DNA from: Sorangium aterium
Lineage (GTDB): Bacteria > Myxococcota_A > Polyangia > Polyangiales > Polyangiaceae
Length of the DNA: 64,000 nucleotides
Direction of reading: 5' to 3'
Assembly: GCF_028368935.1 (NCBI RefSeq)
Contig: NZ_JAQNDK010000002.1
Span: 868,001-932,000, forward strand
The notes under the pieces are model-generated. The model was not told the DNA's origin and did no database searches. It saw only the letters and a list, made by a program, of their open reading frames with translations. The translations under genes and the position numbers were made by a program. This document shows positions 1 to 64,000 of the stretch, in pieces; position 1 is the stretch's first letter, and every line of letters begins with the position of its first letter.

Positions 1-1523
1 GCTTTCTCGACCCATGCGTCCGGCGCGACGACGCAGCGCTCCTTGATGAAGTCGCGCAAGGGGTCGTTCTCGGCGCGGTAGGCTTCCGTCGCTCGCGTGA
101 TCGACGCCGGTGCGCCCAGCCCATGCTTTTGCCATTCGCTGCACCCGCGCACCGCCCAGGCCAGGATCGCCGGGCCACCGACCGCCGGATCAAGCAGCGC
201 TGCCTTGACCTGCGGGTCGCGCTTCTCCTTTGGGACGGTGTGCTCGAACGGGATCCGGAGGATGCGGCGCCAGATCGCGGCGTCATCGTCCCGCACGCGC
301 GGCGCATCGTTCGCGGCGAGCCACAGCTTGAAGGCTGGCTTGAACTCGAAGGACTCGCGGTAGAGGAACCGCGCTGTCACGGTGTCGCCGCCGGTCAGCT
401 GCTTGACCAGCCCTTCGGCGAGCCGCTTGCCCTCGTCGACCTCGATCGAGAGCACGAGGCGAGCCCCCGCGAGCCGCGCGATGTCGTTGCGCGGACCGCC
501 GGAGTCACGCCGGGCGATGAAGGTCTCGAAGTCTGCCTTCGCCGCATACTCGCCCATGGTGATCTTCAGCGCTTCGAGGAACGTCGACTTGCCGGAGGCC
601 GGCGGACCGTGGACGAAGAAGAGTACCTCATCGCTAACGTCGCCGGTCAGCGTGCAGCCTGCGGCGCGGCGGAGGAACCCGATCAGCTCCTCATCGTTGC
701 CCGTCACGTCAGCGAGGAAGCGATCCCAGATCGGCAGCTCCGCGCCTGGCTCGAACGCGACCGGAACGATTCGGCGCATCATGTCGCGGCGGTCGTGGTC
801 CCGCAGCTCTCCTGTGCGGAGGTCGAGCACGCCGTTGCGGCAGTTCAGAAGCCAGGGATCGGCGTCGAAGTCACCGGGTTCGGCGCGGACGATCGGCTCC
901 GTTTCCGCGAGGCGGAGCATCGCATCGATGCCGCGCGCCGACTGCGATCGCTTCGCCCAGTTGAACAGCGCGGTCGCTTCCTTGTGCTGAGCCTTCGCCT
1001 TCGCCACCTCGTCGTCGTCGTGCGCACGCTTCACCCGCTTCGCGGCATGGTTCATCGCGAACTCGGCATCGGTCAGCAGGCGACGCGTCGTCTCCTTTGC
1101 GAGCTCTGCCACCGTGGCCCGATCGCAGCACCATCGGGAGCCGGCCCATGTATGCCAACCACCGAGCGCTTCGACGTGGCGCAGATCAGGACCGTACAGG
1201 GCAACAAGGCGCTCCGCGTTCGCGAGGTCGCTGTCCGGCGCGGTGCCCTGCCTCAGCGGCACAACGACGAGCTGCAGCGACCCGTTGCCGTTCGCGGGAC
1301 CGCCTCCGGTGCATGGCTCCGCAGGCACCATCGAGGCGCCGCACGCATCCAACCAGAGCCCGTCGCCGCGCGAGATCGGCTCATCGTCGCCGGCCTCGTC
1401 GTCGTCTGCGTTCCCGTCACCATGGTCGCTCGGCTCGACATCGTTCGCCGCGCACGCCTCGTCGTCGTGGTGTCGCTCCGGTCCGGCCGTCGACGGCTGT
1501 GCCGAGGTCGGTTCAGCGTGCAT
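1..1523 (-). CDS. P4-type phage/plasmid primase-helicase, helicase part (C-terminus outside window)
   Basis: Superfamily 3 type replicative helicase of the phage/plasmid P4 group. The frame is open to the window edge, so the C-terminus is missing. ATG at 1523 overlaps the end of the ERCC4 gene by 11 bp, which supports this start and an operon. About 100 acidic, low-complexity residues are followed by a D5_N-like region (the N-G-V-L-D-L-R-T-G segment is typical) and a Walker A loop G-P-P-A-S-G-K-S-T coded near 585-610. A downstream L-S-I-E-V-D-E-G-K stretch fits Walker B. No TOPRIM or primase-polymerase domain precedes it, so this chain looks like the helicase only. It probably serves replication of an integrated prophage or mobile element. 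Confidence 0.8.
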   Translation of the reverse strand, partial: MHAEPTSAQPSTAGPERHHDDEACAANDVEPSDHGDGNADDDEAGDDEPISRGDGLWLDACGASMVPAEPCTGGGPANGNGSLQLVVVPLRQGTAPDSDLANAERLVALYGPDLRHVEALGGWHTWAGSRWCCDRATVAELAKETTRRLLTDAEFAMNHAAKRVKRAHDDDEVAKAKAQHKEATALFNWAKRSQSARGIDAMLRLAETEPIVRAEPGDFDADPWLLNCRNGVLDLRTGELRDHDRRDMMRRIVPVAFEPGAELPIWDRFLADVTGNDEELIGFLRRAAGCTLTGDVSDEVLFFVHGPPASGKSTFLEALKITMGEYAAKADFETFIARRDSGGPRNDIARLAGARLVLSIEVDEGKRLAEGLVKQLTGGDTVTARFLYRESFEFKPAFKLWLAANDAPRVRDDDAAIWRRILRIPFEHTVPKEKRDPQVKAALLDPAVGGPAILAWAVRGCSEWQKHGLGAPASITRATEAYRAENDPLRDFIKERCVVAPDAWVEK

Positions 1524-1968
1524 CCCGCACCTCCCCACGCTTCCGGTGAAATCGCGAGAGAATCAGCGCGGCGATCTTCTCGGCGGACTCGCGCGAGCCT
1601 GCCCACGTCGTACTGATACCGAAGTCCTGCTCGATGGCGAGCGCGCTTGCGATCACCGCCTGGGGCATCGTCCTGCTGCGGTAGCGATGCGCCCAGACAT
1701 CGGGGACGCCGGCCTCCACCAAGATCGTCTTGAGCTCATACGCTCGAAGCCGCTCACACTCACGGAGGAAACGCTCGCGTTCCCATGTGACGCTCTGCAC
1801 GAGGTCGTCCAGGCTCTTGCGCTCGATCGCGACGCTCGTCTCGAACCCGGCGAGCGAGTAGTCCCCGGCGGGCAGCGCTGCGTGCTCCATGTGGAGCCGT
1901 CCGCCGAAGGTCCAGGGGCGCTGCTCGCGCGTGTCGACGATGATGATCATGCTGCCCGCGTCCTTCAT
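1513..1968 (-). CDS. ERCC4-domain (XPF-type) nuclease, phage-type
   Basis: A single ERCC4 nuclease domain of 151 aa without helicase or helix-hairpin-helix parts, the size usual for phage and plasmid copies. Visible motifs in order: V-D-T-R-E-Q-R-P near residue 11, L-P-A-G-D-Y-S-L near residue 34, and the catalytic core I-E-R-K-S-L-D-D-L near residue 50. Such enzymes cut branched or forked DNA. It lies between an excisionase-type HTH gene and a P4-type helicase, overlapping both ends by a few bases, so a replication or recombination role in a mobile element is likely. I infer structure-specific endonuclease activity from the family only. Confidence 0.85.
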   Translation of the reverse strand: MKDAGSMIIIVDTREQRPWTFGGRLHMEHAALPAGDYSLAGFETSVAIERKSLDDLVQSVTWERERFLRECERLRAYELKTILVEAGVPDVWAHRYRSRTMPQAVIASALAIEQDFGISTTWAGSRESAEKIAALILSRFHRKRGEVRDAR

Positions 1969-2312
1969 CGCGATGACCTCCGCGGCTGAAGGGACGCGAA
2001 GAACGCAGCGTCCGCGTCGTCGCCGCTCTGCTTCTTCGGCTTCGGCGTGCGCGCCTGGGTCGCGATCCAGGCGTCAACGTCGGCCTTCCGCGCCATGAGT
2101 TTGCGGCCGACCCTGAACGAGGGGAACGCGCCTGCTGCCGCGGCACGCCGGAACGTCGTCGGCCCCGTCGGGGAGCTCCGGGCGTCGTAGTAGGCGGGGC
2201 TGGTGTCGCCGGCAGCGTTCTCGTTCGCCGCCTCTCGGATCGAGTCGGCCAGGTAGCGGGCGATCGTCGCGAATGCTTTCAGCAGGTCATCCTGGGTTAC
2301 AGACTTTCTCAA
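1965..2312 (-). CDS. Excisionase/MerR-type HTH DNA-binding protein
   Basis: Protein of about 115 aa. The C-terminal half has the helix-turn-helix layout of excisionase-type adaptors: F-R-R-A-A-A-A-G-A-F-P-S-F-R-V-G-R-K-L followed by D-V-D-A-W-I. I place the start at TTG 2312 because a clean GGAGG (complement of 2318-2322) sits five bases upstream; a longer frame to 2432 lacks such a site and reads like non-coding DNA. Its end overlaps the ERCC4 gene start by 4 bp. It is probably the first gene of this phage-like operon, controlling excision or replication. Confidence 0.65.
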   Translation of the reverse strand: MRKSVTQDDLLKAFATIARYLADSIREAANENAAGDTSPAYYDARSSPTGPTTFRRAAAAGAFPSFRVGRKLMARKADVDAWIATQARTPKPKKQSGDDADAAFFASLQPRRSSR

Positions 2313-2322
2313 TGGCACCTCC

Positions 2323-3331
2323 GAACAACAGCACGATCCACACGAGCGCCGCGGCACGGTCCTGCGGTGAGCCTGACGCAAGGCCCCGTCCCTCACAGCG
2401 AGTCCAAACACGGGCCTCCTGGCCGACGGCAACAGCCGACGCGGCCGTGCGGCCGAAGGCGAACGACGGGATGACGAGAAGGGCGCCCGAAGCGCACGCC
2501 GAGGTCGGAAGGCAGCCCGGGTGCTCTCGGCTACGGGGCCGTTAGCGCCTGACGCCGGTCAGGCCCCGGCGCTAGTCGAGGTCCCGCCCTCTCCGGCGCC
2601 CCGCCGTCGACCGGCGCCGGCCGCCAGATCGGGGGCGCCACCATGGCGATCTGTGCGGCGGGGCACGACGCCAGGCTCCTCCCGACCGAGATGCCGGCCA
2701 GGGGCGATGGCGAGGCCCTCTATAAGTCATGCTGCTCGAGATCGAGAGCGCTGTGATGCGTTGCGGGGCGGAGCCCTGGGGTCCGGTGCCGACGGGTCGA
2801 GGTTTCCCACGCCGTCCGGCGCCCTGCCGGTCGAGTCAGAGCCGGCCGCGCGGCAAGGGGGAGCGCCACGGGGACGAGCTGAGCGGCGGGGCGGAGCGCC
2901 CGACCGTGATGCCGGGCGGTGCCGACGGGGCCCACTCCTTGATCGTGGTGCTCGAGATCGAGGGTGCTGTGATCCGCTGTGGTGCGGAGGCCCTTCGCGG
3001 TTACACATAAGACAGAATCTCGACCGCGGCAGGGCTGGCGAGCACGCGGCCAACGCCGCCGACATCGCGCGGCTGATGCGGGGGGCGAGAGGGGGATGCA
3101 CGCGTCCGGTGACCTGCATGCTGTCGTCGAACCGCTTCGTCCCCTGGGGATCGGCGCTCCACGACGGGCACCCAGCCGGCGAGACCGACCCCGGGTCCGA
3201 GTCTGCGCGCTGTGCTGGCGCAGCCCAGCCCGGAGCCAGGCGAGCGGCCTGGGCTGGTCTCCCAGAGCCGGCCCGGATCTCCCGGCGGTCGTCCTTGACG
3301 GCGCGAGAATGCTTGCTATGAGGGGCGAATC
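2323..3331. other. Gene-poor stretch with a stem-loop and a diverged direct repeat
   Basis: About 1 kb with no frame that reads like a protein. It holds an inverted repeat at 2543-2574 (TAGCGCC...GGCGCTA enclosing CCTGAC-GCCG-GTCAGG). It also holds two diverged direct copies starting near 2732 and 2950 (GCTCGAGATCGAG followed by GCTGTGAT), and near 3160-3210 a segment resembling the decayed sigma-factor DNA found at 8.2 kb. It is probably decayed accessory DNA. Confidence 0.4.
2543..2574. repeat. Inverted repeat / stem-loop
   Basis: The outer arms TAGCGCC and GGCGCTA enclose an inner hairpin CCTGAC-GCCG-GTCAGG. It lies upstream of the phage-like operon. It could be a transcription terminator, a protein site or part of an attachment site; the sequence alone does not decide. 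Confidence 0.5.
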
Positions 3332-3568
3332 ATGCCCGAAATTCTCATCGCGAAGGCGACAGATTCGATCGATGGCGACGAATACGTGATGACCGGAATC
3401 GCACGCCTTCGAAGCGGTCAGGAGGTCGGGAGAGCCGAGCTTCGCGTACCGCTGATCGCCGTCGACGCTTCGGTGGTGGGGAAGGCCGAGGTCGAGCATT
3501 TGAAGTCTGCGCTCGAAGCCGCGGTACAGGCAATAGCCAGGGCCAAGGCTCGCGCAGGCGGCCACTGA
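3332..3568 (+). CDS. Small hypothetical protein, 78 aa
   Basis: I do not recognise this family. The protein starts M-P-E-I-L-I-A-K-A and ends in an alanine-rich helix (K-S-A-L-E-A-A-V-Q-A-I-A-R-A). A purine-rich GAGGGG lies about 6 bases before the ATG and codon use is normal for high-GC DNA. It stands alone between two gene-poor stretches. No membrane segment or signal peptide is visible. Confidence 0.5.
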   Translation: MPEILIAKATDSIDGDEYVMTGIARLRSGQEVGRAELRVPLIAVDASVVGKAEVEHLKSALEAAVQAIARAKARAGGH

Positions 3569-4093
3569 GCGGGAAGCCTGCAGAGGCTGACCGTATCGAG
3601 CACGCGCTTGCTGCCCTCGCTGGCACACCGCGCTCTCCGCGCCCGTCGTTGTTTTGGGACTCGTATACGACGACTTGGGCCTGTTAGAACTCCACGCACG
3701 CCTACAACGGAACGATTTAGGGACCGCTCGCCCGGTGTACGGACGGCAGGGCGCCCCCCTGCCGGGGGCTGAGGCTCGGATGGCCTCGCAGAGTCGGAGC
3801 TTCACGGCGGGCACCAGGCCGGCGGAGTGGATCCCGGGTCCGAGTCTGCGATGCCCGATCCCCCGCCAGCGAGGCCGAGCGAGCAGGCGCTACTGCGCAC
3901 GGGAGCAGGCGGCGGGTGGGGGCCCTGCCCTGCTGGCCGTCTCCCGTACAGTGCCGGCGGCCCACTACGAGCGCATGCCCCGTTTTGACACGGTGACACG
4001 GGGCGGTATCTCCGCTGGCGCGCACAGAGCGAGATGGCAATGGGGGGTAGCTGAGACGTTGATGAGAACGACAGAGTTGAACAACGAGCAACA
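3569..4093. other. Gene-poor stretch with a decayed sigma-factor-like segment
   Basis: No convincing gene. Bases around 3810-3850, read on the minus strand, resemble the region-2/region-4 linker of the broken ECF sigma gene at 8.2 kb (CTCGGACCCGGG then CGCCGGCCTGGTGCC). Short open frames here are in GC-rich DNA without family features. Confidence 0.35.
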
Positions 4094-5749
4094 CTACGAT
4101 CGACCGAGCTTAGACTGAGCCGACTTAATACTTCCGATCATGGCCTGGAGACGATCGAGCAGCTCGTCGTACGTTATCAATTTCACAGCGCGTCCAGCGT
4201 TTAGATGCAACAGTCGCCGCCGCGTCTGACTATCCATACCTGCATTGCGACCAATCACAACCATCCCCTGTACCGGAAACGAGCTATCAAACGACGCAGG
4301 AACATCACTCGGATTCTCTCGCCACCACCGGATCCAGTCCTCAACCTGCTGAATAGCATGCGTAACGTGGTCCCTGGGTCTTCCGTACATAGTAAACAGA
4401 GGCAAGCTCGCTCGCTCAAGCTCGATCAGCAGAACGCGTTTTTCATCGAGCTCGTACTGGATTGCCAAATCAATGCGATACTTCTTTCCGAGCCACACCT
4501 CGGAGAGCACGCGAGCGCCAAATGGCTCAATGACAGTCGGAAAATTGAGAATAAACTCATGAAGCTGGCGTTCCTTTACCCGAGGATTCTGGACCAGGCG
4601 AGATAGTCCCAGGTACAAAGACCACAAGGTCGTATCTGTACTCTTTTCAGAGCTTGTCTCGAGCCGACGATCAATTAAATAGTCCTTTAGCTCCGGGTCT
4701 GGCAAATGCTCGGCCGCCGCTCTAATGACGCCTACGTCCGGCAGGAGCTCTGAATAGCCAGTTCTCTTCGGTCGCCCGATACTTCGCGGAAATTTACCTA
4801 GTGCAACTACCGGCACGGTACTGTGTCCCAGTGCTCGGTATGCAAGATAGGTGCAGTAGTCATCGCTCACGACAAACCGGCTGCCACCCCAATAAACAAG
4901 CAATTCCGGGCGCTTCCCCGAAAGTATCATCTTCTTCGCATCTTCCACTACATCCAGCGGATAACTTAAGCAGAAGTCGTAGTCGTGCGGCCTAATGAGA
5001 TCGAGGCGAATGCTTAGCGTCGAGCATCGAACCTGCCTCCGTAGTACCGCCCTAAGGAATTGATCATAGGTCTTATCCACGGGAGGCTCAGTTCCCGCAC
5101 GGCTTCGGAAATCTAGATCAGATTCGACGGCTTCCTTAAGCGGGATAAGCTGCATCTCACGCCCCCCTCGGTTCTCATTTAACCGACTGAGAGCGCACAC
5201 CACCATCTGAAGCACATCCGACCCCGCGCAACCAGCTCGGCCCTCTGTTGTCCAGCCGGCTTCAGAGAGAATCCAAAAGGTCGGCTCTTGATTGTTTTTG
5301 CTAGCGAGTACCTCGATACGAAAAACGAGCCCACGAGGAAACGAATCGTTAATGCCGGTGGCCGAATAGATGTAACCGCCAGCAGCAAGACTCTCGCGCT
5401 GAATAAGAATCCCCAACGCTTCGTCTTCAGGTATACTCGATACAACTTCGAGGAAGAGCGGCGTCGGAAGTGGATGATTCTCGATCTCCTCCATCAGCCG
5501 ATCAATGTCGACTGTGCACACAAGGTCAGCGCGTGACACAACATGGATTGATCTTGTGTTAAGAATATCTAAGAAAGCGGTTCCTAAGCCCGCATTCTTT
5601 CGATGAACGCCGAAGATGAAATTTCTAATTTGTGCCACATCAGGGAAGACTCCATCTTGCCCCGTAATGTCCCTGTATAGACTCAACCTGGCTCTTCCGA
5701 TGACGTGGTTGGTGAGATTGCGCTGCAGGACATCGGGTATCTGTTTCAT
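4094..5749 (-). CDS. Shedu-type (DUF4263) nuclease fused to a ParB-like domain
   Basis: A 551-aa probable anti-phage protein. The C-terminal part (about 395-540) matches the Shedu/DUF4263 nuclease pattern: R-Q-L-H-E-F-I-L-N-F-P, then a PD-(D/E)XK-like core with R-I-D-L and L-L-I-E-L-E-R, then A-I-Q-Q-V-E-D-W. The core reads E-x-E rather than the usual E-x-K. A middle segment (about 280-325), S-D-D-Y-C-T-Y-L-A-Y-R-A-L-G then V-P-V-V-A-L-G, looks like a ParB/sulfiredoxin-type N domain. The first 270 residues are unrecognised. The gene is markedly lower in GC than its surroundings and divergent from an OLD-family gene, so transfer as a defence island is likely. Shedu assignment is firm; the ParB-like call is tentative. 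Confidence 0.75.
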   Translation of the reverse strand: MKQIPDVLQRNLTNHVIGRARLSLYRDITGQDGVFPDVAQIRNFIFGVHRKNAGLGTAFLDILNTRSIHVVSRADLVCTVDIDRLMEEIENHPLPTPLFLEVVSSIPEDEALGILIQRESLAAGGYIYSATGINDSFPRGLVFRIEVLASKNNQEPTFWILSEAGWTTEGRAGCAGSDVLQMVVCALSRLNENRGGREMQLIPLKEAVESDLDFRSRAGTEPPVDKTYDQFLRAVLRRQVRCSTLSIRLDLIRPHDYDFCLSYPLDVVEDAKKMILSGKRPELLVYWGGSRFVVSDDYCTYLAYRALGHSTVPVVALGKFPRSIGRPKRTGYSELLPDVGVIRAAAEHLPDPELKDYLIDRRLETSSEKSTDTTLWSLYLGLSRLVQNPRVKERQLHEFILNFPTVIEPFGARVLSEVWLGKKYRIDLAIQYELDEKRVLLIELERASLPLFTMYGRPRDHVTHAIQQVEDWIRWWRENPSDVPASFDSSFPVQGMVVIGRNAGMDSQTRRRLLHLNAGRAVKLITYDELLDRLQAMIGSIKSAQSKLGRS

Positions 5750-6385
5750 TGCCTTCTCTGCATGTTGGTTCGCATCGGGCTGCCTTATTGTGTCCCTCGT
5801 GTTCGTGCTGGCGCAAGTCAGAGCTCAGCAGCACTGGTGGACCCTAAGTGGGAGGGGAGCATACCATCCGTCAAGTTCGCGGATGCAGAGCATGTGAACT
5901 GCAAAATGTATGTCCAGTTACATTCCTATTTGGTCGAACCCGTCGATCGGCAAATATGTCCTCACTGAATTGTAGACTCGGCTGCGTTAACGTCACCTCG
6001 ACGCTGTGCGGCGACGCTTCTTCTCGCCGCTCCTCTCCAGGTAGGAGCGGCCCCGACGCCCTCGCCGCCTCGCCTACGCCGCCCTCGCTGACTACGCCGC
6101 CCTCGCTGATCTCGTCAGCCCATCTGCCTGCCCGTCGCCCCCGGCCTCGTGCTGGAGCTCGCTTGCGACGGCTGCGGAGTGTTCGCCGCGACCTGGCGTG
6201 CGTGCGCATGGTGGCGGGTGATCGAGCTCGGGGAGGCGTGATGCCTCGCGGCAGGCAGGATCCCAATCTCCTACGTACACCCGCAGCGGAACGACTAGGA
6301 GCCGCTCGACGGGAGCATGGCGGCTGGGCGCCTTCCCCGCCGGAAGCAGCGCAGGTAACCTACCGGTGGCACACATCGGTCTGAG
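5750..6385. other. Intergenic region between the divergent Shedu-like and OLD-like genes
   Basis: No gene could be supported. The parts next to both genes are AT-richer and should carry their promoters. The centre (about 5990-6330) is high-GC and looks like decayed chromosomal DNA, for example repeated GCCGCCCTCGCTGA near 6080-6110. Confidence 0.35.
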
Positions 6386-7984
6386 ATGCGATCGACCTCA
6401 GTTCCCCCTCGGAGCCAACACAACGTGCATGAGACAATATTCGTGAACGCCCACAAGGGCCTTCAGTCGAGGAGATTCAGTGGGCTAGGACACATCAACG
6501 TGATATGCGGTCGCAACAACAGCGGAAAGTCCACCGTGCTCGAAGCAATATCAAACTCCGGAGCCGGAATAGCAGCAACACCTGAATCAATGATTGATGC
6601 GGCACGCGGTCTAGCACGCAGGGAACAAAGACATGGTGGGATCGAAGCACACTTATGGAATGCGATTGAACCCATTGTTTTAGACGCAATGAAACATGTG
6701 GACACAACGAAGACGAACATTTTCTCCGAAAATGAAATCCAGGACGTCGTCAAAAGCATCATCGAAGCATCAAACAAACGCGTCGAAGAGCTAAGCGAAT
6801 CCAGTCAAATAGACGGCCAAAAGAAATTTGCTCTATACATCGACATGCCATATTTGCATAATAAGCTATTTAATATTCTCACTCAAGTATACACGAGCAG
6901 CTTCAGCGCCCTGCTAATACCGGCACGACGATACATAGAATCCCAAAGTACACTCGATGAGCCTGAGACGTTAAACCCGAACGGAAAAGGGCTGATCCAA
7001 CTTCTGTTCGTCTGCAGAAATAAAAGAAAATCATCGCCCGAGCGTCATTTTTACGACACGGTGCGACAATATTTTCGTGAAATATCAAATGGTTTCGACT
7101 TCGATTTGTCCTTGACCGGCGACAGCTCGATCAACATCGACTTCTATTCCAAGGAAGGTGCACACCCAGCAGACAACTGTGGACTTGGATTGCATGAGTT
7201 ACTCGTCATTGTATCGTTTGCATTGTGGGAAAGCAAATCTGCGATATGTATCGAAGAGCCCGAGAATCACATGCACCCAGAGATGCAGAGGCGACTGCTA
7301 TCGTTTTTTCGACATGTAACAAAAAAGCAGTTCTTTATCAGTACCCATTCTAACATATTCGTGAATAGCGCAGCCGTAGATAAGGTTTTCTTTACTTCGT
7401 ACAAGAACGCGGCCGTTTACGTCGATGACGTTACGTCCAGAGCCACAGCGCTACATGATCTTGGGTATTCAGTCACTGATAATCTCGTGTCTGATCTGGT
7501 GATACTCGTCGAGGGTCCGACCGATGCCCCAGTTGTAGAAGAGTTCTTAGATAAGCTTGGTCTCGACGAACGTTTCACGATTAAGATTTGGCCGCTTGGC
7601 GGCGACATCATGGATCAGCTCGATCTATCCGTTTTTGGCGAGCGATACAAAGTCATTGCGCTGGTGGACCTAGACCCCGGCAGCAACGGTGTGCGCACGA
7701 GGTTCGCGAGTGCGTGCCAGCGTCTTGGCATAGAGGTATTTCGCCTGCAGCGCTACGCCATCGAAAACTACTTCAGTCTAGATTCCCTGCGCTCAGTGTT
7801 CAGTAGTCAGATTCCACAGACCATCAACGAGATAAGGCCAGATACGCCGCTCAAAGATCAAATAGGAATGAGCGTCAAAAAGAACAATCGCAAGATCGCC
7901 CGCGCCATGAGGTTCGACGACGTATCAGGCACGGACCTTGGAACGTTCTTCCGCCGCGTCGAACAAATCGTGACGAGCCAGTAA
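6386..7984 (+). CDS. OLD-family ATP-dependent endonuclease (AAA ATPase + TOPRIM)
   Basis: A 532-aa protein of the OLD (overcoming lysogenization defect) class, whose members act in phage defence, alone or as GajA-like subunits. Walker A G-R-N-N-S-G-K-S-T lies at residues 42-50 and an ABC-like signature (C-G-L-G-L-H-E-L-L) near 270. Walker B I-C-I-E-E-P-E-N-H-M-H-P lies near 287 and S-T-H-S follows. The TOPRIM part carries L-V-E-G-P-T-D-A-P near 372 and L-V-D-L-D near 427, which give the metal-binding Glu and Asp pair. GC content and A-rich codons differ strongly from the neighbours. No UvrD-like GajB partner is adjacent, so a stand-alone OLD is most likely. An alternative GTG start lies about 13 codons downstream. 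Confidence 0.85.
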   Translation: MRSTSVPPRSQHNVHETIFVNAHKGLQSRRFSGLGHINVICGRNNSGKSTVLEAISNSGAGIAATPESMIDAARGLARREQRHGGIEAHLWNAIEPIVLDAMKHVDTTKTNIFSENEIQDVVKSIIEASNKRVEELSESSQIDGQKKFALYIDMPYLHNKLFNILTQVYTSSFSALLIPARRYIESQSTLDEPETLNPNGKGLIQLLFVCRNKRKSSPERHFYDTVRQYFREISNGFDFDLSLTGDSSINIDFYSKEGAHPADNCGLGLHELLVIVSFALWESKSAICIEEPENHMHPEMQRRLLSFFRHVTKKQFFISTHSNIFVNSAAVDKVFFTSYKNAAVYVDDVTSRATALHDLGYSVTDNLVSDLVILVEGPTDAPVVEEFLDKLGLDERFTIKIWPLGGDIMDQLDLSVFGERYKVIALVDLDPGSNGVRTRFASACQRLGIEVFRLQRYAIENYFSLDSLRSVFSSQIPQTINEIRPDTPLKDQIGMSVKKNNRKIARAMRFDDVSGTDLGTFFRRVEQIVTSQ

Positions 7985-8030
7985 GGTAGAAGATAGGATA
8001 GGGGTGAGCTTCGGTGGACTGCCGTGGAGG

Positions 8031-8320
8031 CTACTGCAAGCGACGCCGCCGCTTGAGCACAGCGGCGAGACGCTTCCGCCCCCGACGGAGCCGTGAGAAC
8101 GCGGTCCCGAGCGGAAGCCCGAGGCTCCGGGCGACCTCGCTGACCTGCTCCCCCTCGCCCACGAGGATCAGCACCCGGCGCTCCACCAACCAGAGCAGAT
8201 CGAGGAGCGCGCGTGCCTCGACCCCCCATGGGGCGACGGCACCCAGCCGGCGATGTAGGCCCGCGGGTCCGGGACGGCGACCTCCCGGCGGCGGCAGGCA
8301 TTGTCGTGATACTTCCGGGC
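8031..8320 (-). pseudogene. Remnant of an ECF sigma-70 factor (N-terminus lost, frameshifted)
   Basis: On the minus strand, about 8033-8230 encode a clear sigma region 4: L-L-W-L-V-E-R-R-V-L, V-S-E-V-A-R-S-L-G-L-P, then F-S-R-L-R-R-G-R-K-R-L, ending at a TAG (complement of 8031-8033). Directly upstream but in another frame, C-R-R-R-E-V-A-V-P-D-P-R-A-Y-I-A-G reads like the end of region 2. The two pieces join only with a frameshift and no region 2 core or start remains. It is a dead ECF sigma gene. Similar decayed DNA occurs near 3.2 and 3.8 kb. Confidence 0.65.
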
Positions 8321-8375
8321 CTAGTGGATGATAGCAACGTCCAGCGCGGGCGCGGTGGCGTTCAGGATGGGCTCA

Positions 8376-8764
8376 GGAGCGGGCACGCCGGGCGCTAGCG
8401 AGATCGACGATCGGCGCTACCCGTGGCGTTGCCTGCGGGGCGCTGAGGAGCTCCGAGAGGGTGCGTGCAGCGATCTGCGCGGTCGCGAGGTCGCCCGCCG
8501 CATGGGCAGCGGCGATGGTCTGCGTCAGGGTCGCGACGAGCACCTGGCGCGGGCTGCTCGACGGAGGCGTGATCAGGGCTGCTTCGGGTCGGGCAGAGGT
8601 CGCCAGCGCCGCCTGCTCCACGGCCGCCGAGGGCGCCGCCGGAAGCGTCACGGAATCGTCCGGCCGACCAGAGATCGCGGGGTTAGCGCCCACGATCGCC
8701 AAGTCGGCGCCAGCCTCGACCTCCTTAAAACCCGCGGAAACCGGCCCGATCGTGTCCTTCTGCT
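8376..8764 (-). CDS. Small alanine-rich helical hypothetical protein (start uncertain)
   Basis: The minus-strand frame ends at 8373-8375 and reads well for its last 60-100 residues: an amphipathic alanine-rich helix (I-A-A-A-H-A-A-G-D-L-A-T-A-Q-I-A-A-R), L-S-E-L-L, and a basic tail V-D-L-A-S-A-R-R-A-R-S. I do not recognise the function. The start is unclear because no good ribosome site is visible and the upstream part runs opposite the truncated DUF4351-type gene. It lies just upstream of the dead sigma factor on the same strand, so the two may once have been one operon. Confidence 0.4.
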
Positions 8765-8773
8765 CCCCCAGAC

Positions 8774-9395
8774 GAGGGCCCGGCACCGCTGCCCGACGTG
8801 GCTCCTGGTCGTGACGATCGATGCAGGCATCGCGCGGTGGTGCGCGCGGCCGATCGACGCGGGCCACCCCGGCTTGACGCTGACGCCGCTGGTGCTCGGG
8901 CCCGCGGGCGTCCCGGTCGTCACCGATGCCGGGCAGGCGAGGGCGGCGCCCGAGGTGGTCGTGCTCTCGGCCATGGCGCACGGGCGGGGCGAGGCGGGGG
9001 AGGCGATCGGCGTGGCGTTCCTGGGGGCGGCCGCCGGGCTCGATGAGGAGCGCCGCGCCGTCTACGGGGACCTGGTGCTATCCTCGCTGAACGCAGCGGC
9101 GAGGCGGACATTGGAGGCGATAATGAAGAGCGGATACGAGTTTCAGAGCGAATTCGCGCGCAGCTACGTGGCCAAGGGCGTGGAGAAGGGGCTGGAGCAG
9201 GGGCGGCAGCAGGGGCTCCTCGAAGGGAAGGCGCAGGCCGTGCTGGCCGTCCTCGAGGCCCGCGGGCTGGAGGTCCCTGCCGAGGTCCGGGAGCGCGTCC
9301 TCGCGAGCACGGATACCGCCGAGCTGGACCGCTGGATCCGCCGCGCTGCATCCGTCGGCGACGCCAGGGAGCTGCTCGCGACGACCGGCTCCTGA
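8774..9395 (+). pseudogene. 5'-truncated DUF4351/Rpn-type nuclease-family gene
   Basis: The C-terminal two thirds of a protein family common in Sorangium-like genomes: C-P-T-W-L-L-V-V-T-I-D-A-G, A-R-W-C-A-R-P-I-D, L-T-P-L-V-L-G-P-A-G-V-P-V-V-T-D, then V-L-S-A-M-A-H-G. The tail has the usual Q-S-E-F-A-R-S-Y-V-A-K-G-V-E-K-G-L-E-Q-G helix and a short final domain. The N-terminal nuclease half with its PD-(D/E)XK residues is absent; upstream codons read as unrelated DNA with an opposing small gene. I therefore call it truncated. The reading frame that remains is intact. Confidence 0.6.
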
Positions 9396-9525
9396 GCGCG
9401 TACAGCGTCGGGAAGCCCTCGAGCGGCAGGAGCTTCTGCGAGAGGAAGAAGACGCCCCTCTGGTGGACGTTCGAGAGCGCGTCGAACTGCGTCTCGCAGC
9501 CAGCCTGCGGGCGATCGACTCTCCT

Positions 9526-10512
9526 TCACCGCGTGCGCTTCACCGCGCCGGAGCGGGCGAGCGGCTTTGCGCTCTTCCCCTCCAGCGATCCGACGACGTT
9601 CGCCACGACGTCGCGGATGAACCGCCTCGCCGGATCGTCGTCGGTGGCGCGCAACCACAAGAGCTCGAGCTGCGCGCCCTCGAGAGAGAACGGCACGGGG
9701 ACCGCGCGCAGATGCGACCGCGCCCGGATGAGGTGGCCGGCGAGCAACGACGGCACCGTGGCCACGAGGGGAGAGCCCTCGACGAGATCCGCGATGTAGC
9801 CGAAGGAGTGCACGGAGACGCGGACCGTCCTGGCTTTGCCCAGCGCGTCTTCCACGACGCCTCGCGTGTCGCCGGCATACGAGACGACGATATGCTCCTG
9901 GGCGAAGTAAGCGCGCTCGGTGAGCGGGCGTGGGAGCCTGGTGAAGCGCCCGTCGTACAGGCAAACGAACGCCTTCGGCCCGCTCGGGTGTGCGGTGAGC
10001 GGCTGGCGGAGGATGGATTTCGGCAGCTCGTCCGCCACGGTGACGGCGAAGTCGACCTTGCTCGAGAGCAGGCTCTCCTCGACGGTCCGAAACTGCACGG
10101 GCAGCACGATGAACTGCATGCGCGGCGCCTCGGCGCGGAGCTGGGCTATCAACCTCGGGAGGATCACGGCCTCGAGCCCGTCGGCGAGCCCGAACCGGAT
10201 CGTGGCGGTCGAGAGCTTCGGATCGAAGCGCGGCGCCGCCGTCGCGGCGGCGATGAGCGGCGTGAGGTGCGCGCGCGCCGCCGCGAGCAGCTCGGCGCCG
10301 CGCGCCGTCAGCGCGACGCCGCGACCCTGACGGGTGATGAGCTCAGCGCCGACGAAGGTCGCGAGCCTCCGCATCGAGGCGCTCACGGCCGGCTGCGTCA
10401 CGTAGAGGCGCGACGCAGCGCGCGTGAGGCTCCCTTCCTCCGCGACCACCACGAACACGCGGAGCAGGTTCAGGTCGAGATCGCGACCATAACCGTCGTT
10501 TATGTTCCCCAT
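9526..10512 (-). CDS. LysR-family transcriptional regulator
   Basis: A 328-aa regulator of typical LysR length. The N-terminal winged HTH is clear: D-L-N-L-L-R-V-F-V-V-V-A-E-E-G-S-L-T then A-A-S-R-L-Y-V-T-Q-P-A-V-S (residues about 12-45). The remainder fits the periplasmic-binding-protein-like effector domain. I choose ATG 10512 over the GTG at 10515. It is divergent from an SDR gene with about 118 bp between, the usual setting in which a LysR protein controls its neighbour and itself. The co-inducer cannot be told from sequence. Confidence 0.9.
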   Translation of the reverse strand: MGNINDGYGRDLDLNLLRVFVVVAEEGSLTRAASRLYVTQPAVSASMRRLATFVGAELITRQGRGVALTARGAELLAAARAHLTPLIAAATAAPRFDPKLSTATIRFGLADGLEAVILPRLIAQLRAEAPRMQFIVLPVQFRTVEESLLSSKVDFAVTVADELPKSILRQPLTAHPSGPKAFVCLYDGRFTRLPRPLTERAYFAQEHIVVSYAGDTRGVVEDALGKARTVRVSVHSFGYIADLVEGSPLVATVPSLLAGHLIRARSHLRAVPVPFSLEGAQLELLWLRATDDDPARRFIRDVVANVVGSLEGKSAKPLARSGAVKRTR

Positions 10513-10630
10513 CACGACTATCCATTAGCATTTCTGTTTGCTCCGCCGTACTCCTTTCCGTGGGTCGCGGCGCCGGCGGAGGCGTCGAACGCGTGAACGC
10601 TCCCTCGGAGCTCGAAGAAGAGGTCCAATC

Positions 10631-11419
10631 ATGAAACTCCAAGGCAACACCATCCTCATCACCGGTGGAAGCGGCGGCATCGGCTTCGAGCTCGCGTCGC
10701 AGCTCCTCCGCCGTGGCAACACGGTCATCGTGACAGGCCGCGACCAAGGCGCGCTCGACGCCGCGCGGCGGAGGCTGCCTGGGCTATGGACCCTCCGGAG
10801 CGACGTGCGAGACCCGCACGCGATCGCGGCCCTCCACGAGCGCGTGATGAAGGACTTCCCCGCGATGAACGTCCTCATCAACAACGCAGGGATCATGCGC
10901 AAGGTCAACCTGCAGACCTTCGGCGCCGATCTCCAGGGCATCACGGAGGAGATCGAGATCAACCTGAGCGGTTCGATCCGGATGGTGATGCAGTTTCTCC
11001 CGCACCTCAAGGCCCAGTCCCACGCGGCGATCGTCAACGTGTCGTCGGGGCTCGCCTTCAACCCCTACCCGATCGCTCCGATCTACGGCGCGACGAAGGC
11101 GGGGATCCACTCGTTCACGCAGTCGCTGCGCGTCCAGCTCAAGCAGACGAACGTCAAGGTCTTCGAGCTGGCACCTCCGGCGGTGGACACGCCCCTGAAC
11201 CACACGTTCGCCGACGAGCTCCGGGGCACGCCGCTCATGAGCGTCACGAAGCTCGTCGATGAGGCCCTGAAGGGGATCGAGAGAGACCGCCCGGAGATCC
11301 GCGTCGGCTTCGCGAACGTCTCCAAGCTCATGAGCCGCATCGCGCCGGGCTTCATCCTCAAGCAGCTCAGCAAGCCGGTCGATCAGATGCTCGCGCAGAT
11401 GAAGCAGCTGAGCAGCTAG
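10631..11419 (+). CDS. Short-chain dehydrogenase/reductase (DltE-like)
   Basis: A 262-aa classical SDR. The nucleotide-binding motif T-G-G-S-G-G-I-G lies at residues 11-18, N-N-A-G at about 86-89, the catalytic Ser in V-N-V-S-S-G near 139, and Y-G-A-T-K near 152-156. The pattern (I-L-I-T-G-G-S-G-G-I-G-F-E-L-A) is that of the DltE subgroup, oxidoreductases of unknown substrate. The start ATG follows a purine-rich GAAGAGG. It is divergent from the LysR gene, its probable regulator, and followed after 112 bp by an alpha/beta hydrolase. Confidence 0.9.
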   Translation: MKLQGNTILITGGSGGIGFELASQLLRRGNTVIVTGRDQGALDAARRRLPGLWTLRSDVRDPHAIAALHERVMKDFPAMNVLINNAGIMRKVNLQTFGADLQGITEEIEINLSGSIRMVMQFLPHLKAQSHAAIVNVSSGLAFNPYPIAPIYGATKAGIHSFTQSLRVQLKQTNVKVFELAPPAVDTPLNHTFADELRGTPLMSVTKLVDEALKGIERDRPEIRVGFANVSKLMSRIAPGFILKQLSKPVDQMLAQMKQLSS

Positions 11420-11531
11420 AAGCCCATGGATGGATGCCGCGCGGGGCAGGCGGGACGAGGAGCCCTCGCCGGCGCTGCGCAAGCCTGGTTCATCGGCCGC
11501 CGTGTCACAAAGGGCCGGGAAGGAGCGCGCG

Positions 11532-12449
11532 ATGGTGACGGAAGCACGAAGCGGCCGAGTGGGCCGCTCCTCGACATCGAAAGAACCCTACGCGGCGGGC
11601 GCCGTGACCTCCAGGGACGGCACCACGATCGGCTACCGCCAGATCGGCCGAGGTCCCGGCGTCATCCTGGTGCAAGGAGCGATGGGGACCGCCGCCAACT
11701 ACGACCAGCTCGCGAGGGCCCTGGCCGACGACTTCACGGTCTACCTCCCTGACCGGCGGGGGCGGGGCATGAGCCCGCGGGAGTACGACGCTGGGCACTC
11801 CATCGAGAGAGAGGTCGAGGATCTCGATGGCCTCCTCTCACGAAGCGGCGCAGAGCTCGTGTTCGGGCTCAGCTCGGGAGCGATCATCACGCTCGAGGCC
11901 GCGCGCGCCTTGCCCTCCGTCCGCAAGGCGGCTGTCTACGAGCCCCCGTTTTATCTCGAGGGAGTGCCAATTGATGAGATCGCTCGCTTCAACGACGAGA
12001 TCCGCCGCGGGCAGCTGGCCTCGGCGCTCGTCACGGTGAGCAACATCGTGCGTCTCGCCCCTGGGTTCCTCGCCGCGGTCCCGCGCCCGCTGCTCGCGCT
12101 GGCGACGAGGGGATTTCTCCGCCTGGACGACAGGAGGGGCTCGGGGCAGTACGCGCCGGTGCGCGAGTTGCTCCCGGCGATGCGCTTCGATTTCAAGATG
12201 GTCGTCGACAGGGGAGGAAGCATCACCTCGTTCAAGGCCGTCGAAGCCGAGATCCTCCTGCTCGGAGGCACGAAGAGCCCAAGGTATCTGAAGAACGCCC
12301 TCGATGCGCTGGGGACGATCCTCCCCAGGGTCCAGCGGACAGAGCTCGAAGGCGTCGGTCACGAGGCTCCCTGGAACGCCGATCGGGGAGGGAGCCCTGA
12401 GCTCGTCGCGCGATCCCTGCGCGGGTTTTTCAGGGAAGACCGCGCCTGA
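11532..12449 (+). CDS. Alpha/beta hydrolase
   Basis: A 305-aa alpha/beta-hydrolase-fold protein. The segment G-V-I-L-V-Q-G-A-M-G replaces the usual HG oxyanion motif, D-R-R-G-R-G-M-S-P follows, the nucleophile elbow is G-L-S-S-G-A, and G-V-G-H-E-A-P-W near the end gives the catalytic His. I place the start at ATG 11532 behind GGAAGGAG. The longer frame to 11430 has no ribosome site. The substrate is unknown; family members include esterases and haloperoxidase-like enzymes. It probably belongs with the SDR upstream. Confidence 0.8.
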   Translation: MVTEARSGRVGRSSTSKEPYAAGAVTSRDGTTIGYRQIGRGPGVILVQGAMGTAANYDQLARALADDFTVYLPDRRGRGMSPREYDAGHSIEREVEDLDGLLSRSGAELVFGLSSGAIITLEAARALPSVRKAAVYEPPFYLEGVPIDEIARFNDEIRRGQLASALVTVSNIVRLAPGFLAAVPRPLLALATRGFLRLDDRRGSGQYAPVRELLPAMRFDFKMVVDRGGSITSFKAVEAEILLLGGTKSPRYLKNALDALGTILPRVQRTELEGVGHEAPWNADRGGSPELVARSLRGFFREDRA

Positions 12450-12815
12450 GCTCAGCGAGAACCTCTTCCGACACTACCCCGACCTCGGTCGGTCGCTCCG
12501 ACGAGCTCGATGCGGCTCCACACGTCGCCCTCACACGAACCCTCGGCTTCGATCCAAGCGCGGCAGAGCTCACACTCGGTGTCAGCACCAGCGCTCCGTC
12601 GGTCGCATCTTTCGTGGCATCTTGAACGGTTCGCGACCTGGGCGCCACGCGGCTCCGCCTCGCGCGCCGCCTGTTCGCGTCGCGGATCCGTCCCAGCTCC
12701 GTTGCGACCGGCTCAGCGGACTTCGGCCTGCGTGTGCCGCGCTGGCGGAAGGTCCCGACGCCACCGTCCGCCGCAGCAGGGCCCGGCGTCGCCCCCGACG
12801 CCGATCCGTGCCAGG
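12450..12815. other. Intergenic stretch, nothing recognised
   Basis: About 365 bases between two same-strand hydrolase genes. Open frames on both strands are low-complexity and lack family features. It probably holds the promoter of the lipase-like gene. Confidence 0.35.
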
Positions 12816-13787
12816 ATGCGGCCGGATCGTCGCATGGGAAGCCACCTGGAGCGGGTCGTCGGGGTGCTCAACGGGGTCCTCGGCGACTACCTGAAGCGGA
12901 CCAGCAACGGCCTCGCGACCGCGATGCAGCTCGTCCGCGACGGGCACCCCGTGCCGCTTGCCAGGGCATTTCCCGCGGCCGTCTCTGCCCAGGCCACGCC
13001 CCGCGTCGTTGTGCTCGTGCACGGGCTGATGAGCACCGAGGAAGTCTGGACGATGCCCGACGGCGAGACCTACGGATCGCTCCTTGCGCGCGACCTCGGG
13101 TACACGCCGCTTTATGTGCGGTACAACAGCGGCCTCCGTGTCTCCGAGAACGGCGAGGCCCTGGATGTCCTCCTCGAACAGCTCGTCTCTGCCTATCCTG
13201 TCGCCGTGGAGGAGCTGGTCCTCATCAGCCACAGCATGGGCGGCCTCGTCGCGCGCAGCGCCGCGCACGCGGCGAGCGACAAGGATCGACGGTGGCTGCC
13301 CCTCGTCAAGCGGGCCTTCTATCTCGGCACACCGCACCTCGGCGCCCCGCTGGAGCGCTTTGGCAACGTGGTCACGTGGGCGCTCGCGAGCATCGACAAT
13401 CCGTACACGAAGCTCATCGCCGACATCGTCAACCTCCGCAGCGGCGGGATGAAAGACCTGGCTTATGCCAATCTCCGCCGCGAGGACTGGGAGGGCGCCA
13501 GCGCGAACGCGCTGCTCCAGAATCGCCGCCATCCCGTGCCCCTGCTCCCCCACATTCGCCATCATCTCATCGCCGGCGCGCTCACGGCCGACCCGACGCT
13601 CTCCCTCCTGTTCGGGGACGCGATGGTCTCGCTGCGGAGCGCCACGGGGCGGGCGGTCGCCGAGGACCGGTGCTCGCCCTTCCCTCAAGAGCACGCGCGG
13701 ATCATGCCGTCGCTCGGACACCTGCGCCTGGCTCACGACCCGGACGTCTACGCGCAGATCCGCGCGTGGTGCGAGGAGGTGGTGTGA
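12816..13787 (+). CDS. PGAP1/lipase-type alpha/beta hydrolase
   Basis: A protein of about 323 aa with a lipase-like alpha/beta hydrolase core: V-V-L-V-H-G-L-M-S (oxyanion strand), nucleophile elbow I-S-H-S-M-G-G-L-V, L-G-T-P-H-L-G-A-P typical of PGAP1/triacylglycerol lipase-like enzymes, and a late His in S-L-G-H-L-R-L. No signal peptide is visible. Starts at ATG 12816 or ATG 12834 are both possible. The stop overlaps the start of the next gene (TGATG), so the two are translationally coupled. Confidence 0.8.
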   Translation: MRPDRRMGSHLERVVGVLNGVLGDYLKRTSNGLATAMQLVRDGHPVPLARAFPAAVSAQATPRVVVLVHGLMSTEEVWTMPDGETYGSLLARDLGYTPLYVRYNSGLRVSENGEALDVLLEQLVSAYPVAVEELVLISHSMGGLVARSAAHAASDKDRRWLPLVKRAFYLGTPHLGAPLERFGNVVTWALASIDNPYTKLIADIVNLRSGGMKDLAYANLRREDWEGASANALLQNRRHPVPLLPHIRHHLIAGALTADPTLSLLFGDAMVSLRSATGRAVAEDRCSPFPQEHARIMPSLGHLRLAHDPDVYAQIRAWCEEVV

Positions 13788-14128
13788 TGGACCGGTGGCG
13801 CGGCTTGAAGGACCTCGTGCAGGACGCGGTCGACCACGGCTCCCGGCGCGTGGAGCGCCTCCAGAAGCACGCGGCGAAGCTGCCCTTCGACCTGCTGGAG
13901 CAGATTCCCCCGATCCAGGCGCCCGTGAGGGGGATCCGACTCATCCACGATACGACGCTGTCCGGCGTCCACGGGGCGATCCGCCTCGTCAACCGCGCTG
14001 TGGGGGGCGCGGTGGATGTGGTCCTCTTTCTCGTGGAGCAGAAGGCACGGCCGGCGGAGCCGCCGGCCGGCAGCGCGGGCGCCGCGCCGGACGCGCCCTC
14101 CGGGAGCTCGGACGACAAGGCGATTTGA
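13787..14128 (+). CDS. Hypothetical protein coupled to the lipase-like gene
   Basis: A 113-aa protein of unknown function whose ATG overlaps the lipase stop codon. The first part is amphipathic and basic (W-R-G-L-K-D-L-V-Q-D-A-V-D-H-G). The middle contains a moderately hydrophobic stretch (V-G-G-A-V-D-V-V-L-F-L-V) that could touch a membrane. The tail is Ala/Gly/Ser-rich and probably disordered. Coupling suggests it works with the hydrolase, perhaps as an anchor or chaperone, but that is inference. Confidence 0.6.
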   Translation: MDRWRGLKDLVQDAVDHGSRRVERLQKHAAKLPFDLLEQIPPIQAPVRGIRLIHDTTLSGVHGAIRLVNRAVGGAVDVVLFLVEQKARPAEPPAGSAGAAPDAPSGSSDDKAI

Positions 14129-14161
14129 GCGCTGTGAAAACCTGCAAGCGGCTCGGAGGCG

Positions 14162-15265
14162 TCAAGCCCGGCGCGTGTTCCTCGCGCCGCCTGCCTGTGC
14201 TGGGCGCGTGTTCCTCGCGCCGCCTGCCTGTGCTGGGCGCGTGTTCGCCGCGCCGCCCGCCTGTGCTGGGCGCGTGTTGGCCGCGCCGCCCGCCTGTGCT
14301 GGGCGCGTGTTGGCCGCGCCGCCCGCCTGTGCTCCCTGAGCGTTCCGGCGCGCGCGGTCTCGCGGGCCGCTCGGTAGAATCACCACCTCGACCTTGCGAG
14401 GCGGGGACGATACGCCCCGCATGCTCAGCCCCTGCGTCTCACGGCGGCGGCGCTCGTCGCGGTTGGCATCGCCGATGAGCTCCAGGACCGCCTCGGTGTC
14501 GACCCGCTTCGAAGACGCCCGGAAACGGCCGCTCAGCCGTGTCTCGGGCGTGAGCTGGCTGCACGAGTAGAGCTCCCACATCTCCTGCGCGTAAGGGCGG
14601 GGCTGTCGATTGGGAGCGAACCGAGAGAGGAAGCGCTGGAGGTTGTCGACGTCGCGCAGCAGCAGCTTTCGCGCGTTCTGATTGCTGGAAGCGTCCACTG
14701 CCTGCGGGAAATCGATGATGACCGGCCCGTCCGCCCCCATCAGCACGTTGAAGTCGGACAGATCGCCGTGCACGACCCCGGCGCTCAGCATCCGGACCGC
14801 TTCTGCCAGCAATCGGTCGAAGACCCACACCGCCTCGTCGGGGTTCAGGCGCACTTCGGCGAGCCGCGGGGCCGGGCCGCCGTCGGCGCCGGTGATGAGC
14901 TCCATGATCAGCACACCGTCAATGAAATGGTGGGGTATCGGGACGCGCACCCCCGCGCCGCGCAGGCGGAAGATCATGTCCACCTCGGTCGATCTCCAGG
15001 CCGCTTCGTCCTGCGCACGACCATGGCGCGAGCGCTTGTTGATCGCGCGCTGATCGCGGCTGTTGCGCACCTTGCGCCCCTCCGTGTACTCCGCCCGGTT
15101 CTTGAAGGTCCGGTCCTGCGCCTCTTTGTAGACCTTGGCCACCCGAAGCTCGCCGCCGGAGCGCACCAGGAAGACCTCCGCTTCCTTGCCGCTCATCAGC
15201 GGGCGCACGACCTCCTCGATGAGCCCTTCGTCGGCCAGAGACATCAGGCTGCTGGGAATTCGCAT
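14162..15265 (-). CDS. RIO1-type serine kinase with tandem-repeat C-terminal tail
   Basis: A 367-aa RIO-family protein kinase/ATPase. The loop S-G-K-E-A-E-V-F-L-V lies near residue 25, the ATP-binding Lys in R-V-A-K-V-Y-K, and the hinge M-E-L-I near 120. The catalytic V-V-H-G-D-L-S-D-F-N-V-L lies near 165 and the metal-binding I-I-D-F-P-Q near 183. RIO1 acts in small-subunit ribosome maturation in archaea and eukaryotes; the role of bacterial copies is poorly known. The last 55 residues are five copies of an 11-residue unit (A-Q-A-G-G-A-A/R-N-T-R-P) from a 33-bp repeat, basic and probably disordered. Confidence 0.9.
   Translation of the reverse strand: MRIPSSLMSLADEGLIEEVVRPLMSGKEAEVFLVRSGGELRVAKVYKEAQDRTFKNRAEYTEGRKVRNSRDQRAINKRSRHGRAQDEAAWRSTEVDMIFRLRGAGVRVPIPHHFIDGVLIMELITGADGGPAPRLAEVRLNPDEAVWVFDRLLAEAVRMLSAGVVHGDLSDFNVLMGADGPVIIDFPQAVDASSNQNARKLLLRDVDNLQRFLSRFAPNRQPRPYAQEMWELYSCSQLTPETRLSGRFRASSKRVDTEAVLELIGDANRDERRRRETQGLSMRGVSSPPRKVEVVILPSGPRDRARRNAQGAQAGGAANTRPAQAGGAANTRPAQAGGAANTRPAQAGGARNTRPAQAGGARNTRRA
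14172..14333. repeat. 33-bp tandem repeat, about five copies
   Basis: Copies begin at 14172, 14205, 14238, 14271 and 14304, each starting CGCGTGTT. The period is 33 bp, so the frame of the overlapping RIO-type kinase is kept and each copy adds 11 residues. Copies 1-2 and copies 3-5 form two sequence subtypes, consistent with recent stepwise duplication. Confidence 0.9.
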
Positions 15266-15404
15266 CTCGTTCTTGCTTCTCCGCCGGGGATCGTTCGCCG
15301 CATTTTAGCCGCACCGCCTGGGGCGCCGCAACTGGATTGGTCCTCGCCGCTTCCGCGGACACCCCGGACGACGCCAGAGAGCAGGAATGGGACGGTGAAA
15401 GAGG

Positions 15405-15540
15405 AGGGTGTTCACGCCCGAGCCGAAGGCGGAGGTGTTACGGCTGGCGAAGCTGGGCGACCGGAGCATCGGCCAGGTGGCGACGGACCTCGACCTGACC
15501 GAGACGGCGCTGCGCAGCTGGATCAGGCGTGCGGAGGGGA
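15405..15540 (+). mobile_element. IS3-family orfA fragment
   Basis: The plus strand encodes the N-terminal HTH of an IS3-type transposase A protein: F-T-P-E-P-K-A-E-V-L-R-L-A-K-L, S-I-G-Q-V-A-T-D-L-D-L-T-E-T-A-L-R-S-W. The similarity stops abruptly after about 45 residues and no orfB follows. It is a dead fragment beginning the IS-remnant cluster downstream of the RIO kinase. Confidence 0.65.
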
Positions 15541-15705
15541 TAAGACGAACAAGGGCGATCGCGGGGAGGAGGGGCAACGGCTGCGAAGTTGTCGAAGCGT
15601 GCTTCCAAGGATTCCGTTGTGCCCGAAGCGCCGGAACGCCGCGGGGCCGGTACGGCGGACGCAGGCCCGCCTGGGGCGTGGTCCTGCCCGGTCACTGTCC
15701 CGAGG

Positions 15706-15930
15706 TCACGCCGCCTCGAACTCCCCCGGAGCCCTTGCGGCTGCGATGGGTGGGGCGCGTGCCGGTAAACCCACGTGCTCAAGGATGGCGACGATCGCCG
15801 TCGGCTCGGTGATCTCGGGCAGGATCCTTCGCCGCCCACCGCGCGGGCAGGCGAGCACGTCTTCGAGAAAACGCGGCGCAGCAGCGAGGCCCAGTCGATG
15901 CGCGCGTACGCTGCGGCATAACGCCGGCGC
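15706..15930 (-). mobile_element. IS91-type transposase C-terminal fragment (frameshifted)
   Basis: On the minus strand, I-D-W-A-S-L-L-R-R-V-F in one frame continues as D-V-L-A-C-P-R-G-G-R, I-T-E-P-T-A-I-V-A-I-L-E-H-V-G-L-P in another. This is the familiar zinc-ribbon tail of IS91-type transposases. The ribbon Cys pair is damaged (C-P-R-G-G instead of C-P-R-C-G-G) and the frame is broken near 15865, so it is inactive. Confidence 0.65.
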
Positions 15931-16108
15931 CGAGGTTGGTATGCGGTCGCGTCGCCGCCGCCGGCGGGGCTGTCGAGGCGCGTTGCTTGGGCCGGTCGTG
16001 CTCCGCCAGGCTTGGCGACGTCGTTGTGCATTTGCTTTTGGCGGCCTTGCTCTTGGCCGCCTTGTGGTCTGCGGAGTTCGGGCTCGTCGCGACAGCCCGT
16101 GCGCACGG

Positions 16109-16396
16109 TCACGCCCGCATGGACATTGAAGCCGCGTTCTTCCGCGCTCCACGCGCGCTTGGCTCGTGGGCGACCGGTTCCGGTGCGACGGGCGATGCGT
16201 CGGTCACCACGTGGACCGGTAGGAAGTGCGGCGCCTCCGTTGACGACGGCGGCGGAGCCCCGTCTGATCGCAGCTTCCAGCGCCGCGAGTACAGCTGCTT
16301 CGGCTTGTACCCTTCATGCCGCGCGAACTTCTCGGCGCTTTGCCCGCTGCGCTCCCATCGCCCCACCCGCTCGGCCCACTCTGCCTTCGTCGCCAT
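16109..16396 (-). mobile_element. IS66-family accessory protein TnpA-like fragment
   Basis: A 95-residue frame starting M-A-T-K-A-E-W-A-E-R-V-G-R-W-E-R-S-G-Q-S-A-E-K-F-A-R-type sequence, the pattern of the IS66 first open frame (a small HTH protein). TnpB and the large TnpC that normally follow are absent, so the element is incomplete. It abuts the IS91-type fragment and borders the low-GC three-gene operon. Confidence 0.7.
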
Positions 16397-16525
16397 CGCT
16401 TCCTCCTTCGTCGCGATGGGAACTGGTAACCGGCCCCGACCGGGTGGTCATGATGGCGTTGGTCGAGCGGTTACCGTCGGCTGAGGAGACGGGGTAGGAT
16501 TCTCCGGTGATTTGTTGAATGAATT

Positions 16526-17407
16526 TCAACCTTTTTTCTCCTGCCCAGGGACCGTTTCGGGACTCTGTAGCACAGATTCGTCGAGAACAAAACGGACTGG
16601 CCTCCCATCGAGCGTTGGAGCTCCGAACTCAACTCGCCGATTACTCGGTGCCAGGAGCCTGCCTTGGGTCAAAGCATGTTCTGCGAAAGCGCGAGTGTTT
16701 TCGATTTTGGCTGAGACCGAGCTGGATGCGCTGCTCTCGGAGTTTGTGGTTGGAAATTTGGTTGAAAGAAACTCAGGGTCAAGGAAATGCATCGGATCTG
16801 CGAGCCAGTTTAGAGCGAGCTGGCAGTCAAGGCGAGGTGAGTGGGCGGACTTTATCGGCACCGCATAGGGAACAACGAGAGGTGCAATCGCTTGACGTAG
16901 ACCGATATCGCCCAGATAAGACGACATCGATGGGGCCAGGCCGGCACCGGCCCATTCCTGCGCTCCTTCGAGAAGGTGAGCCTCGAGTAGGGCGGGCCCC
17001 AATATAACGCGATCCGTCTCGTTTACAAGCAATTCACCAGTCGCGATGGCACCACGCATAGGGAACTCATGAATGATTGAGTAGAATAGAAGGTGATGCG
17101 CATTCCAAAGAAATCGCACGATGTCGGCGGGTTGGCGGGCGGCAGTGTACATGAAGAACGTGTCTGATACGTGAATTAGTTTGGGCGGTCCAGCTCCAAG
17201 CTCACCGAAGCTATCGAATCGAGCGTCCGCTGTTCCGACGGAGCGCGCTATTCGTGCGAGCGTTTCGACGTGTTTGGCAAGTTCGACCAAGTGACCATGG
17301 CCGTCGACCATCATCTGCTTGAAGCCGAGAATGTCGAAGACCCCAACGATGGCTTCTGTGGAGTGGAGCCAGTTTTGAGAAAGCGGTCCCGTTTGAATGA
17401 TTTTCAT
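16526..17407 (-). CDS. Class III nucleotidyl-cyclase-like protein, third gene of the low-GC operon
   Basis: A protein of about 293 aa from ATG 17407; a longer frame from GTG 17575 is open but its extra residues look non-conserved. Near residue 23, V-F-D-I-L-G-F-K matches the first metal-binding Asp of class III cyclases (F-x-D-I-x-G-F). Near 79, L-I-H-V-S-D-T-F-F fits the second Asp. Near 116, M-R-G-A-I-A-T-G fits the following strand, and I-L-G-P-A-L-L-E-A-H a later helix. The rest is unrecognised and no membrane segment is seen. Cyclase-type proteins in low-GC islands can make signals for anti-phage systems (Pycsar), but no TIR or membrane effector is beside it. The product is unknown and catalysis is inferred. 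Confidence 0.55.
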   Translation of the reverse strand: MKIIQTGPLSQNWLHSTEAIVGVFDILGFKQMMVDGHGHLVELAKHVETLARIARSVGTADARFDSFGELGAGPPKLIHVSDTFFMYTAARQPADIVRFLWNAHHLLFYSIIHEFPMRGAIATGELLVNETDRVILGPALLEAHLLEGAQEWAGAGLAPSMSSYLGDIGLRQAIAPLVVPYAVPIKSAHSPRLDCQLALNWLADPMHFLDPEFLSTKFPTTNSESSASSSVSAKIENTRAFAEHALTQGRLLAPSNRRVEFGAPTLDGRPVRFVLDESVLQSPETVPGQEKKG

Positions 17408-17581
17408 GTCGACTCTCTCGTTTGTCTCATGATGCGGAACTTGTTCCAGCTGTAAATGAGCCTGACGTCGCGATCGGTACCCCATCGCCGCGGCGCGCAA
17501 GAAGAGATGGCTGACCAGGCGGCGCGGGTCGCAGACCCACGCCGCCTGGTTGTCGGATCCATCGCTGAGTTGCACGGCGGC

Positions 17582-19915
17582 TCAAGTGCTCGGAGTCGGG
17601 TCTGAAAGCAGCTTCTGGCGAATAGCAGCCTGAAGAATGCTCGTCGGCGCCGCCCCCCGACCAACTACGATGACCAGCTCGGTTCGGGCGCGTGTAAAAG
17701 CCAGATACATCTCGCGGAGCGCTTGCTGCTCGAGCGCGGCGGACAGCCCGTCGTTCCCATGAACTCTGATCGGAACGACGCCCTGTTCAAGACCAACGCA
17801 AACAACAGCATCGAACTCTTGGCCACCGATCGAATCAGGTCTTGCAAGCACGACAAGCGGCTGCCCTCCACTGGGCAAGGACTGTCCTCTTGCTTCGATT
17901 TCCCGTAATGGCTCCTTCAAGGAACGGAGTTCATCCCGCAGCGCATTCCAATACCGCGCAGCAAAACAAACCACCGCAATTTGACGCACATTGCGCTGTC
18001 GCAATTCCTTTACGCACCGAGCGGCAATCTCCGCAGCAGACTCGTCCGCCCCTCGTTGAACACGCGGTGAAGGTCCATTCTGATGGCGTCCAGAAGTCGT
18101 GTCGCTCGTAAAATCAGGAAAGTCGGCGCCAAAAAGATCCGTCGTGTGCTGAATAATGTAGAACGCGAGCCGTAAAACATCGGCGGAGCACCGATGCACA
18201 GTGCGAAGCGTCTGGTTGCTCACGTCATCAACGCCGAAAACTCCCAGACCTGCAGATGACAAGCTTCGTGTCTGTTGTGCCTGATCCAAGGCAATCACCA
18301 TGGGAACGAATGAGCCGCGTTTAGCGATAAGTGGAAACAATCGCTTCTCGTTCTCGTTGAACAATTGAGCTTCATCAACAAAAATAATGTCGTAGCCTTC
18401 TTGCGGGCGCCGCAGTTCCCAAAGCGGCGTCCGAAGCCGTCCGAGAAGTGACAGGGCCAGATCGTCTGCATCCAATAGGCCGTTTTCTTGAGCAATCTCT
18501 TCCTGATAACGCAGGAAGACTTCCCACATGAGACCACGCTCAGAGACGGTCAAAACGCCATGTAGTCGACTCAGCCGCTTCTCGGATTCGACGTATTGAC
18601 GCGGATCAGACGCCGTCGTCATGCCATGCCCCTTGATGGCCACCGAGATCTCGTCACCGACTAAGTCGGCAAAAAGATCCATCAGTTCCGGTTCGCTCGA
18701 AACCTGTGCCAACAGAGGGCTATCGTCGACATCGGCTCTATGATTGCTAAAGACTTGCCGAATGGATTCGAGTGTCAATTGGCGCTGGTACCGCTTAGAG
18801 GCGTCTGCGTCGCGATCAATCAGCAACAGATCCGGAATCCGTAACACTTCGCGCGCATAGTCGAACAAAGTGCGAACCTCAAGCCTCTGTGGTCCGCGGC
18901 TTTCGATATACTCTTCAGCGCCAAGGTTGTGCAGTCGTGATGCTGCGTTGTCGCGCATCGCTGAATTGTGCGCAATGTACAGCGCCCGCAGCGATCTCTT
19001 TGACGAGGCCGCTTTTCGAAGCTGTAGAATACTGAGCAACATCATCAGGAGCGTCTTGCCGGAGCCAGCCGCTCCGACCAAGCGTACCGGCTGCCTTTCC
19101 ACGATGTCTTGTTGCAGTACCACTCGTTGCGTGGAAGACAATTGGCGTTCATGCGAGAGCCAATCGTCGTACGTCCAAGCAAGGGTCTCGTATACTTGGT
19201 CAGGCGCGACGGACTCCAGAGCTGGAAGCGAGACCGGAATTACTAAATCGTTAACCGAAGGCTCGGGAGATCGCGGAACCAGGAGTGGCGCCATCGTCAA
19301 CGCCGAGAATTCAAGTGTCGGACGTTTAGTAACATTCACGAGAAGCGAATTCGCACAAGGCAAGAGAGCGCCTAGAGTGTTATTCTCGCGCAGGATTGCG
19401 GTGCGGAACGCATTGTCTTCCCAAGCCGGACCTGCGATCAAGACCCCCTTGATCGTTGAATTGTCCGCCAGTCCGTCGCCCTCAACATATCCAATGCGAT
19501 GCTTTCTCCAGGCCTTTCCTCCGCCTGCAATGCAAGTGCTAACGTCATCTAGTTCGGTTCGAATTTCCCACGCAGAATCGAGAAGAAGTCCCTGGAGGCG
19601 GCGATCGATAACCTGAAGTTCGCGAGCTAGGACCTCGCGAATCATCTCTGGTTTATCCATGAGTCCGTATTCCGACGTTAATCGAACAAGGCCCCAAGAT
19701 TCAGCGCCCGTTCCGCTGAGATAATCGACGTTCCAGAGGGCCAACACAACGCCATCAGGCGTGCCTGCGGCCCGGATGGGGCCGACCGCAATGACGCCAG
19801 TGCGGAGTGCGCTATCGCGCACCAACTTGTCCAAATCAACGGCAAGCGCACCGATCAATGCGCTCTTTCCAGTGAACCAGCTGGCAGTAGTCTGAGGGAT
19901 TGCTAGGTAGTCCAT
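17582..19915 (-). CDS. UvrD/Rep-like superfamily 1 helicase with unrecognised N-terminal domain
   Basis: A 777-aa protein. Residues 1 to about 250 match no family I know. The helicase follows: Walker A L-V-G-A-A-G-S-G-K-T near 280, Walker B I-I-F-V-D-E-A-Q near 512, motif III V-I-A-L-D-Q-A-Q-Q-T-R-S, motif IV-like V-H-R-C-S, motif V Q-E-F-D-A-V-V-C-V-G-L-E, and motif VI F-T-R-A-R-T-E near 741. The ATG follows GAGGAG and lies five bases after the upstream gene's stop, so they share a transcript. GC is well below the chromosome average. Its order and partners match neither Gabija (GajB) nor other named systems known to me. Confidence 0.85.
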   Translation of the reverse strand: MDYLAIPQTTASWFTGKSALIGALAVDLDKLVRDSALRTGVIAVGPIRAAGTPDGVVLALWNVDYLSGTGAESWGLVRLTSEYGLMDKPEMIREVLARELQVIDRRLQGLLLDSAWEIRTELDDVSTCIAGGGKAWRKHRIGYVEGDGLADNSTIKGVLIAGPAWEDNAFRTAILRENNTLGALLPCANSLLVNVTKRPTLEFSALTMAPLLVPRSPEPSVNDLVIPVSLPALESVAPDQVYETLAWTYDDWLSHERQLSSTQRVVLQQDIVERQPVRLVGAAGSGKTLLMMLLSILQLRKAASSKRSLRALYIAHNSAMRDNAASRLHNLGAEEYIESRGPQRLEVRTLFDYAREVLRIPDLLLIDRDADASKRYQRQLTLESIRQVFSNHRADVDDSPLLAQVSSEPELMDLFADLVGDEISVAIKGHGMTTASDPRQYVESEKRLSRLHGVLTVSERGLMWEVFLRYQEEIAQENGLLDADDLALSLLGRLRTPLWELRRPQEGYDIIFVDEAQLFNENEKRLFPLIAKRGSFVPMVIALDQAQQTRSLSSAGLGVFGVDDVSNQTLRTVHRCSADVLRLAFYIIQHTTDLFGADFPDFTSDTTSGRHQNGPSPRVQRGADESAAEIAARCVKELRQRNVRQIAVVCFAARYWNALRDELRSLKEPLREIEARGQSLPSGGQPLVVLARPDSIGGQEFDAVVCVGLEQGVVPIRVHGNDGLSAALEQQALREMYLAFTRARTELVIVVGRGAAPTSILQAAIRQKLLSDPTPST

Positions 19916-19920
19916 TGCAT

Positions 19921-20808
19921 TTAACTCCTCGCCTCATGGCCTGAGATTTGTGAGGCGAGAACCGAAGCGACCGCCGGCGAAAAGTCCGGCGACCCGACTC
20001 GAGCATATAGTGCCGTATACCGAGAGAGCAGGTCGGCAAAGAACCTTGGCCGTAGTCTCGCCACGCGAAGCGGTTGTCTCTTTGCAAAAAATCGAGTTGC
20101 TGGCAGTGCTGCATATTCAGCCAGCGCAGATGACCAATTGCTTTTTGGGGAGCTAGCGAGTTCGAGAATGTCTAGTGGTACCGTTAGCGGATATCGAAAC
20201 ATCACTAGCGCGTGGCTTGCAAACGAGTCATCGAGCGTAGCCCAGCCTCCACGCGCTGGTAGAAAGTGTGTGTCTGAGCGAAGAGAATTTGTGACCAATT
20301 TTTGGCATTTTTGGTTGAAGTCGCGTTCGCCGAATAATGTTGTAATGGATCTTAAGTCGTTGGTTAGTGCGACCGGGTCAATGATGGCGATCAATGCCTT
20401 GATCCCGGCAAGAATCTTCGCCTTGAGCTGCCCTTTGCCGCCATCGGCGAGCGGCTCAACATGCGCTTGTAGAGCCGAAAGATCGGATAATGCTGGCACT
20501 CGGGGAAGCGAGATGGATGACTTGGATCCAAGCTGTTCCTGGAATGAGTTCCAGCAGCTCTGCGTCGTGCCTCTAACTTCTGTGAGCATTGACGACGTTG
20601 CCAGCCATGCGTCGAACGCGAGCAAGGGAAGGTAAGTGATTGTCTTGCTTTTGGAATTCTGCAGATCGCATGCCGGCGTAATGACGATTCCGGCAATATG
20701 TTCCTGCTTAAGGACTCCGTACGATGGTAGGCCACACCAGATGTCCCCTGTTGAGTGCCCTGGCTCTGGCGTGTGATCGTAATAATCGTCAGGTGTGGCG
20801 AAGCTCAT
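19921..20808 (-). CDS. Unknown protein with I-T-P-A-C-D-L motif, first gene of the low-GC operon
   Basis: A 295-aa protein of unknown function. A strong ribosome site (AAAGAGG, six bases before ATG) marks the start. The N-terminal part has G-D-I-W-C-G-L-P and then I-V-I-T-P-A-C-D-L-Q-N-S-K, with Cys and Asp as candidate functional residues. A helical middle (about 110-180) and an arginine-rich C-terminal part follow. No signal peptide or membrane helix is seen. It is the promoter-proximal gene of a three-gene operon with a helicase and a cyclase-like protein. I cannot assign a function; a sensor or regulator role is speculation. Confidence 0.75.
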   Translation of the reverse strand: MSFATPDDYYDHTPEPGHSTGDIWCGLPSYGVLKQEHIAGIVITPACDLQNSKSKTITYLPLLAFDAWLATSSMLTEVRGTTQSCWNSFQEQLGSKSSISLPRVPALSDLSALQAHVEPLADGGKGQLKAKILAGIKALIAIIDPVALTNDLRSITTLFGERDFNQKCQKLVTNSLRSDTHFLPARGGWATLDDSFASHALVMFRYPLTVPLDILELASSPKSNWSSALAEYAALPATRFFAKRQPLRVARLRPRFFADLLSRYTALYARVGSPDFSPAVASVLASQISGHEARS

Positions 20809-21051
20809 TGTGACCTCTTTGGGCTAGCGGTAGCTAGATGGTTTTATTTGGCCGCTATATGACGTCGACGCCGAGCGATTCGTGCATCTAGGGGGCGGGC
20901 CAGTTGATGCTCTGGCCCGCGTGATTTGACGTCTGCTTCCAGCTTCCGAACGTGGGTGCAGTAGGTCGAGCTGACGGCTCGTTTGGCGTCTCGATCGAAA
21001 TGTTCGCCCCGTCCCGACACCGCTTACCACCATGACGGACGACAGGCATCG

Positions 21052-21237
21052 GGGCTCACCGAGCACTTCACATGCCATACCCTCCGCGACAGCTTCGCGA
21101 CCCACCTGGTCGAGGCGGGTACCGACATCCGGATAGTTCAGACGCTGCTCGGCTATAAGGATGTGCGGACCACGGTGATCGATACGCACATCATCGACCG
21201 CGGCCATCTTGGCGTTACCAACCCCCAAAGCCGCTGA
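21052..21237 (+). pseudogene. Tyrosine recombinase/integrase C-terminal relic
   Basis: The C-terminal piece of a phage/integron-type integrase: [12 protein letters not shown] (the H-x-x-R box), then [16 protein letters not shown]. The catalytic tyrosine position reads V-I-D-T-H instead of the usual I-Y-T-H, so Tyr is replaced by Asp. The N-terminal domain and first Arg are missing. Inactive. It lies just upstream of the defence-type operon and probably marks an old integration boundary. Confidence 0.75.
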
Positions 21238-22813
21238 ATGCCGCCTCAGCATGGAGCGCCTTGAACTCCGACGCCACCCCGTCGTGCCGCCCTGGCTCAT
21301 TGTGGAATGCAGCGTACCCGACTGCTACCCCGCCTTGTCAAGGCGACCAAGGCAGGAGCGTGCGGGATCCACGGCGCGAACAGGCTTTTGAGCCTGCTGC
21401 TCCGATTCGAGGATGACGCCCTGCAACGGCCTGGTCCGCCAATTGGCCGCGGCCTGTCGAGTCTGCCGTTGCGCGGTGCAGCGTCTGCATCGAAGCACAC
21501 GTCAGCCCTGCGTCACGTTAAGGAGCACCGGGGGCTGCAGGCGGTCGAACTGCGGGCAGCAGGTGATGGCCGTCAGGCGCTGGCCGGACGCTTGAGCGGC
21601 GTGCCGCGCGTCGTCTCCGGCATCGCAGCCGGCCCGGCCGAAACAATGCAGCCGGTGTCACGCCGTGCGCGTTGGCGATCGCTACAAGAGCGGCGACGCG
21701 GACGTTGGTCTTGGCGCGTTCGAGGCGATGGAAAAGGCCAGGGCTCGCGTCCAACGCTGCCGCGCCCTCCTCTTAGGTCACCCCTCGCCTGACACTGTTC
21801 GGGACCGCCCTTTCGGATCCCGCCCGGACCGGCCAAGCGGACCGCGGGCAAGCCCCGCTCTGACCGCGCGAGGAGGGGGTACGGTGCTCGCCTACGTCCA
21901 GGGTTCGTTTCGCGAAAATTATAACGAATCCAATATCTTGACGTGAGTTACGCGCCGCGCGGCGACAGGGCAGGTACGGGGTCCAAGCGGGGATTCTCGA
22001 CCGTTCCAGCTGTAATCCGTTCTGCTGATCGGGTCGTGGTCCATGAGTCTCTGACACGCCAGAGGCCCGCCTCGTCGCGTGCGGCGTCCTCCGTTTCTTC
22101 CACCGTCTCCACTCCGAGCTCCGCGAGATCATGTCGCTTGCCGCCACTTGCCTTTCCCTGCACGAGATCGCCGCCTCCCTCTCGCTTCCGCGCCCCATGG
22201 TCGCCACCCGCCTCCGCCTCGCGTGTCGCCTCTTCGCCCACTCCCTCATCCGCTTTGACCAGGCGCTCTGGCAAATAGCGAAGATCCACAGGCCCGAAGC
22301 AGAGCCGGCATGCCGCTCTTGCAGGTGTTCGCCCGGATACTCATCCACCCCGGCGAGCGGCTCGCGGCGACCCGACGTCGACCCGCGAGGACGAAGCGAT
22401 GACCGTGGAGCTGCACCACCTCTCCGCGGAACTGCACGTCCCGTTCCAGGCCAACGTCATCGTCACGCCTAGCGGCCGCTATGCCGCCGTCCACGAGTAG
22501 GTCCTCGCGGCGCGCTGCGCCCCTGCACATCCAGCCTCGAGCGCACCGCTTTGGCCGCCATCTCGGCAAGCCTCCGGCAGCCCCACGACCGTCGGCGGCA
22601 CGAGGAGCTGGAGCACGTGAAGCCACCGTAGGACCGGGCCCGATGCACCGCGCCGAGGTCGACCTGCACACCCACGCGCCGCCTCTGGCGACCGCCGGCA
22701 CGCGCTGGCGTTCAGGCCGAGGCCTGGCATCGCGAGCCAGCCGCACGACCTCGGACGGTGCGCGATCAGGCGCTCGCCCCGGCCGGGAGCACGCTCTCGT
22801 GGTAGGGTCGGCC
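21238..22813. other. Gene-poor accessory DNA
   Basis: About 1.6 kb without an intact gene I can support. It contains the XRE-regulator relic listed separately and short frames in different phases (for example 22389-22490 on the plus strand, 33 residues starting M-T-V-E-L-H-H-L) that resemble no known family. Confidence 0.35.
21640..21780 (-). pseudogene. XRE/lambda-repressor-type HTH relic
   Basis: Minus-strand frame with L-D-A-S-P-G-L-F-H-R-L-E-R-A-K-T-N-V, A-I-A-N-A-H-G-V-T-P-A-A-L-F: the second half of an XRE-type HTH (recognition helix, L-E-R turn, final helix). A TAA lies just upstream in frame and the following residues become arginine-rich, so only about 45 codons survive. Confidence 0.45.
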
Positions 22814-23419
22814 ATGAGCACCGGCGTGCTGCCGCACCACCTGGATCCCGCCCGCAACGCACCGGAAGTCGAGGCAGCATTCGCGGCGGTGCCGCCCGAG
22901 CAGGTGGCAGAGATCCTCGACGGGGAGCTCTTCACCTTTCCGCGGCCCGGCCGCCCTCATACGCGCAGCGCATCACGCCTGACGATGAAGCTCGGCAGCG
23001 CCTTCGACTTCGGCGATGGAGGGCCCGGCGGCTGGGTGCTCCTGGATGAGCCGGAGCTCCACCTTGGGTCGCGGCCCGACAAGGTGGTGCCCGATCTCGC
23101 AGGGTGGAAGCGGGAGCGCATGCCGGACGCCCTTGGGGACGAGGACACGCCGGCGCACTACGACGTCCCGCCGGACTGGGTGTGTGAGGTGATCTCGCCG
23201 CGTACCGAGCGCGTCGACCGGGGGAAGAAGATGCGGATCTACCGGCGCGAAGGTGTCGGGCACGTGTGGCTGCTCAGCCCCTTGCTGCGGACGCTCGAGG
23301 TGTACCGACTCGAGGGCGGCCGGTGGGTGCTGCTCGAGACCTACGAGGAGGACGCCAAGGTGAGGGCTGAGCCGTTCGATGCGGTGGAGCTCGATCTGGC
23401 GGCGATCTGGACCAGATGA
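22814..23419 (+). CDS. Uma2-family (DUF820) putative endonuclease
   Basis: A 201-aa protein of the usual Uma2 length. Motifs: I-L-D-G-E-L-F near 37, K-V-V-P-D-L-A-G-W-K-R-E-R near 92 (the P-D of the PD-(D/E)XK-like core), V-C-E-V-I-S-P-R-T near 122 (the E), then R-G-K-K-M-R-I-Y-R and G-V-G-H-V-W-L-L-S-P. Uma2 proteins have a restriction-endonuclease fold; their cellular task is unknown and they are often multiplied in myxobacteria. I use ATG 22814 because the family begins close to here and the upstream in-frame extension is arginine-rich. Confidence 0.85.
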   Translation: MSTGVLPHHLDPARNAPEVEAAFAAVPPEQVAEILDGELFTFPRPGRPHTRSASRLTMKLGSAFDFGDGGPGGWVLLDEPELHLGSRPDKVVPDLAGWKRERMPDALGDEDTPAHYDVPPDWVCEVISPRTERVDRGKKMRIYRREGVGHVWLLSPLLRTLEVYRLEGGRWVLLETYEEDAKVRAEPFDAVELDLAAIWTR

Positions 23420-23480
23420 CCGATCGCAGGCCAGTCACGAAGAGCGCTCCACCGGTCGGATCCGGGCTACCGTGATCGCC

Positions 23481-23981
23481 ATGAACCTCGCCGGAATCGC
23501 CCATATCCAGCTGTCGGTCACGGACTTCCCGCGCAGCCGCGCGTTCTACCGCGCGCTGTGCGAGCATTTCGAGATGCAGTGCCAGTACGACGATCCGGGC
23601 AGCGAGAACGAGCGGCCCATGCTTTATTACATCGGCGGCAAGACCGGCCTGTTGATACGCCCCGTGAACCCGGAGCACGCCGGCATCCGCTTTCACCAGT
23701 ACAAGCCCGGCCTGCACCACCTGTGCTTCCGCGCCCGCAGCCGCGAGGATATCGACGCATTCCACGCGTTCTTCGAGCGCACGCTGGCCGCGCTCGGCGG
23801 CAAGCTCGTGCACGCGCCGCAGGACGGCGCGTGGGCGGCCGGCTACTACTCGATCCTGTTCGAGGATCCGGACGGCATCCGGCTCGAGATCAACCACGTG
23901 CCCGGCAAGGGCAACCTGTCCGAGGGCATCGAGCTTCCGCTGCCCGCGCGCGTCCCGGGAGGCGTGCCCGAGCAAGCGTGA
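23481..23981 (+). CDS. VOC-family (glyoxalase/dioxygenase-fold) protein
   Basis: A 166-aa vicinal-oxygen-chelate protein. Paired beta-alpha-beta units: I-A-H-I-Q-L-S-V-T-D-F near the start (metal-binding His), G-L-H-H-L-C-F-R-A near residue 75, and F-E-D-P-D-G-I-R-L-E-I-N near 137 (metal-binding Glu). Such enzymes include glyoxalases, bleomycin-type resistance proteins and ring-cleaving dioxygenases; the subtype cannot be fixed. ATG 23481 is chosen over a GTG three codons upstream. Confidence 0.85.
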   Translation: MNLAGIAHIQLSVTDFPRSRAFYRALCEHFEMQCQYDDPGSENERPMLYYIGGKTGLLIRPVNPEHAGIRFHQYKPGLHHLCFRARSREDIDAFHAFFERTLAALGGKLVHAPQDGAWAAGYYSILFEDPDGIRLEINHVPGKGNLSEGIELPLPARVPGGVPEQA

Positions 23982-24105
23982 GGAGGCGCGGTCTTCGCGG
24001 GATTCATCGGGCGACGAGCGCGTGACCTTCGCGCGCTGCCGAGCTCCGTGGACACCCCTTCGCCTCGTGCGGCCATGGCGGAGGCGCCGTCTCCGCCTCG
24101 TTCGG

Positions 24106-24843
24106 CTACGGCGGAGGCGCCATCTCCGCCTCGTCCTGCGGAGGGCCGTCCAGCTTTATTTGCACCTTTACCTTCCGCTTCTCTCCGTCTCCCTCGATCT
24201 GCACGTCGACCTTCCCCTCGACGCCTTGCGCCGCGAGCTGCTCCATCACCTGCCGCCGCGCCGCCTCCACGTCGTCCTTGTCGAGCACGTCCAGATCGAG
24301 CAGCTCGTGCCCGAGCTTTGCTCCCAGCGTCCCGCGCACCGTCCCCGCCAGCACGTCTTCCCGGATCTCCGCGCCGGCGAGCGCCGGGAATGCCGCCCGG
24401 ATCCGCTCGGCCACGTCGCCCTCCGGCACCTCGTCGCCCCACACATCGAGCGTCAGGGTCGTCGCCCCGTCGCCGCGCCGCCCCCGCACCATGACCCGCG
24501 CCCTCCGCGCCGTCTTCCCCTCGCCGCGCACGGCCGCCATGAGCGCCTCGGGCTCGGGCAGCTCGGCGCCGTCCGCCACCTGGATGCTGATGCTCCGTCC
24601 CACGGGCACCTCCACGTCCGCCGGAGCCACGCACGCCGCCGCCCCGCACACGACTGCCGCCGCCGCCACCACCAGCACCTTGCGCAACCAGAGCCGCTTC
24701 ATCGGGACCATCTCCTGCTCGGGGTAGAGCTGGCCGAACGCCGCCATCAGCTCGCCTTCGAGCTCACGCGCGTGCTCTGGCCTCAGCGGCGCCGGCTCCC
24801 CGAGCAGCCGGCGCAGCTTTCGTCGCACCTCAAAGTCCAGCAT
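24106..24843 (-). CDS. Membrane-anchored partner of the ECF sigma factor (putative anti-sigma)
   Basis: A protein of about 245 aa. A short cytoplasmic-type N-terminal segment (F-E-V-R-R-K-L-R-R-L-L-G, L-E-G-E-L-M-A-A-F-G) precedes one hydrophobic helix (V-L-V-V-A-A-A-A-V-V-C-G-A-A-A) near residue 52. An extracytoplasmic domain of repeated alpha/beta character follows, ending in a charged segment. The ATG at 24843 lies inside the end of the sigma gene (14-bp overlap), so the two are translationally coupled. Topology and linkage fit an anti-sigma factor, but no zinc-binding ZAS motif is seen, so this is inference. Confidence 0.6.
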   Translation of the reverse strand: MLDFEVRRKLRRLLGEPAPLRPEHARELEGELMAAFGQLYPEQEMVPMKRLWLRKVLVVAAAAVVCGAAACVAPADVEVPVGRSISIQVADGAELPEPEALMAAVRGEGKTARRARVMVRGRRGDGATTLTLDVWGDEVPEGDVAERIRAAFPALAGAEIREDVLAGTVRGTLGAKLGHELLDLDVLDKDDVEAARRQVMEQLAAQGVEGKVDVQIEGDGEKRKVKVQIKLDGPPQDEAEMAPPP

Positions 24844-25444
24844 TGGAAACACCCTCTCCGCGGGACTTACCCGCGTCCTGCTCGGCGCGCGCCTCGAGCC
24901 GCGCCTTGAGCTCGCGCAGCGCCCGCGACGCCCGCTGCTTCACCGCGTCCGCACGGAGCCCGAGCAGCTCCGCGATCTCCTGGTGTTTCAGCCCGTCGCC
25001 GTACCGGAGCGCCAGCACCTCCCTCGCCTCCGCCCCGAGCTCCTCCAGCGCCTCCCTGACCGCGCGGAGCTCCTCGCCCCGCACGAGCGCGTCGAGCGGC
25101 GTCCCGGACTCGTCCGCGAGCACGCCCGCGAGATCGTCGATCGGCGCCTCCTGCCGCGCCGCCCGCAGGTGGTCGATGACCAGGTTCCTGGCCATGGCCA
25201 GCACGAACATCCGCGGCGTCCCCTTGCGCCGATCGAACTCTCCCAGCCGCTCCAGCAGCCTGTGGAAGACCCGCGCGACCAGATCCTCCGCGTCCTCTCG
25301 CCGGCGCACGCGTCGCGAAGCGAAGCGCGCCACCGGGTCGTACAGCTCCAGGTAGAGCGCCCGGAACGCGCCGCGATCGCCGCGCCGGGACGCCTCGATC
25401 AGCTCGCAGAGGTGGTCATCGCGGGAGGGCCAGAGGAAGCTCAT
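24830..25444 (-). CDS. ECF-type RNA polymerase sigma-70 factor
   Basis: A 204-aa sigma factor. Region 2: A-F-R-A-L-Y-L-E-L-Y-D-P-V-A-R-F-A then D-A-E-D-L-V-A-R-V-F near 55-65 and R-N-L-V-I-D-H-L-R-A near 92. Region 4: E-E-L-G-A-E-A-R-E-V-L-A-L-R-Y near 140 and H-Q-E-I-A-E-L-L-G-L-R-A-D-A-V-K-Q-R near 160. A region 2-4 linker of normal length is present and no extra C-terminal domain. It overlaps the downstream membrane protein, its probable regulator. ATG 25444 is preferred over an upstream in-frame start four codons before. Confidence 0.9.
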   Translation of the reverse strand: MSFLWPSRDDHLCELIEASRRGDRGAFRALYLELYDPVARFASRRVRRREDAEDLVARVFHRLLERLGEFDRRKGTPRMFVLAMARNLVIDHLRAARQEAPIDDLAGVLADESGTPLDALVRGEELRAVREALEELGAEAREVLALRYGDGLKHQEIAELLGLRADAVKQRASRALRELKARLEARAEQDAGKSRGEGVSNAGL

Positions 25445-25750
25445 CGCAGGGCTCACCCTCCTCTACGGTAGAGGCGCCGGAAGGTGACAGGCGAGCGGTC
25501 GATTCGTCGGCTGCGTCCCGTCTGGACGACCGCCCGGCGACGGCGCTCACCCCCGTGATGTCGATAATGGCGATGGTCGCTGAGCGTTGACCACGACATC
25601 CCTGCTGTCCTGATCCTTGGCGAACATCATGGCAGGCATGTCCTCGAGGAATGAGTGGAACAGCGCCTCGTATCTCTGCAGCTCCACCTCACGGCGCGCT
25701 TTCTCCGACTCTCGAGGCGGCCCGGCGGCTCATCCAGGAGGCGTGCCCGC

Positions 25751-27601
25751 TCAGCGGGGCGGCCCGGAGTCCGCCGCGGAGCCGGGCACGCGCGGCTTCG
25801 CGCGGAGCTCCGCGAGCGTCCACCTCGCCACGCCGCGCGCCCCCTCGATCGTGAAATGCACGCCGTCGGGCCGGATCGCCCCGTCCTCGTACATGCGCCG
25901 GCACTCGCCCGCGGGGCAGATGTGCTCCTGGAGGTCGAGGAGCGCGACGTCGGGCAGCGTCGCGACGACCTTCCGGATCGAGCGGTTGATGCACGTGACC
26001 TGCTCATGGACGTCCTTCGTCTCCCAGTCGCCGAGCGCGTAGGGGACGGTCGCCATCCAGACGCGCCCGTGCGGGTTCCGGAGCTTGTCGAGGTTGGTGA
26101 CGAGGTTTGCCTCGAAGCGCTCGTGCCACGCCGGCTTGCACGCCTTCGTCCACTCGTCGTTCACCGTGATGCCGTGCATGAAGGCGCCGCCGAGGTAGAG
26201 GACCGCGGCGTCGGGCTTCGCCTGCGCGAGGAGCGCGGGCCACTCGGTCATGCCGCAGAGGTCCGCCATGATGGTGCAGCCGTCACGCCCGTGGAGGTCC
26301 ACCGCCAGCCCGCGCTCCTGCAGACCGCGGAGCGCCCAGCCGAGCGTGTTCGCGGTCGAGTCGCCGACGACGACGACGCGGAACGTGGCCTCGTCCTTCA
26401 CGATCGCGGTGACGAGCGCGTTGATCATCGCGGAGCCCTTCGGCGCCTCGCCGTCCTGCGCGTGGGTCGCACGGACGGCGATGAGCAGCCCGAGCGTGAC
26501 GCCGGCCGGCACCGCCCAGAACGAGCGCCCCTTCGGCAGCCCGCGCTCGCGGATCGGCCTCTCGAGGAAGCGGTAGGAGACGAGCGCGACCGCGAAGGTG
26601 ATCGCGAAGCGGAGCGCGGCGAGGGCGGGGCCGTGCAGGCGATCGCTCGACACGAACACGTGCACCGGCCAGTGCCAGAGGTAGACGCCGTAGCTGATGG
26701 TGCCGACCCACGCGAGCGGGCGCCACGCGAGGGCGCGCGCGACGAGGCTCCGCGAGCCCTGCACCGCGCACGCGATGAGGACGAGGGCCCCGAGCTCCGT
26801 CAGCCAGAACCCGCCGTGGTAGAGGAGCCACGACTGGCCGTCGAGCACGGACCACGCGATCGCGAGGCCGATCGCCGAGGCGACGCCGGCGCCGTCGAGG
26901 AGGCGCACCGCGCGCGGGGAGAGCGCGGCGCGCGGCGTGAGCACCGTCGCGAGCGCGGCGCCGAGGAGGATGCCGGAGGCGCGCGTGTCCGTCCCCATGT
27001 ACACGCGCGTCGTGCTCTCCGGCGCGAAGAGGACGAGCATCGCGATCGCGGAGAGCGCGGCCAGCGCCAGCGTGAGGACGAGCACGCCGCGGCGCGCCCA
27101 CCGCGAGAGCACGAAGACGATGACGAGCGGCCAGACGACGTAGAACTGCTCCTCGATCGCCAGGCTCCACGTGTGCTCGAGCGGCGAGCGCGACGTGAAG
27201 ATCTCCCAGTAGCTCCTGTGCGCGTAGATGGCGCGCCAGTTCGCGACGTAGCCGAGCGTCGCGAGGACATCGGCGCGGAGGCCGGCGAGCGCGCTCGGCG
27301 GCCCGAAGAGGCGCCCGTGGAGCACGACCACCGGGACGAGCGCGAGGAGCGCGGGGAGGAGCCGGCGCGCGCGGCGGATCCAGAAGTCCTTGAGCGAGAT
27401 CGCGCCGCGCGCCTCGTGCTCCGCGAGGAGGAGCGACGTGATGAGGTAGCCCGAGAGGACGAAGAAGAGATCGACGCCGAGGAAGCCGCCGCGCAGCATC
27501 CCGTTCGCGTGGAAGAAGAGGACGCCGAGCAGGGCGAGCCCGCGCAGCCCGTCGAGCGCGGGCAGGTGAGGGAAGAGCGGGCGGCGGGCGGGCGTGTCCA
27601 C
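25751..27601 (-). CDS. OatA-type membrane O-acyltransferase with SGNH domain
   Basis: A 616-aa protein. Residues 1 to about 370 form an acyltransferase-3 domain with about ten membrane helices: A-L-D-G-L-R-G-L-A-L-L at the start, the catalytic F-F-H-A-N, G-V-D-L-F-F-V-L-S-G-Y-L-I, and R-R-A-R-R-L-L-P. The rest is an extracytoplasmic SGNH-type esterase domain with V-V-V-G-D-S-T-A-N near 415 and a C-terminal D-G-V-H-F block. Enzymes of this build O-acetylate peptidoglycan or surface polysaccharide. No operon partner is evident. Confidence 0.9.
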   Translation of the reverse strand: MDTPARRPLFPHLPALDGLRGLALLGVLFFHANGMLRGGFLGVDLFFVLSGYLITSLLLAEHEARGAISLKDFWIRRARRLLPALLALVPVVVLHGRLFGPPSALAGLRADVLATLGYVANWRAIYAHRSYWEIFTSRSPLEHTWSLAIEEQFYVVWPLVIVFVLSRWARRGVLVLTLALAALSAIAMLVLFAPESTTRVYMGTDTRASGILLGAALATVLTPRAALSPRAVRLLDGAGVASAIGLAIAWSVLDGQSWLLYHGGFWLTELGALVLIACAVQGSRSLVARALAWRPLAWVGTISYGVYLWHWPVHVFVSSDRLHGPALAALRFAITFAVALVSYRFLERPIRERGLPKGRSFWAVPAGVTLGLLIAVRATHAQDGEAPKGSAMINALVTAIVKDEATFRVVVVGDSTANTLGWALRGLQERGLAVDLHGRDGCTIMADLCGMTEWPALLAQAKPDAAVLYLGGAFMHGITVNDEWTKACKPAWHERFEANLVTNLDKLRNPHGRVWMATVPYALGDWETKDVHEQVTCINRSIRKVVATLPDVALLDLQEHICPAGECRRMYEDGAIRPDGVHFTIEGARGVARWTLAELRAKPRVPGSAADSGPPR

Positions 27602-27694
27602 GAGGCGAGGGGCGAGACTATCAAAACGCCCGGGCGGCGCCTCCCATGCCGCGCGCTCGCGTCGCGTGGATCGCGCCGTGGCCGAGGTTACTCG

Positions 27695-28780
27695 TCAGTA
27701 GTGATCCCCCTTCTTCGTGACGCCGAAGGGGATGAGCTGCGACGGTTGCCCGTTGATCGTCGTCCCCCCGGCCTGGATCATGTGCGCCAGATTGAGGAAA
27801 TCGGCCGGGAAGTTCAGCTTCGGAGCGGTGAGCGCGTCGAGCGCCGCCGTCTGCTCCGGCGTGAGCTTCACCTCGAGCGCCCTCACGTTGTCGTCGAGCT
27901 GCGCCAGCGTGCGCGCCCCGATGATCGTGGACGACACCGCCGGACGCGCCTGCACCCAGCTGAGGGCGACGCGCGCGACCGTGGTCTCGAGCTGCTTGGC
28001 GATCCGCTCGAGCTCGTCGATCACCGTGTAGCTCCGCTCGTCGAGGTAGCTCGCGGTCCACTGCCGCCCCTCCGGCTTGACCGTCGCGGCGTTCTTCCGC
28101 GTGTACTTGCCGCTCAGGATCCCGCTCCGCAGGGGCGACCACGGCGTCACCCCCAGCCCGAGCTCCTGGGCCATGGGAATCAGCTCCCCTTCGACCGTCC
28201 GCTCGAGGAGCGAATACTCGATCTGCAGGCCGATGAACGGCGCCCATCCGCGGAACTGAGCGATGAGCTGCCCTTGAGTCACCTTCCACGCGGGGGTGTC
28301 GGACACGCCGATATAGCGGACCTTCCCCGACTGGACGAGATCGTGGAGCGCCGCCATGGTCTCCTCGATCGGCGTGAACTTGTCCCAGTTGTGCAGCCAG
28401 TAGAGATCGATGTAGTCGGTGCGCAGCCGGCGGAGCGACTGCTCGCAAGCGGCGAGGATCGACTTGCGGTTCGAGCCGCCGCCGTTGGGATCGCCGACGT
28501 ACAGGTTTCCGCTGAACTTCGTGGCGATCACCAGCCGGTCGCGCTTCTGCCGGTCGTGGCCGAGGTGATCACCGATGATCTTCTCCGAGTGCCCTTTGGT
28601 GTAGAGGTTCGCCGTATCGATGAAGTTCCCCCCGAGCTCGATGAAGCGGTCGAGGATGGCTTCGGAGTCCTTGACGCTGCTCCCCCAGCCCAGGTCTTCG
28701 CCGAACGTCATGGCGCCGAGGCAAAAGGGGCTCACCCGCAGACCCGAGCGGCCGAGCGTGACATAATGATCGAGCGGCAT
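27695..28780 (-). CDS. Aldo/keto reductase
   Basis: A 361-aa aldo/keto reductase. N-terminal R-S-G-L-R-V-S-P-F-C-L-G-A-M-T-F-G, catalytic D-T-A-N-L-Y near residue 55, V-I-A-T-K near 84, W-L-H-N-W near 128 (active-site His), and I-I-G-A-R-T near 290 for NADPH phosphate binding. The enzyme reduces carbonyls with NADPH; the substrate is unknown. It is divergent from a MarR-type gene, and a palindrome lies between them, so control by that regulator is likely. Confidence 0.9.
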   Translation of the reverse strand: MPLDHYVTLGRSGLRVSPFCLGAMTFGEDLGWGSSVKDSEAILDRFIELGGNFIDTANLYTKGHSEKIIGDHLGHDRQKRDRLVIATKFSGNLYVGDPNGGGSNRKSILAACEQSLRRLRTDYIDLYWLHNWDKFTPIEETMAALHDLVQSGKVRYIGVSDTPAWKVTQGQLIAQFRGWAPFIGLQIEYSLLERTVEGELIPMAQELGLGVTPWSPLRSGILSGKYTRKNAATVKPEGRQWTASYLDERSYTVIDELERIAKQLETTVARVALSWVQARPAVSSTIIGARTLAQLDDNVRALEVKLTPEQTAALDALTAPKLNFPADFLNLAHMIQAGGTTINGQPSQLIPFGVTKKGDHY

Positions 28781-28807
28781 CGAATTACCTCCGGAACTTG
28801 TTCCATT

Positions 28808-28820
28808 TTGAACAGTTCAA
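28808..28820. promoter_or_regulatory. Operator-like palindrome (TTGAAC-A-GTTCAA)
   Basis: A perfect 6-1-6 inverted repeat in the 93-bp gap between the divergent aldo/keto reductase and MarR-type genes. Size and place fit a MarR-family operator overlapping the reductase promoter. A second, shorter partial repeat (ACTAAACTAGT) follows within 15 bp. Confidence 0.55.
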
Positions 28821-28873
28821 TACTAAACTAGTAGCGCTGCACCGCTCCATCGTCAAGCGCGAGCAGAGAGAAC

Positions 28874-29302
28874 ATGGACAAGCCTTCGCCCTGGGAGCTC
28901 TGGACGCTGAACTTCGAGTTCAGCATGGCGGTCATGGCCGAGGTGGAGCCCGAGGTGCGCGCGCTGGGGCTCGAGATGAAGGAGTTCCTCCTCCTCGGCA
29001 AGCTCGACGATCACCCTTACCCTGCCGAGCTCTCGCGCGCGCTGCTCACGCCCAAGCCTTCGATCACCTTCATGGTGAAGCGGATGGAGGCGGCTGGCTT
29101 CATCCAGCGCGAGACGGAGGCGGGCGATCTGCGGCGCTTTCGCCTGACGCTCACCCGCTCGGGGCGCAAGGCGATGGAGGCGGCGCGGGCGATCCTCGAC
29201 GACGCCTTCGGGCGAAGGCTGGCGCGGATCTCGGCAGGCGAGCGCGCCGAGCTGGCGCGGCTCCTCACGCGGATGATGGGGGAGCGCGCCCGTCCGCGCT
29301 GA
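28874..29302 (+). CDS. MarR-family transcriptional regulator
   Basis: A 142-aa winged-helix protein. The core M-K-E-F-L-L-L-G-K-L-D, P-A-E-L-S-R-A-L-L-T-P-K-P-S-I-T-F-M-V-K-R-M-E and the wing R-R-F-R-L-T-L-T-R-S-G-R-K fit MarR. The ATG is preceded by GAGAGAA. Divergent from the aldo/keto reductase with a palindromic site between, so it probably represses both genes and is relieved by a small ligand. Confidence 0.85.
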   Translation: MDKPSPWELWTLNFEFSMAVMAEVEPEVRALGLEMKEFLLLGKLDDHPYPAELSRALLTPKPSITFMVKRMEAAGFIQRETEAGDLRRFRLTLTRSGRKAMEAARAILDDAFGRRLARISAGERAELARLLTRMMGERARPR

Positions 29303-29317
29303 CGGCCGCCCTCGCGC

Positions 29318-29815
29318 TCACTCGTAGTCGCGCCTCAGCTCTTCGTAGAACGCGTCGCTCATGAGGTAGTCTGCCCACCACTGCTCGACCGGCGTCGTGC
29401 CCCGGCGCTGCTGGAAGAGCACCAGATCGTCCAGCTCGCCGTCGTACCAGCCCCACAAAAACCGGGCCCGCAGCACGTCCACGTTTCGCCTGCGGAGCTC
29501 GGCCACCGCGTCCTCGAGCGACTCGTCGTCGAACTCGTCGACAAGCGCCTCCGCCTCATCGATGATCTCGCCGAGGTAGGCCAGCCCCTTCTTGGTGAGC
29601 TCGAACCGCGCCTTGCGGCGGTTGACCTCGACGAGGTCCGCGTTCACGAGCTCCTGAAGGACGTCCTCCAGCGGGCTCAGCTCGGACGGCAGCACGAGCG
29701 GTATCTCCATGCCTCCATCGGCGGGCTTCAGGTCCATCTTCTTCAGCACGTAGATGCCGGCATAGACCAGCTTCTGCTCGCGCGACACGATAGGCTGTCT
29801 GCGTCCTTCGAACAT
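29318..29815 (-). CDS. Hypothetical acidic protein, third gene of lipoprotein operon
   Basis: About 165 aa, unknown family. After Q-K-L-V-Y-A-G-I-Y-V-L-K-K-M-D the chain has a winged-helix-like segment (L-E-D-V-L-Q-E-L-V-N-A-D-L-V-E-V-N, F-E-L-T-K-K-G-L-A-Y-L) and then a very acidic helix (E-A-L-V-D-E-F-D-D-E-S-L-E-D). It ends W-W-A-D-Y-L-M-S-D-A-F-Y-E-E-L. ATG 29815 overlaps the upstream stop, indicating translational coupling. It is probably cytoplasmic. Confidence 0.7.
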   Translation of the reverse strand: MFEGRRQPIVSREQKLVYAGIYVLKKMDLKPADGGMEIPLVLPSELSPLEDVLQELVNADLVEVNRRKARFELTKKGLAYLGEIIDEAEALVDEFDDESLEDAVAELRRRNVDVLRARFLWGWYDGELDDLVLFQQRRGTTPVEQWWADYLMSDAFYEELRRDYE

Positions 29816-29819
29816 CGCC

Positions 29820-30335
29820 TCACTCCGCGGTGCGCCAGGCATCGGCCTCGAGGCGGATGTGCCGGCGACCGTCTGGGTCGGTGTCGAGCCACGCGTCGAC
29901 GTCGCCGTCGGCGTAGTACACGGGGGTGCGCCCCGCCGCCTCCGGCCGCCGGATGCGCGCGGCGTGGGGGTTGCACATGGCGAGCACGATGGCGCGCTCG
30001 CCGGAGAACGCGGCCGGCAGCCAGCGCTCGAGGAACGCCGACAGGAGCACGGTCACCGAGTAGTCCTTGGCGACCTCCTCGACGAAGAACTCGAGCTCCA
30101 CGTCATCGGGCAGCACCTCCGGCTCGTCCGCGGAGTGCACGGCCACGACGAGCGCGTCGGTCACCCGGAGCGGCCCTCGATCCGCGCGGCCATCCAGCCA
30201 GAGCGCGTCCACCCGGCACCAGCCGAACTGCGTGGACTCCACGTCCGGCTCGTCGCGGTGCTGCTCGAGGTTCAGCAGCTCCAGCGCGGGACGGCAGCGG
30301 AACGGGAGCTCGGAGATGCTTCGCAGGGGCTGCAT
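29820..30335 (-). CDS. Hypothetical protein, second gene of lipoprotein operon
   Basis: A 171-aa protein of unknown family without signal peptide or membrane helix. It contains an acidic stretch (V-L-P-D-D-V-E-L-E-F-F-V-E-E-V) and a Cys-Asn-Pro-His segment (A-M-C-N-P-H-A-A-R-I). It starts 19 bases after the lipoprotein gene ends and overlaps the next gene, so the three form one unit. Confidence 0.65.
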   Translation of the reverse strand: MQPLRSISELPFRCRPALELLNLEQHRDEPDVESTQFGWCRVDALWLDGRADRGPLRVTDALVVAVHSADEPEVLPDDVELEFFVEEVAKDYSVTVLLSAFLERWLPAAFSGERAIVLAMCNPHAARIRRPEAAGRTPVYYADGDVDAWLDTDPDGRRHIRLEADAWRTAE

Positions 30336-30354
30336 CGCGGCGGCCGGCGCGCGG

Positions 30355-31071
30355 CTACGCGACCAGGCGCTCGGGCCTGCGGCCTCGCTCGCCGCGGCGG
30401 ACGCCGAAGCGCGAGCCGGCGCCGGACTTGCCGCTCCCGAAGCGGCTGCCGCCGGCGTTGTTGTAGCGCCGCCCGGTCTGCGACGACCTGCTGTGGTCGA
30501 CGCTGGACGGGTTCGAGGCGCGGTACGCCTCGCGGTGCGATCGCAGATCGAGCGAGCGGCCGGGCGGCGTGGCGTACGGCTGCGTGTACACGGGCACGTA
30601 ATTCGGGCGCAGCGCCGACGACACCATGGCGCCGAGGAGCATGCCCGACGCCAGGCTCATCACCGGCGAGTGGTAGTACCCGTAGTGGCCGAACCCCGAC
30701 GTCTGGATCTGCGCGGCGCCTTCGCCCGAGACGTCACGGCGGATGGTGAACACCTTCTCGGGGTCCTGCACGCTGCCGTCGCTGTTCTTGTCGAAGAACC
30801 CGGTGACGACCTGCGTCTTGGCGTCCAGGTCCTGTACGGCGACGCTGATGACCTCGCTCCCCTGGTAGATCTCGTTGACGCGCCGCTCGAAGTCCTCGGG
30901 CCCCTCGGCCGCCTTGTAGGCTTCGTTGACCTTGTCGAAGTCGAGCTCGACGTTGGTGTTCTCGGTGGTCGCCCACCGATCCTTGGACCGCCCGCCGCTG
31001 GTATCGCAACCGACGGTCGCGACGGCGAGGGCTGTCAAGAGCACGACGGGCAGGGTGGTCTTCATCATCAT
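30355..31071 (-). CDS. Lipoprotein of unknown function, first gene of operon
   Basis: About 238 aa. The signal sequence M-K-T-T-L-P-V-V-L-L-T-A-L-A-V-A-T-V-G-C ends in a lipobox with lipidated Cys. An EF-hand-like loop D-K-N-S-D-G-S lies near residue 97. A Gly/Tyr/His stretch (G-F-G-H-Y-G-Y-Y-H-S) and a long Arg/Ser/Gly-rich tail ending R-R-G-E-R-G-R-R-P-E-R follow. Starts at 31080 (TTG), 31071, 31068 and 31065 are possible; I take the first ATG. It is probably attached to the outer membrane. Function unknown. Confidence 0.75.
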   Translation of the reverse strand: MMMKTTLPVVLLTALAVATVGCDTSGGRSKDRWATTENTNVELDFDKVNEAYKAAEGPEDFERRVNEIYQGSEVISVAVQDLDAKTQVVTGFFDKNSDGSVQDPEKVFTIRRDVSGEGAAQIQTSGFGHYGYYHSPVMSLASGMLLGAMVSSALRPNYVPVYTQPYATPPGRSLDLRSHREAYRASNPSSVDHSRSSQTGRRYNNAGGSRFGSGKSGAGSRFGVRRGERGRRPERLVA

Positions 31072-31080
31072 CTGGAACAA

Positions 31081-31409
31081 TCTGTCTGGTGCCGACGGGG
31101 GATTCTGTCAAGCAGGCGGGGCGGTGCGCTCGAGCTCGAACGCGGCGCACGGATTCGCGCCGAGCTCGAACATCCGGATCGGCAAGGTATTCCCCGACCG
31201 GGCCCTCCAGGCAGAGCCCAGCGCGTTCGTCTCCGCGAACACCGACGCCCGACGCGGTCGCGTAACCGGCGTCCTCCGCGAACCGCACCCGCTCGCCGAG
31301 GTCGTGGACGCGGCCCGCTCGGCGGAGCTCCTGGGCTCGGAGCGGGCCCCCTCGCCATGGCGCCAAATGAGGCGCAGGGCACTACGGCGCCAAACGAGGC
31401 GCGGGGTGC
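31081..31409. other. Intergenic stretch, no gene supported
   Basis: About 330 bases upstream of the lipoprotein operon. One plus-strand frame has coding-like third-base GC but no start or family features. Near 31360-31400 there is a short direct repeat (GGCGCCAAA-GAGGCGC twice, with small differences). It should hold the lipoprotein promoter. Confidence 0.3.
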
Positions 31410-32333
31410 TCAGGTCGCCTTCGGCTTGTGGGTGGCGAAGAAGAGGCCCGGCAATACGAGCGCTGCGCCGAGCCAATGGTAGAGGGCAAACGCCTCTCCG
31501 AGGAGGAGCCAGGCCAGCACGGCGGTATAGACCGGCGACAGATAGAGCAGCAGGCCAGTGCGGCTCGGGCCGAGATGCTCGGTGATATAGCCGTACGTGG
31601 CATAGGCGCCGACGCCTGGGACCAGGACCAGGGTCAGCACGGTGGCGATGGTGCGCAGGTCGAACTGCGGCGCGCCGCGGCTGGCCAGCTCCCAGCCGAG
31701 CAGCGGCAGCAGGAGGATCGCTCCGGCCAGCGCGATCGCGGCGAGGCGCGCCTGGACCCCCAGCGGATCTGGCCAGCGCTTCAGCAGCACCGTGTAAAGC
31801 GCCCAGGAGATCGCGGCGCCGAGGATCATCAGGTCACCGGTGCTGAAGCTGAGCGCCAGCAGCGCCGCCGGGTCGCCGCGCAGCACGATGACCAGCACGC
31901 CGGCCAGCGCCAGCGCCGCGCCCAGGCCCTGGCGCCGGCTGAGCCGCTCTCCGAACATGGCCCGGGACAGCAGGATGATGATCACCGGCGAGACCGCGTA
32001 AATCAGGCCGATGTTGGTGGCCGTGGTGGTGGCGGCGCCGTAATAGACGCCGGCGCCGCAGATGCCCATGCCCAGCAGGCCGAGCAGGGCATATCGGGCC
32101 CAGTCCCGCCGCAGCGCGGCGCGGGCGCGCCACAGCTCGCGGCCGCAGAAGGGCAGCAGCACCAGCACGACACCCGTCCAGCGGAGCTCCGCGAGCGCCA
32201 CCGGCGGGATGAAATCGGCTGTGGCGCGGGCCAGCAGCATGTTGGCCGTGAAGAGCGCCGGGGTGACGAACAGCAGGACCTGGGCGATGCGCTGCTGGCG
32301 GGACTCGGCGAAGCCGAGAGAGGTGGAGGCCAT
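31410..32333 (-). CDS. EamA/DMT-superfamily transporter
   Basis: A 307-aa inner-membrane protein with about ten hydrophobic helices arranged as two EamA repeats. Typical points are L-A-E-L-R-W-T-G in the first repeat, I-Y-A-V-S-P-V-I-I-I-L-L near 115, the internal repeat start G-D-L-M-I-L-G-A-A-I-S-W-A-L-Y near 168, and L-L-Y-L-S-P-V-Y-T-A-V-L near the end. Members export amino acids, metabolites or drugs; the substrate is not predictable here. Confidence 0.9.
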   Translation of the reverse strand: MASTSLGFAESRQQRIAQVLLFVTPALFTANMLLARATADFIPPVALAELRWTGVVLVLLPFCGRELWRARAALRRDWARYALLGLLGMGICGAGVYYGAATTTATNIGLIYAVSPVIIILLSRAMFGERLSRRQGLGAALALAGVLVIVLRGDPAALLALSFSTGDLMILGAAISWALYTVLLKRWPDPLGVQARLAAIALAGAILLLPLLGWELASRGAPQFDLRTIATVLTLVLVPGVGAYATYGYITEHLGPSRTGLLLYLSPVYTAVLAWLLLGEAFALYHWLGAALVLPGLFFATHKPKAT

Positions 32334-32786
32334 TGGCGCGGACAGTAGGGGAGCGCCGCTACCATGGCCAGGGCTTCTCCCTGGCGCTGCCGGGCCGTGT
32401 CCGGAGCACGACGTCCGCGCGCTACGCCTCCCAGCGCTCTATCCCAACCCGCCTCGCTGCCTCCGCGGCTGTTGGCCAATACACCTCTTCCCGCGGGATC
32501 TCGAGCTGTCCGGCACCCCGGCCGCGCAGCACCTCCCTCTGCGCTGCCACGAGCTCCGAGATGTCCTCCACGCCCACCGTCCACTCCTCGGCGAACCGTC
32601 GCAGCATCGCGCCTCGCAGACCGAGGGCACCGACTCGACGCGAGCAGGCATGAGGCGCACTATGTGCCGGCATGTGCCAACTGGTGCGGATTGTATCTGG
32701 CGGTAATCACTAACGAAATGGCTCGGCATGTCGAGTGCTTCTCCTGCGGCCAGCGATTCGAACGACAGACGGACACGGAGACTCAC
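32334..32786. other. Gap before the propeller lipoprotein
   Basis: Contains one small minus-strand frame (listed separately) and, near 32660-32780, an AT-richer segment (TGTATCTGGCGGTAATCACTAACG) that probably carries the lipoprotein promoter. Nothing else recognised. Confidence 0.35.
32422..32607 (-). CDS. Small hypothetical protein, 61 aa
   Basis: The frame starts M-L-R-R-F-A-E-E-W-T-V-G-V-E-D-I-S and ends R-V-G-I-E-R-W-E-A. It has coding-like composition with acidic and basic residues balanced, but no ribosome site stands out and I recognise no family. It could be a fragment of a larger lost gene. Confidence 0.35.
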   Translation of the reverse strand: MLRRFAEEWTVGVEDISELVAAQREVLRGRGAGQLEIPREEVYWPTAAEAARRVGIERWEA

Positions 32787-34979
32787 ATGCGATCATTTTA
32801 CAGGGGTTGTACGCTTGTTTCTCTGCTCGCGCTCGGCGCCGGCTTCGCCGCCTGCTCGAGCGGATCGGGCGGATCTGGTGGACCCGCGCAGACGGGCCTG
32901 GCACAGAGCGCCCTCACGCCCGCGACGAGCTGCGATGATGTCGAGGCGCTGCTCCGCGAACGGCTGAAGCAGAACATGGCCAAGTCGGTCGAAGCTGCGC
33001 GGGAGTCCGCCCTGCAGCAGCTCGAGGCCGGGTGCGTCTGGTTCGGAGAGGACGGCGGGCCAGTCGGCGCCTCCAGCTCCGGCTCCGCCTCCTCGGGAGG
33101 GCCCGTCTCGGCGCCGACCGAGGAGGGGGGCGGGGGTGTCGACGACGGGGGTGCCAAGGAGTACTCGACGACGAACACGCAGGAAGCCGACGTCGACGAG
33201 GCCGACTTCATCAAGAACGACGGAGAGAACGTCTATATCCTGGCCCACGGGCAATTCCAGATCTTCGACGCGTGGCCCGCCGCCGACATCCACCGCGTCG
33301 CGTCGGTCGCGATCGAGGGGGAGCCGAAGAAGCTCTTCGTGCACGAGAAGCGCGCCCTCGTGTACTCCTCGCTGTCCCCGTCCTCGTCGCCTGACGGCGA
33401 GATCGCTTCTTACTCCAGCGGTGAGTGCACGTACGGATACGACTGCGAGTTCACGGGCGACGGCACGCCGCTCCTGGTCACCGAATTCGACATCAGCGAC
33501 CTCACGGCGCCGACCGTCGTGCGGACGCTGAAGTTCTCCGGATCGTTCATCAACGCCCGGCGCATCGGGGCCGCGGTGCACACGATCGTCGCCTCCCGCG
33601 AGCCGACGGTGGAGGGACTCTCTACCTGGCCAGAGGGACTCGATGTCTGCTCCCTGTCCGACCAAGGGGTCAACCCGTCCACCGTGGCCGCCGTGAACAG
33701 CGCGTATGACAAGCTCCTTGAGAAGAACATCGCCCTCATCGACGCGGCCCCGCTCGACATCCAGCTGCCCAGCGTGGAGGACACGGTGTACCGGGACGGC
33801 GTGGCGTCCCCGAAGAGCCACGAGCCGTTCGCGAGCTGCGAGAACTTCTACCTGTCGAACACGGGCGACGGGCAGAGCTTCCTCTCGGTCGTCTCGACCG
33901 AGCTCGGCGCCGAGGCGCTCGGCCAGACGACGATCGTGGGCAGGCCCGGCGCCGTCTACGCGACCGCGGACTCGCTCTACGTGGCGAGCCGGCACCAGTA
34001 CGGCCAGACGTACGGCTGGTTCTACGACGACGGCAAGGCGACGCCCGACGCGACGACCATCCACAAGTTCGCGCTGAGCGAGCGCGCGGCGCCGAGCGCG
34101 TACCTGGGGAGCGGCGTCGTGAAGGGGCGCGTGCTCAACCAGTTCGCCCTCAGCGAGCACGAGGGGTATCTCCGCGTCGCGACCACCACCGGGCACCTGC
34201 CCGACCCGGACACGCACAACACCGTCGCGTCGCTGAAGCAGGAGGGCGGCGAGCTCGTGGTCAAGGGGATGGTGGACCACCTCGCTCCCGGCGAGGACAT
34301 CCGATCCGCCCGCTTCTACGGCGACGTCGGGTTCGTCGTGACCTTCAAGAAGACCGACCCGCTCTACACCATCGATTTCTCGGAGCCCGAGGCGCCGAGG
34401 GTGCGCGGCGAGCTGAAGATCCCCGGCTTCTCGACGTACATGCACATGATCGACGAGGGGCACGTCATGAGCATCGGCTACGACGCCGACGACCAGGGAG
34501 ACTTCGCGTGGTTCCAGGGGATCCTGCTCCAGATCTTCGACGTGACGGATCTCGACGCGCCGACGCTCACGCACAAGGAGGTGATCGGGACGCGCGGCTC
34601 CGCGAGCGACGCCGCGACCAACCACCTCGCGTTCAACTACTTCACCCAGCGGGGGCTGCTCGGGATCCCCATGGTCATCTGCGAGGGCGGGAGCGGCGGC
34701 GACTTCGGCGACACGATGACGTTCAGCGGGCTGCTCGTCTACAAGGTGGATCCCGGCGCGGGCTTCACGTCCGTCGGCGGCGTGCCCCACCCGCTGCCCG
34801 ACGCGAGCGCGGACGGGAACGGCCCGAGCTGCGGGAACTGGTGGAGCAGCGCGACGTCGTTCGTGAAGCGGAGCGTCTTCATGGAGGACTACGTCTACTC
34901 CGTCTCCGAGGACGAGATCCGGGTCGCCAACATCAGCGATCTCGCGGCGCCGGAAGCCGTCGTGTCGCTCGTCCCCTGA
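32787..34979 (+). CDS. Beta-propeller-domain (PF09826-type) lipoprotein
   Basis: A 730-aa exported lipoprotein. The signal sequence ends L-L-A-L-G-A-G-F-A-A-C-S, a lipobox. After a Ser/Gly-rich linker comes the family entry motif Y-S-T-T-N-T-Q-E-A-D-V-D-E-A-D-F-I-K. Propeller blades follow, for example P-L-Y-T-I-D-F-S-E-P, I-F-D-V-T-D-L-D-A-P and the closing I-R-V-A-N-I-S-D-L-A-A-P-E. ATG 32787 follows ACGGAG. The function of this secreted propeller family is unknown; a surface binding role is inferred. Confidence 0.9.
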   Translation: MRSFYRGCTLVSLLALGAGFAACSSGSGGSGGPAQTGLAQSALTPATSCDDVEALLRERLKQNMAKSVEAARESALQQLEAGCVWFGEDGGPVGASSSGSASSGGPVSAPTEEGGGGVDDGGAKEYSTTNTQEADVDEADFIKNDGENVYILAHGQFQIFDAWPAADIHRVASVAIEGEPKKLFVHEKRALVYSSLSPSSSPDGEIASYSSGECTYGYDCEFTGDGTPLLVTEFDISDLTAPTVVRTLKFSGSFINARRIGAAVHTIVASREPTVEGLSTWPEGLDVCSLSDQGVNPSTVAAVNSAYDKLLEKNIALIDAAPLDIQLPSVEDTVYRDGVASPKSHEPFASCENFYLSNTGDGQSFLSVVSTELGAEALGQTTIVGRPGAVYATADSLYVASRHQYGQTYGWFYDDGKATPDATTIHKFALSERAAPSAYLGSGVVKGRVLNQFALSEHEGYLRVATTTGHLPDPDTHNTVASLKQEGGELVVKGMVDHLAPGEDIRSARFYGDVGFVVTFKKTDPLYTIDFSEPEAPRVRGELKIPGFSTYMHMIDEGHVMSIGYDADDQGDFAWFQGILLQIFDVTDLDAPTLTHKEVIGTRGSASDAATNHLAFNYFTQRGLLGIPMVICEGGSGGDFGDTMTFSGLLVYKVDPGAGFTSVGGVPHPLPDASADGNGPSCGNWWSSATSFVKRSVFMEDYVYSVSEDEIRVANISDLAAPEAVVSLVP

Positions 34980-35018
34980 GCGAGCTCCGCGGCGCGGCCG
35001 CGTGCTAGAGCCCCCTCC

Positions 35019-35948
35019 ATGGAAGCGCTGGGCCTCCCCGCCGAGCAGCTGGCCTCGGCGGTCGGCGCGCGGCCCTTTCTGCTGCTCGCGCTGCTCGTGA
35101 CCGGGACGGTGGGGGTGCTCCTCGGGCTCGTCGCGGTCGCGCGCCTCTCCGGCCGCCACGCGCGGGCGCTGTGGGCGCTGGCCGTCCGGGCGTACGCCGC
35201 GGTGGCCGCGCACCCGGTCACGCGGCGCCTCTCGGCCCGGTTCCCCCTGGTCGCGAGGGTGCTGCGCGAGCTCTCTGCGGCCGAGTACCTCGTGATCCAC
35301 CTCGGCCTCGGGCTGGCGCTCAGCATGGCCGCGCTCGTGTTCGTCTGGCTCGCGGAGGGGGTGCGCGAGGGCGAGCCGATCGTGGGCGTCGATCTCGCGC
35401 TCGCGCGCGCGCTCCACGCGTCGTCGAGCAGCGCCGGCGTGGCGGCGCTGCGCGCCTTCACGCTCCTCGGCACCTTCTGGGCGCTCGCGCTGCTCGCTGT
35501 CGTCGTGGCCGCGGCGCTGCTGAGGCGGGGCCGGCGCGTCCTCGCGGTCGGGTGGCTCTCCGCGCTCGCCGGCGGCGGGCTCCTCAACACCGCGCTCAAG
35601 GCGCTGTTCGCCCGGCCGCGGCCGACGTTCGCCGATCCGCTGGCGGTGGCCGCGGGGTGGAGCTTCCCGAGCGGACACTCGATGGGCACGTTCGTCGCCT
35701 TTGGCATGCTCTCGTACCTGGGCCTCCTGTTCCTCCGGACGCTGCGCGCTCGCCTCGCGCTCGTCGCGCTCGCGCTCGGCTGGACCGTGGCGATGGGCTT
35801 CAGCCGCATGTACCTCGGCGTGCACTACCTGAGCGACGTGCTCGCGGGGTTCGCCGCAGGCACCGTGTGGCTGGCCGTCTGCATCTCCGGGATCGAGGTC
35901 GCGCGGCGCAGGCCGGCTCGGATCGACGGCCAGTCGCTGCCCGCCTGA
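35019..35948 (+). CDS. PAP2-family membrane phosphatase
   Basis: A 309-aa protein with about six membrane helices and the three phosphatase motifs: K-A-L-F-A-R-P-R-P near residue 190, P-S-G-H-S near 215, and S-R-M-Y-L-G-V-H-Y-L-S-D near 266. Enzymes of this family dephosphorylate lipid phosphates such as phosphatidic acid or undecaprenyl diphosphate at the outer face of the inner membrane. It starts 39 bases after the propeller gene but the two need not be linked functionally. Confidence 0.9.
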   Translation: MEALGLPAEQLASAVGARPFLLLALLVTGTVGVLLGLVAVARLSGRHARALWALAVRAYAAVAAHPVTRRLSARFPLVARVLRELSAAEYLVIHLGLGLALSMAALVFVWLAEGVREGEPIVGVDLALARALHASSSSAGVAALRAFTLLGTFWALALLAVVVAAALLRRGRRVLAVGWLSALAGGGLLNTALKALFARPRPTFADPLAVAAGWSFPSGHSMGTFVAFGMLSYLGLLFLRTLRARLALVALALGWTVAMGFSRMYLGVHYLSDVLAGFAAGTVWLAVCISGIEVARRRPARIDGQSLPA

Positions 35949-36082
35949 GACGGCCAGTCGCGTCCGGCCCGAGGTGGCCAGTCGCAGGCGGCCTGTGCGG
36001 CCCCGGCGCCCGCCGGCCCGCGGCGCGCGCGGGCCGACGCCCCGGCCGCCCCGCGTTACGATCGCGCGGGAGGAGGCAGGAG

Positions 36083-36292
36083 ATGCAGATCAGCGGCAGG
36101 AACAAGATCCCCGGGAAGATCACGGAGCTCGTGGTGGGCGACGTGATGGCCAAGGTCGTGATGGAGGGGCCGGGGGGCACGGAGCTCGTCGCGGTCATCA
36201 CGAGCGACGCGGCGAAGGAGCTCGGCCTCGCGGTCGGCAAGGAGGTGCAGGCGCTCATCAAGGCGACCGAGATCATGGTGATCGCCGGGTGA
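36083..36292 (+). CDS. Molbindin (Mop/TOBE molybdate-binding protein)
   Basis: A 69-aa single Mop domain: M-Q-I-S-G-R-N-K-I-P-G-K-I-T at the start, V-M-A-K-V-V-M-E, L-V-A-V-I-T-S-D-A-A-K-E-L-G-L, and V-Q-A-L-I-K-A-T-E-I-M-V at the end. This is the standard size and pattern of molbindins, which form hexamers that store molybdate or tungstate in the cytoplasm. A strong AGGAGG lies about 11 bases before the ATG. No molybdate transporter is beside it. Confidence 0.9.
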   Translation: MQISGRNKIPGKITELVVGDVMAKVVMEGPGGTELVAVITSDAAKELGLAVGKEVQALIKATEIMVIAG

Positions 36293-36678
36293 ACGCCGGC
36301 TGATCCGCGTGGACCTCGCCGCCGCTGCTCTGATCCGCAGCGAGCCCGGCGATGTCAAGATCGAACTCCGGCCGTGCTCGATTCGACATCAAGCCGCGAG
36401 CTCCTCGGCAGAAGTCGAGTTGAGCCACGGTGGAAATAGACATTATTATCGAAATTTGCACCGAGACCCAGGGTGCAGAGCCGAGGTGGAAGCCGAGGCG
36501 CAGAACCGAGGCGGCTATCGGCGGCGAGCGCGATGGCGAGCACGACGAGCGCGATGAACACCTGCGCCGAGCACAGCAGCGCCGCCGATTTCGCCTGGAG
36601 CCGGGGTGCACTTTTACGATAAAGTGTGTCTAGCGCCGTTTGCTCGGGCGGAGCGCAACGTGCGTTATCGAGGTGGCC
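36293..36678. other. Intergenic stretch before the DUF4215 lipoprotein
   Basis: About 385 bases. An AT-richer part near 36425-36465 and another near 36610-36640 (TTTTACGATAAAGTGTG) are candidate promoters. Near 36475-36515 a short GAGCCGAGG/GAAGCCGAGG/GAACCGAGG repeat occurs. No gene supported. Confidence 0.35.
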
Positions 36679-39600
36679 GTGGGTTTAAGGACTTCTTATC
36701 TGGCTTTGGCGGTGGGATTGCTTCAGATCACGGTCGCTTGCGGCGGGGGCGGCGCGACCACGAGCGAGGCGACCGGCTCCGGGAGCGGCGCGAACTCCGG
36801 CGGAGGCGGGCCTGGCGTCGGCGGCGCCGGCGGCACCGGCGGTGAGCCCGATTTCACGGTGGGCAGCGGCATCGGGCTCGGCGGCAACGGCGGCGGTGCG
36901 CCGGACCCGTGCGAGGTCGATGATCCGCCCCCCGAGTGCTTCCTGCCTCCCGGGCCCGCCTGCGGAGACGCGGCGCTGAACCAGGCGTCGGAGGCCTGCG
37001 ACGACGGCAATACGCTGCCGGGCGACGGCTGTTCCGGGCAGTGCCAGGTCGAGCCTTACTGGGCGTGTCCGACGCCGGGTCAGCCTTGCGAGCTGACCAT
37101 CGCGTGCGGCGACGGCGTCGTCGACCCCGGCGAGTTCTGCGACGACGGCAACAACGTCGATGGCGACGGCTGCAGCGCCGACTGTTACTACGTCGACTCC
37201 TCGTACGTGTGCCCGAAGCCGGGCGAGCCGTGCATCCTGCTCTACGACTGCGGAGACGGCCGCGTGAACGGCTCGGAGGAGTGCGAGGACGGCGACGACC
37301 CGCCCGCGTCCGGCGACGGTTGCAGCGCGGACTGCAAGCGCGAGGCGGGGTTCCAGTGCAGCCGGCCCGGTCAGCCGTGTACGCGGCTGCCCGTCTGCGG
37401 CAACGGCGCCAAGGAGACCGGCGAGGGGTGCGACGACGGCAACACCGCGAGCGGCGACGGCTGCTCGAGCCTGTGCCGGCAGGAGCCCTATTACAACTGC
37501 CCGACCCCCGGATCGCCCTGCGTGCGGCTGATCGCGTGCGGCGACGGCAAGGTGCAGCCGGGTGAGCTCTGCGACGACGGCAACGCCGCGGACGGCGACG
37601 GCTGCAGCGCCGACTGCCAGGTGAAGGACCCGGCGTACGTGTGCCCCGAGCCGGGCAAGCCCTGCATCCCCCTCTACGAGTGCGGCGACGGCCGCGTGAG
37701 CGGCAACGAGCAGTGCGACGACGGCGATGACCCGCCGGAGAGCGGCGACGGCTGCAGCGCGGACTGCCGGCTCGAGGAGGGCTGGGTCTGCAGGCCGGGC
37801 CAGCCCTGCACCGTGAGGACCTATTGCGGCGACGGCGTCGTGCAGCTCGGCGAGCAGTGCGACGACGGCGGGGGGGCGTCCCCCGCGGGCGGCGACGGCT
37901 GCACCGCGCAGTGCAAGATCGAGGTCGGCTGGACGTGCCCGCCGGCTGGCGGGCGCTGCACCCCGCCGCCGCCGCCCGTGTGCGGCGACGGCAAGATCGG
38001 CGGCACCGAGGTGTGCGACGACGGGCAGAAGCCGCCGGCCAGCGGCGACGGCTGCAGCGCCGATTGCCAGACGATCGAGACGGGCTGGGACTGCTCGCGC
38101 GTCGGGTTCCCCTGCAAGACCATCTGCGGCGACGGGCTCAAGCGCGGCGCCGAGCAGTGCGACGACGGCGATCTCCTCTCCGGCGACGGCTGCGACGATA
38201 CGTGCCGCATCGAGCCCGGGCGGGTGTGCAATAGCGCCGCGCCCCAGGACTGCACGGGCTACTCCGTCTGCGGCAACGGCGTCCGCGAGGGCACCGAGGC
38301 CTGCGACGACGGCAACGGCAACTGGCGCGACGGCTGCACGCCGGACTGCAAGGGCGAGCCGAACTGCAGCAGCGGCGCGTGCATCTCGAGGTGCGGCGAC
38401 GGCATCCTCCTGCCCGGCGACCCCACCGAGGCGTGCGACGACGGCAACACCGCGAGCGGCGACGGCTGCTCCGCCACGTGCACGATCGAGCCGGGCTACG
38501 CCTGCACCGTTCAGCCCACCGAGATGCGGCTGCCGATGGTCATCCGCGACTTCATCGGCTGGTGCCCGACCTCGTACGACCGCACCGTCAGCAACAGCGC
38601 GTGCGACAACAACCTGAACGACACCCTCGTCGGGCACTTCGATTTCGAGATCGATCCCAGCGGCAATCAGATCGACCAAATGGTCCAGCCGACGCTCGAC
38701 GCCGCCGGCAAGCCCGTCAGCAGGTTCGGCCCCGGCTTCGTCACGCCGAGCGACGCGAACGGGTGGACCACGGGGCAGAACAACTTCCAGTGGTGGTACC
38801 GGGACAACGCGACGTACAACAGGACGCTCGTCACCTCCATCGAGCTGACCCCGCAGGCCGGCAGGTACGTGTACCAGCGGAGCCCGTTCTGGCCCGTGGA
38901 CCCCACCCCGCCGAACGGCGATCCCGTGCTCAACAACCTGGTCTCCGCCGGGCTGGAGAAGGCGCAGCAGAGCAACCCCTCGCACAACTACTACTTCACG
39001 AGCGAGGTCCGGTACTGGTTCCAGTTCACGCCGAACGGCGCCGCGGCCGATCCGGTGCTCACCTTCTTCGGCGATGACGACGTCTGGGTGTTCATCAAGA
39101 ACACGCTGACCGCGGACATCGGCGGCATCCACGGGCAGCTCCAGGAGAGCGTGACCATCCTGGACAACGGCGACGCCCGCGTGACCCCCTGCACCCAGAA
39201 CACCTGCCCTGCGGGCGCCCGCACGCCCTACGACGTCGACCTGAACCTCGAGCCGGGCAAGGTCTACGAGATCGCGGTGTTCCAGGCCGAGCGCCACGTC
39301 ACCGGGTCGAACTACCAGCTCACGCTGTCGGGCTTCAGCGCCGGCACGTCGGTGTGCACGCCGCAGTGCGGGGTCGACCCGCCGGTCGTGACGCCGGGCG
39401 AGGAGTGCGACGACGGCACCGCGAACGGGGGCGGCTACGGCGGGTGCAACAACTGCCAGCTCGGGCCGTACTGCGGCGACGGCCAGAGGAACGGCCCGGA
39501 GACCTGCGACAACGGGGTCAACAACAGCGCGTATGCCAACAGCTCGAACGCCTGCGCGCCGGGGTGCGTGGCCCCGCCCCGGTGCGGCGACGGCGCGGTC

Positions 39601-40605
39601 AACGCGCCGTACGAGGCGTGCGACCTCGGCTCCGGCAACACGGCGAACGGCTACGGCGGCTGCACGCGCGAGTGCGAGATCGGGCCGTACTGCGGCGACG
39701 GCGCGACGAACGGCCCCGAGCAGTGCGACGACGGCCGGAACGACGGCTTCTACGGCACGTGCAACCCGAACTGCACGCCCGCCCCCCGCTGCGGCGACGG
39801 CAACGTCGACGAGGAGTGGGGTGAGGAGTGCGACGACCCGGCCGACCCGAACTGCGTGGGCTGCCAGCTCGGGGCGCTCTGCGGCGACGCGGTGGTGCAA
39901 GCGAGCTACGGCGAGGAGTGCGACGACGGCGTCAACGACGGCGGCTACGGCGAGTGCGCGCCGATGTGCCTCTACGGCCCGCGCTGCGGCGACGGCGTGG
40001 TGCAGCCCGACGAGGAGGACTGCGACCTCGGCGAGGCCGACAACAACGGCGCTTACAACGGGTGCACTCAGCACTGCGCGTACGGGCCGTACTGCGGCGA
40101 CGCGGCCGTCAACGGCACGGAGACCTGCGACGACGGCGTGAACGACGGCTTCTACGGCAGCTGCTTCCCCGACTGCACGCCGGCGGCCAAGTGCGGCGAC
40201 AGCCGCGTCGACGAGGACTGGGGTGAGCAGTGCGATCCCCCGAACGCGGCGACCGGCTGCAGCGAGAACTGCCGCCTCGGCGCCCAGTGCGGCGACTCGG
40301 TGGTGCAGACCAACCTCGGCGAGCAGTGCGACGACGGCGTGAACGACGGCGGCTACGGCGAGTGCGGTCCCAGCTGCCTGTACGGCCCGCGCTGCGGCGA
40401 CGGCGTGGTCAACGGCCCCGAGCAGTGCGACGACGGGGACGGCAAGAACACCGGCGGCTACGGCAAGTGCGCGCCGGGGTGCGTCTACGGCCCGTACTGC
40501 GGCGACGGCGTGCGGCAGAGCCTGTACGAGGAGTGCGACGACGGGAACAACAAGAGCGGCGACGGCTGCAGCTCGGCCTGCAAGAACGACGGCCAGCCTC
40601 AGTAG
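36679..40605 (+). CDS. Lipoprotein with 23 DUF4215 Cys-rich repeats around a fibro-slime domain
   Basis: About 1308 aa. GTG 36679 sits behind GAGG; the signal sequence ends Q-I-T-V-A-C-G, a lipobox. A Gly/Ser linker precedes eleven repeats of the myxobacterial cysteine-rich type (C-G-D-G...E-x-C-D-D-G...G-D-G-C-S-A-x-C). Next is a fibro-slime/PA14-like domain (about 615-890) with F-I-G-W-C-P, W-F-Q-F-T-P and F-F-G-D-D-D-V-W-V-F-I. Twelve further repeats of a second subtype (N-D-G-G-Y-G-E-C) follow. It is secreted and surface-attached, with many disulphides. Probably an adhesin or matrix protein. Strong tandem-repeat history is visible. Confidence 0.92.
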   Translation: MGLRTSYLALAVGLLQITVACGGGGATTSEATGSGSGANSGGGGPGVGGAGGTGGEPDFTVGSGIGLGGNGGGAPDPCEVDDPPPECFLPPGPACGDAALNQASEACDDGNTLPGDGCSGQCQVEPYWACPTPGQPCELTIACGDGVVDPGEFCDDGNNVDGDGCSADCYYVDSSYVCPKPGEPCILLYDCGDGRVNGSEECEDGDDPPASGDGCSADCKREAGFQCSRPGQPCTRLPVCGNGAKETGEGCDDGNTASGDGCSSLCRQEPYYNCPTPGSPCVRLIACGDGKVQPGELCDDGNAADGDGCSADCQVKDPAYVCPEPGKPCIPLYECGDGRVSGNEQCDDGDDPPESGDGCSADCRLEEGWVCRPGQPCTVRTYCGDGVVQLGEQCDDGGGASPAGGDGCTAQCKIEVGWTCPPAGGRCTPPPPPVCGDGKIGGTEVCDDGQKPPASGDGCSADCQTIETGWDCSRVGFPCKTICGDGLKRGAEQCDDGDLLSGDGCDDTCRIEPGRVCNSAAPQDCTGYSVCGNGVREGTEACDDGNGNWRDGCTPDCKGEPNCSSGACISRCGDGILLPGDPTEACDDGNTASGDGCSATCTIEPGYACTVQPTEMRLPMVIRDFIGWCPTSYDRTVSNSACDNNLNDTLVGHFDFEIDPSGNQIDQMVQPTLDAAGKPVSRFGPGFVTPSDANGWTTGQNNFQWWYRDNATYNRTLVTSIELTPQAGRYVYQRSPFWPVDPTPPNGDPVLNNLVSAGLEKAQQSNPSHNYYFTSEVRYWFQFTPNGAAADPVLTFFGDDDVWVFIKNTLTADIGGIHGQLQESVTILDNGDARVTPCTQNTCPAGARTPYDVDLNLEPGKVYEIAVFQAERHVTGSNYQLTLSGFSAGTSVCTPQCGVDPPVVTPGEECDDGTANGGGYGGCNNCQLGPYCGDGQRNGPETCDNGVNNSAYANSSNACAPGCVAPPRCGDGAVNAPYEACDLGSGNTANGYGGCTRECEIGPYCGDGATNGPEQCDDGRNDGFYGTCNPNCTPAPRCGDGNVDEEWGEECDDPADPNCVGCQLGALCGDAVVQASYGEECDDGVNDGGYGECAPMCLYGPRCGDGVVQPDEEDCDLGEADNNGAYNGCTQHCAYGPYCGDAAVNGTETCDDGVNDGFYGSCFPDCTPAAKCGDSRVDEDWGEQCDPPNAATGCSENCRLGAQCGDSVVQTNLGEQCDDGVNDGGYGECGPSCLYGPRCGDGVVNGPEQCDDGDGKNTGGYGKCAPGCVYGPYCGDGVRQSLYEECDDGNNKSGDGCSSACKNDGQPQ

Positions 40606-40609
40606 AAGA

Positions 40610-40726
40610 GACGGCCACCCGCGTCGGATCCGGGCCCACCTCGGCGTTTTCGGTGCTCAGCGTACAGGAGTACGCTTCCGCGCCGAAAACGCCGATCTGG
40701 GCCCGTCTCCTTTGCGGGTGGCCGTC
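40610..40726. terminator. Long three-part hairpin after the DUF4215 gene
   Basis: The outer arms GACGGCCACCCGC (40610-40622) and GCGGGTGGCCGTC (40714-40726) pair perfectly. Inner arms around CGGCGTTTTCGG (to 40652) and CCGAAAACGCCG (from 40683) pair, and a central hairpin AGCGTAC-AGGA-GTACGCT (40659-40676) closes it. It starts 5 bases after the stop codon, so it can end transcription. Its length exceeds a usual terminator and suggests a palindromic repeat element. Confidence 0.7.
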
Positions 40727-40849
40727 GCCGTCGCTTAGGAGAGGGCGCACGAGCGTCGCCGTCGCTTGGGAGAGGGCGCACGAGCGTCGCCGTCGCTTGG
40801 GAGAGGGCGCACGGCTGGCGCCGTCGCTCGGGAGAGGGGGCACGAGGGG
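40724..40849. repeat. 31-bp tandem repeat, about four copies
   Basis: Copies start at 40724, 40755, 40786 and 40817. The unit begins GTCGCCGTCGCTT and continues GGGAGAGGGCGCAC; the last copy is diverged. Non-coding, between the long hairpin and the histidine-kinase gene. Confidence 0.85.
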
Positions 40850-40893
40850 CGGGAGAGCAGCTTGGGGGTCTGCTCAGGTGAGAGCGCGAGCGC

Positions 40894-42669
40894 TCAGGAG
40901 CGCGGCGCGTCGGGCGGGCGCGGGCGCACCGTGGTGTCGCCCAGGGGCTTCTCGAGGAGGGGAGGGCCCGCGACGGGTAGCCAGATCTCGAAGACAGCGC
41001 CCCCCTTCTTGGCCTTGCGGTAGGTGATCTCCCCTCCGTGCTCGAACACGATTCGCTGCGCGATCGCGAGGCCTAGGCCCGTCCCCTTGTCCTTGCTGGT
41101 CGCGTAGGGCTCGAACAGGCGCGGCACCATCTCCTCCGCTACGCCCGGGCCGTTGTCGCGCACCACGATGCGCACGCGGTCGTTCGGCAGCGGGCCGATC
41201 GTCACCGAGACGCGCGGGTCGCGCCGGACGGCGCTCGCCGCGTCCAGGCCGTTCTGGACCAGGTTCGTGAGCACCTGGATCAGCTGATCGCGATCGGCCG
41301 AGACCTCCGGGATCGGATCCGCAACGAGCTCCACGCGCGGCGACGGCGCGCCGGTGCCGGAGGTCGACCCCGCGCCGGAGGTCGCCTCGCCCGACGCCGG
41401 CGCGGCGTGCAGCGTGACCACCCCGCGCGCGACCGCGACGAGATCGATGGGGGTGAGGTTCGGCGGCGGCAGGCGCGCGAACTGGGTGAACTCGGTCACG
41501 ATGTTCGCGATCCGGTGCACCTCGTTCAGGACCGTCGACGTCGCCTCCGCGAAGTAGTCGTCGAACGCCGGGTCGTCGCGCTGCCGGAGCCGGCGCAGCG
41601 TCTCCACCGCCGCCCGGATGGGCGCCAGCGGGTTCTTGATCTCGTGGGCGATCTGGCGCGCGACCTCGCGCCGCGCCGCGATGCGCTCGGTCGCGGCCAG
41701 GCGCTTGCGCATCGCCGCGAGCTCGTCGATGGTCGCGTTGAACGCCGCCGCGAGATCCGCGATCTCCCGCCCGCCGCGCCCCTCCACACGCCGCGGCGCC
41801 CCGCTCATCACCTCGCGCGTCTCGCGGGCCAGCGCCACGAGCGGCCGCGACAGGCTGCGCGCCAGCACGACCGCCATCGCGACGGCGATCGCCAGCACCG
41901 TGGCGCCGGTCAGCGCGATCGCGCGATCGAGCCGGGCGAGCGCCTGCCTCAGCGGATCGCGCGGCACCGAGGCGACGACGTCGAGGCCCGGGATCTCCGT
42001 GAAATGGAGGACGCGCACGACCTCCGACTCGCTGCTCCGGGGGGCGAGCTCCCCCTGGCGCGCCGCCGTGAGGCGCACATGGTACGCCTCGCCGATCCGC
42101 GCGAGGACCGGGCCGATCCGCCGCGACCCGACGAGGCCGATGGTCACCCCGTGGTTCGACAGGGCGCAGTGGACCTCCAGCGACGGCTCGCCGCCCGCCT
42201 TCGCCGGCCGGAGCCGCGGCGCGCCCCCGGGGGCCTGGATCAGCTCCGCCAGCCGCGGGTCGCGCGCGCCGATGCGCGCGGCGTCCTCGGCCGCGAGGAC
42301 GCTCCCGTCGCCCGCCACGAGCGACAGCTCGTCGAGGCGCAGCGCCTTGGCCTGGCTCGGGACCAGGCGCTGGAGGGCGATGCGGCTCCCCGGCTCCATC
42401 GCGTCCGGGTCGCCCTTGGCGCGCTCGAGCTCGACGTGGGCCTTGTCGACGAACGTGTCGTGCCGGCAGAGCGGCGGCAGGAGATCGCGCAGCGCGTCGG
42501 CCTCCCACGCGAGCTGCTGCCGGACGCCCGCGTGCGCCGCGTCGATCCGCTCGGCGAAGTCGCCCTCGATGATCTCGCGCGACGCCTCGCGGAGGGTCAG
42601 CCCGACGAACGCCGTCGCGATGATCGCGACGAGCCCGAAGGCGAGCAGGAGGCGAGCGGCGAGGGACAT
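40894..42669 (-). CDS. NtrY-like sensor histidine kinase
   Basis: A 591-aa membrane kinase. The first helix [13 protein letters not shown] lies near the N-terminus, then a periplasmic sensor region of about 250 residues, a second helix near 300 ([14 protein letters not shown]), a HAMP segment ([10 protein letters not shown]), the H-box [13 protein letters not shown] near 340, and ATPase boxes D-N-G-P-G-V and G-T-G-L-G-L-A near the end. ATG 42669 is where the first helix begins; upstream codons are low-complexity. No response regulator is adjacent, so its partner lies elsewhere. Confidence 0.92.
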
Positions 42670-43076
42670 GGCAGGACGGCCACGCCCGCCCGGCCGCGCG
42701 GCCGCCGGTACGGCCGGGCGGCCGCCGCGGTCCGCGGCGGTGTTCAGGGTCGGTGCGGTCGAACCTAGAGGAAACGGCGCCCGTGCCGAGCCCCCGCGGC
42801 GGGCTCCTTCTCCGCCGCAACCTCCGTGCATACGCCATCGGGTCGAGATCGTCCAAGTTCATCGCGTTTCCCCCAACCGCGCGGGCCCGCCCCCTGCGCC
42901 TCTGCCCAGGAGATCTGGGTTCGCGGCTCGCCTGCCCTCGGCAGCTTGCCGCGCCTCTGCCGCGCGCTCTCCTTGCACCGGGGGGCACTCGCCTCTTACG
43001 CTCGGTCGTCCTTCGGGGTCGTCGGGGGCGCGCCTGCCAACGCGCGCCGCAGCTCGACCGCGCTGGAACGCACGAA
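42670..43076. other. Divergent promoter region between kinase and methyl-accepting protein
   Basis: About 400 bases of high-GC DNA, unusually long for divergent genes in this window. Open frames on both strands are Arg/Pro-rich and unsupported. It should carry both promoters; no clear -35/-10 or sigma-54 site was recognised. Confidence 0.35.
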
Positions 43077-45065
43077 ATGAACTCCAAGCAGCTCTCCATC
43101 CCCATCGCCGCAATCCTCGCGTTCATCGGCCTCGGGCTGAGCTTCGCGTCGAAGTCGCTGGCGGAGTTCTCGGGCCAGCTGTTCATGGTCTTCGGCTTCT
43201 CCGCGGCGGCGGCGGTGGTCTACGCGAGCTTCGGGGGCAAGGGCGGCGTCCCCCTCGGAGGCCTGCGCGACGCGCTCCGCGGCGCCGCCCGGGGCAAGCG
43301 GCCCAAGCTCCCCGAGGGCGCCCCCGCCGACGTCGCCGAGACCTACGAGCAGATCGCCGAGATCGCCGGCCGCCAGCTCGAGCTCGCGGAGGAGCGCCAC
43401 GCGCTCGCCGAGGAGCGCGACAAACTCGCGAGGGAGCGCGACGGCTTGAGCCGGGAGCGCGACGGCATCGCGAAGGAGCGCGACACGATCGAGCGGGAGC
43501 GGGACAACCTGAGCCGGGAGCGCGACGGGCTCGCGAAGGAGCGCGACACCCTCGAGCGGGAGTGCACGACGCTCACCCGCAAGGTGAACGATCTCGCGCA
43601 GCGCGGCCCCGACATCGACGTCGACTCGCTCGTGGACGCCGTGCTCCGCGCCACCGCCGGCGAGCGGGTGCGCGTCCCGCCGGGCTCGCCGCAGGAGCTC
43701 TCGCGCCTCTACTCCGAGCTCAGCGGCATCGCGGAGCGGATCACCCAGGCGGAGCTGCGCGACAAGCAGCGCCGCTCGGAGCTGGCGCAGGCCACGGTGC
43801 TCCTCGACGAGCTCTTGCCCAAGCTCAGCGACGGCGTGAGCAGCGTCATGCACGCGAGCGAGCAGGCGACCGTGTACATCCGCGAGATGACGACCGCCCT
43901 CGCCAACATCGCGCAGTCGGTCGAGTCGCTCGCGTCGAGCGCCGAGGAGTCGAGCTCGAGCATCCTCGAGATGACGGCCACGAACGAGGAGGTCGCCGAG
44001 AACGTCGGCGAGCTCGGGTCGAGCGTGCGCGAGACGGTCTCGTCGATCGAGGAGATGGCCTACTCCATCCGCGAGGTCGCGAAGAACGTCGACGCTCTGG
44101 CGCTGACGGCCGAGGAGACGAGCTCCTCGATGAACCAGATGGACGTCTCGATCGACCAGGTCCAGTCGAACGCGAACGAGACGGCGCGGCTCTCGGAGGA
44201 GGTGGCGACCGACGCCGAGAAGGGCGCCGAGGCGATCCTGAAGACGATCGGCGAGATCTACCGCATCAAGGAGTCGAGCCAGGAGGCCGTGGCGGTCATC
44301 TCGAACCTCGGCTTCCGCATCGAGGCGATCGGGCAGATCCTGGCCGTCATCGACGACGTCGCCGAGCAGACGAACCTCCTCGCGCTGAACGCCGCGATCA
44401 TCGCCGCCCAGGCCGGCGAGCACGGCAAGGGCTTCGCCGTCGTCGCCGACGAGATCAAGGACCTCGCCGAGCGCGCCGGCGGCAGCACGAAGGAGATCGC
44501 CGAGCTCATCAAGACCATCCAGTCCGAGTCGAAGAACGCGATCGCCGCCGTCGAGCGCGGCGCTCACAACGTCGACCGCGGCGTCGAGGTCTCGAACGAG
44601 GCCGAGCGGGCCCTCAAGAAGATCCTGGAGAGCTCGCAGAAGTCGACCAACATGGTGCGCGCCATCGCCCGCGCCACGGTCGAGCAGGCCAAGGGGTCGA
44701 AGCAGGTCACGGACGCGATCGGGCGCATCGCCGAGACGGTGCAGCAGATCGCCGCCGCCACGGCGGAGCAGGCGCGCGGCTCGGAGCTCATCATGAAGAG
44801 CGCCGAGAAGATGCGGACCATCACGCAGCACGTGGAGCGGTCGAGCCAGGAGCAGGCGCGCGGCGGGCGCCAGATCACGAGCGCGATCGAGCAGATCTCG
44901 AACATGGTCCACAGCCTCAACGCCTCGCACCGCAGCCAGACGCGCGGCGGCGAGCAGCTCGTCGAGGCCGGCAAGCGCATCGAGGAGGCGGCGCGGCAGC
45001 AGGACCAGGCGGTGCGCCAGCTCCTCAGCGCCTCCGAGCGGATGCGCCGTACGGCGGCGATTTGA
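43077..45065 (+). CDS. Methyl-accepting chemotaxis-type protein without sensor domain
   Basis: 662 aa. Two hydrophobic helices near residues 8-50 with almost no periplasmic loop are followed by a strongly charged heptad coiled coil (repeats of R-E-R-D-G-L-S and K-E-R-D near 115-165). The long methyl-accepting signalling helix pair has its hairpin tip near 425-480: [19 protein letters not shown], then F-A-V-V-A-D-E-I. With no ligand domain outside, it should sense something at the membrane or in the cytoplasm. Linked to an FHA gene 34 bases downstream. Confidence 0.9.
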
Positions 45066-45099
45066 GGCCGAGCCGCCCCCTCGCGCGCAGGCAGCATCG

Positions 45100-46098
45100 A
45101 TGGCGTTGACGATCGTGGTGCTCGCGCCCGACGGGGCGGGGAAGGTGGACGGGGGCGGGCTCTCCCTGACGCTGGACGCGCCCCGCATCATCCTCGGCCG
45201 CGCGGAGAGCTGCGAGGTGCGCCTCCCCGACACCAGCGTGAGCCCCCGGCACGCGTCGATCCGGCAGCGGGGCGCCGCGTACCTGCTCCTCGACGAGGGC
45301 AGCGACAACGGCACGTTCCTCGGCAAGACGCGCATCGCCCCGCGCACGGCGATGCCCCTGAAGACCGGCGACCGCATCCGCATCGGGCGCGTGTGGCTCC
45401 TGCTCCGGATCGAGCCGGCGGTCGCGAAGGCCGCGCCGGCGGCGGCCGCCAAGGAGCTCGCCCTCGAGCTCGTCGCGCGCGGCCTCGCGGCGCAAGGGGA
45501 GGATCCGGCGCCGCGCGTGGTCGTTGTCGACGGCCCCGACAGCGGCCGCGCGTTGCGGATCGAGGAGGCGGCGCGGCCCTACATCCTCGGGCGCGCCAAG
45601 GACACCGATCTCGTCCTCGACGACCCGGACGTCTCGCGCCGTCATCTGGCCATTACCCGCAGGGGCGATCAATTCTCGGTTCAGGACCTCGGATCGCGCT
45701 CAGGCGCTTCGCTCGACGGCGCTCCAGTGCCTCAGTTCGATACGATCTGGCGTCCTGGACAGGTGCTCGCGATCTCGGGCGATCGGCTCGTCTTCGAGCA
45801 CCCGGCCGCCGAGGCGCTCGCGGAGATCGAGCGCAGCCCGTGTGAGCCGCTCCGTCCAGATGCGGTGTTCGAGCCGCCTTCGCTCGAGGAGCCGAAGGCA
45901 GCGCATTCCACGCCGACGCCTCCGCCTGCCTCGGTGAGCACGAGTTCGCCGCTCGCGCAGCCCGTTGAAGCGGCTCCGGTGTCTCGCGCGGCGCAGGGAA
46001 GTGGATGGGGCTTCACAGAGGCGCTCATTGCCCTGCTCGCGCTTGGTGTGCTGGCGCTCAGCATTGCTGGTCTGTTGTGGCTGCTGGGGCGCTCTTAG
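45100..46098 (+). CDS. Tail-anchored protein with two FHA domains
   Basis: 332 aa. The first FHA domain (about 28-95) shows I-I-L-G-R-A-E-S, S-P-R-H-A-S-I and D-N-G-T-F-L. The second (about 160-235) shows Y-I-L-G-R-A-K, S-R-R-H-L-A-I and R-S-G-A-S-L. A Pro/Ser-rich linker leads to a C-terminal membrane helix (L-I-A-L-L-A-L-G-V-L-A-L-S-I-A-G-L-L). FHA domains bind phosphothreonine, so this protein may connect Ser/Thr kinases, abundant in myxobacteria, with the chemoreceptor-like protein encoded upstream in the same direction. Confidence 0.9.
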   Translation: MALTIVVLAPDGAGKVDGGGLSLTLDAPRIILGRAESCEVRLPDTSVSPRHASIRQRGAAYLLLDEGSDNGTFLGKTRIAPRTAMPLKTGDRIRIGRVWLLLRIEPAVAKAAPAAAAKELALELVARGLAAQGEDPAPRVVVVDGPDSGRALRIEEAARPYILGRAKDTDLVLDDPDVSRRHLAITRRGDQFSVQDLGSRSGASLDGAPVPQFDTIWRPGQVLAISGDRLVFEHPAAEALAEIERSPCEPLRPDAVFEPPSLEEPKAAHSTPTPPPASVSTSSPLAQPVEAAPVSRAAQGSGWGFTEALIALLALGVLALSIAGLLWLLGRS

Positions 46099-46154
46099 TG
46101 TCTTGACGTCGCGCGCGCGCAGGGTTCGAAGAGCGCAGTCCCGGAGGGGTGCGC

Positions 46155-46619
46155 ATGCGTGCGATCCGAATGAGAGCTGACGGCGAGGGCGAGGCCACCG
46201 AGGCGGAGCTTCAGGCGGAAGGGATCCAGTGCGGCGCGTTCGACCCGGGCGCAGCAGCGCTCGCCTTGCAGCGCGTGATCGCGGACCGCGGATGGACGGA
46301 GCACGAGGACGTCCGCCGCGACGGGAGCAAGCCGCGCGACGAGGCGGAGAGCGCGAGAGAGGCGGATGAGCACTGCCACCTCGGCGACGAGGTGCGGCTC
46401 TTCGTGGAGGGACACGGCTGTTACGACGTCCGTTGCATGAACGACGAGTGGCTGCGGATCTGGGTCGGCGCGGGCGATCTCATCGCCGTGCCGGCGCGGC
46501 GCTACCATCGCTTCATGGCGAGCAAGGCCGGCGCGATCCGTTACCTGCAGCCGTACGGCGGCCGTCACCTGCTCATGCAGCTCTACCGCGTGTCCGACGA
46601 TCGGACGCGCGCGATGTGA
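46155..46619 (+). CDS. Acireductone-dioxygenase-like cupin
   Basis: 154 aa. Sequence runs as in ARD enzymes: an N-terminal arm, then [17 protein letters not shown] near residue 78 (two His and Glu metal ligands), and [10 protein letters not shown] near 118 (third His). ARD acts in methionine salvage, splitting acireductone with Fe or Ni. No other salvage genes are adjacent, so the exact substrate is not certain. ATG 46155 lies behind GGAGGGG; an upstream GTG at 46149 is an alternative. Confidence 0.8.
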
Positions 46620-46633
46620 AACCGAGGTACCCG

Positions 46634-47002
46634 ATGGCGCATCCCTACCGTCTCGTCGCTTCCAGGGCCCGGATCCCCGTCCCTGGCGGCAAGCTGATCG
46701 AGGAGCTCTTCGGCCGCGTGAACACCGGCACGGACGGGTTCAGCCTGGCGCACATGGTGGCCCCGCCGGGCTGGAGCGAGCCGGCGCAGACGCCTTCGTT
46801 CGGCGAGCTGACGCTCGTGATCCGCGGCCGTGTGCGCGCCGAGATCGCGGGCGAGACGGTCGACGTCTCGGCCGGCCAGGCCCTCTGGACGGAGCCCGAT
46901 CAGCGCGTCCGCTACAGCAATCCGTTCGACGAGGAGAGCGAGTACTTCGCGCTCTGCATACCGGCCTTCGCGCCGGACCTGGCGCGGCGCGACGCCGAGT
47001 GA
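46634..47002 (+). CDS. Small cupin-domain protein
   Basis: 122 aa, one cupin barrel: [16 protein letters not shown] near residue 56 and [11 protein letters not shown] near 80. The metal-binding His residues of classical cupins are largely replaced, as in EutQ/sugar-binding relatives, so catalysis is doubtful. The ATG follows GAGG. It starts 14 bases after the ARD-like gene and is probably cotranscribed with it. Confidence 0.75.
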
Positions 47003-47142
47003 GCTCCGCAGTGCGCGCGCGGCACCGGCGCGTGATCTGCGCGGCGCCGCCGCAGGATCCGCGCATCGCGGGTGCGCGGTGACGGCGCGCGCGCTGCGCA
47101 GATCCTGGATCCCTGCTGGGCGCCGAGCGCGTACTATGTCCC

Positions 47143-48306
47143 ATGCTCTTCGATCCCGCGGAGTTCCGGAAGGTGCTGGGCCAGTTCGCGACCGGGGTCA
47201 CCCTCGTGACCACGGTGCAGGACGGCACGCCGCACGCGATGACCGTGAACTCGTTCAGCGCCGTCTCGCTCGACCCGCCGCTCGTGCTGTTCTGCGCGGA
47301 CAGGCGGTCGCGCACGAGCGCGGCCATCGCGGCGTCCGGGGTCTTCGCGGTGAACATCCTGCGGGAGCAGCAGCGGGAGATCTCGGATCTGTTCGCCGGC
47401 AAGGGCACGGACATCGATCGGCAGGCGGTGCTCACGGAGGCTCATGTGGCCGAGTCGGGCAGCCCGATCCTCAAGGACGTGCTGGCCTTCCTCGACTGCA
47501 AGGTGGAGCACGCGTACGACGGGGGTGATCACATCGTCTATGTCGGTCGCGTGCTCTCGTCGGGCCGGGGGGAGGCGGGCGCGCCGCTCCTGTACTACCG
47601 GGGCACGTACCAGGCCCTCGACGACGTCTGGCGATGGCGCGATCGCTATGCGGCGCGGGAGCAGGCGACCCCGTTCCACGAGCTCGTCGACTTCTTCGAT
47701 CGCATGCAGGCGGAGGGCCCCTATGCGACGCTCGTCGACGAGCTCGTCACGCTCGTCGATCCGGGCGTCGAGGACCGGTGCCTCGACCTCGGCTGCGGCA
47801 CGGGGCGCCTGACGCGCGAGATGGGTCGCCGCTGCCACGAGTCGATCGGGATCGACGCGACGGCGGCGATGGTGGAGCGCGCCGCGCAGCGGGCGAAGGC
47901 GCTCGGCCTGGACAACGTGACGTTCCGGGAGGCGCTGGCGACGCGGCTCCCGTTCCCCGACGCCTCGTTCGACGTGGTGACCGCGTCGAACCTGCTCCTG
48001 CACCTGCCCGAGCCGGGCCCGGTGCTGGCCGAGGCGGCGCGCGTCCTCCGCCCTGGCGGCCGCCTGGCGCTGCTCGAGCCCGCGGCCACGATGAGCCGCG
48101 CCACGATGGCCGGCTACCTGCGCGGCCACCGGTACAACCCGTCGACGGCCCACGCGATGCTGGCGTGGGCCGACGCGGCGGAGGTCACCTACCGTCACAC
48201 CGAGGACAAGCTCAGCGGCGAGCTGGGAGGCGCAGGGCTCCATGTCGACCGCCGCGAGCGCCGGATGAACGGCCTCGCGTTGCTCTGGATCGCCAGCAAG
48301 GCCTGA
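47143..48306 (+). CDS. Flavin reductase-SAM methyltransferase fusion
   Basis: 387 aa. Residues 1-160 are an FMN-binding flavin-reductase (HpaC-like) domain: G-Q-F-A-T-G-V-T-L-V-T, M-T-V-N-S-F-S-A-V-S-L-D-P-P-L-V near 35, F-A-V-N-I-L near 68, and Y-Y-R-G-T-Y near 150. Residues 185-387 are a class I methyltransferase: C-L-D-L-G-C-G-T-G-R-L near 212, P-F-P-D-A-S-F-D-V-V near 270 and L-R-P-G-G-R-L near 303. No stop lies between, so one polypeptide is encoded. The combination is unusual. It may reduce flavin for a partner oxygenase and methylate the product; substrate unknown. Confidence 0.85.
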   Translation: MLFDPAEFRKVLGQFATGVTLVTTVQDGTPHAMTVNSFSAVSLDPPLVLFCADRRSRTSAAIAASGVFAVNILREQQREISDLFAGKGTDIDRQAVLTEAHVAESGSPILKDVLAFLDCKVEHAYDGGDHIVYVGRVLSSGRGEAGAPLLYYRGTYQALDDVWRWRDRYAAREQATPFHELVDFFDRMQAEGPYATLVDELVTLVDPGVEDRCLDLGCGTGRLTREMGRRCHESIGIDATAAMVERAAQRAKALGLDNVTFREALATRLPFPDASFDVVTASNLLLHLPEPGPVLAEAARVLRPGGRLALLEPAATMSRATMAGYLRGHRYNPSTAHAMLAWADAAEVTYRHTEDKLSGELGGAGLHVDRRERRMNGLALLWIASKA

Positions 48307-48383
48307 GCGCGCCCCTCGAAGCGACCCGTCGCCACGCACCGGCGCTCGGTCTCGTCCGGCGCGCGAAGCCCCGCGCTAGGTGC

Positions 48384-49295
48384 TCACGACGCCCGCCGGA
48401 GCCCTGCCTCGTCGACGAGCCGGGGCACCCAGTCCTCCGCGCCGATGGACCGCATGTGGATGCCCGAGAGCCCGGGGATGTCGCGGAGCCCCCGGACGAG
48501 CTCCAGCGTGATCCGGTAGCTCTCCCCCTCCGCGTCACCGCTCTGGCGGACGCGCTCGATCAGGTGCTCGGGGACCACGAGGCCCGGCACCTTCTGCAGG
48601 AAGCTCAGCCGATCCACGCCCGCGAACGGGAAGATCGCCGCGATGAAGTGCGCCCGCTCGTGCAGCCGGCGCTCGACCACCGCGGCCATCCAGCGGCGCA
48701 TCGGCGCGAGCTCGAACACCGCCTGCACCTGGATGAAGCTCGCGCCCGCGTCGATCTTCGCGGCGAGCCGGTCCATCGCCCCGGGGATCGCCTGCTCCGC
48801 GCACGGGAAATCGATGGTCCCGACGTGGAAGTAGGGCGCCGGCGAGACGACGTCGCCGTTGAAGAGCTTCCCCTCGCGCGTCAGCCGGCGGGTCAGCTCG
48901 ATCGCCGCGTAGCTGTCGACGTCGCTCACCTCCTTCGCGTCGGGATCGGAGCCGATGGCGCACGGGTAGCCGCCGAGGACGATGATGTTCGAGAGCCCCA
49001 GCGCCGCCATGCCGAGGAGGTCGCCCTGGAGGGCGATCTTGTTCTTGTGGCGGAGCGAGAACTGGAGAACCGGCTCGAGCCCCTCCTGCTTCACGAAATG
49101 GCCGACTGCCATGTTGGCGCAGCGCGCCTGCGAGAGCAGGTGATCGTTGATCTGCACCACATCCACACAGCCCGCCATATTTCGGGCGTGCTTCAGCAGC
49201 TTCTCCAGATCGTAGTGACGCGGGGGCGTCAGCTCGGCGGAAACGAGGAACTGGCGCTCGCTGAGGAGGCGCTCCATCTTCGACTTCGTCACCAT
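48384..49295 (-). CDS. Methylenetetrahydrofolate reductase (MetF)-family protein
   Basis: 303 aa, (beta/alpha)8 fold of MetF type: V-S-A-E-L-T-P-P-R near residue 18 (catalytic-type Glu), V-V-Q-I-N-D-H near 45, I-I-V-L-G-G-Y-P near 104, G-A-S-F-I-Q-V-Q near 183. The protein resembles stand-alone MetF relatives found beside C1-related genes rather than methionine operons. It follows the MSMEG_0570-type gene by 40 bases on the same strand, so it is probably part of the Nit1C transcript; a folate-linked C1 step is inferred. Confidence 0.85.
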   Translation of the reverse strand: MVTKSKMERLLSERQFLVSAELTPPRHYDLEKLLKHARNMAGCVDVVQINDHLLSQARCANMAVGHFVKQEGLEPVLQFSLRHKNKIALQGDLLGMAALGLSNIIVLGGYPCAIGSDPDAKEVSDVDSYAAIELTRRLTREGKLFNGDVVSPAPYFHVGTIDFPCAEQAIPGAMDRLAAKIDAGASFIQVQAVFELAPMRRWMAAVVERRLHERAHFIAAIFPFAGVDRLSFLQKVPGLVVPEHLIERVRQSGDAEGESYRITLELVRGLRDIPGLSGIHMRSIGAEDWVPRLVDEAGLRRAS

Positions 49296-49307
49296 CTCCT
49301 GCTCCTT

Positions 49308-49357
49308 CCGTCACTCGACGAACCTGAGGACTCCGTCACTCGACGAACCTGAGGACC
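49308..49357. repeat. 25-bp tandem duplication at the end of the MSMEG_0570-type gene
   Basis: Two near-identical copies (49308-49332 and 49333-49357) of CCGTCACTCGACGAACCTGAGGAC. The second is the end of the gene including its stop; the first repeats it downstream, leaving an untranslated copy before the MetF-like gene. Confidence 0.85.
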
Positions 49358-49623
49358 CGGACCTTGGCCCCGCTCCGGCCGTGGAACCGCGCGGCCGCGC
49401 TCGCGATGCGCGCCGCCTCGGCCCGCGCCAGGCTGCAGGGGAACCCATACTTCTTGAAGACCCGCTCGCTCGCGATATCGAGCGCCGTCCGGCAACGCGA
49501 CACGAAGTCGTCGAGATCGTAGCTCTCCCCGACGTCGAGGTGCTCCTTCACGACGAGCGACGGAGAGTAACAGACCTGCTGCTCGCCGCTCGGCCACTCG
49601 ATAACAAATCGCATCTCCGGCAT
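49336..49623 (-). CDS. MSMEG_0570-family nitrogen-starvation protein
   Basis: 95 aa beginning M-P-E-M-R-F-V-I-E-W-P-S-G, then C-Y-S-P-S-L-V-V-K-E-H-L, Y-D-L-D-D-F-V-S-R-C-R-T-A-L and K-Y-G-F-P-C-S-L-A. These match the small conserved family found only in Nit1C-type nitrilase clusters. The biochemical role is unknown. An upstream in-frame start at 49659 would overlap the glycosyltransferase; the family consensus favours 49623. Confidence 0.85.
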   Translation of the reverse strand: MPEMRFVIEWPSGEQQVCYSPSLVVKEHLDVGESYDLDDFVSRCRTALDIASERVFKKYGFPCSLARAEAARIASAAARFHGRSGAKVRVLRFVE

Positions 49624-49639
49624 ATGTCGCTCGCTCGTC

Positions 49640-50832
49640 CTACGTTCGGCGGGATCCAAGGAACTCGCGGTACACGCCGGCCGCGATGCGGGCCGATCGA
49701 TCCCACGTGTACCGGGCCGCGGTCTCGAGCCCCGCGGCGCGGAGGCGCCGCCTCACGCCCTCGTCCAGGATAGCCTCCATTGCGCCGGCGAGATCGTCTG
49801 TTCTCGAGGGATCGACGAGCAGCGCGCTCTCGCCGTCCGCGAGGAACTCGGTGAAGGGAGGTTGCGCAGAGCTCACCACCGGCGCCCCGGAGGCCATCGC
49901 CTCCAGCAGGACGAGCCCGAACCCCTCGCGGACGGACGGAAAGACGAACGCGTCGGCCAGCCGGTAGAGCGGCGGGATCAGCGCGTCGGGCAGCACGCCC
50001 GCGAGGACGAGCGGCGGCGGCGACGCGCCTGCAGGCGGGGGCCATACACCGCCTTCGCGCGCGATCGCCTCGAACTCGCGCTGGTAAGGCGCGTAGTCGA
50101 ACAGCGTCTCTCCGCCGGCGATGACGAGCTGGGCTCGGGGCAATCGCCTCCGCACCGACAGGAACGCCTTGAGCAGGCCGATCGAGTTCTTGCGCGGCTC
50201 GACGCCGCCCACGGTCACGTAGAGCGGCGATCCGGTGGCATTGAGGCGCGCGCGCAGCGCCTCGTCCCGCTCGTCGGGCGTGGACGTGTAGCGGCGCAGG
50301 CTCACGCCGTTCGGGACGATCGCCGCGCCGACGCCGTGCTCGGCCCGGAGCGCCTCCCTCCAGGCCTCGCTGACCACGAGGCACGCGTCGGCCTCGCGCA
50401 CGGAGCGGTCCTGGCAGGCGCGCAGGTACGGGCTGTCGTAGTCGTCGAGGTGGTGCACCGTCCGGATGAAATGCGGGACGCGCCCCTCGGCGCGCAGGGC
50501 CGCGAGCGCGTTCGCGCTGATGCAATCCTGGGAGTGCCAGACGTCGTGCCGCGCCCCGAGGCGGCGCAGCCCGTCCTCGAACTCCGCGATGCGCTGCTTC
50601 ACGACCGCGTCGATCCCCGCCTGCGGGGGCGCGGCGGGCACGAGGACCGAGGGGCAGCGCGGCGCGCGGTAGAAGCCGCCCTGGTCCTTGTTCAGCGCGT
50701 AGATGCAGACCGAGACGCCGAGGTCGTGGAGCGCCTCGGCGAGCTCGACCGTGTGCACGACGCCGCCGCGCGGCTTGGTCGAGTAGGTGAGGAGCGCGAC
50801 CGAGAGCGGCGCGCCGGAGGCAGCGCGCGCGC

Positions 50833-50836
<4 letters not shown>
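49640..50836 (-). CDS. MSMEG_0565-family glycosyltransferase (GT4)
   Basis: 398 aa. N-terminal lobe: V-A-L-L-T-Y-S-T-K-P-R-G-G-V-V-H-T near residue 13 and W-H-S-Q-D-C-I-S near 98. C-terminal GT-B lobe: Y-V-T-V-G-G-V-E-P-R-K-N near 212 and the donor site E-G-F-G-L-V-L-L-E-A-M-A-S-G near 325. The ATG overlaps the stop of the AIR-synthase-like gene (ATGA). This subfamily accompanies Nit1C nitrilase clusters; the sugar acceptor is unknown, perhaps a glycosylated intermediate of the pathway. Confidence 0.85.
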
Positions 50837-51857
<1,021 letters not shown>

Positions 51858-51858
<1 letters not shown>

Positions 51859-52364
51859 CAGCGGAACCTCTGCCCGGGCGGCGGGCGGGGCTCGTCGCTC
51901 GGCGGGTAGCTGTCGAGGTCGGCTTCCATCAGGTGGTGCGGCCTCTCGCGGTGCGATCGCTCCTCGAGCGAGCGCCAGTGGATGCCCTCGAAGAACGGGA
52001 CGTTGGCCGCCTGAACGAGCGCGAGGAACCGGCGGCACCCCCAGCCGTGGGCGGTGGTGACCGCCTTGTGGACGAGGCCGCGGCCGACAACGCCCTGCTT
52101 GCGGTGGGCGCGCTCGACGCCGAGCCGGCCGCCGTACCAGAGGCCGGGCTCCGCCTCGTAGATGCGCACGGTGCCGACGAGCCGCGGGCCCCCAGGCGCC
52201 CCGTGCTCCAGGGCGGCGATCGGGAACGCGGAGCCGTCCCAGTCGTCCTCGTCGGTGGTCTTAAACAGCCCTTGCTCGTCGCAGAAGATGGCCCGGCGCA
52301 AGCGGAGGTACTCGAGGTACGTGTCCCTGCTCTGCACAAGCTCGAAGCTGTAACGTGGCGTCAT
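51858..52364 (-). CDS. MSMEG_0567-family GNAT acetyltransferase
   Basis: 168 aa. The start Y-S-F-E-L-V-Q-S-R-D then L-R-R-A-I-F-C-D-E-Q-G-L-F is characteristic of this Nit1C family. The acetyl-CoA loop region is R-L-G-V-E-R-A-H-R-K-Q-G-V-V-G-R-G-L-V near residue 80, and F-F-E-G-I-H-W near 125 lies in the substrate side. It probably acylates an amine made in the nitrile pathway. It overlaps its downstream neighbour and abuts the radical SAM gene. Confidence 0.85.
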
Positions 52365-53591
52365 CGGAGCTCTCCGAGGTTGGTGTCCATGCCGCGCCGG
52401 GTCCCGGCCGCGCCGCGGGCCGGCCTTCTGCCTCGAAGCCCGAGAGCCCCGAGCAGGCGCCGCAGCGGGCGCAGCCCGCCTTCACGTCGGTCGAGCGCAG
52501 CCCCGCCCGCGCGAGCAGCGGGCCGATGTGCTCGTAGAGCGCCCGCATGAAGTCCCCCGAGGGCGGCGCGCGATCGGCCCCGGGCGTCCCAGGGATGGGC
52601 ACGAGCGGGACGAGGAACGGATAGACCCCCAGCGCGATGAGCCGCTCGCTCGCGTCGAGCAGCGAGGCCAGCGAGTCGCCGAGCCCCGCGATGAGGTACG
52701 TCGACACCTGGCCGCGCCCGAACACGCGCACGGCCGCCTCGAACGCCTCGAAGTAGCGGGCCACGCTCACCTCGGCCTTGCCCGGCATCGCGGCCGCGCG
52801 CACCTCGTCCTCGACCGCCTCGAGGTGCATGCCCAGGCTGTCGACGCCGGCCGCGCGCATCCCTCGAACCAGGCGAAATCGTCGGGCGGCTCGCACTGCG
52901 CCTGCACCGGCAGATCGACGCGCGCCTTGATGCCGCGCGCGCAGTCGGCGAGGTGCGCCGCGCCGCGATCCGCCGACCGCGGCGTGCCCGTCGTCAGCGT
53001 CACGTGCCGCACCCCGTCGAGCCGCGCCGCCGCCTCGGTGACCTCGCCGAGCTGCTCCGGCGTCTTCTTCGCGATGGTGCGCCCCGCCGCGAGCGACTGC
53101 CCGATCGCGCAGAACGTGCAGGCCTTCTCGCGCTCCGTGTACCGGATGCACGTCTGGAGCACCGTCGAGGCGAGGACGTCCGCGCCGTGCAGCAGCGCGA
53201 TCTTGGGGTAGGGGATGCCGTCCTTCGTCGAGAGGGCATAGAAGCGCGGCGTCTTCACGAGGGCGATGGGCGCGAGCTCCTGGCCGTCCCGCTCCACGGT
53301 CCCCGCGCCGTCGCGCCCGAGCCGCGCGACGAACGGCGACGCCGCCGCCTGGTCGGTGTGGATCGGGATCATCACCGTGGCCCCGCGCAGCGTCGCCGCG
53401 ACGTGCTGGGTCGGCCCCGCGCCGCCGCGCCGCGAGGTCCACGCCGCGCGGCGGCCGTCGCCCTCGCCGGAGGCCTCGCCGGAGGCGGGCTCCGGCGGGG
53501 GCGCGGCGCCCGCCTCGGGGGCGCCCTCGGGGGCTTCAGCCAGCCTCAGGCCGAACGATTGGAGCTCGGTGATCAGCGTCTGGGTATCCAT
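52361..53591 (-). CDS. MSMEG_0568-family radical SAM enzyme (apparent frameshift near 52862)
   Basis: The first frame (from ATG 53591) holds the Fe-S ligand region [15 protein letters not shown] and [10 protein letters not shown]. It keeps family sequence to [10 protein letters not shown], then turns to nonsense. The next frame resumes [19 protein letters not shown] and continues to C-A-R-C-G-A-C-S. One missing G in GAGGGATGC explains it. The second frame runs on to a stop at 52261, inside the GNAT gene; another small shift near the end would instead stop at 52361 as an ATGA overlap. Either a sequencing error or a broken gene. Confidence 0.75.
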
Positions 53592-54564
53592 GGTCCACCG
53601 CCGCAGGGGCAAGGGAGGAGGCCTTGGGGCTGCCCGCGCCGAGCGTTATCGAGCGCTCCGCCGTATCCATCCAAAGCCGCAGCAAGTCGGGCCGGGCGTA
53701 GTGCCCCGCCGCATCCATCATCCGCTTTCGCTTCGTGATCAGCGCGAAATCGAGCTCGGCGACGGCCATCCCCTCGCCGTCGGTCACGGGCGGGCACGCG
53801 TGCACGCCCTCGGGCGTCACGATCGCCGTCATGCACCCGCCGCGCAGCACGCCCTGGATCTGCTCGTTCGGAGCGACCTCCCGGACCTGCTCGGGCGTCA
53901 GGAAGGCCGTGGCGTTCACGACGAAGCAGCCCGATTCCAGCGCGTGGTGCCGGATCGTCACCTCCATCTGCTCGGCGAAGATGGGCCCGACCAGGGAGCC
54001 GGGGAACTGGCTGCAATGGATCTGCTCGTGCTGCGCGATGAGCGCGAACCGCGCGAGCGGGTTGTAGTGCTCCCAGCAGGCCAGCGCGCCGAGCCTCCCG
54101 GCCGCGGTGTCCACCGTCCTGAGCCCCGAGCCGTCGCCCTGCCCCCAGATCATGCGCTCATGGTAGGTCGGCGTGATCTTGCGCCGGTGGAGCACCAGGG
54201 AGCCGTCGCTGTCGAAGACGAGCTGCGCGTTGTAGAGCGTCCCGTGATCGCGCTCGTTCACGCCGAGCACCACGACCACCCCGTGCGCGCGCGCGGCGGC
54301 CGCCACGGCCCGCGTCACCGGGCCGGGGACGGTGACCGCCTCGTCGTAAAGGCGCATGTGCTCCTTCCCCATGGCGGGCGGCGGGAGCACGAAGGAGAAG
54401 TACGGGTAATAGGGGACGAACGCCTCAGGGAAGACGCACAGCTCGGCGCCTTCCTTCGCGGCCCTGGCGATCGCGGCGACGACTCGCTCGGTCGTCCCGT
54501 CCCGGCTCCCCAGGACGGGACTGGCCTGCACCGCGGCCGCCCGGACTTTGCGGTTGAACTCCAT
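53536..54564 (-). CDS. Nit1C nitrilase (Sll0784 family)
   Basis: 342 aa nitrilase. The Glu-Lys-Cys triad is visible: V-F-P-E-A-F-V-P near residue 44, [11 protein letters not shown] near 128, and L-A-C-W-E-H-Y-N-P near 162. Nitrilases convert nitriles, and some cyanide, to acid plus ammonia. Members of this subfamily are the signature of Nit1C clusters, needed for cyanide assimilation in Pseudomonas fluorescens. The 3' end overlaps the radical SAM start by 56 bases and the gene begins 14 bases after the Sll0783-type gene. Confidence 0.92.
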
Positions 54565-54578
54565 GGACGGCGCTCGGA

Positions 54579-55061
54579 TCAGAGCGTCCAGGAGTGGACC
54601 ATGAACGCGTTGTCCCGGCGGTGGATCAGCTGGATGTCGAGCACGTCGAGCGGGCTGATGGGCTTGATGCCCGGGATCAGCGCGTGCTCGCCGTGGCCGT
54701 AGAGCGCCTGCAGCGCGAACCGGCAGGCGTACACCTTGCCGCCCTCCTCCATGAACCGGCCGATCTGCTGGTTCACCGCGAGGTGCCCGGAGAACGCCTC
54801 GCTGCCGAGCTTGGGGAAGCCGCGCTGGAGCCCCAGCGTGACGCCCGGCCCATAGAGCAGGATGGATGTCTCAAACCCCTTACGTTGCAGGCGGATCGCC
54901 GTCAGCACGTTGACGAGGCCGATCGACCCTTCGAAGGCCACCGTGTGAAAGGTAACCAGCGCCTTCTCTCCCGGCTTCGCCTTGACGTCTTCGAAGACCT
55001 TCTCCTCGTAATCGACCAGGAAGTCACCAGCGTTGTAAGCGGGATACGTCGGCTTGGGCAT
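54579..55061 (-). CDS. MSMEG_0572/Sll0783-family nitrogen-starvation protein, first gene of the Nit1C cluster
   Basis: 160 aa. [21 protein letters not shown] at the start, [13 protein letters not shown], and a DsrE-like fold pattern with [13 protein letters not shown]. In Synechocystis the homologue sll0783 is strongly induced by nitrogen starvation. AGAGAGG lies six bases before the ATG. It is the promoter-proximal gene, so regulation of the cluster should act in the gap upstream. Confidence 0.88.
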
Positions 55062-55443
55062 TGGTTACCTCTCTCCTAGAATGAGTTAGTTGAGAACATA
55101 GTGGTTTTCTGGGCGCAAGGAAAATGCAGGAGCCATCCCTCTTTTGAGCGGGTGTCAGTCGCAGAGGGGCGCGGAGGGGGTGCGACTTTGGATCTGGCGC
55201 CGATGTCCGCAGCGCCCCGGTCGGCTGTTTGCCTGGGTCGTCGCGTGTGTCTCGAGCGCCTCGTCGGCTTCGTGCGCTTCGACGATCTCGACGGGTTCGA
55301 CTCGTTCTGTTTCGCCGGGTCGTCTCGGCGATTTCGACGAGGTTTCGTGCTTGTCCGCGAGAGCGAGCGTGGCTGGGAAGGTGCTGCGCGCTCGTGCGTT
55401 CGGGCGGCAAAGCCTGCAGGGAATCGAGCCCTCGGGCGGGCTG
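55062..55443. other. Upstream region of the Nit1C cluster
   Basis: About 380 bases between the convergent-direction RNase R end and the Nit1C start, same strand. AT-rich bases just upstream of the cluster (TGAGAACATAGTGGTTTTC near 55092-55112) are the likely promoter. The rest has short GAC/TCG-rich repeats (CGATTTCGACGAGG) and no gene. Confidence 0.35.
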
Positions 55444-57816
55444 CTACCGCTGCTTCTTTCGCACCTTGGCGCTCTTGCCGCCCTTGGTGCGCTTGGTGGT
55501 CTTAATGCCCTTCAGGGGCTTGGTGCTCTTGCTGATCTTGACACGACGGGGAGGCCGTGCGTCCGCCGCGTCGCGCCGCAGCCTGCGCGGCTTCGCCTCG
55601 TCCGACGCCGGCTCGCCGGCGAGGCGCCGGCCATAGACGGCGCGCCGGAGGATGGCCACGTCCTCGATCTGCACGAGCATCGCGTCGCCGATCGCGATCC
55701 GGTCCCCCGACCGGCGGCCGATGACGCGCAGCCCCTCGTCGTCGATCTCGTACTGATCCTGGCCGAGCGACTCCATGCGGACGAGCACGTCGACGAAGGG
55801 ATCCTCGATGTTGACGTAGACGCCCCCTCCGACGATGCCCGTGACGGTGCCCTCGAAGGTGTCGCCGAGCCGGGAGCGCATGAGGAGGGCGCGGTGCAGG
55901 TCGACCACCTCGCGCTCCACCTCCATCGCCTTTCGCTCGCGCTCCGACGCCGTGATGGCCGCCTCGCGCAGCCGCTCGGTGGCCGCCTCGCTCCTGTCGA
56001 CGCGCTCGCCGCGCAGCACGGCGCGGATGGCCCGGTGCGCGGTGATGTCCGGGTACCGCCGGATGGGCGAGGTGAAATGCAGGTACGCGCTCGAGGCCAG
56101 CCCGAAGTGGCCCACGTTGGCGACGTCGTACACCGCCTGCTTCATCGCGCGGAGCAGCAGCATGTGCAGCACCTGCTTCTGCGGGTGCGCGTCGAGCTTC
56201 TTCAGGAACACCGACAGCCGCTTGGGGTCGGCCGCGTCCTCCGGGTCGAACGCGAGCCCGAGCTCTCCGCACATCGTCGCGAAGCGCTCGAGCTTCGCCT
56301 GGTCCGGGGGCGCGTGGTACCGGAAGACCGTGGGGATGCCCTGGTCGACGACGAACTGCGCGCACGTCTCGTTCGCGAGGAGCATCATCTCCTCGATGAG
56401 CTGGTAGGCCTTCGCGACGCCGGGGTCGTGGCTGCGCTTCTGCACGTCGACGGGCGCGCCCGTCTTCGGGTCGAGCACCACCTTCGCCTCGGGCAGGTCG
56501 AGGTCGAGCGCGCCCCGCCGCATCCGCCTGCCGCGGAGCAGCCGGGCGAGGTCCCACATCACCTGAAGGTCGTTCCTGAGCGCCTCGGCCTCGGGGCTGC
56601 GCGGCGGCTCGGGGGTGAACCCGAGCGCGCGCGCCACGCCGGGGTAGGTGAGCTTCGCGATCGAGCGGATGTACCCCTCGATGACGCGGGCCCTCCGCAC
56701 CGTCGCCGTCGCGTCGAGCTCGACCTCGACGCACAGGCAGAGGCGGATCACCCCGGGCAGCAGCGAGCACAGGTTCGACGACAGCGCCCGCGGCAGCATC
56801 GGGATCGCGCGATCGGGCAGGTAGACCGAGTTGCCCCGCCCGAGCGCCGCCTGGTCGAGCGCGGTGCCCGGCCGCACGTAGTGCGAGACGTCGGCGATCG
56901 CGATCCAGGCGCGGTACGAGCCGTCGTCCTCGCGGATCACCCACACCGCGTCGTCGTGGTCGCGCGCGTCCTCCGGGTCGATCGTCGGCATGGGCAGGTG
57001 GGTGAGGTCCGTGCGCCCCTCGAGCGCCTCGGCCGGCACCTCGCCCCCGAACGCCTCGGCCTCGGCGATCGCCTCCGGCGAGTGCTCCTCCTCGATGCCC
57101 TCGCGCACCAGGATCTTGGCGACCTCCACGTTCGGGTCGCCGGGCGTCCCGAGCACGGCCTCGAGCACGCCCTCCGGGTTCTCGTCGGCCAGGTCCGGGA
57201 AGCGGGCGATCGACACGACCGCCGCGGCGCCGTCCTCCGCGTCGGGCGGCACGAGCGGCCCGCCCTGCTCGCGCGGCACGATCACGATCGGCCCGCGGAC
57301 GCGCCCGTCGTCCGGCTCGAGCCACGCGCTCCTGCCACGCCGCCGCAGCACGCCCGCCACGCGCGCGTGGCGCCGCTTGACGACCCGGACGATCTCCCCC
57401 TCCACGCCGCGCCGCGAGCGGGTCGAGATGCGCACGGCGACGGTGTCGCCGTGGAGCGCGCCGCCCATCGCCTCGGGCGAGATGTAGACGTCCTCGGCCG
57501 CCCCTCCGAGCGCCACGAAGCCGAAGCCGCGCGGGTGCACCGTCAGCGTCCCCTCGCGCTCGGCGCCGCGCGCCTCGACCTGCTTCTGGCTCGTGCGGAA
57601 GCGCTGCCCGGGGAGCGCGACGATGCTGCCCTCCAGCGACAGCTCCTCGAGCAGCCGCTGCAGCTTCGCGTAGCGGCTCGGCTCGACCCCGAGGCGCTCG
57701 GCGATCTCGTTCGCGTGCAGGGCGCGCTTGAACGAGGACAGCAGGTCGACCACGGCCTCCCGGCGGCGCGCGCCGGAGCCGGTCGTCGGGGGATCTCCGC
57801 GAGATGAAGAACGCAT
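55444..57816 (-). CDS. rnr: Ribonuclease R
   Basis: 790 aa 3'-5' exoribonuclease. The N-terminal winged helix (L-H-A-N-E-I-A-E-R-L-G), cold-shock domains (H-P-R-G-F-G-F-V-A near 93), and RNB catalytic core (D-P-E-D-A-R-D-H-D-D-A-V near 283 with the Asp cluster; F-T-S-P-I-R-R-Y-P-D near 585) are in order. An S1 domain (F-E-G-T-V-T-G-I-V-G-G-G-V near 660) and a Lys-rich tail typical of RNase R follow. It degrades structured RNA. The start ATG at 57816 is the only one before the winged helix. Confidence 0.93.
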   Translation of the reverse strand: MRSSSRGDPPTTGSGARRREAVVDLLSSFKRALHANEIAERLGVEPSRYAKLQRLLEELSLEGSIVALPGQRFRTSQKQVEARGAEREGTLTVHPRGFGFVALGGAAEDVYISPEAMGGALHGDTVAVRISTRSRRGVEGEIVRVVKRRHARVAGVLRRRGRSAWLEPDDGRVRGPIVIVPREQGGPLVPPDAEDGAAAVVSIARFPDLADENPEGVLEAVLGTPGDPNVEVAKILVREGIEEEHSPEAIAEAEAFGGEVPAEALEGRTDLTHLPMPTIDPEDARDHDDAVWVIREDDGSYRAWIAIADVSHYVRPGTALDQAALGRGNSVYLPDRAIPMLPRALSSNLCSLLPGVIRLCLCVEVELDATATVRRARVIEGYIRSIAKLTYPGVARALGFTPEPPRSPEAEALRNDLQVMWDLARLLRGRRMRRGALDLDLPEAKVVLDPKTGAPVDVQKRSHDPGVAKAYQLIEEMMLLANETCAQFVVDQGIPTVFRYHAPPDQAKLERFATMCGELGLAFDPEDAADPKRLSVFLKKLDAHPQKQVLHMLLLRAMKQAVYDVANVGHFGLASSAYLHFTSPIRRYPDITAHRAIRAVLRGERVDRSEAATERLREAAITASERERKAMEVEREVVDLHRALLMRSRLGDTFEGTVTGIVGGGVYVNIEDPFVDVLVRMESLGQDQYEIDDEGLRVIGRRSGDRIAIGDAMLVQIEDVAILRRAVYGRRLAGEPASDEAKPRRLRRDAADARPPRRVKISKSTKPLKGIKTTKRTKGGKSAKVRKKQR

Positions 57817-57919
57817 GAAACTCGACTAGCACGAGTCTCCTCGCGCTGGCTGTCTCCGCCCGGGTCCGGTATGCCTCGAGCCCACCCCTCCTCCACCTGC
57901 AACGCACCCGCAACGACCG

Positions 57920-59314
57920 ATGCTGCTGAACTCGATCGCCCTGCTCCTCGCGCTGGTGCTCCTCGTCGCCCTCGCCGGCAGGGGCAACGTCTTCGCGGTG
58001 CGTCCGGCCGGTGACCGACGTGAAGGACGTGAAGGACGCGACGGACGGGCTGGGCGCGCGCCCTTGGAAGCGTCTCAGGCGAGCCCCGAGGCGCCTGCGT
58101 CGCTGCCCTCGAGCGACGAGCGGCAGGCTGGGCGCGCCCGGTTCTTCGTCACGCTGTTCCGGCTCGCGCTCTTCGTCGCCATCGCGGCGAGCGCGGCGCT
58201 CGTCGTCGAGTACCAGAACGCGGGCGATCCCGCGTTCTGCGGCGTCACGTCGGGGTGCTTCGCCGTCAGGATCTCGCCGTACAGCCGCTTCCTCGGCGTC
58301 CCGCTGCCGAACCTCGGCCTCGCCGCCTTCACGGCGCTCCTCACCGCCTCGCTGCTCGCGCGGGCGCGCTGGCACCACGTCGCGATCGCGGCCGCCTCGG
58401 CCGTCGGCGGCCTAGCCGCCGCGGCGCTCCTCGGGCTCCAGAGCCTCGTGATCGGCGCGTTCTGCGCGTGGTGCGTCGCGGTCGATCTCGCGGCCTTCGC
58501 CGCCGCGATCACGTCTGCCCTCGTCGCGCGGCAGGCGTGGCGCATGCCGGCCAGGGCGTTCGAGCGCGCTGCCCAGGGCGGGTCGCTGGGCGTCACGGTG
58601 TGGGGTGCGGCCGCGGCGGCCGCGGTCGGCCTGCCGTTCCTCTGGGGCAGCCACCCGGTCGTTCCGCCGCTCCCGCCGGAGCTCGCGGCGCTGCAGGAGC
58701 CGGGCAAGATCACGATCGTGGCCTTCACCGACTTCGAGTGTCCCTTCTGTCGCAGGCTGCACCCCGAGCTGAGCAAGATCGAGGAACCCTACGGCGACAG
58801 GGTGCGCCACGTGCGCAAGATGGTGCCGCTCCCGATCCACCCCGGCGCGCTCCCCGCCGCGAAGGCCTACGTCTGCACGCCCGAGGACAAGCGCGAGCAG
58901 GCCGCGGCGCTGCTCTACAGCGCGCCGCCGAGCAAGCTCACGGACGAGCGCGTCGCGTCCGTCCTCTCGCCGCTCGGCCTCTCCGCCGCCGAGCTCGCGG
59001 CTTGCCTCGCCGCGCCCGAGACCCAGGCCGCCATCGACGCGGACGTCGCGCTGTATGGGCGGATGGAGGCGCGAGGGCTCCCGACGACCTACGTCGGCCG
59101 GCGGCTCGTGGTGGCGTACAACCCCGAGCGGATCCGCGATGCGCTGCGCCGTGAGGCCGCCGGGGACGACATGAGCCTGCCGCTCCCGTGGCTCTTCGTC
59201 GCCCTCTTCGGCGCGGCCGCCGTCGCCGTGCTCGTGGGCGGAAGGGATCGCTCGCGCGGCGCGGCGGACGAGGGCGGCGCCGCGCCCTCGTCGTCCTCGC
59301 CAGAGCGATCGTGA
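57920..59314 (+). CDS. VKOR-thioredoxin fusion (disulphide-bond formation)
   Basis: 464 aa. Membrane helices surround the vitamin K epoxide reductase-like pattern: F-C-G-V-T-S-G-C-F-A-V near residue 107, S-R-F-L-G-V-P-L-P-N-L-G, and the active C-A-W-C near 177. A DsbA-like thioredoxin domain follows with F-E-C-P-F-C-R-R near 275 and L-P-T-T-Y-V-G near 390 (cis-Pro). A final helix lies near 430. VKOR passes electrons from the thioredoxin partner to quinone, making disulphides in exported proteins such as the Cys-rich lipoprotein in this window. Confidence 0.88.
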   Translation: MLLNSIALLLALVLLVALAGRGNVFAVRPAGDRREGREGRDGRAGRAPLEASQASPEAPASLPSSDERQAGRARFFVTLFRLALFVAIAASAALVVEYQNAGDPAFCGVTSGCFAVRISPYSRFLGVPLPNLGLAAFTALLTASLLARARWHHVAIAAASAVGGLAAAALLGLQSLVIGAFCAWCVAVDLAAFAAAITSALVARQAWRMPARAFERAAQGGSLGVTVWGAAAAAAVGLPFLWGSHPVVPPLPPELAALQEPGKITIVAFTDFECPFCRRLHPELSKIEEPYGDRVRHVRKMVPLPIHPGALPAAKAYVCTPEDKREQAAALLYSAPPSKLTDERVASVLSPLGLSAAELAACLAAPETQAAIDADVALYGRMEARGLPTTYVGRRLVVAYNPERIRDALRREAAGDDMSLPLPWLFVALFGAAAVAVLVGGRDRSRGAADEGGAAPSSSSPERS

Positions 59315-59371
59315 GCGACGTCGCGCCCCGCGCTGCCTTTCGCGGCTGGTCGCCGGGTGACAGAATAGCTC

Positions 59372-60565
59372 ATGAGTGATCACCCCGAGCTAGCCGGCAA
59401 GCTCCCCCTGGAGTTCTTCCGGCAACTACCCAAGACCGATCTGCACGTCCACCTCGACGGCTCGTTGCGCCTCGAGACGATCATCGACCTCGCCCGCGGC
59501 CACCACGTCAACCTCCCGACGTACGAGCCGGCGGAGCTGCGCCGGGTGATGAACCTGGGCCAGAACTGCGGCTCGCTCGTCGAGTACCTCAAGGCGTTCG
59601 ACATCACGCTGCGCGTCCTGCAGACCGAGGAGGCCCTCCACCGCGTCGCCTACGAGCTCGCGGAGGACGCCGCGCGCGAGAACGTCCGCTACATGGAGGT
59701 CCGCTACTCGCCGATGCTGCACACCCGCCTCGGCCTGCGGCTCACGAGCGTGGTCGAGGCCGTGCTCTCCGGGCTCAGGACGGCGCGCGACGCGCTGGGC
59801 ATCGAGAGCAACGTCATCGTCTGCGGCATCCGTAACATCTCGCCGGAGTCGTCGCTGGAGATGGCGGAGCTCGCGGTGGCGTATAAGGGCCGCGGCGTCG
59901 TCGGGTTCGACCTGGCCGGCGCCGAGTACGACCACCCGGCGAAGCACCACAAGGCCGCGTTCCAGCTCGTGCGGCAGAACAACATCAACTGCACAATCCA
60001 CGCCGGCGAGGCGTACGGCCCCGAGTCGATCGCGCAGGCGCTCCACGTCTGCGGCGCGCACCGGATCGGCCACGGCTGTCGCCTGCGCGAGGACGGCGAC
60101 CTCCTCCACTACATCAACGATCACCGCATCCCGCTCGAGTGCTGCCCGTCATCGAACGTGCAGACCGGCGCCGTCCGCGACCTCGCCTCGCACCCGCTCA
60201 AGCTCTACCAGAGCCTCGGCCTGCGCGTGACCGTCAACACCGACAACCGGCTCGTCACCGACACGACGGTGTCGCACGAGCTCTGGCACTGCCACACGAA
60301 GATGGGGTTCGGGCTGAAGGAGATCAAGGCGACCATCGTGGCCGGCTTCAAGAGCGCCTTCCTGCCGTTCCACATCAAGCAGGCCTATCTCCGCCGCGTC
60401 ACCGAGGATCTCGAGCGCTTCTCTGCCGACGGCTCGATCCGCCCCGCGGTGGCGCCCATGGCTCCTGGGATGGCTGCCAGCCACGACGGGATCGAGCTCG
60501 CCTCGAAGGACGGGAAGGACGGCAGGCAGGGGGCCCCGGCCTCCGTCGAGGAGGCCGCCAACTGA
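59372..60565 (+). CDS. add: Adenosine deaminase
   Basis: 397 aa. The zinc-binding P-K-T-D-L-H-V-H-L-D-G-S-L-R near residue 20, C-T-I-H-A-G-E-A near 208 with the catalytic Glu, R-I-G-H-G-C-R-L near 230, and V-N-T-D-N near 289 (metal Asp) are all present. It converts adenosine to inosine in purine salvage. The C-terminal 30 residues are extra, Gly/Lys/Ala-rich and probably disordered. Normal length otherwise. Confidence 0.92.
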   Translation: MSDHPELAGKLPLEFFRQLPKTDLHVHLDGSLRLETIIDLARGHHVNLPTYEPAELRRVMNLGQNCGSLVEYLKAFDITLRVLQTEEALHRVAYELAEDAARENVRYMEVRYSPMLHTRLGLRLTSVVEAVLSGLRTARDALGIESNVIVCGIRNISPESSLEMAELAVAYKGRGVVGFDLAGAEYDHPAKHHKAAFQLVRQNNINCTIHAGEAYGPESIAQALHVCGAHRIGHGCRLREDGDLLHYINDHRIPLECCPSSNVQTGAVRDLASHPLKLYQSLGLRVTVNTDNRLVTDTTVSHELWHCHTKMGFGLKEIKATIVAGFKSAFLPFHIKQAYLRRVTEDLERFSADGSIRPAVAPMAPGMAASHDGIELASKDGKDGRQGAPASVEEAAN

Positions 60566-60647
60566 CGCGCTGCCCGTCGACGCGCCGCGCGCCGCGGATC
60601 GATGCGCTGATCGCGCGGCGCACGGCGGCCGCCCCCTGGCGGCGGGC

Positions 60648-62567
60648 TCAGCCGCCCTTCCACTCGGTCCGCTGCACCACGGGCAGCTGCAGCGCGCGCT
60701 CGCGGTCGAGATCGAGCGAGCCGAGGTGGATCGCGATGGGCGACTGCACCCACTTGAAGATCGACCTCGAGAACAGCGTCGCGAACTTCTCGGCCCAGGC
60801 CCGCAGCGCGGCGGGGTCCTTGTCGGGGAACAGGCTCGGGAGCGCCCTGGCGACCTCGTCGGCGGCGAGCTTCTCGGCGCCGTAGAGGTGGAGGCACGCG
60901 TCGAGGACCTCGAAGGGCATGAGCTCGGCCTCGCCCGACTGGTTCTCGGCGAGCTCCGGCCCGGCGGTTGTGGCGAGCGTCTGCTGGATGCCCTGGAAGC
61001 GGAAGCGCTGCGAGAGGCGCTCGAGCAGCGCGATGACCACCGTCTTCGGCAGGTTGGCGATGACGCTGAACGCCCCCTCGAGATCGCCGCCGACCGTTGT
61101 GTAGCCGAGCGCCTTCTCGCTCATGTTCCCCGTCTGCAGGAACAGCGCGCCGCTCGTGTTCGCCCAGTTCCACATGCGCCCGCCGCGGATGCGCGCCTGC
61201 ACGTTCTGCTTCGTGAGCTCGGTGAGCTGCCCGCCCTCGCCGACCATCGCCTGGGCGGCCTCGAGCTCCCTGGGGAACGCGTCCTCGATCGGGATCACCG
61301 CGAACGACACCCCGAGATCGTCGGCGATCTGCGCGGCGGCGCGGTGCGTGGCGTCGCTGGAGTAGCGGGAGGGCATGAAGAACGCGTGGAGCGACGACCT
61401 CATCCGCTCGCGCAGCGCCGCGCCCTCGAGGCCCGGGTGGATGAGCTGCACCGCGCGCCAGGCGACGAGCAGCGTGAGGAGCGAGTCGCGCCCGCCCGAG
61501 AGCGCGAGGCCGACGCTCTTGAAGGCGCCGATCTTGCGGTAATAGTCGGCGACGCCGAGCGCGAGCGCCTCGTAGAAATCGTCGAGCAGCTCGTCGCGCG
61601 CGGAGATCGCGGGCAGCGCCGCCGAGGGCAGGAAAGGCGTCGTGCCCGCCGGCGGGGCGGGGTAGGCGAGGCGCGCGCGGTCCGCGGTCTCCCCGCCGAT
61701 CCGGAGGACCTGCACCATGCGGGCGGAGGCGCGGCGGAACTCCTCGAGATCGCTGCGCCAGGTGCTCGCCTCGCGGCGGCAGCGGGTGGTCCGGTCGAGG
61801 TCGACGACGGCCGCGGAGAACCCCTCGCGGAACCGCGGCGCCTCCAGCATCGGCCGGCCGTTCTGGTTGATGAACCCGCCGCCGTCGAAGACGAGCCCGT
61901 CGTTGCCGCCGACCAGGTTCGCGTACGCGATCGTGCACTGGTTGTCCGAGGCGCGGGTCGCGAGCATCTCGCGGCGGGTGCTCGTCACCCCGGCGCGGAA
62001 CGGCGACGCCGAGATGTTGCAGACGATCTCGGCGCCGGCGTAGCAGCGGCGCCGCATCGGGCCGTCGGGCGACCAGATGTCCTCGCACACCTCGACGGCG
62101 ATCGTCCCGAAATCGAAGGCGTAGACGCGATCGCCGCAGAGCACGCCGTCGGCGTCGAGCTCCATGAACGGCATGCCGCGCGAGAACGTCCGCGCCTCGT
62201 AGAAGATGTTGTAGGTCGGCAGCTTCTCCTTGGGGGAGAAGGCGAGCACCCGGCCGGCGTGGACGATGGCGCCTGCGTTGAAGAGGTCGCCTCCCACGCC
62301 GACGGTCACGCCGATGACGAACACGGTGCGGAGCTGCGCGGTCTCCTCGGCGAACCGGCGGAGCTCGCGCTGCTGGCTCGCGACGAACGCCGGCCACTGC
62401 ACGAGGTCCTCGGCCGCGTAGCCGCCGATCACCTGCTCCGGGAAGACCGCCAGGGTGACGTCGTCGCGCGCCATCGCGCGGGCGAGCGAGAGGCACCGGT
62501 CGGTGTTCGAGCGGACGGCGCCGACGGTCGCGTTGACGTTGGCGATTCCGATCTTGACGAGTCGCAT
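60648..62567 (-). CDS. nadE: Glutamine-dependent NAD+ synthetase
   Basis: 639 aa, two domains. The N-terminal glutaminase is nitrilase-like: V-F-P-E-Q-V near residue 41 (Glu), P-K-E-K-L-P-T-Y near 114 (Lys), V-E-V-C-E-D-I-W near 159 (Cys). The C-terminal synthetase has the PP-loop A-L-S-G-G-R-D-S near 355 and G-N-M-S-E-K-A-L-G near 477. It makes NAD from deamido-NAD, ATP and glutamine, the last step of NAD synthesis. It is convergent with the adenosine deaminase gene. Confidence 0.93.
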   Translation of the reverse strand: MRLVKIGIANVNATVGAVRSNTDRCLSLARAMARDDVTLAVFPEQVIGGYAAEDLVQWPAFVASQQRELRRFAEETAQLRTVFVIGVTVGVGGDLFNAGAIVHAGRVLAFSPKEKLPTYNIFYEARTFSRGMPFMELDADGVLCGDRVYAFDFGTIAVEVCEDIWSPDGPMRRRCYAGAEIVCNISASPFRAGVTSTRREMLATRASDNQCTIAYANLVGGNDGLVFDGGGFINQNGRPMLEAPRFREGFSAAVVDLDRTTRCRREASTWRSDLEEFRRASARMVQVLRIGGETADRARLAYPAPPAGTTPFLPSAALPAISARDELLDDFYEALALGVADYYRKIGAFKSVGLALSGGRDSLLTLLVAWRAVQLIHPGLEGAALRERMRSSLHAFFMPSRYSSDATHRAAAQIADDLGVSFAVIPIEDAFPRELEAAQAMVGEGGQLTELTKQNVQARIRGGRMWNWANTSGALFLQTGNMSEKALGYTTVGGDLEGAFSVIANLPKTVVIALLERLSQRFRFQGIQQTLATTAGPELAENQSGEAELMPFEVLDACLHLYGAEKLAADEVARALPSLFPDKDPAALRAWAEKFATLFSRSIFKWVQSPIAIHLGSLDLDRERALQLPVVQRTEWKGG

Positions 62568-62578
62568 CGGGCGGCAGC

Positions 62579-63532
62579 CTACCGCGGCAGCACGGCGCTG
62601 AGCAGGCCGAAGAGCTTGTCGAGCTCACCGGGGGTCACGCGCCGGTTCGACTTCACGCGGTCCCCCTCGGCGAAGAAGACGATCGGGTCGACGACGCGGA
62701 CCGTCACGATGGCGATGCGGAACGAGGTCGCGCGCTCGATCTCCTCGTTGAGGAAGGCCGCGTCGCGGGCGGCGAGCTCCGGGCTCTCGCTCGCGCCGTC
62801 GAGCGCGACCGTGGCGCCGCCGTCCTTGGTCAGCGTCACCGTGGCCTCGAGCGATCTCAGGGTGGGCGGCACCCGGGGCGCCTCCCGCGGTCCCTTCAGC
62901 GTCCGCGCCGGGTCGATCGCCGCGGCGATCGCGGCCTCGTCGCCCGTCGGATCGGGGAAGCCGCCCGTGCCCAGGAAGCGCCGCGCCTCGCGCGCCCGCG
63001 CGACCGGCAACACGACGAGGAAGTCGGGCTCCACGGTCGCCACGACGCGCGTGTGCCCCTTGATGGTCACGCGCACCGCCGGCACGCCGAGCTCGGTCTC
63101 CCGGGTCCCTGGCGGCTGGCTGCGCGAGAGGAGCGCGTCGAGGCCGGACGCCAGCTTGTCCGGCGGCACGCTGTGCTGGACGACGACCACCGCCTCGTGG
63201 GCCGCGTCCGCGCGCGGCGCGGTGACGAAGGCGCGCTCGACGTCCCGCTCCGGATCGAGCCCCGTGCCGGCGAGCACGGGGCCCCACAGATCGAGCGCCG
63301 CGAGCCGCGCCATGATGGGGTGTCCCCGGGTCCTGTCGCCGTAGACGAGCACAGAGACCTTCCCCCCGGCGATCGACTGCGCGATCGCGGCCGCGTTGCG
63401 CGGCTTCGGCGGCGGCGGCGCCTCCGCGCTGACCGGCGTTCCCGACGACGCGGAGCCGCACGAGGCGACGAGGAGGGCGAGGCCGATGACGACGAGCCGC
63501 AGCAGCGAGCGGCGCAGCGGCGAGACGCGCAT
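62579..63532 (-). CDS. Hypothetical lipoprotein
   Basis: About 317 aa from ATG 63532 (an upstream ATG at 63565 is possible). The signal sequence R-R-S-L-L-R-L-V-V-I-G-L-A-L-L-V-A-S-C-G carries a lipobox. A Pro-rich linker and a mixed alpha/beta domain follow with K-V-S-V-L-V-Y-G-D-R and V-T-I-K-G-H-T-R-V-V-A-T-V-E. I recognise no family; periplasmic or outer-membrane location is expected. It starts upstream of nadE on the same strand with only 11 bases between, so they are probably cotranscribed. Confidence 0.75.
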   Translation of the reverse strand: MRVSPLRRSLLRLVVIGLALLVASCGSASSGTPVSAEAPPPPKPRNAAAIAQSIAGGKVSVLVYGDRTRGHPIMARLAALDLWGPVLAGTGLDPERDVERAFVTAPRADAAHEAVVVVQHSVPPDKLASGLDALLSRSQPPGTRETELGVPAVRVTIKGHTRVVATVEPDFLVVLPVARAREARRFLGTGGFPDPTGDEAAIAAAIDPARTLKGPREAPRVPPTLRSLEATVTLTKDGGATVALDGASESPELAARDAAFLNEEIERATSFRIAIVTVRVVDPIVFFAEGDRVKSNRRVTPGELDKLFGLLSAVLPR

Positions 63533-63565
63533 CGCGGCGGGGAGCCCTTGGCGAACGGACGACAT

Positions 63566-63950
63566 CACCCGGGCGACGTTACCGGCACCTACCCGATCCT
63601 GCCAGCGGGGCAAACCTCCTCGGCGCCCGGGCGTGCGTCGGCGCCCGTCGACCGACCGGCTGTCCACCGGCTGTCCACCGACCGATTGCCCGATTGCTCG
63701 ATCGTCGTTCGCCGCTCGTCGACGCGCGACGCGACGACGCGCTGCACGGCGACGATGCGAGAAGGTGCGCGGGCTCGCGGTCCTGCGCACGCACCTCGCT
63801 GCGGCGAGGCCATCCCTCTTCCTCGGCTCGGGACCTGGAGTAGGATGCCGCTCCCGCGGTCCACGCAGAGCTCGTGCGCGCCGCAAGGCTCCGTGCCGCG
63901 CGACGCCGCGGACGCCGAGCCCGACCCATGTTGAAGAGGAGTGTCATCCC
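63566..63950. other. Divergent intergenic region
   Basis: About 385 bases between the lipoprotein gene and the plus-strand gene at the window edge. Near 63640-63700 short repeats of CCGACCGGCTGTCCAC occur. No gene supported. Confidence 0.35.
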
Positions 63951-64000
63951 ATGGCGGTCCGCCCATCCGACCTGCACGCGATCCCCCTGTTCGAGAGAAT
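63951..64000 (+). CDS. Start of a probable cyclic-nucleotide-binding-domain protein (cut by window)
   Basis: The final 50 bases encode M-A-V-R-P-S-D-L-H-A-I-P-L-F-E-R after a good ribosome site (AGAGGAG). The L-x-x-I-P-L-F-E-R pattern is the usual first helix of a cNMP-binding (Crp-like) domain. Too short to be certain. Confidence 0.45.
   Translation, partial: MAVRPSDLHAIPLFER

What the first reader, a model, noticed from the sequence alone, without database searches (positions are those of the whole stretch)
4094..5749. Shedu nuclease fused to a ParB-like domain, with an E-x-E core
DUF4263 proteins carry varied N-terminal sensors. Here the middle region reads like a ParB/sulfiredoxin N domain, and the nuclease core has E-L-E in place of E-x-K. 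A ParB-like unit could bring CTP binding or DNA nicking to Shedu.
Basis: partly seen in the sequence, partly recalled or inferred. Interest (0 to 1): 0.6.

Follow-up and report, generated by a model that had tools for sequence, protein, structure and literature searches.

The report
Shedu anti-phage nuclease with ParB-fold middle
A soil-bacterium gene encodes a rare version of the known single-protein anti-phage nuclease Shedu, whose regulatory half contains a worn-down copy of the ParB/sulfiredoxin fold that has lost its usual nucleotide-gripping motif; it is a real and mildly unusual variant, not a new kind of system.

Summary
The ORF at 4094-5749 (-), 551 aa, is intact. Its C-terminus is a Shedu nuclease domain (Pfam SduA_C E 5e-15). 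PADLOC already holds a full-length SduA model for it (PDLC00387, E 8.5e-87). Residues 239-342 are predicted to have the ParB/sulfiredoxin fold (AlphaFold2 plus Foldseek/VIA; Z 9.8 to sulfiredoxin, 9.4 to ParB and Noc). A 32%-identical full-length relative in Peristeroidobacter gives the same fold. Sequence alone shows no ParB similarity above shuffles, so this rests on predicted structure.

E-L-E is not a private oddity: E-x-E is present in all 30 rows collected with a motif that does not include it, from about ten phyla. BamHI is a precedent for active E-x-E, so the nuclease is probably active. CTP binding is unlikely: the ParB/Srx P motif GxxR, needed for nucleotide binding, reads DDYC here and DDYA in the relative.

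Best reading: a horizontally acquired Shedu (52% GC against about 70% flanks) whose degenerate ParB/Srx module is a non-catalytic sensor or scaffold restraining a BamHI-like nuclease. The subtype is rare: 1 of 183 genomes in its order. No published ParB-Shedu report was found, but the key Shedu survey could not be read.

The parts
4094..5749 (-). Shedu (SduA-type) gene, 551 aa, with ParB/Srx-fold middle and SduA_C nuclease
   Evidence: Intact ORF; PADLOC PDLC00387 E 8.5e-87 over residues 10-541; Pfam SduA_C E 5.4e-15
5036..5749 (-). N-terminal region, residues 1-238: helical start (1-64) then low-confidence alpha/beta stretch; fold not identified
   Evidence: AlphaFold2 pLDDT about 60-85 for 1-60, mostly under 50 for 66-224; no Pfam hit
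4724..5035 (-). ParB/sulfiredoxin-fold domain, residues 239-342
   Evidence: Model pLDDT about 70-89 over most of it; VIA Z 9.8 to sulfiredoxin 6ky4 (80 aa), 9.4 to MxParB 7bnr and Noc 7ol9; same fold in relative L057
4841..4867 (-). Position of the ParB P motif (Box II, GxxR), residues 295-303; reads SDDYCTYLA, no Gly and no Arg
   Evidence: N-terminus of the helix after strand E292-294; SDDYALYLA in relative L057; motif role from PMC12704722
4124..4639 (-). Shedu PD-(D/E)XK-type nuclease domain, residues 371-542
   Evidence: VIA Z 17.5 to BcSduA 8ti9, 16.9 to EcSduA 8ps4; pLDDT mostly 88-98 from residue 381
4571..4573 (-). E393, conserved helix-1 glutamate
   Evidence: Invariant in A9, over 90% in A6
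4469..4471 (-). D427, catalytic-position aspartate
   Evidence: Invariant in A9; aligned with D of EcSduA and BcSduA
4415..4423 (-). E443-L444-E445, the E-x-E in place of E-x-K
   Evidence: E-x-E in all 30 E-branch rows; nine E-x-K and one D-x-K among ten other Shedu proteins
4325..4360 (-). HAIQQVEDWIRW helix motif, residues 464-475, marker of the E-x-E branch
6386..7984 (+). Divergent neighbour: OLD-like AAA ATPase with TOPRIM, 532 aa; low-GC neighbour, not shown to be a partner
   Evidence: Pfam AAA_21 E 2.5e-19, AAA_15 E 2.2e-16, OLD-like_TOPRIM E 0.0012 (below Pfam cut-off); PADLOC hits to several families, NsnB best at 4e-23

Best explanation
This is a single-gene Shedu-type anti-phage nuclease of a rare subtype. 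Shown by sequence: the C-terminal third is the Shedu nuclease core, with a fully acidic active site (E393, D427, E443, E445), and E-x-E replaces E-x-K throughout its branch. Shown by structure prediction: the middle domain has the ParB/sulfiredoxin fold, and it lacks the P-motif arginine. Inferred: the enzyme cuts DNA with metal ions in the manner of BamHI, where the lysine is also a glutamate. Inferred: the N-terminal two thirds, including the ParB/Srx module, act as a non-hydrolysing sensor or scaffold that keeps the nuclease off and senses phage DNA or a phage-induced state, as N-terminal domains do in other Shedu proteins. The module probably does not work as a CTP switch. My component estimates: nuclease active about 0.8; ParB/Srx fold correct about 0.9; regulatory role of that domain about 0.7; canonical NTP binding about 0.1.
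For: Full-length PADLOC SduA match and SduA_C match. Nuclease core Z 17 to both solved Shedu proteins. ParB/Srx fold in P0001 and independently in a 32%-identical relative. E393, D427, E443 and E445 invariant or nearly so in 24-30 relatives. K replaced by E in BamHI (PMC4081073), and E113K is part of a cleavage-deficient BamHI mutant (PMC8845596). GxxR arginine needed for NTP binding in this fold (PMC12704722), absent in both homologues. [quoted passage not shown] Base composition: 50-54% GC against about 70% flanks; absent from the other 182 genomes searched in the order.
Against: No experiment on this subtype. The N-terminal 66-224 is poorly predicted, so the arrangement of sensor and nuclease is unknown. 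The ParB/Srx call rests on shallow alignments (two sequences over that domain). In the E-x-K protein tested the lysine is essential (VcSduA K557A), so the E-x-E branch could have altered or lost activity, although its strict conservation argues against loss.
Confidence: 0.68

Rival explanations
1. The ParB/Srx domain is a working NTP switch: it binds CTP, ATP or GTP through a changed motif (for example the conserved SDDY acids holding Mg2+) and gates the nuclease, as GTP hydrolysis gates SspE or NTP gates GmrSD-type DUF262 proteins.
For: The fold is widely used as an NTP module and is found fused to HNH nucleases (PMC12704722; PMC4619093). The SDDY motif is conserved between two distant homologues.
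Against: No GxxR, DGQQR, DGQHR or GCHR arginine at the P-motif position in either homologue; R-to-A abolishes binding in tested members.
Confidence: 0.12
2. The ParB/Srx domain is itself a DNA nickase, as proposed for RK2 ParB and Osa, giving a two-nuclease protein.
For: Nuclease activity reported for some ParB/Srx proteins, tied to the ATPase site in Osa (as summarised in PMC4619093).
Against: That activity maps to the nucleotide site, which is degenerate here.
Confidence: 0.04
3. The E-x-E branch is catalytically dead and the protein works by binding or competing.
For: Loss of the PD-(D/E)XK lysine in an E-x-K Shedu abolishes protection.
Against: E-x-E is strictly conserved in about ten phyla together with E393, D427 and QQxxDWxxW; BamHI precedent.
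Confidence: 0.1
4. The middle segment only resembles ParB/Srx as a common alpha/beta arrangement and is a different, unrelated domain.
For: No sequence similarity to ParB above shuffles; shallow alignment.
Against: About half of the 50 best VIA rows are ParB/Srx-family entries covering the domain at Z 7-10, and two homologues give it independently.
Confidence: 0.08

Closest known systems
Shedu SduA of E. coli (EcSduA, 8ps4/8ps5) and B. cereus (BcSduA, 8ti8/8ti9)
   Same: C-terminal nuclease fold (Z 17), position of D and first E, single protein with an N-terminal regulatory part
   Different: They have E-V-K and E-I-K where this has E-L-E; the ParB/Srx-fold hits for this protein are not to these chains
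PADLOC SduA family PDLC00387
   Same: Full-length match over residues 10-541, E 8.5e-87: this protein and L057 belong to this already catalogued subtype
   Different: Described there only as 'DUF4263 domain'; no ParB/Srx annotation or E-x-E note
VcSduA (GHKL-ATPase Shedu, class I-D)
   Same: Shedu nuclease joined to a fold known for nucleotide binding
   Different: VcSduA keeps its ATPase motifs and its E-x-K lysine and needs both; here the nucleotide motif is missing and K is E
GmrSD / SspE type DUF262 nucleases
   Same: ParB/Srx-fold module controlling an anti-phage nuclease
   Different: Nuclease is HNH, not PD-(D/E)XK; DUF262 keeps DGQQR
BamHI
   Same: PD-(D/E)XK active site with Glu in place of Lys
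   Different: Sequence-specific type II enzyme, unrelated outside the core fold

Membership tests
Shedu (SduA) | SduA_C/DUF4263 nuclease domain at the C-terminus | tested here: met
   Pfam 56.3 bits against cut-off 27; PADLOC E 8.5e-87; Z 17 to EcSduA and BcSduA
Shedu (SduA) | PD-(D/E)XK catalytic residues D...ExK | tested here: inconclusive
   D427 and E443 present; the lysine is E445, as in its whole branch of 30. PADLOC counts this branch as SduA; activity not tested
Shedu (SduA) | Variable N-terminal regulatory domain | tested here: met
   About 370 residues before the nuclease, unlike those of other E-branch members (standalone, TPR, others); that it regulates is not shown
Shedu (SduA) | Protects against phage and cleaves DNA near ends | not testable with these tools
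   Needs experiment
ParB/sulfiredoxin fold | ParB/Srx topology | tested here: met
   Predicted structures of two homologues
ParB/sulfiredoxin fold | P motif GxxR for NTP binding | tested here: not met
   SDDYCTYLA and SDDYALYLA at the helix start
ParB/sulfiredoxin fold | Pfam ParB_N (PF02195) match | tested here: not met
   No hit at E<=10; genome search with PF02195 rings only the chromosomal ParB
ParB CTPase (chromosome segregation type) | HTH and dimerisation domain after the CTPase fold | tested here: not met
   Followed directly by the Shedu nuclease

The most novel reading that the evidence does not exclude
A Shedu subtype in which a ParB/Srx fold that has lost its nucleotide motif was turned into a sensor of something else (DNA ends, a phage protein or another ligand held by the SDDY acids), controlling a BamHI-like E-x-E nuclease branch that has not been characterised.
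Probability: 0.35. Interest if true: 0.55.

Novelty: new variant of a known kind. Interest (0 to 1): 0.4.

Why it matters
It adds a ParB/Srx-fold regulatory part to the range of Shedu N-terminal domains, and points to a large, apparently untested branch of Shedu nucleases with an all-acid E-x-E site. Testing one member would show whether that branch cuts DNA without the lysine found essential in an E-x-K member, and whether a ParB fold without its arginine can still act as a switch.

Tried and rejected
Single-protein and small-alignment scans of genome contigs and viral contigs, phage tblastn (15) and plasmid tblastn of the N-terminal part (16) found no full-length relative. A DNA pattern for HAxQQ[ILVM]xDWxxW in genome contigs gave 33 loci, most of them Shedu and one full-length relative (L057). 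L063 (amidase-like) and probably L059 are chance or unclear hits and were left out. First translations of minus-strand loci L005, L006 and L008 were made on the wrong strand and discarded. hhalign and pairwise alignment to the genome's own ParB gave nothing above chance (one search used a wrong frame and is void). Operon partnership with the OLD-like gene was considered and not adopted: it is divergent, and no such gene was seen in the 8-kb L057 locus (inspection only). The E-branch tree split has only 74/96 support and the E sample was chosen by a motif, so monophyly is suggested, not shown. Gu et al. 2025 and Loeff et al. 2025 could not be read, so absence of a published ParB-Shedu is not established. 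No paper in the held library joins Shedu with ParB as a fusion.

Full report
What is there. The ORF at 4094-5749 (-) is intact, 551 aa. Pfam finds only SduA_C at residues 392-531 (E 5.4e-15). PADLOC matches the whole protein to one of its SduA models, PDLC00387, E 8.5e-87 over residues 10-541. It is therefore a Shedu protein of an already catalogued subtype, not an unknown.

The middle domain. No sequence method sees ParB there: Pfam finds nothing at E<=10 for the full protein or for the fragment from either homologue; a PDB profile search with the two-sequence fragment gives only irrelevant hits; and alignment to the genome's own ParB is no better than shuffles. Structure prediction does see it. 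In the AlphaFold2 model (30-row alignment) residues 239-342 match sulfiredoxin 6ky4 (Z 9.8, 80 residues), M. xanthus ParB 7bnr (Z 9.4) and Noc 7ol9 (Z 9.4, rmsd 2.1), and ParB/Srx-family entries fill about half of the 50 best rows. The single full-length relative found, L057 in Peristeroidobacter agariperforans (32.5% identity over residues 4-539), was predicted separately and also matches sulfiredoxin (6ky4 E 1.2e-4), Noc and ParB.

The nucleotide motif. In ParB-fold proteins the P motif (Box II, GxxR) sits at the start of the helix that follows the fourth strand. Its arginine is required: R-to-A variants lost NTP binding in the survey of Kaljevic et al. (PMC12704722). At that place the two Shedu homologues read SDDYCTYLA and SDDYALYLA, with no glycine and no arginine. 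Canonical CTP, ATP or GTP binding is therefore unlikely, and nicking by this site, which in Osa shares the ATPase site (PMC4619093), even less so. The placing of the motif comes from the model's secondary structure and near-gapless aligned ranges, not from coordinates that I could superpose. The conserved SDDY could serve another ligand; that is speculation.

The nuclease. The core matches BcSduA 8ti9 (Z 17.5) and EcSduA 8ps4 (Z 16.9). A profile alignment puts D427 and E443-L-E445 on D...E-V-K of EcSduA and D...E-I-K of BcSduA. To see whether E-x-E is a decay product, I collected relatives with a DNA pattern for a different motif (HAxQQ[ILVM]xDWxxW) plus viral contigs. All 30 usable rows, from about ten phyla, carry E-x-E together with QQxxDWxxW, while ten other Shedu domains from the phylum of this genome carry nine E-x-K and one D-x-K. 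Plasmid relatives from Planococcus, Leptospira, Rhodococcus and Acinetobacter are also E-x-E. A tree puts the two types on opposite sides of one branch with 74/96 support; since the E-branch sample was picked by a motif, this suggests one branch but does not prove it. In BamHI the lysine is also a glutamate (PMC4081073), so E-x-E is compatible with cutting. The other side: in the E-x-K protein VcSduA the lysine is essential (K557A, PMC12137116).

Distribution and setting. PDLC00387 rings full-length only in this genome among 183 searched genomes of its order and 377 of its phylum, only in L057's genome among 274 of that class, and as a fragment at a contig end in Candidatus Chloroploca (L037). 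None of the five same-genus genomes has it. The gene and its divergent OLD-like neighbour (6386-7984) lie at roughly 45-54% GC inside about 70% GC sequence, and the right flank holds multicopy elements of the genus. This fits horizontal acquisition of defence genes; I did not map the insertion ends. In the 8-kb L057 locus I saw no OLD-like gene on reading its ORFs, so the pair is not taken as one system.

How it most likely works. [quoted passage not shown] By that analogy the first 370 residues here should hold or release the nuclease on a phage cue, with the ParB/Srx module as a non-catalytic part of the sensor. What it senses is not known. Steps shown: domain make-up, conserved active-site acids, loss of the P motif. 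Steps inferred: activity, regulation, phage protection.

Known or new. Known: the Shedu family, and a PADLOC model for this subtype. Not found in what I could read: any ParB/Srx-Shedu fusion or a discussion of the E-x-E branch. From memory, Gu et al. 2025 lists many N-terminal domain types; that paper was not available, so novelty of the domain call remains open. I file it as a new variant of a known kind.

Noticed in passing
6386-7984 (+): OLD-like AAA ATPase with TOPRIM, low GC like the Shedu gene and divergent from it; hits several PADLOC ATPase families (NsnB, AriA, GajA) without a clear winner.
   Followed up: partly
about 8764-9428: Element of about 650 bp with many copies at about 80-90% identity across six genomes of the genus; the ORF at 8328-9395 (+) ends in a sequence that reads like Rpn-type recombination-promoting proteins (by eye).
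   Followed up: partly
1513-1968 (-) and 1965-2432 (-): Small ERCC4-domain nuclease (Pfam E 6.7e-13) next to a gene with a weak HTH_17 match; looks like a mobile-element or repair pair.
   Followed up: no
2727-3850: Diverged direct repeats (57 nt at 81%, 50 nt at 82%) in the left flank.
   Followed up: no
L004, L007, L013, L015, L018: Myxococcota Shedu proteins whose N-terminus reads like a response-regulator receiver domain (by eye), E-L-K type.
   Followed up: no
L034:2338-4119: Chloroflexi E-x-E Shedu with N-terminal repeats that look like TPR (Pfam TPR_2 E 6e-11 in one member of A9).
   Followed up: no
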